Shown: piece after piece, positions 1-42,705 of the stretch | Numbering within the stretch: the stretch's first letter is position 1 | Layout: every line of letters starts with the position of its first letter | Origin: Plicaturopsis crispa FD-325 SS-3 | Lineage: Eukaryota > Basidiomycota > Agaricomycetes > Amylocorticiales > Amylocorticiaceae | Length of the DNA: 42,705 bases | NCBI GenBank assembly: GCA_000827205.1 | Contig: KN832554.1 | Span: 2,435,126 to 2,477,830 of the forward strand | Direction of reading: 5' to 3' | Program-made: the position numbers and the translations under genes | Notes under the pieces: model-generated | What the model saw: the letters and a program-made list of their open reading frames with translations, nothing else | Told to the model about the DNA's origin: nothing | The model's database searches: none

Positions 1-10
1 AAAAAAATCG

Positions 11-52
11 AAAACGGATCTCAAAACGGCTCTTAAAACGGGTTGAAAACGG
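11..52. repeat. four AAAACGG motifs at 11-12 bp spacing
   Basis: AAAACGG occurs at 11-17, 23-29, 35-41 and 46-52, giving an imperfect tandem repeat at the window edge. It lies immediately 3' of the truncated BTB exon and may belong to the sequence that truncated it. Confidence 0.6.
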
Positions 53-72
53 TACTGTGTAATCCCCTATTC

Positions 73-155
73 ACATCCTGCATGAAATATTTTGCATTTT
101 TGCAAGGCTCCGGCAAGGAAGGCTCGGGTGGTGTTGAAGAAATATAGGACGACAT
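73..155 (-). pseudogene. fragment of a BTB-type protein N-terminal exon
   Basis: Read on the minus strand from an ATG at 155, this stretch encodes a short N-terminus beginning MSSYIS and containing NAKYFMQDVN. The same start, spacing and KYFMQDVN motif recur at 28814-28921, just upstream of a BTB gene. In known fungal BTB proteins a phrase of this type (aromatic-Y/F-F-x-D-x-N-V-x-F-x-V) opens the domain. After the motif this copy diverges at once and stops near position 33, so no BTB fold follows. It is probably a truncated duplicate. It lies head-to-head with the kinase-like gene at 622. The BTB assignment rests on the motif and on the second copy, so it is moderate. Confidence 0.42.
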
Positions 156-237
156 ATCGGTATCACAAAAAGAGTCCAGCGAGACGCCGCCGCCGGTTCT
201 GGCTGGCTGTGGTTGTGGTTGGGGCGTTTGCCCTTCT

Positions 238-395
238 TTGAGTGGGTGGGCGGTCGGGTGGGGGGCATGGTGGACGAGGCGCGAGGTGGACGAGGCGCGA
301 GGTGGAGGGAGAGGGAGAGGGATGGAGAGATGGAAAGAGGATGAGAATGAGGGAAGAGGAAAGAGGAAAGAGGGAAGAGATGATCGGGGGATAGT
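238..395. repeat. 16-bp tandem duplication and polypurine tract
   Basis: GTGGACGAGGCGCGAG is present twice in tandem (270-285 and 286-301). A stretch of about 90 nt follows that is almost only G and A on the plus strand. Open frames here are low-complexity and are not called as genes. On the minus strand the tract is pyrimidine-rich and sits upstream of the ATG at 155, where fungal promoters often carry CT-rich tracts. A regulatory role is inference. Confidence 0.6.
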
Positions 396-621
396 GCCGC
401 TGAGTCTGAAAATTATCAAGTACGTTCGACGTCGCGTAATCTGAACTCTCGTCTGCAGCATACAGGTTGCGTGCAGGTGCACACATGGAGGCCTCCTGGA
501 ACGCTCCGTGTGGGACTTGGGCGGACCGCTCTTTACATTCTGCAGTGCTATACGTCTCTCCTTCCAGGTTCAAGCGCTCACGGTAGCCTCAGTCGTACTG
601 ATATCGGCGGCATCTTGTGGC

Positions 622-2676
622 ATGCCTCCGTACATGTACCTTGAAGAGTTCCTTCAATATCGGCCGCCGCTGGACGACTTAGCCCCAGGGCACCTCCTGG
701 CTCATGCTACGACTTGCGACGATGGCTCCCTCGAAGATATCCTCAGTTGGGAGTTTTACTTATACAACTCTCCGAACTCGTTTTTTATCTTCGATTTGGC
801 TTTAAGAGCCCGACGATTTGAAAAATTTGATGCAGATGTACCGGAAATGTGAGTGACGCTCGCTATACCTTCGCTGGTGTATGTTCAACGTGCGTTATAG
901 GAACACGGTTGAGGAGAAATATATTCAACCGGCTGTTGAGGTTGCGAATAGATTCTTTCACGCGCGAGAATTCGTCACCTCGTATACATTCTCGGTAAAG
1001 GCAAATGAACATGGTATGCTGCTACTTATCATATTATTGGTCAAAGAATACTTAAACGTCGTCATTGAGGACTATGGAAGACCGCAGTATTATCAGCGGG
1101 TATCATAACGGATGGCAATGAACCTGCTGAGAACAAACATATATGTGCAGCCATTTTCGTCGTAAGTTCCGGTCGTTCGTTATTATATCCTTGTAATGAC
1201 ATCTCGAAGGCTGCAGGTAACCTTACCCCAGCCGATTTCGAGAGGGGTACTACAGAGATCAAGAATAAGGTTGTGGTGTGGCGCCTTATTGCTGAACTTC
1301 GCATGCTGTGCATCGAAAATGACTGCCGATGCGGGTTTCTCACAGACGGAAGTGTCTCCGTCATTTACCGCCATTCCCCAGACGTTTATGAACCAGGACG
1401 TGCGAGTATCAGTGTCGCGTCTGATAGACCTCGTCACGGTCCTCGAAAGGCCCTCGTATTTGCAATCTGGAGCGAAGCACTGCACCTCGGTCTTTCTACG
1501 TTCACTGGCGACCCGGTAAATCATCCCTGCCAGGGAGCATCCGACCAGATCTACCGAGCCGTTCCCCGCCCAACCACGGATGCTCAAGTCATAGGGAACT
1601 GGCGGAGTTTCGAGGACTTCGACCTCTACACTATGCAGCGCGACTGGGACGCGCTGGACGATTTCTTGCACTGGAAGGAGCTTGTTGAGTCTGCCGCTAT
1701 CGATGCGCCGTTGGGGCCCGGTACGATACTTGCAGTCGAACCCGCCGCATTCCATGCTCGCCACGCTCCGCTCAGATCGCCGTATCCTCGCGTCCCACCT
1801 CCGCGCGAAACCCTGGACATTGTCACCCGAAACTGCAGACCCCGATGCACCGAAGTAGACAATATCTTGGCCAATGAACGCTGTCCCACCTTCGAGATCA
1901 CGAGCGTGGTGCGGAGCGGTCCGGACCACTGGTCCCAGGTGTTCTTCGGGCGGGTGCGGGGGTCTTCGCAGCCTATTTGCCTCAAGTTGTTCGATGACCG
2001 CTTTTTCCATATGCCCGACCTCGACGAATATGACGAGCGTCCTCCCGAGCACCGGCTGCTGACCTTCAATCGGGCGACGGATATGATGAGGCGCGAGGAG
2101 AGCGTTTACGATAGACTTTCGCATTTGCAAGGCTCGCTTGTTCCGCACTGTTACGGCTTCCACGAGGTACGCACAGTTTTGTTGTTATCGTGTTCGCGCA
2201 TTTACTGATTTGACCTATACAAGTTTGTGCTGCCCGATGGTTGGCGCCTATGGGGACTGTTCACGGAACTTATTGATGGCCCCTCACTGCAAGACCTTCC
2301 TTTAGGCGAATACTCCTTGGACGCCCAATCAACCTTAGTACGTTTGCGCTACTGTCTCGTACTTTCGCGTACTACCGACCGACTGATGTTTCCGAAGGTC
2401 AGCCGCATCCGGCACGGAGTGCGCGCGCTCAAGTATGCTGGCGTCGACCAATCCGACTGGCATCTCGATCAGATCCTCTGTCCGCAAGACGGTGGCACCT
2501 TGCCGCCTGACATCGTGTTCATCGATTTCGCCTTCGCGCTACTGTGGCTCGCCGACAGCAACGGCACTCCATTCACTACCGACTACGAGAGGGTGGAGAG
2601 TATCCTGATAGAGACAGACATCAATGCACAAGTTCTCAAGGAGTCGTGGTTTCCTCAGGACATGTACGAAAAATAG
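622..2676 (+). CDS. protein-kinase-like fold protein, copy 1 (6 exons)
   Basis: Six exons join in frame: 622-848, 901-1013, 1070-1161, 1210-2166, 2224-2337 and 2398-2676, giving 593 aa. The ATG at 622 starts MPPYMYLEEFLQ, which aligns with the start of the paralogue at 6783. All exon boundaries match the paralogue. The C-terminal half resembles a degenerate protein kinase-like fold: ICLKLF could supply the ATP-binding lysine, DWHLDQIL sits where the catalytic-loop HxDxxxxN is expected, and VFIDFAFA sits where the metal-binding DFG is expected. The catalytic-loop asparagine is replaced by glutamine and the DFG glycine by alanine. Activity is therefore uncertain. The N-terminal 250 residues are not recognised. 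No signal peptide or membrane segment is seen, so it is probably cytosolic or nuclear. Confidence 0.8.
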
Positions 2677-3036
2677 TCGTGTATGCGAGAACATCCAGTG
2701 TACAGCGGCTGATGCAACTTGAATACATTTACTTTGGATCTCCACTACGTAGCCATCGCAAATCGACGCCCCCCTCAGGCTCCCAGACCATGGCCCGTCG
2801 CAGACGAGAGAACTTAGATCGTATGGCTTGTGAGATGCAGAAACACCTCCGTCGCCTTGGACCAACCATGGGTGTCACCCGCGAGCTCCTCAATCGCTCG
2901 TGTGTCTGACCATCATGTGTATGCTTGGTCTATTCCATGACATCAAACGATAGCTGCAGTTCGGTAGTAAGCATGGGGACACGAGAGAATCACGCAGCAC
3001 CCACCATCTGTACATCCACACAGCAAGCAACGAGTC
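2677..3036. other. convergent intergenic region
   Basis: This is the 3' flank between the kinase-like gene and the F-box gene. I see no supported gene or repeat here. Confidence 0.5.
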
Positions 3037-4491
3037 TCATCTGACTCTGTACACAAATGTATCGACATGCGCCTTTAGCCAGTCGAGATCTTCCTTGTCC
3101 AGTACGGGCCCACATCCCTTGACAACAAGGCTCTCGATAAAGGATATCTTGTTGTCGACGTTAGCGTCCACAGAGTCAGGATCGTCGATATACTTCACAG
3201 ACGCTATCTTGCGCGCCTCGACCATCCTCCGAAGGCACCGCCCAGAAAAATTGCGACAACCATATATCTTCAGCTCTCTGATAGCGGGGCATACCCAATA
3301 ATCGTCCTTCATCCCGCCCCTCGACATAGACATCAGGACTGCATCCGTCAAGCAGGGACTGTTGGTGAAGCCGAGGGTACGCGCCCCCATCGACACATCG
3401 CGAGCGGTCCAAAGCTGCAGGAAAGAGATTGGGTCCTCTTCCGAGCCGATTTCCTCGAGATCAAGATTGAATACACCGGGCACGACGTCTGGGTCACGTA
3501 TCAGGAGGGGGCACCCGACTATGCAGATTGTTTCGATGTAATCTTCCTCAATTGCATGTAAAATGTCCTGTACGGCCTCGCCATCGAGGTGATCGAAAAT
3601 GATTTTTGAGAGGCAAGGGAAAGTGACTGTGTCCGGCAATGACGGAGTGTCTCGCGTGAATGCAACGCCACTGATTTCCAGCGTCCCCAATTCCGAGAAT
3701 GCTTGCAACGCGATGAGGGTATCACCGAGGGGGAGAGGACTATCTGAGCGTGACATGCCAACGTACTGGACATGGTCGAATGATCCGTGCCATTTCTGTT
3801 TAATCGCGCCCTGGAGATTATTGCCATTGATATGGAGAGAGCGAAGTTCAGGACAGTGGAAGACAAGTTCTGTATCAGCGCCCATGTCCACATCCAGATC
3901 GCGTCCGTCGTGATTGGCAGAGATCTTCGATTCCAACCTCAAGAAAGTGAGATGTGTGGCCATTCCTTCGAAATCCCGGCACAGCATAGGCAGCGACGCA
4001 GTGTAAAGGATATCGAAATCGATGGTGAGTATGCGGGGGATATGGGGTTTCAGAAGCGCCATAATCTCTGTCATCTGCGCCTTTTCGATATCCTGGGACC
4101 CGTCCTCGTCATATTCCCGGCGCATGACGGTGATAGCAAAAGGAAGATCTGCGGACCACCTGAGTTGCGACTCAACATTGCGGGCAGGTGCTTCGCCTAT
4201 GCCAACATATACGACAAGGCGCGTCCAATACACTGGGGTATCTGCCATGATATCCTGCCAAAGACGGCAGACGGAGGAGATGCCGTATGGGAACAAGGAG
4301 GGCAAATCGAGGTCGTCGTCAGGCCATTCTGCTACATCTTCCAGTTTCCTGATGACTCCACGGTAGCCTAATATCTCGCGCGATGAGAGATACACCAAGT
4401 GAAAAATGATGGAAAGAAGTTCGGTGGGAAGGTGGCCTATTCCAGTGGGTAACGGAGGCACGCACGCCAATGTGGTCTTCTTCGTGGACAT
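3037..4491 (-). CDS. F-box protein, single exon
   Basis: A single uninterrupted frame encodes about 484 aa. The first in-frame ATG is at 4491 (MSTKKTTL). Residues about 18-80 form an F-box: GIGHLPTELLSIIFHLVY, then a CRLWQDIMADTPVYWTRL segment typical of Agaricomycete F-box proteins. The rest reads as irregular leucine-rich repeats with segments such as LRSLHINGNNL. F-box proteins act as substrate adaptors of SCF ubiquitin ligases through Skp1, so the LRR-like part is probably the substrate platform. A paralogue lies at 15253-16749. The two share the F-box and a C-terminal block (WVCP, then a CxxFSxRxLRxMVxAR pattern, ending in FVY). Family assignment is secure; the substrate is unknown. Confidence 0.85.
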   Translation of the reverse strand: MSTKKTTLACVPPLPTGIGHLPTELLSIIFHLVYLSSREILGYRGVIRKLEDVAEWPDDDLDLPSLFPYGISSVCRLWQDIMADTPVYWTRLVVYVGIGEAPARNVESQLRWSADLPFAITVMRREYDEDGSQDIEKAQMTEIMALLKPHIPRILTIDFDILYTASLPMLCRDFEGMATHLTFLRLESKISANHDGRDLDVDMGADTELVFHCPELRSLHINGNNLQGAIKQKWHGSFDHVQYVGMSRSDSPLPLGDTLIALQAFSELGTLEISGVAFTRDTPSLPDTVTFPCLSKIIFDHLDGEAVQDILHAIEEDYIETICIVGCPLLIRDPDVVPGVFNLDLEEIGSEEDPISFLQLWTARDVSMGARTLGFTNSPCLTDAVLMSMSRGGMKDDYWVCPAIRELKIYGCRNFSGRCLRRMVEARKIASVKYIDDPDSVDANVDNKISFIESLVVKGCGPVLDKEDLDWLKAHVDTFVYRVR

Positions 4492-5263
4492 CGCGGTGTG
4501 CAAACGAGTTGTATATGGTCGTGGATTGTACTTCGTCGCGTGCGAGGTCGTTGACGTCGCCGTTCTACTAAGGTTCCCAATACACCGCGATTTGAACGGT
4601 GTGATAATTACGCTGCGAAAAAAAAAACGTCAACATGTGCCCAATTGCGAACACGCAAATTCTTTCGAGAGATATGACACTAGTACTGTACCTTCAAGTT
4701 GACTCTGGAACGCGAGTTGTTATGGCCAATATCTGGAATGTGGAGTCGGGCTGAGTGAATGCTCAACGTCCGTAGTCGCGACTGGTAGAGGTTTCGCAGT
4801 CAGCAATGCGTTGCAGGAGGAGATGAGAGACGCGGCCACCGGCGGACATTTGGCCGCGGAGTGGCACCGCGTCGCGTCGCGCTCTCGGTCGCAGTAGCAA
4901 TCCTGTTCTCTGAATCTGAGTTCTCTGGTGTAACGTGTTTTGTACACCACCATTTTGGGTGGATGTTGTCGCGAGGTCGGAGCTCGGACATCTGCAAATA
5001 CTAGCTCCGATAGTCATGGATATCCGGCGTTATATCCCACAGACATTAGATCATCGATTTTTATACAGTCAATTGAGAGCAATGTTTTTCTAAGGTCCTT
5101 TTCCAATGTCCAGGAAACATCTCATTACGAATGTCGTATCGGCCCTGTATTGACCGTGCTCAGTTGCCTCCTGGATCTCAATGGACGGCCACAGAAATAG
5201 TGTAATAAACTTTGAATTATGTACATACTGCTCGGAGAGCATGAACACGACAATATCTAGATA
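4492..5263. other. intergenic region
   Basis: About 770 bp with no supported gene. It holds an A-run near 4618-4626. Short open frames here show no recognisable protein. Confidence 0.4.
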
Positions 5264-5668
5264 CATGGCATGATTGGCACGAGCACAGAGGGGCCGCAGG
5301 ACTGAGAAGCGACTACCGGGGCTACGCGTTCTCGTACCCGTTCCACCAGTCACCCGTAGTGCGACGTAGAGTGTGTGGATGCCGACCTCGGCGCGGCAGC
5401 GAGCAGCGACGTCCTGAGCAGCTAACCCAGCCGCGTAGGGCAAGGAGTCGGTACAACCTTTCACCTGTACCCAGTCCGCGCAGCAGTTCCTCGGGCTAAA
5501 TCCGGTACCGGTGAAATGGTTGATTGTGGACTGTACAGAGAGATCGGTGACGTGAACGGGGGTGTCGATGGAGGAGGTGAAGATACGCACAACACCAGAT
5601 GGCCCTAGCTTGCCCTTGGCGATCTGGGGTGCGAGCGAGACGGCGCTCTCGTCACTGGGTACTTCCTC
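5264..5668 (-). pseudogene. RPS14: degenerate ribosomal protein uS11 (RPS14) copy
   Basis: Minus-strand translation upstream of and across 5590 is clearly similar to eukaryotic small-subunit protein uS11. SAVSLAPQIAKG matches the N-terminal SLGPQ region. VRIFTSSIDTPVHVTDLS matches IFASFNDTFVHVTDLS. Then come SLPYAAGLAAQDVAARC and LRVTGGTGTRTRSPGS. The copy is broken: about ten extra residues follow HFTG, and the similarity ends at CARANHAM. The normal basic C-terminus (RRKGGRRGRRL in functional uS11) and its preceding block are absent. The extra residues fall where a 44-nt GT...AG segment is found, which may be an intron remnant, but its removal does not restore the frame. A functional RPS14 should exist elsewhere in the genome. 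The reading frame stays open over this stretch, suggesting recent decay. Confidence 0.85.
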
Positions 5669-6782
5669 AGCCCAGTGTTGCTTGATTCCTGATACTGGGC
5701 ACCCTACAGTCAGTACGCATATCCCAAATAACCGAGGCTCTCTGTGAGGCCCTCATCAGTTCTATACAGACATAAAATTCAAAGAACTTACGAGACACGC
5801 GACCCGGATTGGTGACGTAGGACAACGACAGCGGCGCCATAGATAGCCCTGACTCGGCCTGCTCGACGCGTTATTCATAGCATCTCGGCCCAAATCCGAC
5901 ATCCCAATGTTGGCGCGGTTCAGCGCACACCTCGACGGACATGTAGGATTTCTGGAGATAACAAATCAGCAGCACATATATATAGAAGTCTTAAGTCTTA
6001 CTATCGCGACCAGCAACGGTTGGTGTTAGGGATTTTATCATGGCCCAAGAGCGACAAAGGGCACTCCTCGATGAACGACTCGGGCGGTAAGCCGCTGTTG
6101 CATGTATAATAAGATTAGACACCCACCTGCCATGTTCGACAGAAGTCTTACAGGATGATACAGCGTGTGTTTGCGATGGGTGAGAAGGGGAGGGAAATGC
6201 CACAAAGAGTGGTGATGGTGGTGGTGGAACAGAGGAAAGGGAACTTGACAACGGTCTCGAGCGAGCAGCCTGTCTTGGACTTCGCGCGAATCGTGTAGGG
6301 TGATTATGTAAGTACAGACTTTGAATCGCAACGACGCAAAGGCCCTTGCCCGCTGGGAGCCTCCAGCACTGCACGCATATTCAACTCGAGGGTGCCGAGG
6401 TACCAGCCTGAGCCTGTGCCAGCAGAAGGATATGTAGTCTTTGATTTTATCCGTGTTTTATCAACCCCATAGGGTAAGACACGTTCGTCGACCTCGGAGC
6501 CTCATGCAGCGCTTCCAATGGTGGGTGGGTAGGGTACAAACCTCGTTTAGACATCTAAAGAGCGACCTCCCGTTGATCTCAATAGAATATTATCAAGACG
6601 TTGTCATCGCGTTGGTAAAATGTGTATTTGTTGATCTTGCCAAAGTCTCGGTCAAATAATCAGTACACATTTCCGACAGAGGTCGGCACAAGGTCCGAGA
6701 CAAATGTTGTCCGGGTCTCGGACCAAAATGGTGGTGTACTGGGGGTGATACGTTCGAAAGTCAAGCCAGGCGCCTACTCATC
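5669..6782. other. intergenic region with palindromic motifs
   Basis: About 1.1 kb with no gene I can support. Minus-strand frames at 5991-6374 are low-complexity (Ser/Pro runs). Close to the next start codon lies the inverted repeat GGTCCGAGAC (6692-6701) and GTCTCGGACC (6715-6724). Confidence 0.4.
6692..6724. promoter_or_regulatory. inverted repeat upstream of kinase-like copy 2
   Basis: Two perfect 10-bp arms, GGTCCGAGAC and GTCTCGGACC, are separated by 13 bp and end 58 bp before the ATG at 6783. A shorter CCGAC-AGAG-GTCGG palindrome lies at 6673-6686. Paired CCG/CGG triplets are the kind of site bound by fungal Zn2Cys6 regulators, so an operator is possible. That is inference. Confidence 0.4.
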
Positions 6783-8877
6783 ATGCCCTCACTGTATCTT
6801 GAAGAATACCTTCAACTTAGGCCTGAGTCGCCACTGAACAGTCCGGTTCCGCCCGTCCTCAGTAGCGCGGAGACTTGCAATGACGAGTCCCTCACTGACA
6901 TTCTCTCCCGGAATTTTTCTCTATTCAGCCATGCGGATTCATATTTTATGTTCGATTCGGCTCTAAAAGCTCGAAGATTCGAACGAATAGATGCAGAGTC
7001 GGACATTTACGAAATGTGAGTCAAACTTGCCACAAATATCTACGCAACCCTGGATGCTGAATGGTCGTCGCAGGAAAACGGTTGAGCAGAAATACCTGGA
7101 ACCGGCCATTTTAGTTGCGAATAGAATCTTCCACGCAAGAGAGTTTGCGACCTCGTATTCATTTTCGGTAGAGGCAAATGGAAACAGTACAGTGCTACTA
7201 TCCTCTTTTCTATTGGAAATTATTCACACAACGGCATTCAGGATTATGGGAGACTGCGGTAGTGTCAGCGGGGATAATAAGGGATGGCGGTGAACCTGTT
7301 GACAGGAAAAATATATGTGCAGCCATTTTCGTCGTGAGTTCTGGTCTTTCTTTTTCCAACTCTAGGAAATGACTTTTTGAAGGCCGCAGGTAACCTTGAC
7401 ACCGCCGACTTCATGCTGGGCACTAAAGAGGTCAAGGCTAAGGTTGTAGTAAGACGCCTCATAGCTGAGCTACGCATGCTATGCATCGAAAACCGGTGTC
7501 GATGCGGGTTTCTTACCGACGGAAGTATCTCTGTGCTTTACCATCATGCCCCCGACTTTGATCCAGAACTCGCGTTTATCAATATCGTCTCCAAAGACAA
7601 AGACGCCGGTTACGGCCCTCAAAAGACTCTCGTCTATGCGATTTGGAAGGAAGCACTGCGTCTCAATCTTTCTACGTTTCTCGGCAGACCGATACCTCAT
7701 TTCTGCCAAGGTGTATTGGATACTCGACCCCGCCTGTGCCCTGTCTCGGACGCGGAGTTGATGATAAACAGGCGGAGCTTTGAGGATTTCGACTTATACA
7801 CCATGCAACGGAACAGCAACGCACTCGACGAGTTCTTGCACTGGAAGGAGATTGCGGAGTCTCACGCTCTCAATGCGCCGCTGGTCCCTGGTACAACACT
7901 CGCAGTCAAACCCTCAGCATTCTTTGCTCGCCATGCTTTGCTCAGATCACCCTATCCCCCAGGCGCACCTCCACGAGAGACCCTGAACGTCGTCACACAA
8001 CATCACAGACCTCGATGCACCAAGCTCGATGATATCTTGGCGACGGAGCCTACCCCCACCTTCGAGATCACCAGCGTAGTTCGGAGTGGTCCAAACCACT
8101 GGTCTCAGGTGTTTTTTGGGCGGGTACGGGGGTCTTCACAGTTGGTTTGCCTCAAACTGTTCGACGACCGCCTTTTCCATCTGCCCGACCTTGATGATTA
8201 TGATGAATGTCCTCCAGAGCGACGGCTGCAAACCTTCAATCGGGCAACAGATATGATGAGACGAGAGGAGAGCGTTTACGATCGACTTACCCACCTGCAA
8301 GGCTCGCTTGTTCCACATTGTTACAGTTTCCACGAGGTATGTATACTTCTCGTCATGCTCATACGTCTGCTGAAACTGCGTAACTTTTTTTTTTGCAGTT
8401 CGTGCTTCCCGATGGCTGGCATTTATGGGGACTAATCACCGAAGTCATTGACGGCCCCCCATTGCTAGATCTCCCCTTGGGCAAATATCCATCGGACGCC
8501 CAGGCAACTCTGGTATGTTTGCGCTTCTCTCTTTCTACCTTATGCGCTTCTCTCTTTCTACCTTATACCTTTATTCACAACTGTTTTCTTTTTTAAAGGT
8601 GAATCGCATCAGGCATGGAGTGCGCGCGCTGAAATATGCTGGCGTCGAGCAAACCGACTGGCATCTCAATCAGATTCTCTGCCCCGATGTTGGCACGCTG
8701 CCGCCTGGCATCGTGTTCATCGACTTTGCCTTCGCACTACTGTGGCTCGCCGATAGTAATGGTACTCCGTTCACTTCGGACTGTCAACGAGTGAGATGGA
8801 TGCTTAAGTCGGAGACGGAGGTCAATCGCCAGGTTCTCGAGGAAGCGTGGTTTCCTGAGGACCTGTACGAGGATTAG
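6783..8877 (+). CDS. protein-kinase-like fold protein, copy 2 (6 exons)
   Basis: Exons 6783-7015, 7074-7186, 7242-7333, 7383-8336, 8399-8512 and 8599-8877 join in frame to 594 aa. Exons 2, 3, 5 and 6 have the same length as in copy 1 (113, 92, 114 and 279 nt) and intron positions are conserved, so the two arose by tandem duplication. The kinase-like motifs are VCLKLF, DWHLNQIL and VFIDFAFA; here the catalytic-loop aspartate position carries Asn. Divergence is spread along the protein and both copies remain open, suggesting both are maintained. Intron 5 contains a 22-bp tandem duplication. Substrate and activity are unknown; it may be a pseudokinase. Confidence 0.8.
8522..8566 (+). repeat. 22-bp tandem duplication inside intron 5
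   Basis: The unit, starting GCGCTTCTCTCTTTCTACC, occurs twice in a row inside the last intron of the kinase-like gene. Copy 1 of the gene lacks it. Confidence 0.65.
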
Positions 8878-9347
8878 TATGCTAGGACATTTCACCGCGT
8901 GGAGCTACTACATGTATACGTTTGCTTTCGATCTCTCGAACTGAATAATACTACGCCCCACGATTGAACGCGACCGACGCCTCCGAGCGCGACGAGCCTC
9001 CGTCACAGTAGTACTGTTCTTGCTAAGTACGTTCAAGTTGCAGGCGGAATTTAACAAATGCATGTTTGTTCCGTAGTACATACATAGGCCATCCCATAGA
9101 TAAATAAACCTCTAGGCCAAAGGAAATCAACGCGAACGTGGTACATATCGGTATTACTGGACCATGCCCAACAGAGCATGATCGTAAGTTGGAATAGGGT
9201 AAGATACAGAAATAACGGACAGGCTGAGACGCAGGGAGAAGTGCCGCTAGAACAGCGTACAGCCATCCATAACCAAGACGTGGATATGTCGTGGTGGAGG
9301 CTAAGCATCCCAACCCGACAACGATCTCCTCGAACTCCGGACACGCT
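8878..9347. other. convergent intergenic region
   Basis: This is the 3' flank of the kinase-like gene and of the F-box/LRR gene. No supported feature is seen. Confidence 0.4.
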
Positions 9348-11824
9348 CTAACGCCCCATTGGCGTGCAGATAAACCGAATCCTCGAAACGTACGGGGCCA
9401 AGCCCAACCACGCGGAAAGCGCCTCAACGGACGGCGGATTGTCCTCCGTCAGCGTGAGGGAGAGACTCTTGAGCATCCGCGGGGACAGTTGCAAGAACCC
9501 GTTGTTGTCCGCAGACAGGACGACGTCTGATATCGTCAGGCGGAGGCCCGTGGCCGATGGTATCCGCGCAGCGCACTCGAAGATTCGGGAAATGAGCGTC
9601 ACGGTAGGCTCGGGGTCTTCTAACCGAAGATAGAGCGGGGCGCTGAAGGTCTGGAAACGAGGGAGATGGTGTCCGGATTGCATGAGCGAGCACAAGAAGC
9701 CGTGAGGGGACCGGAGCGATATCAGACCCAGTGACAAGGGCGCGTCGGTGGATTTATTAGGCATCGTTAATGGGTTACGCGAAAGCGTCAAGTTCTCCAG
9801 GCTAGGATGGCGGCGCAGGAACTGTAGAAGGTCCCCGAAGGTGAGATTGCGGGTGTTCAGATCCAGTGTGGTCAACAACGGAAGGGAAAGCATGGGCAAG
9901 ATTAACGCCCAGCTCCGAGAGCTCAGGTCGACGTCAATCGTGAGGTCCGTCAACGGCGAATGGCGAAGTGTGTTTATCGACCATGGTAGTAGAGGTCCGA
10001 GAAACAAGAGCGGAGACCCTAAGAATATCGTGGAGAACGCGGTGTTGACGGGAGATTGGGTGCTCAGTCTGCTCTCGAGACTGCTTTGGGGGGTCTCGGA
10101 TGCAAGATCCTCGAACACGTCGATGACTGCCAACGAAGGCAATAGGGTAGACGTCTTCACAGACAAGGACGTGCATGCGGTCTGCGCGATGCTACAGAGG
10201 ACGCTCTCGAAGGAATGCGCCCAAGCATCCGCAACCTCGGCATCCTGGGACCCGGAAGTTTCGAGAATCGTAAACGCGACGGAGACGATGCCGAAATTAC
10301 GGGAAACGACGTCCTTAAGGCAGCCGAGCCTGCTCACCGCAGAACGTGTGACATGCACATCCTCATAGCGCAGTCTGCATATGGCGTTGTTGTCGGAACG
10401 ATACAAGCGAAGCCCGTCCAGTGCGTCCAGGGACTCCCTGCCCAGATATACTTCGTTCGGGTATCTGCTGAGATCGATGTTGTACCTACGCAGGTAAGCG
10501 GGGAGCGCGAACCGGCGCAGCGATCGCGAGGACACTGCGAGTTGGAGCAGATCTGAGGAGTCTAGATGGTCGAAGATAAGGTGGAGAGCGCTGGTGGGGA
10601 TGTGGCACATCTCTAGGCGCCGGGGACGGGGCTGCGATTCGGATGGAGGGTCGGTCTGTGAGGAGGTCTCAACGAGCACTGGCTTTTTTGCCGGAATATC
10701 GTCAGAACAAGACTGCGCAGATTCGTCGCTTTCGACCGACGTTTGACAGGCTGCGTCGACGAAGATCCGCTCTTCACTTGGTATTGTGATAGCCTTAGTT
10801 TTCTTTGCCTCGAGGCTCTCTACATTAAAAGTCAGAACGCATACTAACGGACGATCGCGGTCTAAATGCTCACCATAGAGCATCAAGCACCAGAGCTTGA
10901 GAAGATCGGCCTGTGGCTCGCTCAGCGCCCCCACCGCACGGACACTAAAGGCAATATCCCGCAGCGAATCGTGGAGCGCTTTGTACGGGTAGCCTTGAGA
11001 CGCGCTCTCCCCTACACGATCTTCGTTAGAGTCCGTATACTGAAGGGTGAATGTAAGGATCGGGACCCACCATTGTCTTTCGACGACAGCCACTGCGCAA
11101 TTCGATCGTGGCTAGCCTGTCGTAGGACGGCGCAGTGCTCATGGACCGACGTTACCATGCGCTGAAGACAGTTTATGAAACGTTCCCCAGCGGCAAGGGT
11201 GCGGTTTTCGCATGTCTCATAGACATCTTGCGCTGACCGCAAAAAGATACCCACAGCCTGTCGTAGGATGGCGTAGTACTCCTGCACCGACGCCCGAGCA
11301 CGTTCGCCCACGACGCGACCGTAGCCCGTGCACCCGCCCCAGAAATCCTTCGTAATCTCCAGCACTGACAGATGGATCCTGTCTAGCGCCGCGGCGAGGA
11401 ATACGGACGCTGAGGTATAAACGTTCGAAACGTGGGCGGAAACCAACGCCGCGACTTCGAGCAGATGCGCTTGGGCACGCAGAGTAATGCGCGTCGCTGC
11501 ATCGGCTGTACGGGTGGCGGCGTCGGCAGTGGTACGGGTAGCGGCGTCTGCAGCACGGGTGGCTGCTTCGGTGACGCGTTTAACTACATCGCCAACGCGC
11601 GTAGCTACATCGGCGACGCGTTTACCAGCGACCGCCCGCGCGGGGCCTATACGTTCCGAGAACACGATCCCCAGATACACGATATTGACCAGGACGAGGA
11701 AGGCGATGAGGGAAAGCAGGAACGCGTCCCACTCTGGCGTGACTGCCAGTGGGTGGCGTGCATGCGCATGCGGCGGGAGTGTTGTTGCATTGGCGAGAGG
11801 GGGAGGGGGATGGCGGTAATGCAT
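9348..11824 (-). CDS. membrane-anchored F-box/LRR protein (3 exons)
   Basis: Three exons, 11824-11071, 11011-10874 and 10819-9348, join in frame to 787 aa. The 59-nt intron 1 has a GTGGGT donor, a CTAAC branch site and a TAG acceptor. The 54-nt intron 2 runs GTGAGC...TAG. The downstream frame has no ATG before the F-box region until deep in the frame, which supports the join. Residues about 34-55 form one hydrophobic membrane segment (AFLLSLIAFLVLVNIVYLGIVF). Residues 60-110 are Ala/Thr/Arg repeats of the ATRxADAATR type, likely amphipathic helix. An F-box lies near 368-410 (CHIPTSALHLIFDHLDSSDLL), followed by leucine-rich repeats. A membrane-tethered SCF adaptor is inferred. The alternative is two separate overlapping genes. 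Confidence 0.68.
11480..11640 (-). repeat. degenerate repeat encoding ATR/AADAATR units
   Basis: Within exon 1 of the F-box/LRR gene, repeated units of about 8-11 codons encode variants of V-A-T-R and A-A-D-A-A-T-R. The period suits a long amphipathic helix following the membrane segment. Confidence 0.6.
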
Positions 11825-12237
11825 GGTCACGGGGATATGTGGGGAGGCATGCTGGGGGAGGTTCGTTTAGTAGTAGTAAGACCGGGGTAACAAAGAGAGC
11901 CGCGGCGGGACACGGTAAAGGGGTCAGGGCCATTGGGAGGAAGCATGAGGCGAATTCGGTTCAAAGGCGCAGTGGAATAGATCCCTTAGGTGAGTCTGCC
12001 TTCACAAGTGTAGAAAAGGATGGCTATACTGAAAGGGAGATACACAGGGCCACGTCTGCGGTGGATGGTCACACAACAACAGTGCATTATATAGAATAGA
12101 AAGAAAAATAAAGGACGGGGAGGATACAATTGAAGATACATAGAGCATACTCTGCGTCAAGAAATAACAACCGCGCGAGTGTATGATAAAAAACATAACC
12201 ATATGAGCTGAGCGTACATGGGCGGGGGGAGGTGCGT
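11825..12237. other. intergenic region upstream of the F-box/LRR gene
   Basis: This should hold the promoter of the minus-strand F-box/LRR gene and the 3' flank of the next minus-strand gene. No motif stands out. Confidence 0.4.
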
Positions 12238-13068
12238 TTAAGGGGTAGCGGCGCTCCAGTCGGGCAGCGCAGGGCGACGGGGAAGCCTGCGCGACTTGGC
12301 CGTGTTCAAGTTGGCACTCGCCCCCCTGGTAGAGGGCTGAGGCGAAAACAGGTCATCGGGACCGTTTCTGGTAGATGTGAAGCGCGTCTGTCTGGCAGGG
12401 GAGGATGGTGCGGGAAGGTCTGGCCGTATCATAGAACGGCGGGGAGAGGAAGGCGTGGGCGACGCATCGCGGACGGCCTTGTACGCTTGGAAGAGCGACC
12501 GAAAGTCGGATGGCGGAGAGAGGTCGCCGGCGTTGCCGCCGATGTGCTGTGCGAAGAGCGCAGCGGGATCCTGAGTACACAATACGTTCAAATGGTAAGT
12601 GAGATGCAATAAAGTGAGTATGGATTAATTATGAGACGCACATCGTCCTCCGCCACTACGCGAGCCTGCGCCTTGCCGACCGTCGACTGTTTACGCGGCA
12701 TCGGCGGGCGGCGCACCTTCAGCCTCAACGACGGCATGTTCTTCCGCGGAGAGTCGGGCGCGAAAAGACTGGGCGGTGCCTCTGCCTCGGACAGGGAGAT
12801 ATCGCCGTAGGCGCACAGCGTGTTCTCGTCGGCGCTGCTGTCCGCAAGCGTCGCATCCGAGTCAGGCTCGGAGATCGGGGAGGGCGGCATAGCGTATTTG
12901 GGTGGCTTGCCGGGCTTGCGCGGAGAGCGGGTGTAGTTCTGCGAGTGTGCCTACCGTCAGCCGCCGATGGTGGTGCGATTCGAAATGCGCGGTGCTTACC
13001 GTGTGGTGAGACATGAGATTGTGAGTGAAGTGGGGGTGATATTTAGCGATAAAGAGATGGTGGGCCAT
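12238..13068 (-). CDS. small disordered protein of unknown function (3 exons)
   Basis: Exons 13068-13000, 12950-12642 and 12570-12238 are all in phase 0 and give 236 aa. Introns are 49 nt (GTAAGC...TAG) and 71 nt (GTGCGT...CAG). A second in-frame ATG at 13014 (MSHHTAHSQNYT) could be the real start. The middle part is acidic and Ser-rich (SEPDSDATLADSSADEN), then basic (LRLKVRRPPMPRKQS). The C-terminal part has a short helical stretch (DFRSLFQAYKAVRDAS) and Ser/Pro-rich tails. I do not recognise the family. The SP/TP-rich, low-complexity composition suggests a regulated, perhaps nuclear, protein; that is inference. Consistent intron phase and length are the main support. Confidence 0.6.
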
Positions 13069-13386
13069 GTTTTGGTTCTTTTATAGCGCCGAGACGGTGC
13101 TTTGGCCATTGTTCTGCTGGTGGGGGCATGGTGGCACTGAAACACGCCGTTACGGTCCTGGTCCACAAACTCGTGGAAACGGTAAGGCGATTGAGTAGAT
13201 TCCCCAGCTAGAGTTGGACGCACGATTGTGCCTCGCGGTATTCAGCAGCAAGCTAGTACTTGCAGAGTGAAGTCCACGGAAAAGGCAAGAAATGAAATTG
13301 TGGCAAAGGAATCGATACGCGGTCACGTGGTTTGGTGACGGCGGTCATTCACTGAATTTCAGAGCTTCCACAGCGACGACAGTCCG
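13069..13386. promoter_or_regulatory. divergent promoter region
   Basis: About 318 bp separate the start codons of the small disordered protein (minus) and the Sld7-like gene (plus). Both promoters must lie here. No specific site was identified. Confidence 0.4.
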
Positions 13387-14879
13387 ATGTCGACAGCAGC
13401 GATGAGCTCGAGCTCGAGCTCACTGTTTCACACATCCACGAGCACAATCTCGACAGCTCCCAAGATAAACATCACAAACCCCACACCTCCTCGTCCCACC
13501 ATCTCAAACAACGTCACCGCGTCAACTTCACCCTCCACGTCCACCACTCCATCCAAGCCTCCCGTCGGCCATCGTCTACTCTACCGAGGCTCCTTATCAC
13601 TCCCGGACTCGTATCTACTACTTGATGGGCTCACATTCGTCGCGTCCGGACCCGTTTTACAGAATACAACGGCACTGGCGCTGGAGAGTATGCGCGGACG
13701 CCCGTGCCTGCGCTTCACGGGGATCGTCAAATTGAAGGATTTATGGATGGACACGGGTGGCGGTGTGTGCATGTAAGTCAACGTCGCGTCATTCCATGCC
13801 CGCGCTAATGAATGGATGCAGGGACATCCATCCAGACGCGACGCTGAGCCGCGTCTACTTCGAGAACATATTCTGTCTGCTGCCCATTATTTCTCAGGAC
13901 GGACGCTCCGAGACCGGCGTACGCGTCGCGCTCGGGGACAACGGTGCGTCCCATCTTTACCGCGTGGCTCTTCCGTCTATCTGAACACACCACAGACGGC
14001 CCCGAAACGACCCAAATCGTCATCTACGCACAAACCTCCCCATCCTCTCGTACCCTCACGCTCCAAATCGCGCGCATAACCACCACGCCGCCCACGCTCC
14101 TCCGGCCGCCCCGCCCAGACGACCCCACACCGCGCAAGCCGCCACCGCACTTCACCTTCACCACCGACGCACGGAAGGGGAAGCGGAAAGCGACCGACGA
14201 GGATGAGAGGGTGCGCAAGGCGCGCGAGGTGATGCTCTTCGGGCGCATCAGCAAGAGCAAGGAGAAGGAGCCGGTGTTCAAAGTTCCTAGCGTGCCGACA
14301 CGCGGCGACGTGTTTGGCCCGTTGTGCTCTGGCTCTGGGGTAGACAATGGGAATGGGAAGGGGAAGGGGAAGGCACAGGACAAAGAACGCGCGGAAGCGG
14401 ACAAAGAACGCGAGAAAGCGGAAGCGGAGATGGAACAGTCGAATAAATCGGTACGCTCCGTCTGTCCCATGGTGATGGACGCGCACTGACAACAGCAACA
14501 ACGCGGCGCAGGTACTGAAGAAGCTCGCGATGCGCCTGCTTGCGAGTGCGGGCGCGGACAAGACCGATGCGGGATTCAAGGAGCTTTTTGGGTTCGTGTA
14601 CCGCGGGGCGGCGTTTGCTCTGGTATGTATGCTATGGCATTTCTTTATGTATGCTCTATGGCATTTCCTCTCTATGCTCTATGGCATTTCCTCTCTAGGC
14701 TCTATGGCATTTCTTCTCTTAATGTGTTGAGTCTGATGGTCACAATCGACTGACGCTGATGGTATACCTTGCAGAGGTCATCCATGAAGGTGAAGAAATT
14801 GGACATGCAGATCGCAGAGCGGGCGGTGGAGGCGCATGTACGACTGTATCATCCGAGCGGGAATGGCAATGGAGGTTAG
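13387..14879 (+). CDS. Sld7-like DNA replication initiation protein (5 exons)
   Basis: Exons 13387-13772, 13822-13943, 13996-14450, 14512-14622 and 14775-14879 join in frame to 392 aa. The N-terminal 60 residues are Ser/Thr/Pro-rich and disordered, followed by a compact region (HRLLYRGSLSLPDSYLLLDGL) and a highly charged Lys/Glu stretch near 290-320. The C-terminus (LKKLAMRLLASAG, then GFKELFGFVYRGAAFAL, then AERAVEAHVRLYHP) resembles the Sld7 C-terminal domain as I recall it (E-x-VYRGxxFALR). In yeast Sld7 binds Sld3 and helps load Cdc45 at replication origins. The domain match is from memory of the motif, so moderate. Intron 4 carries tandem repeats. Confidence 0.6.
14625..14722 (+). repeat. 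about four 23-bp tandem repeats in intron 4
   Basis: Units built around CTCTATGGCATTTCCTCTC recur about four times inside intron 4 of the Sld7-like gene, lengthening it to 152 nt compared with about 50-60 nt for the other introns. Confidence 0.7.
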
Positions 14880-15252
14880 GTTTTTGCTTTTGTTGGTTCA
14901 ATTGGAAACATGGGTTCACTGCGTGAGATGGTTGGGTCTGCTCGGAAGTGCTGGGGAAGGAAGGAAGATTCCCAATTTGACCTCGGCTTTTGTCACACTT
15001 TTCTTACGAAATGCGGCCTCGAGTCGCGTCGCGTCGTCGCGCGACCCCGGTGGCAACGCGGTCGTCACTGTACTTCGAGTTTCTCTCTCTGCTCAACCAC
15101 CTCGTTCTCATTGAGCAAGAAATCATCACCATTCATCCGCGTTCTCGTGTATACCTATATCACCCCTCGAGCAAATTTAGTAACGTCGCATAAATTCATT
15201 GTTACAAAGGCATGAACGCTCATTTCGGCGATTGCACAGACTTACTTGCTCC
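14880..15252. other. intergenic region
   Basis: This is the 3' flank of the Sld7-like gene and promoter of the F-box gene. A pyrimidine-rich stretch lies near 15080-15145. No gene is supported. Confidence 0.4.
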
Positions 15253-16749
15253 ATGTGCGACGACGTTGGCATGGACTCCCCACGCGTTTTAGCGGCAGAT
15301 CCGCGTCCAGCGAGTCAAGACGCGCCGTCATATACCTCCACACGTGCGGTTACAAGCAGGATACGCACTGGAATAAACCATCTCCCCAACGAGCTTCTCT
15401 CCCTGATCCTCGCACACCTCTACGACAATTCTCGCAAACACGACTGGATAGAGCTTATTTCGCGCGACGAAGGGGAGCCCGTCAGCTCAGAATGGGACGA
15501 GAGCGACGATCTCCGCGCCCCCTCGCTATTCCCGTACGCGCCGTGGGCGGTATCTCGCCGCTGGCGCAGTGCCATGGTCATCGTTCCTATGTTCTGGACC
15601 AGGCTCGTCCTCCGCGTGGGGAAGAGCGCGACGCCTCTCGAGGATGTCGCTGCGCAGCTCACGCGCTCGGCAGATCTCTTGCTCGAGGTGAACGTGGTGC
15701 GTTGGGATTACGATGATGGCGTTTCCGAGGACGTCGAGGGGCAGCAGGTGGCTGCTGTCATGGCGCTAGTGAAGCCACACCTCCATCGCGCGCAGCGTCT
15801 TCGTTTCGACGTCTTCGCTGGAGCGTCTCTCCCATCGCTATGCGGGGACTTTGAAGGGACGGCCGAGCACCTCGTCTCGCTAAAGTTGGACTCGAGGGTG
15901 TGCGGGAATGCCGAGGTGGATGAGCCTGCGTCCGTGGACTTTGAATGTCCACAGCTCCAGACGCTCCACCTCGACGGCCGCAACTACTGCGCCGTGGAAG
16001 GGAACGATTGGTTGGACTCGGAGCGTTTCAGCGGGGTCACTCATCTGCGCATCGCACACCACCGCGGCGGGGGGATAAGCGTAGACGACCTCATCATCTC
16101 ACTGGGAAAATTCCCATCACTACAAGCGCTCGCCATATGCGATGTCGAGTGTCGCGGCTCGAGCAACGTGGCTGGGTTCCCCGTTATGAGCCTGCCCTAT
16201 CTATGCGGCATAAGTCTCGAATATCTGGAGGGCCAACTCGCGGGGGCCGTCCTCTGTTCCTTCGACGAAACCTCGCTCGAAGACGTGTCAATCGTGGCAT
16301 GCCCGCTGACCGTCCCCAACCCCGGCCTCATCGTGGAATCCGCCACCCTCTCCCTCGAAAAGATCGCGGCGGACCAGGACCCGGTCCCGTTCCTCCATAA
16401 TTGGGGCGAGGGCCTCGGCGCCTCGGTGGAATTCGTGGACTGCGCGTGCTTGACCGCGGCAGTCTTCGCGTCCCTCGCCGTAGGCGGCCAAACCGACGAC
16501 GACTGGGTCTGTCCGCACCTGCGATATCTGACCATACGAGAATGCTCGGGTTTCTCCGTGCGGGGCTTGCGCGATATGGTAAGGGCGCGGGCGAGTGCCT
16601 CGCTCCGGTACGCGGACGAGGCGTATGACCCGGATGTCAAGATACGCGCGATAGATATTTTGACGGTTCGGAACTGCGGGACTGCCCTGTCTGTAGACGA
16701 CCAGGAGTGGTTCAAGAGCAACGTTTCGGTTTTTGTGTACGAGGGCTGA
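15253..16749 (+). CDS. F-box protein, single exon (paralogue of 3037-4491)
   Basis: One uninterrupted frame. The ATG at 15253 (MCDDVGMDS) or 15271 is the likely start because sequence further upstream has no counterpart in the paralogue. The F-box is GINHLPNELLSLILAHLY, followed by a VSRRWRSAMVIVPMFWTRLVLRVG segment. The remainder is leucine-rich with LQTLHLDGRNY and similar repeats, ending in FVYEG. It shares domain order, length (about 498 aa) and the C-terminal block (DDDWVCPHLRYLTI, SVRGLRDMVRAR) with the F-box gene at 3037-4491. Expected role: substrate adaptor of an SCF ubiquitin ligase. The pair likely comes from local duplication with later inversion or transposition, as they lie on opposite strands about 11 kb apart. 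Confidence 0.85.
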   Translation: MCDDVGMDSPRVLAADPRPASQDAPSYTSTRAVTSRIRTGINHLPNELLSLILAHLYDNSRKHDWIELISRDEGEPVSSEWDESDDLRAPSLFPYAPWAVSRRWRSAMVIVPMFWTRLVLRVGKSATPLEDVAAQLTRSADLLLEVNVVRWDYDDGVSEDVEGQQVAAVMALVKPHLHRAQRLRFDVFAGASLPSLCGDFEGTAEHLVSLKLDSRVCGNAEVDEPASVDFECPQLQTLHLDGRNYCAVEGNDWLDSERFSGVTHLRIAHHRGGGISVDDLIISLGKFPSLQALAICDVECRGSSNVAGFPVMSLPYLCGISLEYLEGQLAGAVLCSFDETSLEDVSIVACPLTVPNPGLIVESATLSLEKIAADQDPVPFLHNWGEGLGASVEFVDCACLTAAVFASLAVGGQTDDDWVCPHLRYLTIRECSGFSVRGLRDMVRARASASLRYADEAYDPDVKIRAIDILTVRNCGTALSVDDQEWFKSNVSVFVYEG

Positions 16750-17519
16750 GGGACATGTTTTGAATGTGAGCGTTCTTGGTTGTTGTTCGGAGTTCCCGCC
16801 TGTCCGGTCGCTGATGTATTCGTTAGGTGCATTAATGTATACGACGACAATTCCTATGATACCGTTTGAAGGTGCTCGCCACCATAATTCCTCACATTCT
16901 TAACCAAACGTGCGGCACAACCATGCTCGTGTTTGAGTGAATCAATATTCTCCCCCACAAAAAAGGTCACGATTGGTGAGCAGCCTGTTGTAATTCATGT
17001 ATGCTTGTCTCATTTCTTCGCCATCATATGCGACAGATGGTTTATGAGAGCCCACAGTCGCAGGTGAACTGGCAAGTGCGGACGTCCTTAATTCGACAAT
17101 GACACGCGTCGTTGGATGCTCGCCGCCTCGAGTTCGAACAGATAACACGAGATAACACGAAGCCGCAGTAACTTGCAAAGGATGTATGAATCTCAAACCG
17201 CCTATGCTGTCTCCCAATATTGCACTAGATTGCACTTGTCTCTCAGCCTTACCCTCCCCGGCCGATTACATTCCTGTGAACAGACAATGCACACTCAGGT
17301 ACTAGCTCCAAAGTACTCCAAAGTAGGGCCCCTCCTTGAGCGCCTGAGCTTCGATGTCGAGCTTAGTACGGTGAGGACTACGCGAGGAAGCCATGTTGTG
17401 GGCCATGTTCAAAGAGCCGAGCAGGCCTGAAAGAGTCATCAGCCACCGAAACCAAATAAAGCACGCATGCAACCCGTTATCAGTTCGACTGACTCTGAGA
17501 CTCCTTCATCCGCACCACC
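16750..17519. other. intergenic region upstream of the subtilase
   Basis: About 770 bp. A minus-strand frame at 16942-17235 has no recognisable content. The last 40 bp before the ATG at 17520 are pyrimidine-rich. Confidence 0.4.
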
Positions 17520-19179
17520 ATGAACTCCCTCATCTCCCTGTCGCTTTTAGCGATTTCTGCCGTATCGTCCGGGGTTGCCAAACCTCTTTCTACCACTCCT
17601 TATAATGTCCCCAGCGTCCGCGCTCCCTGGACGTTGGCACCGCTCATGGAGGCGGACCATCCCCATGGCACGATAAACAACTCGTACATCGTCATGCTCA
17701 AGCCCGACGTAGCGCCGTCCGTGATGCAGAACCACTTTAACTTCCTGCAGATGGCCCACGAGAGCGACCCGCTGGTCGGCGACGGCTCGGGCTTGTCGCA
17801 GGTGTACGACGGCCACCTGAAGGGATATGCGGGGAAGTTCACCGAGGGTGTCCTCGAGCAGATCCGCCAGATGCCTGAAGTCGATTACATTGAGAAGGAC
17901 CAGATTGTGAAGACCATGGAACACGACGTCCAGAAGGGCGCTCCCTGGGTGAGTCGCGACTGCGCACGACACGTTGCGTAGTCCTGTGCCATGCTGACGT
18001 CATCCTCTAGGGTCTTGCTCGGGTCAGTCACCGTCAGCGCCTCAGGTTGGGCACATTCACCGTTTACGAGTACGAGAACGACGGCGGCGAGGGCGTCGAC
18101 GCGTACGTCGTTGACACCGGCATCAACATTCACCACGTGGAGTTCGAGGGCCGCGCGTCCTGGGGTAAGACCATTCCCCAGAACGATGTCGACGAAGACG
18201 GCAACGGTCACGGCACCCACTGCGCTGGCACCATTGCATCGCGCGCGTATGGTGTTGCCAAGGCTGCCAACGTCATCGCTGTCAAGGTTTTAGGCTCCAA
18301 CGGCAGTGGCAGTATGTCCGATGTCGTCGGCGGTGTCCAATGGGCTGCTACGGCTGCCGCGAAGAAGGCTGCCGCCGCCACCGCCGAATACATTGCGACC
18401 GGCAAGACGAAGCACAAGGGCTCTGTTGCCAACATGTCTCTTGGCGGTGGAAAGTCGCGGGCGTTGGATGACTCCGTCAACGCCGCTGTCGCCGGTGGCC
18501 TTCACTTCGCCGTCGCGGCTGGTGAGTCCCGTTCCACAGACATACTTGCTCTCATTGCTGACGCATCTATCCGCAGGCAACGACAACAGGGACGCGTGTA
18601 ACTACTCCCCCGCTGCCGCTGAACAGGCTGTGACCGTCGGCGCTTCGACCCTCTCGGACGAGCGCGCTTACTTCTCCAACCACGGCAAATGTGTCGACGT
18701 CTTTGCTCCCGGTATGTACATGCAGTATCATCGTTGGGCTTCCACTTATGCTGCTACTAGGTCTCAACATCAAGTCCACCTGGACTGGAAGCCCAACGGC
18801 CATCCAGACCATCTCCGGTACCTCCATGGCGTCGCCTCACACCGCCGGCATGCTCGCGTACCTTCTTTCCATCTACCCCCACGCCACCTTCAACCCCGAG
18901 GTTGCCAAGCTCTTCGCATCCGCACCCCTCCCAGCTCAGCCTGCAGCGCCCACTGGCCTCTACGCGCTCGTGCACTCCTCGCTCCCGAGCTGGGTCGCCG
19001 AGTTCCTGCCCCCGCCGCAGCTGCTCTCTGTGTTCCTGCCCAGCGCGAGCGGCCCGCCCACGCTCTCACCCGCGCAGCTCAAGCAGGCCCTGCTCACGCT
19101 TTCGACGAAGGGTGCACTTACCGATGCCCTGCCCGCGGGCACCCCGAACCTCCTCATCTACAACAACGCCACCGCATAA
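17520..19179 (+). CDS. secreted subtilisin-like serine protease (S8, cerevisin/proteinase K type)
   Basis: Exons 17520-17948, 18011-18521, 18577-18711 and 18761-19179 join to 497 aa. A signal peptide (MNSLISLSLLAISAVSSGVA) is followed by an inhibitor I9 propeptide (NNSYIVMLKPDVAP to VDYIEKDQIV). The peptidase domain holds the full catalytic triad: Asp about 178 in VDTGIN, His about 210 in NGHGTHCAG and Ser about 380 in SGTSMASPHTAG. The C-terminal 100 residues are Pro/Ala-rich and extend beyond the catalytic core. Family members are made as zymogens, autoprocessed, and act in the vacuole or outside the cell. The vacuolar form (Prb1/cerevisin) is the nearest type by sequence feel. Assignment to S8 is secure; location is inferred. 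Confidence 0.95.
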
Positions 19180-19454
19180 TGATGATATGGGTTTTGGTCC
19201 TGCGATCTTACTTACAACTGTAAACTATATAACGTCCTTTGCATCCATATATGACGGTTCCATTCACATTGTATCCGGCTTCGCCGGTGGGAGTCAGGTT
19301 ACGAGTAAAGCTATCACTTGATAACGCCATGATTAACACGCTTGCTGACTGGTGCCGGTGAGTAAGCCGTATTATTTATACTCCCGTTCCCCCTCATATG
19401 CCTGCCGCTACAAGTACTTTGTCTGCCTATCGCCCTCCTTCAACAGAACGCACC

Positions 19455-20883
19455 ATGGCGCTGGCTAATGCTACGAGAAAGATTAAAATGTATGTTTCAT
19501 TCTGACTCTGCATTTTTGAATGCTGAGACGAGTGTTGTTGTGGCAGTGACATCACGTCCGACTCGATCTGTCCCTTCTGCTTTATCGTGCGTCCAGCGTT
19601 CTGTTCTTCGCAGCCACTTTCAAGCCAGCTAACATCCTTAACAATATTTGTTCACGCGAACTCCTCACAGGGTAAACGCAAACTTGTGCGTGATTTATTT
19701 GTTCTGGCAGAGGCGAACCTCATCACGGCCCATTCGTTTCCAGGACAAGGCAATTGAGGTTGTGAAGCAGAAGGGCCTAAACATTGAGATCTCCAGACAA
19801 TTCCACCCGTATGTTCGAGGCGTGTGTCTGTTTCCCAGTACTTATTTATTTTCTGGGCAGGTTTTTACTCGACCCTACGCTGGTTGACGATGTGTGCGTC
19901 GTCATTGCGCGCGGGATCTTGCGACCGAATCCCCTCTAATAATGTCTTTGTATAGGCCTCAAGATAAACGGGCCCGCTACGAATCCAAGTTCGGTAAAGA
20001 GCGGTTTGTACAGATGGAGAAAATGTATCAGACTTTCCTGACCTTGGTCTTCACCGCAACTGACCGATGGCACCAGGATGAAAGGACGAGGAAAAGAAGT
20101 CGGCATCGAGTTCTCATACGATGGTCCCCTCAGCCAAACAACCAAGTAAATTCAACCGTGCCGTCTGATCCAACCTCAAATTTACTGACCATGGGCCTGA
20201 CTTTCAGCTCTCACCGCCTTATCTCCCTCGCATACGACAAAGGCGGCGAAGCTCTGCAGCTTTCCCTCGTGGTACGCATGGCTTTTACTTCTAGCTCCAG
20301 GCCCTCGATAATGAAACTCAAATTGTTCTGCAGGAAAACCTGTTCAGCGGATACTTCGAGCACGGGGCGGACATTGGATCGCGCGAGTTCCTCAGCGAGC
20401 AAGCGGTCAAAGCGGGCGTGTTTTCGTCCGTCGAGGAGTGTAAGGAATGGCTTGCCACGGACGCGAAGAAACAGGCAAGTGTGAAAATGCGCCGCCGAGC
20501 CGTGGAAACAACTGATAGGGAATTCGCAGGAGGTCGCTCGTGGGATCCGGGATGCACAGCTGCAAGGCATCAGTGGTACGTATACTTGTTATCTGTCTCC
20601 GAGATGCTGCCCTAATAATGTTGCAGGCGTTCCCTTCTTCGTAGTGGACGAGGTGAGACCGAGATCTGCATCTGTCCTGTACTTGGCTGAGCAGAGTATG
20701 CACAGAAATACGCCGTCAGCGGTGCGCAGGACCCGGAGGTCTTCGTGCAGGTAAGAACCCGTTGTCTACTCATCCGCTATATGATGGTTGACTGCGTTTG
20801 CACATCTGGGTTAGATTTTCGAGAAGCTTGCGAAAGACCAGTCGCCCGTGAAGAAAGATGAGGATGGCGCACAATGTTACTGA
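19455..20883 (+). CDS. DsbA/FrnE-like thioredoxin-fold oxidoreductase (13 exons)
   Basis: Thirteen exons assemble in frame to 238 aa: 19455-19489, 19547-19586, 19671-19685, 19744-19808, 19861-19893, 19956-20024, 20077-20145, 20208-20271, 20334-20474, 20530-20575, 20627-20652, 20706-20750 and 20815-20883. The thioredoxin-fold start (KIDITSDSICPFCF) has a CPFC active site at residues 20-23, then GKRKLDKAIEVV, HPFLLDPTL, NSHRLISLA and the cis-proline loop GISGVPFFVVD. This order is that of the FrnE-like DsbA family, which handles dithiol-disulfide or 2-hydroxychromene-type chemistry. Exon 3 is only 15 nt. The intron after exon 9 has a GC donor (CAG|GCAAGT). There is no signal peptide, so a cytosolic role is likely. 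Confidence 0.92.
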
Positions 20884-21391
20884 TCGATAAGTACAGCACC
20901 AAGACAAGTTAACGGTTGAAAATTCAGGATTGCATCGTCGTCGTTCAACGTTCAACGTTCATGTGTATGGCTCGGATACTAATATCGCATCGCAATATCA
21001 TTATGCTCGGTCGGCGCTCAGCGCTCAACGTTCAACGTTGCGATGTCCATGGCATGCTCCATCAGTCACTTTACTATGCACTCACTCACTCGCCATTGAC
21101 GGTATCAGAAACGCGATGTATATGTATATACGTATAGCAAAATTGTGGATGAGATGGTATACCGTAAAAATCAAGAGGCAAGAAATGTACTACATATGTA
21201 TGAGATATATTTGAACTAACTACTAACTACGCAAGAGGAGAGGATCGTTGTCATGAGGGTCCGTTGAGCCGACAGTCATAATCGAGATAGAAACACAACA
21301 TAGTAAGAGGCGGAGAGGTCACGGAGAAGATGATGAAATACACAAGGGGCAATCGCATCCGAAGATCGTACGGGACGCCAATCCTTCAGCT
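20884..21391. other. convergent intergenic region with CAACGTT repeats
   Basis: CAACGTTCAACGTT occurs twice, starting at 20946 and 21026, exactly 80 bp apart. An AT-rich stretch (tatgtatatacgtata) follows near 21118-21135. No gene is seen. Confidence 0.5.
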
Positions 21392-22963
21392 TCAAGAGTT
21401 CTTCCAGCGCTTTCGATAAGGCCAGACATGGCCAGTGGAAGCATCCGTGACGGCAGAGAGACTGCGCTGGTGCACGGGGATGGGTAACGGAACGGAAACG
21501 ACGGGGGCACGGTACCACCCGCGCGTCTGGGCTTGAAGTTGCATGTACGCGACGGCTGCGTACGGTGCAGGGATATATTGCGGCAAGGCGGGAAAGGAAG
21601 GAGAGGTCACGGGTGGACGGGATGTATGGATGATAGATGACGCCACTTCTGGCGGCGAAATAGCTTCTATCCAGCCGTCGTCCGTGGTGGTCAGAGGGAT
21701 GCGCCTGCTGACAGAGGGAGGGGTGATCTCCCAGTCTTTCTCGTCCCCGGATTCCCGCCGCTGCCCGAGGGCTAGCATGAGATTGCGCGTCCGCCGTGCT
21801 TTCTCTAAGTCTGCACTCGCCGCGTTCTTACCTTCGCCAGGGCATATCCATCCGTCCTCTTCGCTGTTATCATCACCGTCGAATTCCGATAGCGTGGATT
21901 CCAACGACCCCGACTCAGCGTCGGTCTCGACGCAACCGGACATCAGTGTATCAGTATCAGAAACATCACGGTGTTTCTTCGACTCCTGGGCATGTGCAAG
22001 CCGCAGTTCGTCTACAATTTCCCGTGTGCGGGAACGTACTGATTTTCGTGAAGCAGGGCCTGCGCCGAGAAACGACGAGAGAAATGGGGAGAGCGACTGT
22101 GTGCGCGGAGGGGGGGATACCGCGCTGTAGAAACCCGACTCATCTTTCTGTAGAGTGGGCGGAAGCGACTGAGTGCTAGAGTTTAAGGACGGAAAACTGT
22201 AGCCAGGAGACGGTGAAGGCGAGAGCGGCGGGGATGGGGAGGGGGTGGCTGTGCGCTGCGAGGAAAAGGACGGCACAAAAGACGACGCTGCGGCGTTGAG
22301 GCGCTTTGTTAACCTAGGACTCGGGGAGGCGTCTGCGACAACAGCTTTCGCGTAGGAGCGTTTCGCGGGCTTCGGCGTCTCTGGCACGGCATAGGATATA
22401 GCGGAGCGCTCGGAGCTGGTGAGTTCGGGCACGCCCATCGTGAGCCACCCTTCTTCGCTTCCAGAGCCATGCTCGCCCTCAAGCAAGTCATGAACTAGGG
22501 AATCCCAGTCCTTCCGCCCGCGGGTGACTTCCCCTTCGTCGATTGCTTCGCATAGTAAGCGTGACTTTGAGAGCACATTGCCCGCCACCCGAAACCCAAC
22601 ACATTTCTCGTAAGCTGCGAGTACCGCATCCGCACCTTGGATCCCAACGAGGTCGGCATTCAAGGAGTCGGCGTCAACGGCACAAGCGACATTCGTGGCG
22701 AGGAATCGCGAGAGGTAGTGGTGGTAGGAACTAGCGGACGAATGCGCGCCTTTGTCTTCGCTATATGCCCAAAACTCGTCGAGTTTAACGTGGTCATCCG
22801 TCCCTTCTGCATCCCGTTCGTCTGCTGACAGGGCACCTGGAAGCATATCGCAAAGTTCAGCCGCAATTGAACGAGCGAGGGCGGGGGGACCAGAGGTGCG
22901 ATTGGGATGGTTTAAAGGCGCATTCGGGTGGGCCAAGAGCGAGGTGGGACCTATCTCAGACAA
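21392..22963 (-). CDS. Ser/Pro-rich disordered protein of unknown function
   Basis: A long open frame on the minus strand encodes up to 523 aa. No in-frame ATG exists before residue 40 (ATG at 22846), although the preceding residues (LARSIAAELCDMLPGAL) look like part of a folded segment. Either translation starts at 22846 or a spliced upstream exon supplies the start. The N-terminal 170 residues look structured (DEFWAYSEDKGAHSS, YHHYLSRFLATNVACAVDAD). The centre is low-complexity Ser/Pro with SPSP repeats, then an acidic segment (SEFDGDDNSEEDGWICPGEG). The C-terminus is Pro/Tyr-rich and ends VWPYRKRWKNS. I do not recognise the family. Confidence 0.65.
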   Translation of the reverse strand: MSEIGPTSLLAHPNAPLNHPNRTSGPPALARSIAAELCDMLPGALSADERDAEGTDDHVKLDEFWAYSEDKGAHSSASSYHHYLSRFLATNVACAVDADSLNADLVGIQGADAVLAAYEKCVGFRVAGNVLSKSRLLCEAIDEGEVTRGRKDWDSLVHDLLEGEHGSGSEEGWLTMGVPELTSSERSAISYAVPETPKPAKRSYAKAVVADASPSPRLTKRLNAAASSFVPSFSSQRTATPSPSPPLSPSPSPGYSFPSLNSSTQSLPPTLQKDESGFYSAVSPPPRTQSLSPFLSSFLGAGPASRKSVRSRTREIVDELRLAHAQESKKHRDVSDTDTLMSGCVETDAESGSLESTLSEFDGDDNSEEDGWICPGEGKNAASADLEKARRTRNLMLALGQRRESGDEKDWEITPPSVSRRIPLTTTDDGWIEAISPPEVASSIIHTSRPPVTSPSFPALPQYIPAPYAAVAYMQLQAQTRGWYRAPVVSVPLPIPVHQRSLSAVTDASTGHVWPYRKRWKNS

Positions 22964-23357
22964 GAATATCCGAGCCCGTGAGGTTGAAAGAATTGTTTCG
23001 ACGGATGCTAAGGGAGACTAGACCTATCGAAACAAAGGAAAGAACAAGGCGTTCGTCTGTCGCACTTATCAGCGTACAATCTTACAGCATGTGTCCCATG
23101 TGTTCGAGTTATTGTCAAAGGAGCGCGCGAGTCAAGGTGTTTGTAAGTACGACGCGCCACCGTCCTGGCGAGCGCGGAGAACAAATATCCATCCAAAAAT
23201 GGGAGGCGGGGTTTGAAGAACTTGGCTTCGACGCGGCTGTAAGTATTTCGACGTGTCTGCTCACTTCACTAAGTAGTGTTCTCTCTGAAACCCAACGATC
23301 CCATTTCAAAGTTATCTGGCCACAGAGAGTCCTGACGGACTTGGAAGCTGGTCCACG
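22964..23357. promoter_or_regulatory. divergent promoter region
   Basis: About 394 bp lie between the disordered-protein frame and the glucosidase II ATG at 23358. It may also hold a short missing 5' exon of the minus-strand gene. No motif was identified. Confidence 0.35.
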
Positions 23358-26300
23358 ATGCGCTCTTTGAGCTATACGGGAGCACTTCTGCTCCTCGTAA
23401 TTTCCCCTGCGGTCTACGCGTTCAAGTCCGGAGACTTCAAGACTTGCTCTCAGTCAGGCTTCTGTCGCCGGGGCCGGGCACTTGCGCAGCGTGCTGTCGA
23501 AAACCCGACCTGGAAGTCTCCTTACACGGTAGATGCTGCGTCCATAGCCGTCGCGTCGAACCAGGCCTCTTTCACCGCGGCGGTGAAGTCATCGGTTTAC
23601 CCCGACGTCAAGTTCGGACTGGAGTTACGCGTGCATGAAGATGGGGTAGTCCGTGTGCGCATGGACGAGGTCGACGGGCTACGGAAACGGTATGACGAGG
23701 CAGCATCTTGGGCGTTGATAGCGGAGCCCAGAATCAGCAATGATATTACCTGGACGATTGGGAAGAAGGACGCGCGTGCAGTGTATGGGCCCAAGAAGGA
23801 CATCGAGGTCGTAGTTGCCTTCGACCCGTTGCGCGTAACCCTGTTGCGTGGTGGGAAGGAGCAGGTGGTGCTCAATGGTCTCGGGCTTCTGCATATGGAG
23901 CATTTCCGAACCAAGACATCCGAACCCCCTCAGGAATCGTCGGAAGAAGGGTCGGACGGTGACGACGATGCTCAGGCGGCCTTCAAAGTTCCCAACGAGC
24001 GTGCTTGGTTCGAGGGTGAAGCACAGGACGACTGGTGGGAAGAGAAGTTCTCATCCTGGACCGACTCGAAGCCCAAAGGTAGTTGTCCAACGAAAGACCA
24101 GCCAACAGTGTGTTAATCTTGCGAATTAGGCCCAGAGTCGCTTTCTCTCGATATTTCTTTCCCTTGGCACGGTCATGTGTACGGTATCCCACAACACGCG
24201 ACGCGTCTCGATCTACCAACTACCTCTGGATCCAACCCTACCTACACCGATCCCTACCGCTTCTATAACGCGGACGTGTTCGAATACCTTGCATCCTCGC
24301 CGGTCTCGCTGTATGGCTCCATTCCCGTCATGCATGCACATTCTGCCGAATCGACTGTCGGAATCTTCAACGCTGTAGCCTCGGAGACATGGATTGACGT
24401 CGCGCACCCTTCCGACAAGTCCACCGCAACGCATTGGATATCGGAATCTGGCATCCTCGATGTGTTTATCCTGCCAGGCCCGACTCCCGATGAGATATTC
24501 CAGCAATACGCTAGACTTACCGGGACAACTGCACTCCCAGCTCATTGGAGTCTTGGATATCACCAATGTCGCTGGAACTACGTCAGCTCCGACGATATTC
24601 GCCAGGTACAGAAGCGGTTCGACGAGGAGGATATTCCCGTTGACGTTTTCTGGCTCGATATCGAATACGCTGAGGAACACAAGTACTTCATCTGGGATCA
24701 CAAGACATTCCCTGATCCTGTCGAGATGACCAATGACGTTGCCGCACTCGGTCGAAAGGTGAGATGGTATTCTCGACAATCTAGATGCGGTACTCTGACT
24801 GAACGTTCGCATTCTCAGATGGTTGTCATCGTAGACCCTCATTTGAAACGCGCATCGAATTACCCGATATACCAAAAGGCCAGCGAGCTTAACGTGCTTG
24901 TCAAACCGGCGAGCGGTGAAGGCGAATATGAAGGCTGGTGCTGGACGGGCAGCAGTTCCTGGATGGATTTCTTCAACCCCAAGAGCTGGGAATTCTGGAA
25001 GGGTCTATTCAGGTATGAAAAATTGGACAACGAATGGACGTGGACCGAAAGTACCGATGCTGTTCACATATGGAACGATATGAACGAAGTGAGTCAGAAC
25101 ATTTTATCTTGTTTGCCTGCCCGCATACTGACTGATAATATTGTGCGACAGCCCGCTATATTCAATGGACCGGAAATCACTATGCCCAAGGACAGTATTC
25201 ACTACGGAGGCTGGGAACATCGGGACATTCATAACATTAATGGCATGCTCTTGGTAAGTGTGTCGATTATATTATCACTCTTCCACACTTATACTTCTCC
25301 TAGCCTAATATCACAACACAAGGCCTCCTCGAGCGGTCGAATCCGCCTAAGCGGCCGTTCGTCCTCACACGATCGTTCTTTGCGGGCTCACAGCGCTTCG
25401 GTGCGCAGTGGACCGGAGACAACCTTGGCACATGGGAGCATATGGCCATAGGGATCAAAATGACGCTTGCGAACAGTATTGCCGGCATGACATTCACAGG
25501 ATGTAAGTCAACGTTGCAATTGCGGTTGGCGCACTCGTACTTATACGTTAACGTTACTGTTCAGCCGACGTCGGTGGTTTCTTCGGAAACCCCGAGCCCG
25601 AGATGCTTGTGCGCTGGTACCAAGTCGGCATTTTCATGCCTTTCTTCCGTGCCCACGCACATATCGACACCAAGCGCAGAGAGCCCTATCTTCTTGACGA
25701 GCCCTACAAGAGCATTCTCCGTGATGTGATTCGACTCCGGTATACCATGCTTCCTGTGTGGTACACTGCGTTCCGCGAGGCTAGCGTCAACGGATTCCCA
25801 ATCATGAGGTAGCCATTCTTCTGCTCTATTGACGTGCGCAAATATTAATTATTTTGAAACGCTTCAGGCCGCAATACACTGTTTTCCCGAAGGACGAAGG
25901 CGGTTTCAGCATTGACGACCAATATTACATCGGCGGGTCTGGTTTACTTGTCAAACCCGTCACCGAGAAAGACGTCAGAGAGGCGTCTGTCTACCTCGCC
26001 GAGGACCAAGTGGGTACCCATAAGTCGCATTCTTTGGGTCATCTTGCTGATTCGCTATGCAGGTATACTATGACTATTTCACACAACATGCGTACCGCGG
26101 CGCTGCGAAGGGAAAATACGTCACCGTTCCGGCTGAGCTTCATCAAGTTCCTGTCCTTGTCCGTGGCGGCTCCATCGTCCCTACCAGAGAGCGCCCCCGC
26201 CGTTCATCGCCTTTGATGAAATACGATCCCTTCACCCTCCGGGTAGCTCTTGACAAGAAGGGCTCCGCAACGGGAGAGCTGTACATGGACGACGGCGATA

Positions 26301-26677
26301 CCTTCGGACACCAAGACGGCAAGCTCGTTTGGCGCGCCTTCAACGCAGAGAAGCAGGGCAAGGTCTTACGCATAGCGAACACAGACCTTGCGGCGAAGCA
26401 CCCGAGCACTGCGGTTGACGGCGTCGCGCTGGCTAAAATCGACCCCGAGAATGAGTACGCGAAGAGCGTCGATCATGTGCGGGTGGAGAAGGTCGTGGTC
26501 GTTGGCTTGAACGGCAAGCCGGCAAGCGTGAGCGTTGAAGGAGGGAAGGAACTAGAGTGGACGTATACCCCAGGTGTCGCCTCTAGCGACAAGAAGGAAG
26601 GCATAGCGAGTGTCCTCACTGTGAAGGACCCTGGGGTCGGAATTGCGAAGGAATGGGCGATAATAGTTCGACTGTAG
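23358..26677 (+). CDS. ROT2: glucosidase II alpha subunit, GH31 (8 exons)
   Basis: Exons 23358-24078, 24130-24758, 24819-25088, 25152-25253, 25304-25502, 25565-25808, 25868-26009 and 26063-26677 join to 973 aa, the usual length. A signal peptide ([21 protein letters not shown]) leads to [15 protein letters not shown], the standard start of the mature alpha subunit. The GH31 nucleophile is Asp about 537 in HIWNDMNEP, and the acid/base is Asp about 613 in WTGDNLGTW. Other landmarks are [23 protein letters not shown] and [18 protein letters not shown]. In the ER the enzyme trims the two inner glucoses of N-glycans, gating the calnexin cycle, with a beta subunit encoded elsewhere. There is no C-terminal HDEL, as expected because the beta subunit provides retention. 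Confident call. Confidence 0.97.
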
Positions 26678-26868
26678 ACCGATTTCCATAGCCCTTCCTT
26701 TTTGACCCTACAAAATCAGAATCGCATTTACCCTCCGTCTACGTCGCTATATACATAAACATGCATGCAGAAGTTGTCGCCCAAGTTGCAACGATGAGAC
26801 TGTCGGAGGAACAAGGCACATGCATAAGTAGGTTGAATATGTACATGGTATTGATACACACGCTACCG
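26678..26868. terminator. convergent 3' ends
   Basis: About 190 bp separate the stop codons of the glucosidase II gene (plus) and the BTB gene (minus). Overlapping 3' UTRs are likely. Confidence 0.35.
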
Positions 26869-27927
26869 TTACCCCACTAACTTCTTACCGGTACCCCTCT
26901 TGCTCTTTAACCCTCGGACGTCCCTGCTGTTCTTGCGCGTATTTCCGCGCGCATCCTGACACCGCATGCACGCGCAAGAGCAGCTGCCAAACGCTACACT
27001 TACACTTGGGTCATGATACCCTGTACATCCGCTGCAAACGAGGCCCCGCTGCGTCGCGTCTTCCACTTTTGGAGACGCAATCATCGGAGGGTCTACGGAG
27101 GGCTCAGGGAGTCCGAAATCCCATGACCCGTTGTATAATGACCCGTTGTATACAGCATCGCGCGTGTTTGCTTGGGTGGCCACGGTACATCCCACTAACC
27201 CGTCATCGCTGGGGGCTGCTTCGACTAGATTGCTCGCAGGCATATCGTCATTGAGCGGCGCTGGCGCAGCACCAAGAGTAGAACGATCGGCTGCGTGACT
27301 TTGTTGGTCCGACGGAAGAGACTCCACGACATCATGTGTTGAGGAGGGTGGAGAGTCGCCGCCAAGCTTCGCGCGCTCCTCGAGCCCGACGGTGCGCTCG
27401 ATGATCGCGGCTACTTTGGACGCATACACGAACCCCGAGACGACGCGCATATCCTCTCGTGCTCTCGCGATCTTCATAGCCTCGCGCATGCCAAGCCTCG
27501 TGCCCTCCTCCTCACTGAGCGCCTCAGGACGCTCGCAAACGGCTCGGTACGCGTCTGCGAGCCAAGATGTGATGCCATATTCGCGCCCGAGGACGACTTT
27601 ATCGATGGGTGAAGCGATGAGCGCGAGCTCCTTGATTGCGAGCGTGCGGATAGAGGCGAAATCCCATTTTACGGCGAGGTTTAGAATGGACGTCCATTCT
27701 TCGACGGTCGAGGCATCATGCACGCCAAATTCACTGATTTACGTCGCCGTTGTATTAGTAGGGGAAACGGGTCAAATAGTGCGAGTGTACATACGCTGGA
27801 AACAGGATACCTAGAAAGCGCTCAAAATCAAGTGCAGTGATATCTTCCAAAGGAATGGTGGGCGAGTCTGTATACGGATCGAAGACTCGATAATCGTTGC
27901 AAAACCGGATTCCTGCATTTCGGGTCA
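26869..27927 (-). pseudogene. BTB-domain protein, 3' exons (5' part apparently broken)
   Basis: The final exon 27733-26869 and the preceding exon 27927-27795 are joined across a 61-nt intron (GTATGT...CAG). They read FDPYTDSPTIPLEDITALDFERFLGILFPAEFGVHDAS across the junction, the second half of a fungal BTB/POZ domain. Next comes WTSILNLAVKWDFASIRTLAIKEL, the BACK-like helical region typical of Agaricomycete BTB proteins. The C-terminus is disordered and then Cys-rich (CSGCTGYHDP, CSCACMRC) and basic. The first half of the BTB fold, normally containing a VHR motif, is not found next to these exons. A candidate first exon lies at 28814-28921, beyond about 900 bp of repeat-bearing DNA. I call it a probable pseudogene; missed small exons are the alternative. 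Confidence 0.6.
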
Positions 27928-27939
27928 CTGAACTAGCCT

Positions 27940-28813
27940 AAGTCCATTGCCCGGACACAACCCGTCTAAGTTAGCCCGACTTTTTTCGTATCTACCCAAC
28001 CTGAATCGCCCCATGAATGTAACATTCTGGTGCATCCAATCCAGCCTCAGTAAATTCGTGTAATATCGTCCAAGCCAGCCCGACTTTTCCGTGTTTCCCA
28101 TAAGAATCACCTCAAACCCTGCTTGTCAGGTCAAAGACATATAACTAAAATACTTTCCAAGGTGTCTCGCAATACCTGAAGCCCCCGGAAGAGGTGCAAA
28201 GTGGTTGTAATCCATCTGCAGAGGCTGAAAGGCCTTAGGAGGAGGAGGAAAGCAGCTTTCGGGTCACATGGACCTCTTACTACGGCTGAAAAAAATCCTT
28301 GAAGTGTCTTATATACACCATCTAAGCCCTTTGAGTGATTCAGAGAGAAAATATGCACCGGGGGATGCTGTTGAAGGCAGGGGAAGTGGGGGAAGGTAAT
28401 AATGCGGGCTGGGTCTGTACAATGGAATGCCGAAAAGTTGTGCTGAGTCCGTGCATTCATGGCAATGGAAAAAGCGGGCTGAATAGGTACCTATAAATCT
28501 GGGCCAGCTTGTCACCCGGTCAATGTTCAATCGATTAATTCCATGAGGCTGAATTTATCGCCATTTTGGGGGCTTAGTTGGAGGATACATTACGATGGAA
28601 AAGGCGGGCTGAGTTGCCTCCCTGTGCCCGGGCTGGGCCAGCAACCTGAAATGCAAGAAACACATTTTGGATAATCGTTCAATATATCGCGGAACCGTTC
28701 AGAGTGGGTCCTCAAAAAATAACTGGGGACTTGGAAAAGAACGGTGTCCTCGACCTAACCATGCAATGAGCTCGGTGGACTTGCAAGTTGACAGCCAATT
28801 GGATAGGACGCAC
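27940..28813. repeat. repeat-bearing region within the BTB locus
   Basis: A short motif close to GAAAAAGNCGGGCTG occurs at least four times: on the plus strand near 28467-28482 and 28597-28612, and on the minus strand near 28088-28073 and 27992-27974. A looser GCGGGCTGGG lies at 28404. This looks like remains of a small dispersed element or internally repeated insertion. No coding frame in it is recognisable. It separates the two halves of the BTB gene. Confidence 0.45.
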
Positions 28814-28921
28814 CAGGAAAGTTACGTTCACATCTTGCATGAAGTATTTTTCATGCCTGTGGGGTTCGAGTGAATCCGGCGTAGACAAATCAGACGACAT
28901 TGGAGAGATATAGGTCGCCAT
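28814..28921 (-). pseudogene. candidate first exon of the BTB gene
   Basis: From ATG 28921, 36 codons read MATYISPMSSDLSTP and then HRHEKYFMQDVNVTFL, ending at a GTGCGT donor at 28813. HEKYFMQDVNVTFLV resembles the opening strand of fungal BTB domains. Reading through, the frame continues to a QVHRAHC segment and then stops near 28712. A matching exon fragment lies at 73-155, with the start codon aligned. This is likely the original 5' exon of the gene ending at 26869, now separated from it. Confidence 0.5.
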
Positions 28922-29680
28922 ATCGCTGTCGGGGAGAGACTTGAGTGAAGGGGGATGTGCTGCACGTCCAGGGTAGCGCTTTAAAAAAACCCGACCTCAT
29001 TGTACTGCGGATTGGCCTCGAGGGCGTCTGTTCGAAGTGGAAGGTCGGAACTAGGTTGAATTCCTGAGCGCTCCACGGCCAGTGGCGTTAGTGTACATAC
29101 AGCCATCCTGGATAAACATGGCCAGAGGGTACCTTCCTACACGTTGACTAGGACTTCCTGCCGTGCATCCTAACGCATACTGAACAACGGGCCGTCTAGT
29201 TGAGGAGCTTGTCAATTGACGGGCGCGTACCACAGATTTGAATGGCCCAATATGTCTAAAATCTGGACATGAAAGCTTGTAAGAAATCGGTAGACACTGC
29301 GCGACCGAGCTTACCTTTAAACTCGGACACGCAATCACAACCTGACGGTCGTTGCAGTAAGGCAAGCTGACTGCATGCTGAGTTTATCGATTACGAGTCC
29401 CCTCTGCTACTTATATTTGGCAAGTGCGTGAGATGGTTGTAAAGGTCCTGGACAGTGCCTCTCTGCTAATAGACGATTTCTTGTAAAAAGCAGGCGTCAT
29501 GTTTGAAGGTTTTCTTCAGGTTTTCATTTCTCGCGTAGTCTCGGACGCGGTCCATGTGATTTCCCCATATTCATCACGGGGCCTCGGATCCCGACCCCGC
29601 ATATGTTCGCCGCCTTCTGTTCCCAACATTCAACGTCGACCGCCGTGTGTAGTTGTCCTCAGTTCGATATCTGAATAGCC
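28922..29680. other. intergenic region upstream of the dehydrogenase
   Basis: About 760 bp between divergent units. A minus-strand frame at 29051-29365 is not recognisable. No repeat or RNA gene is seen. Confidence 0.4.
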
Positions 29681-31181
29681 ATGTCAATCGCACACGGGAT
29701 TCGTACATTAGGTGTCCTCGGTGCCGGACAAATGGGTGAGCTCGCTGTTTGCGTCGTCGTGCTCTGTATGCTCACGCGCCGTAGGCACCGGTATCGCATT
29801 TGTGTCTGCACTGCGTGCCCGCGTACCGGTTATAGTCTATGACAGGTCACCGTCGCAGGTTTCTTCAGGTCTTGCACTCATGGACAAGCTCCTTGCGAAG
29901 GATGTTGCAAAGGGCAAGATCCAGCAGCTCGATGCCAACGAGGCGCGCGACAGGGTCTCGATCGCGCAGGACCAGAATGGCCTCCGAGACGTGGACATGG
30001 TTGTCGAGGTCTGCTCGTCTGTATTCGTACCCTTTGCCTACATATTTGACACCACGCCTCTGCTATTCAATCTGTCAACAGGCAGTTTCGGAGAACCTCT
30101 CTCTGAAGCAATCTATTTTCGCGTCCCTGGCAGCGTCACTGCGACCAGACGCCATCCTGGCCTCAAATACATCGTCCATCAGCATAACGAAAATTGCTGC
30201 AGCAGCCATCCCTGAGGGGCAGAGTGCTGCGAGCGAAGCTGGTACCAAAAGTGCTGGTCGTGTAGTCGGTTGGTGTACTTCGTGGCTACGATTGATACCA
30301 ATTTGAACGAGTTGCATAGGCCTACATTTCTTCAATCCGGTACCTGTCATGGTATGTGAAAAAATCATTGCAGACACAGACTTGAAACTAACAGACGCGG
30401 TTAGAGGCTGGTCGAGCTCATCTCAGCTCTACAAACGACCCCGGACACACTTGACCGCGCCAGAGCGTTCGCCGTTGCATGTGGAAAGGGTGCGTCATCA
30501 GATATACTCACGTCTAAAACACTCCTACGTTTTGTGGTCCAACTCATTTACTCTTATCATTCATTCCCTCCGGCATAGTCAATGCATGCTGACCCTTGAT
30601 CCCCCGAATGCTCAGAGGTGACCACGTCGCAAGATGTGCCCGGGTTTGTATCGAACGCATTACTCATGCCATTTATAAATGAGGCAATAATGTGCCTCGA
30701 GAAGGTGCGTCGTTCTTCTTTCCTGGTTCCATTCGTTCTCGATATACGTTGTTTCATCTGTCATTGACCCTCACTTCGTATGTTCAACGCTGACCGAGAA
30801 CCATGATGATAGGGCACAGCAACGCGTGACGACATAGACACGACACTCAAACTCGGGATGAACCACCCCATGGGACCCTTACAACTTGGTGCGTAATGTT
30901 TTCAATGCTTGCTATCTTTGCAATGACTAACACGCCCTTCACACTTGCTCTGTATCTGTAGCCGACTTGTGAGTCTCACCGAAAGATTCACGCGTTACCA
31001 TTACTAACCAGACTACTTTCTCCCCAAAACCAGCATCGGCCTCGACACCTGCCTCGCCATCCAGCAGACACTGCATGCGCACACAGGCGACTCCAAATAC
31101 CGCCCGTCCATCCTCCTGGAGCGGATGGTGGACGCACAGTGGTTAGGAAAGAAGAGCGGGAAGGGATTTTATGAGTACTAA
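29681..31181 (+). CDS. 3-hydroxyacyl-CoA (3-hydroxybutyryl-CoA) dehydrogenase (9 exons)
   Basis: Nine exons join in frame to 300 aa: 29681-29735, 29785-30008, 30082-30268, 30320-30351, 30405-30489, 30616-30704, 30813-30888, 30962-30968 and 31034-31181. The N-terminal Rossmann motif [14 protein letters not shown] binds NAD and is split by intron 1. [15 protein letters not shown] and [14 protein letters not shown], with the catalytic His near residue 158, are hallmark motifs. The C-terminal domain has [36 protein letters not shown] and KSGKGFYEY. It oxidises 3-hydroxyacyl-CoA to 3-ketoacyl-CoA in fatty-acid or butyryl-CoA metabolism. No peroxisomal C-terminal signal is seen. Exon 8 is only 7 nt, and two introns have unusual GTCTGC and GTTGGT donors. 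Confidence 0.95.
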
Positions 31182-31496
31182 ATCTATAGAGCAAGATATG
31201 CCAGCAGCGGATGGTTGGAAACAGAGTCCGGAGGATTGACCTTGACGACGCTCGTGCTGCAAAGTAAAAGATCAAGCATCGGATATATTCCAGCTCGAAA
31301 CGCAGTGCACAGACTGCAATAATCTAGTATCTGCTAAGTATGCGGTATCATACAATCCATGGTCATATGGTGGCAAGTCGTACTAGTACTGTCTATGTAT
31401 AGATGATGTCCACGTTAAGATCGTTAAGCTCGTATCCACCCCGTCCGTCCAGCATCCTCCTCCTCCAACGTATCGCATCGCCTCAAACATATCGCA
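31182..31496. other. convergent 3' flanks
   Basis: About 315 bp between the dehydrogenase and SulP stop codons. No supported feature. Confidence 0.35.
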
Positions 31497-34346
31497 TCAC
31501 GTCTCCTCGAAGCTCCGCCGCAGCCTGGCGATCGCGTCTGCGACGTTATCGTAGAACGCCCCCTCGCCAAGCAAGTCCACGATCCCCGCACGCTCGAACA
31601 TCAGCCGCGGGCCCGCGCGGAGGTGTGTCACGAAGAGGCCCACATCGCGACTCTGCATCAAATCCAGTCAGTAGAATGATAGGGAAGGGCTGAACATGAG
31701 ATGCTGCGCACCCGGTAGGTCTCCAGAAGCTCGTAGAATATCTGCACCGCACTGTAGCACGTCATGATGTCAACAGGAGGACGGAGGCAGGATGAATGAC
31801 AAGGCAACATACGATGCGTCTACGGTATCAACATCCGCCATGTGGAACACGAGCACAGACGCCTGCTGTCTACGCGGGTCCTCTGAGGGATGGCTCCGCT
31901 CCGTACCGTACAGCTCCAGCCGCCTCAGCCGCTCTTTCAGTTGCGCGGTATTCGCTATATGTCACCGGTCAGTCGCACACTTCGCTATCAGGAGCGCTGG
32001 GGGAATGGATACCGAAATCGAGGTTCTCGCGTATGCGCACGATGAGCGCGCCCGGGACGTCCTCTTGCGCCTCTGGGTTCTCGTTGATGGGCTTCCACCG
32101 CTCCGTGCCCGGTATGCGGCCCTAGCCATCACAGTGTCGTAAGCAACTCAATGACCACTTAAGAAGTTGAAGAAGGTGTGACTCACCAGTATCGTCATGC
32201 GCGTCCGCGAGGAGCGGCGGACGACGAGCAAGAGCGAGAATATAAGGCTCACGATGATTCCGATCTCTAGGTCCAAAACGACGGAGAGGACGAATGTGAG
32301 CGTCATCAGGGAGAGGTCGGTCCACGCATGCATCCTGCACAGCTATTTGTCAAAGGGCGGACGGTAAAGCGGAATGGGGAGCACACGTACTTGCAGTAGA
32401 AAATGACGTCGTGTGGCACTTCCGCGAGAAGAGAGAACACAACTAAGCAGATACTAGGGACAACAAGTATCAGTAGATGGGCATTCTAGGCGAGTGAAAC
32501 CGAGACGTACATTGACGCAAGCACAGCTTTCGGCAGGAAATACATCCACGGTAGAAGGAAGAATGTTGCCAGAAGCACGAACGCCGCGCAGACGAGGGAG
32601 GCCATTTGGGTTCGCCCGCCAACATCACCGTTGATTCTTGACCTCGTTATGGAGCCATACGCAGGTAGAGTGCCCGGAACGAATGACGCCACGAGGTTTC
32701 CTGCACCGAGCGCGACGAGTTCTCTGTTCGGGCTGATAGAGTATCCGTAGCGCGCAGCGTTCTGTTTCGCTGCTACAATGCTGTCGAGGAAACCGATGAT
32801 GGCAATGAGTCTGTCCGCTGCGGTTAGTCTAGCATCGACAAGAGATGATAGGTCATTTACATGGCAGTGGGTGTGGTCTTCCGGACGTAACGAAGGTTGA
32901 AATGGCGGAGGGGGAATCGTACGATGGACGACCCTAGGACGATCGGCACCGAGCCCAGAATTTCGACGCCGTCGTTGTCCCACCTAAACTGTTTCGACAG
33001 CACTGCAAGGAGGTCAGCGATACTGACGTCAGACGGAAGGGTCTATCCACGTACCCGTAGAAACAACGACGACAAGGAGAACTTCCGGCAATCTGTATAT
33101 AAACCAGTACTTCCTGAAAAAGCCCTTGAACGTCCTGACAAACACGAGCACGAAGAGTGCGCCGAAGCTGATGGTCGCGGTCGGAATATGCATGTTCGTA
33201 AGCACATTTTCGACGAGAAAAAGGAACTCCTCCATCGTGCCCTGCGGGTTCAGCTTGTGCGACAGCGCCGTGAGGCCGAACATCGGGATTAGTTGCTGGC
33301 TTTACCGTGACTGTAAGCATGCCGATTTGCGGAGAGGAAGACAGGCACATACATCATGATGACCACTGCGACGGCAGTGACGAAGCCGCGGAGAAGTGCG
33401 CGACTCAGTACAACGTCGATGAACCCCAGTCTGAAAAATCCGAGCAGGAACGAAATGAGTCCAGCCTGGAGTGTGATGACCGTCGCCACGGCCAATCCTA
33501 CTTCGTCTGGGTTAATGGGGTGTGAATGTGGGTCGCCATGGAGGACCTCGGAGACGGCTTGGCCGACAAGCAAACTGAGGGCTGCCTCGGGGGCTACATT
33601 AAGCTGTCGAGATGACCCTAGGAGCGCGTATATGATAGCCGGAATGGATGCAGAGAACTATACAGACGAAATCATCAGAGATTGATATCCCTACCAGATG
33701 GAGTGGAGTCGGCACTTACCAATCCTGTTACAGGACTTAGCTTTGCGAGTGAGGATGCGTAACTGACGGATTGCGGGATCAACATGCACGCGACCGTGAA
33801 ACCTGCAATGAGATCGCCACCCAGTCTGCTACGCGTTCAGAAGTTGGGTTCGAACAGGCAGAACATTACTCACAGAGAGAACGAGTAGTTTGGTATCCAA
33901 TCCATCGAGGGGACATAGTATCTCGCTCTCCTTGTGAGTCTCGAACGACCAGCCTTCTGCGATATCTTCGATGACCTCGGCTCTGGAAGAGGTCAACGTT
34001 AACAAAATGCGAGGTATGTTTATTAAGATGTTTGCCCCAATGTCTCGGGCGGCTACCGCACTCGAACACCACAACGCAGGTGTGTAGCTTTTACGGGCGG
34101 GCCAAGTCTAATCGTCGAACTGCCAAGCCATTGCATGCTTCACCACTCACCTTCTCCAGCGCCCGACACACTCCCGTAGCGTGTTATACCCTCCTCCGCG
34201 TCGATGGACCGCGCGCTGAGCAATGGGTCGTGGTCCTCGCGGCGTGGGGTCGTCGCTCCACTCACCAGGCCGCGCAGCGAGGACGTCGACATGGCTGTTG
34301 GAAGCGAAAACATCGGTGGGCGTCTGGGGCGTGGCGTGGAGTCCAT
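31497..34346 (-). CDS. SulP-family anion (sulfate) transporter with STAS domain
   Basis: A multi-exon minus-strand gene (at least ten short introns) starts at ATG 34346 (MDSTPRPRRPPMF) and ends at TGA 31499-31497. Exon 1 is 34346-34151. In order, the pieces read RYYVPSMDWIPNYSFSL, LLGGDLIAGFTVACMLIPQ, YASSLAKLSPVTGL, a Pro/Gly-rich helix set, LISFLLGFFRLGFIDVVLS, then IIGFLDSIVAAKQNAARY and NRELVALGAGNLVASFVPG, the conserved SulP core. After the last helices (LVVFSLLAEVP, SVVLDLEIGIIVSLIFSLLLVV) comes a cytoplasmic STAS domain with ADVDTVDAS, VQIFYELLETYR and VGLFVTHLRAGPRLMFERAG. It is predicted to be a plasma- or organelle-membrane sulfate or related anion transporter. The exact substrate cannot be read from the sequence. 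Confidence 0.92.
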
Positions 34347-35251
34347 GATGAGGCTATAAGACAGCCTCGGTATGGACAGCTATGAACCAGAAACAGGAAT
34401 AGGTCAAGTCAAGACTTTTGAGCAGATAGGCGCAGCAATCGGTTTAGCCAGGATGCGGGCATGAAGACCCGGTCCGAGCCACGTGGTTGTCCGCTCCAAT
34501 GGCCACTGCGAGATTTGTCCTGCGTTATACGAACAGCGGTCCCTATACTTAATAGCCCCTACTCCTCCCTATACGAAGACAAAATAGTAGTATTTGCAGA
34601 TAAATCTAAGAGACGAGGAGTTTTTATCGTGGCCTTGTTGTATACAATAATCGCCGTAACTGATCAGAGATACCTATATCCCCGATACTGTTGGCCAGGA
34701 TGGCAGTAGGGAGTTGCTGTACGTTGAGGTCAGCATAGTTATATAAGTTGGCTAGAGTCCGCCTGTGTTGCGGTGGCCGTCGGGATCCCGTACGAGCAAT
34801 CGCAGAACCTACTCGCCCAATGGATGCGTTCCAGCACCTCGCGTAACACCTACAGTATATCTTTCGCATATACATCGCGTAACCGTGGATCAAACATTCC
34901 TCGCAGCAGGCTGGTCCAGCGGCCGCTCGATAGGCTTTGATAGAGCGACCTCTGAATTTTAGCCGAGATAACATGTCCGTATAAGGGTCTGGAGGAGTTT
35001 TTCGGCAAGGCTGTAGCCAAACAAATACCCCGGAAAGCTGAATTTGAAATTGATTTGCTCACGGTAAGCTATCTAATCTCGGCTAACATACTTAGCGGAA
35101 GCTGCAAGGAAGCTGTGGCCATGATGCACGAAACCTCATCACGGCGCTAAAAGTTATCTTTGGAACTTACAAAAAGTCGACGCGAAGAAAAAACATAGGA
35201 GACCGTTGTGTCTTCCTCTTTCCCCACTACCAGCCCAATTCAACACTGGCC
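34347..35251. promoter_or_regulatory. divergent intergenic region between two transporters
   Basis: About 905 bp separate the SulP start (minus) and the permease start (plus), so promoters of both genes lie here. Minus-strand frames at 34624-35062 have no recognisable product. No repeat is seen. Confidence 0.4.
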
Positions 35252-37401
35252 ATGGCGTCTACATCTGCCACGTCGACGGCCCACTCCCAGGGAGAGGCAA
35301 CCTCGCCGCCGAAAGGCCCCTACACCACGGTTGAGGTTCTCGACTCTGTACGGTCAGAGCAGATCCACGCCGGCCCTTACCCCATAGAACTTGAAAAAGC
35401 TGGCCCCGAAGTAGCCAGGAACTTTAGTTTGTTTTCCATAAGTATGTTTTTTCCTCTCCTATCAATGCCGCTCGCGAAGCAAAGTTGCTAACGCCCGAAA
35501 CTCGTAGTTGGCTTAGCTTATGCTATTTTAAATTCCTGGACGGCTATGGCAGCGTCACTCTCCGTGGCGCTGCCTTCGGGAGGACCTACTGCAGTCATTT
35601 GGGGCATAGTGGTGTCGATGATTGGCAATCTGGCAATGGCTGCCAGCTTGGCAGAAATATGTCATGTCTATCCGACGTCTGGAGGACAGTACCAGTGAGT
35701 TGTCACCTCTTCCAGCTCGACTCTCACATAGTGACAGGATTCAATCACAGCTGGTCGGCTATCCTTGCCCCTGCCGATTGGGCGCCAGCGATATCCTGGA
35801 CTACCGGTTGGTTTGCAGTCGCCGGATGGTGGGCGCTGGTCGCTACTACAGGTTCGCCCCGTCGTTTCATCACATATGCAGTCCTTAACGCGCGCTTGAT
35901 GCGCAGGCTCCCTTGCTGGTCAGCTTATAACGGGCGTAATAGCCCTTATGCACGAGGCGTACGTTCTCGAGAGGTGGCATATATTTTTAATTTATATCAC
36001 ATTCATTATCGGAGCATGGTAAGCCAACTATCCTAAAACAATGACGCCCGCTCATCTCTCGTACCAGCCTCTTGAACATCTTCGGAGTCCGCCTACTGCC
36101 CATGATAAACAGAGCAGCTATCACATGGTGCGTTAAGAACTCACTTTCAGTCTCATTGCGCGACTCAACCTTGTCACCAGGTCCCTCGCAGGTGCAGCAC
36201 TAATTTGCATAGTCTGCCTTGCGTGCGCTTCGCCAAACTACCAGTCTGGAAAGTTCGTTTTCGGAACGTTCATAAATGAAACTGGGTGGAACGACGGTGC
36301 CGCTTGGATCCTTGGCCTACTTCAATCGTCTTTCGGTCTCACCGCATATGATGCCGTTAGCCACATGGTAGAGGAGGTCAGTTCATGTCATGAGCACTGT
36401 CGAAAGCCTTTTGACTAACTCATCCGTCCGCAGATGCCTCAGCCACACATCAATGCGCCGAAGGCCATGGTTCTTGCCGTCATCATCGGCTCCGTGTCCT
36501 CGTTCATATTCCTGATCATCCTCCTCTTTTGCATCACCGCTGTGGAGGACGTCATCTCTTCCTCCGCAGGCGCCCTTCTTGCTGCCATCTACCAGGCAAC
36601 AGGGTCCATCGCCGGCTCCGTCTGCCTACAGATGTTCCCAATTGTTTCGATGGCCTTCGCCGCCCAGGGCATCCTCACCGCGTCCTCGCGCATGTCGTAT
36701 TCCTTCGCGCGCGACGGAGGACTACCATTCTCCCCGTTCTTCGCGCAGATGCGCCCTAACGGCGTCCCCGTCAACGCAGTGCTCCTGTCGACTGTGCTGG
36801 TGATCATCTTTGGGCTTGTGTACCTCGGCTCGAGCAGCGCGCTCAACGCTATCCTGTCGAGCTCTGTTGTTGCATTGAATGTATCGTATTCGATTCCGAG
36901 TGAGTTAGCTTATTCAGTTTTTTACCAACCATCTTCTAACATGATGCCTGCGTAGTTGCACTTCTTCTGTGCCGCGGACGGCATCTGCTAGCACCTCCAT
37001 CTCTCCCCAAGCCTACAATGACCCTCGGCCCTATACTCGGCCCAATTTGCAACGTCATTGGCCTTGCATTCACCGCTCTGACGACCGTGTTCTTCCTGTT
37101 CCCTCCAGAACTTCCTGTCACCGGGTAAGTCATCCCTTGCGAAACGCACAAGTACTTCGGCTGATCGATCGGCCCTCATAGCACAAACATGAATTACACC
37201 GTCTGCGTGTTCTTCATCGTTTTCTGTGTCGCAATGGGGACGTGGATATTCAAGGGCCGCAAAGAGTTCACCGGGCCGCGCGACCTTGGTGCGCTCCTTG
37301 AACTTGCGCGCGCCGAGGCGGTCCCTCCCACGCCCAGCGCAGAGAAGAAAAGGGAGGAGGGCGGCGCGAGCGTGCAGGAGGTGAAGTCGCGGCCAGAGTA
37401 A
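35252..37401 (+). CDS. APC-superfamily amino acid/choline permease
   Basis: A multi-exon gene starts at ATG 35252 and ends at TAA 37399-37401. Exon 1 is 35252-35441 and splices into IIGLAYAILNSWTAMAASLS (start of helix 1). Further pieces read GGPTAVIWGIVVSMIGNLAMAASLAEICHVYPTSGGQY, PADWAPAISWTTGWFAVAGWW, LLNIFGVRLLPMINRA, FGLTAYDAVSHMVEEMPQP, SFARDGGLPFSPFFAQ and a C-terminal ALLLCRGRHL. These are the landmarks of the fungal APC group that includes GABA and choline permeases. The soluble N-terminus (about 60 aa) and the acidic Lys/Glu-rich C-tail (AEKKREEGG) are cytoplasmic. About 12 membrane segments are expected in the plasma membrane. Substrate specificity cannot be assigned from sequence alone. 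Confidence 0.93.
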
Positions 37402-38137
37402 GAAGCTCGTTTGCTTCCAAGACGTCGCTCAAAATAATTTATAATTCGTGTTGTTGCTGTTACTACCCGGCGTTGCCAATGCTGTGCCAATGTCCTCGCA
37501 TACTACTTACTACAGTACATATTTTACTAGACTTTGTTGCATCCATGTTTCTGCCTCTTTCCACGATGAGATCGCCGGCCGTCGATTGGTGAGGTCAACG
37601 GTCGATTTATCCCAAGAAGGAAAGTGCTGTGCTTTCCGGCGGTCCTCCGAAAATAGGTTTTGTTCCTGGTCATGTAGTTTCGGTTAGGCTCGATATATCC
37701 AGCCGCTACGCCACTCACACGTTCGGGCGTAGCGGCTGGAAATACTGGGCAGTCACATGGCGCGTCACAGCTTTCTCCGCCAAGTGTGACTATGGACTTA
37801 GAATTTTCGCGCGTTCAGATAAACATGTACTTCGTCGTCGCTGTTACCGACATGGCCTCAACTTGAAAAAAAAAAGTGTGATAAGTTGCCTACTGTAGAA
37901 CGAGTTTCGGGGGGTCAGGAATGTATCTATTGAGGTCCGAAAAAACATTTTTTTGTGCAGTGTTTTGGCACTTCGTGCTAAAGTCACCCCATCTTCGAGT
38001 AAGTAATCTGGTCCGTTGTGGTACATACACGTCTCGACACTCAACAGCACAAGAGACTTGATGAGAGCGTATAGATAGTAGCCAGTATCTACAAGTCAAA
38101 AGAGTACAGGTCTGTATAGAGGGTATCCACAGTCCGA
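37402..38137. other. convergent intergenic region with a hairpin
   Basis: About 735 bp between the permease and the DUF6589 gene. It has a perfect 15-bp inverted repeat (separate entry) and AT-rich stretches near 37865-37960. No gene is seen. Confidence 0.5.
37698..37740. repeat. perfect 15-bp inverted repeat (hairpin)
   Basis: TCCAGCCGCTACGCC at 37698-37712 is followed after 13 nt by its exact reverse complement GGCGTAGCGGCTGGA at 37726-37740. The GC-rich stem would be very stable in RNA or single-stranded DNA. It lies between two convergent genes, 0.3 kb past the permease stop. Possible roles are a transcription end signal, a MITE-type remnant or a structured RNA. None can be chosen from sequence alone. 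Confidence 0.8.
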
Positions 38138-41100
38138 CTAAGCAATATCACCCATGTCCGCTTCGTACTCCTCTTCGTCGTCCATCTCTCCCTCAAACAT
38201 CCGGTAGTCAAGATCATCCTCTTGCCCCCCCATGTCCTCAGCATCCATGTCAAGAGACACATCTGCGGCGGTGTCCCTCGACAGCGTCGTCTCCTCGTCA
38301 TCCTCGTCCTCCACTGAGTCAATCCCAAACGCGTCGAAATCTTCGTCCTCCTCCATTTCGTCGTCGTCGCCTGAATCCGCATCGTCTCCGTTAGGATCCT
38401 CCACGGCCTCCAGCATTGGGCTACCAGCTCGTGGTGTCGACGGTGCCATCGGTGGAGCACCCATCGGGACATCCCCATGCGCCGGTGTTTCTGCCATGGG
38501 TCGTGTCGTGTCTCCCGAGTCGTCTGCGGCGTCATCGGCACCAACTACTGGCGTAAGGCGACGCCGAGCCTGCAAGCGCTGGAACGCGCGGTTGTACTCG
38601 TGAAGTGGGTTCGTGTTTGCATCCGTTAGTAACCGCACACCTGCACCAATAATGTCGACTGTGGGGCTGTCATCCTCGTCAAGGATGCGACCTTTCTCTA
38701 GGTAGACTTCATGATCTGCGAGGCTCCGCATGAGCTCGGGGATGTCGTTCTTCAGATTGAGTGCGGCATGGCGGTTCCCGTGGTAGGAGCCCAAAACATT
38801 GTTCATGGAGGTAACGAGATGCCGGAGAATGTTAACGCAGGGACCGATCATTCCGAGCCAGTCCCACGACGCGGAGCTGCCGTGCGCTTGGTAGAAATTC
38901 TAGTAGTAATGCTATTAGCGACAACCGTTGTCTAAAATCTGCCGATTCGTACCTTTATCCAGAAGTTCATATGCTCCTGCATCAGATCGACCTCGACCCA
39001 TGCATTTGGTCGGCCACTGGGATTGACTAGCCAGTTATTGAAGACAATGTCACTAGTAGGGAAGAAAAGGACGTTAGGTGCAATCAAGAGCTGGAAAACA
39101 CGCAGTGAAGGCGCACCGTATTCCCTTCGGCCAAACATGGGCAATATTATGACACAGATGAAGCATTTCGTGCGCGTACTTTGTCCGACCGCTGCCGCGA
39201 AAGCTCAGTGCCCAAACTTTCAAAATCAGCACGACCCGCCCGGAGTCGCCACATTTGATTGCGTCAGTGAATTCGCGCGACAGCAGGGCGTCGCGCAGGA
39301 AGAGTACAGCATTTTCATAAACCATGTCACCGCCGGCACCACTAGTCTCCCGTTTCCATCGCATTTCGTCGACGGCGGCGGAATCCGTGTAACGGTTGAC
39401 AATTTCGAGGGCATGGCTCTTGAGTATAGGCCACGAGTCAATGGTGTCGGCATAATCATCGAGGGTCGGCTTTTGGGACACGAGGAGCAGGAGATGTAGT
39501 ACGCGTGCATAGAGCGAAACAAAGACGAGATCCCGGCATGTACGGAAAGGTGGAAGGGATGTGAGCAAGATCGGATGCCTGTGTAGAACGGTGTTATGAA
39601 ACGCGAGACATCCAGGGTTCCGAGTGCCAGCATTAGGCTTCCCCCAGTGCGTCACGAAGAAACCGTGCATGTCAGCTATCTTAGCGTGGAACAGTCCGGG
39701 AATCCAGACACCCCATCCGAAACCCTCATAACCCCCTTCGTGGCCGGCGCGTATATTGACGAGCGCGCGAAGACGAGCGATAGAGAGCTGGTCGCCCGCA
39801 AAGAACTTGACGTATCGAAGCCAGCGGACAAGCCTTTTGATCCAAAGGACATCAAAGGTCGCGTCAATGACCTCGCTATTGCCAACAATCGTGGACTCGT
39901 CGATCTCGACGGGAGGAAGAGGATGGAGGGGTGTACGGTGAACTTCAATCTTGTTGTCGGTCGTCGGTGCGGAGAGCTCAAGCGCTTCACGAAACTTGGC
40001 GAATTTTTCTCCGCCATGCGTAATAATTATGCGCAGGACACAGTGCACAAGGCACGCATCCAGAGTCTCCGACTCAACTTCATTCAACAGTATGTCGAAG
40101 AGAGATAGGGGAGGCGCACGGTCGAACGCAGACGTTAGGTCGGACACCAGCATATCCTCCAGATTGGCTTTCCATAGCGGCCAGATCGTAGTGCATGTTC
40201 CGTTTTCTTGTGTATCTAGCAGATACGCAAGCCTTAATAATTATCAACACGACAGAAATGCAAATGACTTACCGGTTCGACCCAATATTTGCTCAGCAGC
40301 TCGAAAAACCATGTTGATGTTATCGTATGAGGCGGCGAAAAGACCTGTCGCTGCGACGCCCCGTGCCATGCTGACCATGGCCCCTGAAAGTGTTCGGAGA
40401 GTGCCTGCTCGTCCCACCTTCATGAGGTTTGGATCGAGTACTGGAGACATACCGTCGGGAAGGCATTGATCAGCTGCGGTTGGCATGCCGGAGGTAGAGG
40501 GATGGGCATCGGCGGTGCCGGGAAGTGGAGTAGGGGGACAAGCGGGGCCCTTCGTTGGTGTCTTCTTCTTGGGTTTTGCGGTCAGGTTGTTGTAGCTCTC
40601 GGTAAGGCCCAGGTGGGAGGCCACAGTCATGGTCTGGCGCTGTGTTCCTGTAGCGAAAAAATAGAGACCCATGACACGCTTCACATAGTTGTTGGCATAA
40701 CTGTATTCGCCGAGTAACTGTAGAGCGGACGACGTGATAACCTGGCCATGCACGAACACAATTAGGGACACAAACACAATCACACACATTAGAGAACGGT
40801 CGTACCATGGACTTTTTGAGCATCCGCGCAGGTGAGCCTGCTTTGAGTTGACGTGCGGAGGTGGCAAATGCCGCGAAGATGTCCATCGTCACCGTCGCAG
40901 TCTCCTTCAGGAGGACGTGCATTTTCTTCATGCTGAAATCAAGGACGAACTTCGCATCGAGGGGCCTGTTGGCTGAGCGCAAATCCTCCGACGCAGTGAG
41001 ATCCTTCGCTTCGCGATGGACAACCTGCCGTATATAGGTCACGGCCCAGTCATGGACTTGCGAACGTGCAGCAGGCGGGTTTTCTTTTGAAGCCCAGAGG

Positions 41101-41648
41101 GTGAGAATACGAGGGGCAACGGTACGGTCCCTAAAGAAACCTTCCCACCGAGTCTTCCCGTTCTTGTACACAGGATCGAACACATGGAGCATGAGATCAC
41201 CTAGCGTCAAGCTGCGAGACACCAGGCTCTGGAGGATGCCATCCAGAAAGTGTATCCTGTCGGCCGCTGCACGCTCCGTGGCGTCGAGAGCCTCCTGAGC
41301 CTGCGCTGCGTCCGCGGCTATCTTGGCTTCACGGGCCGACACAAGGGTTTGTGCGCGCTTGCGCATTTGCTTGCGCTTTTTCTGCGCCGTCTGCTCTGCC
41401 CTTGTCCCAGTGATGGGGCTGGTCATAACGGGCCCGTCACTGGATGGCACGGGGAGAGATGAAGCGCGGTGGCGGCGGATAGGAGTTTGCGGGGGGGACT
41501 GGGTATGTGTTCGGGACGATGGAGAAGGCGGCGGGATTGGAAATGCGGCGGGGAGAGGTGCGGCAGCTGAGTCGGTGTCGTCATCATCGAAGGAAATGAG
41601 ATGGTCGAGGTTGAGGACTGCATAGCGATTGCTGTGAGGACGTGGCAT
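38138..41648 (-). CDS. DUF6589 family protein (5 exons, intact)
   Basis: Exons 41648-40806, 40741-40273, 40215-39117, 39052-38953 and 38899-38138 join in frame to 1090 aa. The N-terminus is Pro/Ser-rich, then Ala/Arg/Gln helical (KKRKQMRKRAQTLVSAREAK). The centre contains hallmark phrases of the Agaricomycete DUF6589 domain as I remember it: GDQLSIARLRALVNIRAGHEGG, FGWGVWIPGLFHAKIADMHGFF, FRTCRDLVFVSLYARVLH, MVYENAVLFLRDALLSREF and IVFNNWLVNPSGRPNAWVEVDL. The C-terminus is very acidic (Asp/Glu runs). Function is unknown. The gene is divergent from a RecQ-like helicase, with 158 bp between start codons; this pairing suggests a joint unit, perhaps a mobile or selfish element, which is inference. 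Confidence 0.85.
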
Positions 41649-41806
41649 TGTATTCACCGCAGTGTGTCGGTGGTCAGAATTGAAAAAATATATGTGCGGC
41701 GCGCGCACGTGCCCATGTCCGGGCGCGGGTGAACTTGAAACGTCGGAGCAGAGACCCTTTCTTCAAACCCCCCTCCAAGTCTGAAGAGCACTTTACACCT
41801 CACAAG
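41649..41806. promoter_or_regulatory. 158-bp bidirectional promoter
   Basis: The whole interval between the DUF6589 start codon and the helicase start codon must hold both promoters. It contains AAAAAATATATG near 41685-41696, a TATA-like tract. Confidence 0.45.
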
Positions 41807-42298
41807 ATGGCACCGGTGCCAGTACGAGTGCTCCTCGAGCGCCGACAGAATCGTCGGCGGGCTTCACAGGAGCGAAAGGAAACACTCCCGGACAGATCGC
41901 CTGTTACTCCTGAGGAGCTCGAAGGCCTCAGCACATTGATTAAGGAGAAATTCAACTGGACTCACGAGCCAAGGCCATTTCAGATGGAGGCCATAGAGGC
42001 GCAACTGAAGAAAAAAGATGTCCTGGTCCATGCGGGAACGGGGTTGGGGAAGACGGCAATTGCGGCGGGTCCGCACGCGCACCCGAGTGCGAAAGGGAAA
42101 GTGACGTTGATGGTCTCCCCGTTGATAGCCCTTCACGAAGAAATGGTTAGTACAGTCGATGCCACCATGCCCCCACCAACTTACCAATCTCTTACATTGA
42201 AGGCTGAGACCTTTCGTGACGAGTTCAACTTGAAGGCCACAGCAATAAATAGCTCGAACGGTGCATCAGGAAAACCCTGGATTCTTAAAAATCCTTAA
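41807..42298 (+). pseudogene. truncated RecQ-like DEAD/DEAH helicase
   Basis: Exon 1, 41807-42145, starts MAPVPVRVLLERRQ. It contains FNWTHEPRPFQMEAIEAQL (the RecQ-type zone around motif 0), HAGTGLGKTAI (Walker A/motif I) and MVSPLIALHEEM (motif Ia). A 57-nt intron then leads to 42203-42298: AETFRDEFNLKATAINSSNGAS, then unrelated residues and TAA, for 144 aa in all. RecQ helicases continue with a DEAH box and a second RecA-like domain, which are absent. The break falls near 42265 and is followed by AT-rich DNA, so a mobile element or deletion probably truncated the gene. Downstream sequence to the window end shows no helicase. An active helicase from this copy is unlikely. Confidence 0.75.
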
Positions 42299-42705
42299 GG
42301 CTTGCTAATTTGGCATCAATTTTGCATAACGGCGGTAAAGAGCACTAATGTCTCTAAGTCCCTAAGTTTTCATAAGTTAGAATGCTTCATGCTAAGTAGT
42401 CTAACTGTTATACAAGTATGATTGTAATTGGTATCAGTGTATGTCCACTGTAACTCATTGTAATGGCATTTGAAGCCGAACTCCAAATTGTATTTGTGAT
42501 CTTCAATTGCAATGTTTCTCGAGAAAAGTGTATTATATTGTCAAGTAGCGTAGCACAGGAGAGTGTACTTAAATCAATATGTACTAGTCTTCTAAACGAC
42601 GTTATTGCGAAAAACGTGTATGCAACGTCGCGCACCTGTCGTTGACGTCCACCTGCATGGTGCATACACGGTCCATGTCGCGGTGCAGCGCATCTGCACG
42701 GGCGA
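42299..42705. other. AT-rich sequence downstream of the helicase break
   Basis: About 300 bp with distinctly lower GC than the rest of the window, returning to GC-rich sequence after about 42600. No recognisable product. It may be an inserted element, or the 3' flank. Confidence 0.4.

Follow-up and report, generated by a model that had tools for sequence, protein, structure and literature searches.

The DUF6589 gene and the RecQ-like helicase gene that neighbour each other in the basidiomycete Plicaturopsis crispa are, with a probability of roughly 0.8, the genes of a single DNA transposon, for which DUF6589 most likely serves as DDE-type transposase and the helicase as accessory engine. The evidence lies in the ends of the elements, 9-bp target-site duplications, the co-occurrence of the two genes, their ancestry as a pair, purifying selection and hairpins at many ends. 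The genome of this fungus holds about twenty transposons of this two-gene kind. The copy from which the analysis departs is located in a stretch of 42,705 nucleotides of strain FD-325 SS-3 (the window; contig KN832554.1), and the preliminary description of it had suggested that, should the arrangement recur across Agaricomycete genomes, it could be a mobile or selfish system of two genes driven by a helicase.

The DUF6589 gene and the interrupted helicase gene of the window copy

The window protein clearly belongs to DUF6589 (PF20231), a Pfam family that has no known function (360 bits against a Pfam cut-off of 27), with matches in the frame of the main exon (E 1.8e-107) and in that of the last exon (E 3.8e-8). 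In open-licence PubMed Central, no report was found for DUF6589 by name, and nothing on topic for PF20231. As previously described, the gene is intact, for its spliced reading contains no internal stop and all four introns are bounded by GT..AG (Table 1). Its head-to-head position relative to a helicase fragment is likewise confirmed at this locus. Specifically, the helicase, whose 204-aa open frame in the window matches PF00270 (DEAD) with E 7e-11, reads from the ATG at 41807 for about 133 residues, and its homology ends at 42263, directly before a dispersed repeat, one other copy of which, on C1, is 100% identical. The truncation of the helicase is caused by the insertion of this repeat at 42264.

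Table 1. Features of the window copy (window coordinates)
Feature	Position	Strand	Description
Left target-site duplication AGTTTCGGT	37676..37684	.	Same 9 bp past right terminus, C1:2482648 (window 47523)
Left terminus TAGGCTCG	37685..37692	+	Forms a short inverted repeat with TAGACTCG at the right end
Conserved terminal region	37685..37812	.	90% identity with C14 copy
Subterminal hairpin	37698..37740	+	Perfect 15-bp stem, begins 13 nt inside terminus (stem scan)
DUF6589 gene	38138..41648	-	Five exons encoding 1090 aa; likely transposase, with D421, D579 and E830 as candidate catalytic residues
DUF6589 exons	41648-40806, 40741-40273, 40215-39117, 39052-38953, 38899-38138	-	Splice model
Divergent intergenic region	41649..41806	.	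158 bp separating the ATGs of the DUF6589 and helicase genes
RecQ-like helicase, 5' part only	41807..42263	+	Exons 41807-42145 and 42203-42263; cut by insertion
Unrelated dispersed repeat within helicase gene	42264..42705	.	14 rows in genome at E<=0.001, window itself included

Intact relatives of this helicase match RecQ helicases. In the C15 copy, the likeness to the RecQ family lies in the motor segment, which matches RecQ and WRN structures and also TIGR00614, with RecQ-type scores that fall below the curated NCBIfam cut-offs in scans of single exons, and neither an RQC nor an HRDC domain is seen in its C-terminal frame.

The window element spans 37685 to 47522, with its right end beyond the window, and AGTTTCGGT flanks it on both sides. 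Its left terminus is placed at 37685 by reference to other copies of this end, which start at search-query base 25 or 26, and its right terminus is located at C1:2482647. The conserved terminal region stands out against the genes, which are only about 66-69% identical between the window and C14 copies; relative to the C15 copy, this region has 85% identity and extends to 37910. In the window copy, both ends are retained and the DUF6589 gene is open, but the helicase is destroyed, so that any movement of this copy would depend on the helicase of another.

Recurrence of the pair across the genome

Grouping of the 56 DUF6589 exon matches in the window's own genome yields 25 loci above the cut-off, 20 of which have a RecQ-like helicase at most 5 kb away, while the five loci lacking one are fragments or split copies. 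The recurrence on which the preliminary proposal had been conditioned is therefore seen, in this genome, for the pairing with a helicase; the head-to-head order is confined to the three divergent copies of the window's subfamily, and the other 17 pairs are convergent (tail-to-tail). Within this genome, the pair is neither unique to the window nor composed of single-copy genes without a helicase partner elsewhere, the two findings that had been named as speaking against mobility. Additionally, a short relative at C1:2411.9-2412.6k lacks the genes yet has the same termini, flanked by a separate 9-bp duplication, and thereby suggests movement in trans. In a viral contig collection, no DUF6589 relatives were found, and nine stretches fit a pattern for the helicase relatives, none of which was confirmed.

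Termini and target-site duplications

An exact 9-bp target-site duplication is found in 13 of 19 DUF6589-helicase pairs, comprising the window, C14 and C15 copies and 16 convergent loci, with the pair at C5:563k left out. In the window, C14 and C15 copies, the 9 bp outside one terminus recur exactly outside the other. A 9-bp duplication together with matching termini is detected at 10 of the 16 convergent loci scanned, compared with 2 of 240 mismatched control pairs, under a criterion for the ends that was framed after the matches of a first scan were known. For other duplication lengths, the same loci give 1/16 (7 bp), 1/16 (8 bp), 0/16 (10 bp) and 0/16 (11 bp). The scan found no ends at the remaining six loci, three of which contain N; a candidate end motif at 1239020 (C6:1239-1246k) was rejected, having no partner on the other side. 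The short inverted termini read YAGNCT at 24 of 28 ends, YAG having been part of the end criterion for the 10 loci, and the other four read TAGGTT or TAGACC, so the motif is not strict. The 15 collected 9-bp duplications share no common core. Taken together, the termini and the duplications show for 13 of the 19 pairs that the two genes inserted as one unit.

Shared descent, selection and candidate catalytic residues

DUF6589 and the helicase share ancestry as a pair: across 18 loci their trees agree (Mantel r 0.732; 0/20,000 permutations), and seven clades are identical in both. In concert with the termini and duplications, these agreeing trees support the two-gene mobile system proposed from the window. 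DUF6589 evolves under purifying selection, with a dN of 0.051 and a dS of 1.66 between the window and C15 genes over 370 codons; in the remaining comparisons dS is saturated.

A hydrophobic stretch followed by DN[IVLF][NQD] (the D1 motif) is present at 20 of 21 loci, with the DN motif not found at C6:1631k, and the columns of D579 and E830 are invariant in seven sequences as well as, in the 21-row alignment, wherever a row extends that far. From this conservation we infer that D421, D579 and E830 may constitute a catalytic D, D, E triad. The Pfam model of PF20231 begins downstream of the conserved DN motif, and it therefore misses the presumed first catalytic aspartate. In nine open frames of the C15 and C5:37-44k elements, no domain apart from DUF6589 and the helicase scores above its Pfam cut-off, and no other recognised transposase domain is found there.

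Subterminal hairpins

The first 55 nt of the window element fold, as DNA, at -19.3 kcal/mol (z -6.2), and in the window's subfamily the hairpin lies 10-13 nt from the terminus. Across copies, a perfect stem of at least 8 bp starts 8-18 nt inside the terminus at 13 of 25 ends, compared with 29 of 2000 random 120-mers, although five of these 13 ends come from the window's own subfamily and hence are not independent. At the other 12 ends, among them both of C5:37-44k, C5:873-879k and the outer C18 element, the stem scan finds no perfect 8-bp stem. Outside the window's subfamily, the fold z is -2 or lower at 10 of 20 ends. The window-type hairpin shows weak covariation, with one compensated pair and 31 of 500 shuffles equally high. 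A further inverted repeat (37757-37810), which follows the first hairpin, scored no better than shuffles and was rejected.

Relation to known transposons and proposed mechanism

AcademH is reportedly (Kojima 2020) the helicase-encoding lineage of Academ DNA transposons. Such elements are not known to encode an XPG nuclease; among the best candidates scored here, XPG_I has five genome matches, all of them more than 80 kb away from any DUF6589 locus. According to the citing literature, AcademH elements duplicate 9 or 10 bp at the target site and carry a helicase partner (PMC10045372), they are known from Basidiomycota at low copy number (PMC10799480), and a RecQ helicase is reported for Academ (PMC3627910). 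The duplications observed here, of 9 bp and, by one and the same criterion, in no case 10 bp, fit that range, and a RecQ-like helicase likewise lies within the mapped ends where these were found. Because duplication length and helicase fit AcademH as described in citing papers, the element is best read as a putative AcademH-like transposon of the DDE type that carries a helicase and has DUF6589 as its candidate transposase.

Kolobok transposons insert at TTAA, whereas each of the 15 collected duplications measures 9 bp and they have no core in common, which makes it very unlikely that the element is a KolobokH transposon. The combination of a transposase with a RecQ helicase in fungi is nevertheless a shared feature: PMC9587614 describes KolobokH as a Kolobok transposase with a RecQ helicase behind it. 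The elements differ from KolobokH in the length and sequence of the duplication and, by that description, also in gene orientation, the DUF6589 and helicase genes here being convergent or divergent. It is also improbable, if less so, that DUF6589 is an accessory or cargo gene of an element moved by a transposase encoded elsewhere. The gene-less relative would agree with this, and so would the structural results, neither of which supports a DDE core: the DUF6589 profile matches no solved structure up to E 10, and the model of the window's main exon frame alone, made without an alignment, has a pLDDT of 40 and is unusable for the fold. Against it stand the D...D...E conservation in DUF6589, the domain content of the nine frames from two elements, and the fact that DUF6589 and the helicase are kept together across deeply divergent subfamilies.

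The strong hairpins near the ends and the presence of a helicase gene recall a rolling-circle (Helitron-like) element, but Helitrons are not known to have target-site duplications or inverted termini, both of which occur here, and the duplications refute such an origin unless they arise otherwise. Additionally, the Helitron protein is of the HUH/Pif1 type, whereas the helicase here is RecQ-like rather than Pif1-like and an HUH domain is absent from the scanned frames of the window, C15 and C5:37-44k; we regard this origin as highly improbable. Hardly any weight can be given to the view that these are telomere-linked RecQ helicases with DUF6589 as a subtelomeric passenger. Subtelomeric RecQ genes are amplified in fungi such as Agaricus bisporus var. 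burnettii, according to PMC7473861, and the paired C23 copy lies less than 6 kb from a contig end; most of the 20 pairs, however, are well inside contigs, and 13 of 19 have individual insertion sites with duplications.

That both are genes of one transposon would explain the position of DUF6589 members beside RecQ-like helicases. In a catalytic role, DUF6589 would bind the short termini, along with the adjoining hairpin at those ends that have one, excise the element, and then insert it at a new site with a 9-bp stagger by a cut-and-paste route, while the RecQ-like helicase may open or resolve DNA at the hairpin ends or during the repair step. A further-reaching proposal, which we consider unlikely, is that the DUF6589-RecQ units constitute a separate superfamily, in which the helicase extrudes or resolves the subterminal hairpins, DUF6589 cuts structured, partly single-stranded ends in a hybrid of cut-and-paste and peel-off transposition, and the subfamilies with long perfect inverted repeats have lost the hairpins.

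As judged from sequence, a transposon origin would give DUF6589 a likely function. DUF6589 genes and their partner helicase genes should accordingly be counted as mobile DNA in gene tallies, and further copies can be sought by YAG-type ends, a 9-bp duplication and, often, a hairpin 8-18 nt inside. The deeply divergent transposase-helicase pairs of this one genome offer material for studying the role of RecQ helicases in DNA transposition.

Recurrence and co-descent of the gene pair

In the 33.2-Mb assembly of the same genome, which contains the window, PF20231 gives 56 exon matches, 54 of them above cut-off, which group by position into 25 DUF6589 loci (C1, C5 and so on denote contigs, the window lying on C1, and C5:38k a position in kb). 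In searches with helicase pieces, 20 of the 25 loci proved to have a RecQ-like helicase no more than 5 kb away, a frequency with a negligible probability by chance if 40 helicase loci per genome are assumed; the recurrence raised as a possibility in the preliminary description is thereby borne out within this genome. Three pairs are head-to-head (C14, C15 and the window) and 17 are tail-to-tail, or convergent, including C5:563k, where the partner is a helicase fragment only, approximately 4.7 kb from DUF6589. The helicase-piece searches gave no match at C15:5.6k, C2:515/538k, C1:216k, C24:232k and C2:2028k, five split or short copies, one of those retrieved being partly N. Contig C5, which makes up 5.9% of the assembly, holds 8 of the 25 DUF6589 loci (binomial p 6e-5), and may be a chromosome rich in transposons or low in recombination. 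RecQ-like matches at C3:1689450-1690770, C6:1124162, C28:55927, C5:330846 and C5:1816120, beside which no DUF6589 partner was seen, may be remnants or host RecQ genes.

Trees and distances were compared for the 18 loci with usable sequences of both genes (C12 and C23 partial); the window copy was excluded for its cut helicase, and C5:563k for being reduced to a fragment. DUF6589 and helicase distances are correlated (Mantel r 0.732, reached in 0 of 20,000 permutations), and seven clades are identical in the two trees, inner order included; the order of the seven clades themselves, which has weak support, differs between them. Head-to-head order was found solely in the clade of the window, C14 and C15 copies, so gene order has switched within one transposon lineage.

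Features of the window copy and of related loci in the same genome
Feature	Location	Strand	Remarks
DUF6589 gene	window 38138-41648	minus	spliced product of 1090 residues, internal stops absent
Dispersed repeat interrupting helicase gene	442 bases after window 42263		genome search
Window copy	window 37685-47522, partly beyond window		nine-base repeat AGTTTCGGT on both flanks
Convergent element	C5:37259-43760		9-bp duplication
Convergent element	C12:956923-973662		9-bp duplication
Convergent element	C4:900687-908100		9-bp duplication
Convergent element	C5:873045-879189		9-bp duplication
Convergent element	C18:312843-320874		9-bp duplication; second pair nested at 313713-320727
Convergent element	C5:939073-945385		9-bp duplication
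Convergent element	C5:1380370-1387064		9-bp duplication
Convergent element	C13:544915-551284		9-bp duplication
Convergent element	C5:1217502-1223980		9-bp duplication
Convergent element	C28:61596-68433		9-bp duplication
Tail-to-tail loci on C5	38k, 238k, 563k, 876k, 942k, 1219k, 1382k, 1723k
Tail-to-tail loci elsewhere	C1:201k; C4; C6:1243k; C6:1631k; C12; C13; C18; C23; C28

The gene pair of the window

The DUF6589 protein of the window, described beforehand as intact and 1090 residues long, is confirmed by a spliced frame free of internal stops, the main exon of which matches PF20231 with 360 bits. The ATG of the plus-strand gene is 158 bp from that of this gene, as had been claimed, and Pfam recognises the beginning of a DEAD helicase domain in that frame. 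The helicase also proves to be the fragment it was taken for: homology to the C15 copy stops at 42263, and the 442 bases beyond belong to a dispersed repeat for which the genome search gave 14 rows at E<=0.001, window itself included; one other copy, 100% identical, lies elsewhere on the same contig. The fragment is thus a product of insertion. A plus-strand gene at window 36419-37401, its stop codon approximately 280 bp upstream of the element, looks by eye like a candidate amino-acid permease.

Element ends and target site duplications

A block 230-450 bp past the window DUF6589 stop shares 90% identity with the C14 copy and 85% with the C15 copy, exceeding the identity of the genes themselves (approximately 66-69% and 72-76%, respectively). 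Its other genomic copies start at query base 25 or 26, the equivalent of window 37685. A short relative, C1:2411.9-2412.6k, is flanked at both ends by GGCCAAATC, from which the position of the far end in complete copies was predicted. GACTTTGTA lies on each flank of the C14 copy and TGCAAATGG on each flank of the C15 copy. In the window copy, the right end, located with the C15 helicase-side end as query, is C1:2482647, followed by AGTTTCGGT, which also forms the nine bases directly before window 37685, thus delimiting the element. The short relative is an approximately 708-bp non-autonomous copy without the two genes, with a 9-bp duplication; a further end without them, 98% similar, lies at a contig end (C12:1-375), and C1:3876-3878k carries two DUF6589-side ends in equal orientation, spaced 1.2 kb. 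The window copy is composite: its final 859 bp are 99.4% identical to the C15 copy, its helicase start and DUF6589 side approximately 75%, likely from gene conversion or recombination among copies.

For the convergent loci, the flanks of 16 of 17 were scanned for a duplication adjoining matching termini. With ends required to begin YAG and to agree at no fewer than 6 of 8 bases, a criterion set after the first scan's matches, a 9-bp duplication was found in 10 of 16 loci versus 2 of 240 mismatched helicase/DUF6589 pairs; lengths of 7, 8, 10 and 11 bp gave 1, 1, 0 and 0 loci and 8, 1, 0 and 0 mismatched pairs. The flank scan found no ends at C1:201k, C6:1243k, C6:1631k, C5:238k, C5:1723k and C23, three of which contain N. 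Convergent and head-to-head units have ends of one type: YAGNCT stands at 24 of 28 ends (head-to-head copies plus the 10 convergent loci, inner C18 pair included), and of the other four, those of the inner C18 pair read TAGGTT, and C5:939k and C5:1380k each have TAGACC at one end. Together with those of the three head-to-head copies, the duplications support the earlier idea of a two-gene mobile unit. At C18:312843-320874, both nested end pairs surround one DUF6589 and helicase set, each with its own 9-bp duplication, and one element seems to have inserted within another.

Computed folding gives a hairpin at the left end of the window copy (-19.3 kcal/mol, z -6.2) and one of greater length at the C15 helicase-side end (z -7.2). 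Perfect stems of 8 bp or more, starting 8-18 nt from the terminus, are present at 13 of 25 ends, five of the 13 from the window's own subfamily, versus 29 of 2000 random 120-mers drawn from the retrieved element loci; outside that subfamily, z is -2 or lower at 10 of 20 ends. Stem sequences vary among subfamilies, and the window-type hairpin shows weak covariation. The stem scan found none at either end of three elements (C5:37-44k, C5:873-879k and the outer one at C18), nor on the helicase side of C13 and C5:1219k; in the stem-less C5:37-44k, the first 90 bases are identical between the two ends. A natural guess is that the RecQ helicase would act on hairpin ends. A short GAYAGTCGWT-like motif, noticed by eye in the loops of four ends (L062, L066, L018 and L076) from three divergent loci (C4, C13 and C5:1219k), is possibly a transposase recognition site.

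Candidate transposase and helicase

Upstream of the Pfam match, 20 of 21 DUF6589 loci have DN[IVLF][NQD] preceded by a hydrophobic stretch; the motif was not found at C6:1631k, where the match begins only at profile position 56. Inside the domain, a 7-sequence alignment shows no variation at the GDQ aspartate, at a histidine 35 residues after it or at the D...E of DLMQE; nor does a 21-row alignment, wherever rows reach these columns. In context and spacing, the acidic residues D421, D579 and E830 of the window protein look like a candidate D, D, E triad. Over 370 codons of the main exon, dN and dS between the window copy and the C15 copy are 0.051 and 1.66, so DUF6589 has been strongly constrained since their split; dS is saturated in three other comparisons. 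In nine open frames of the C15 and C5:37-44k copies, no further domain of transposase, HUH or nuclease type exceeded its Pfam cut-off; the 5 XPG_I matches listed for this genome all lie away from DUF6589 loci.

Motor segments of intact helicase copies match RecQ and WRN structures, and also TIGR00614 with scores under the NCBIfam curated cut-offs. Among 18 extracted motor domains (C23 truncated), TG.GK and DE.H are present in 17 of 17 reaching them, and Q..GR in 16 of 16.

Relationship to known transposons

According to papers citing these elements, AcademH transposons encode a helicase and generate 9 or 10 bp duplications (PMC10045372), occur at low copy number in Basidiomycota, Ascomycota and Mucoromycota (PMC10799480), and a RecQ helicase is reported for Academ (PMC3627910). 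The units described here agree with AcademH as so described. Our literature search for DUF6589/PF20231 found no paper tying DUF6589 to AcademH-type elements. KolobokH elements of fungi carry a RecQ helicase too, but are not known to generate 9-bp duplications. The element is called AcademH-like, as judged by described duplication length and helicase, the defining trait of that kind being kinship to Academ transposases.
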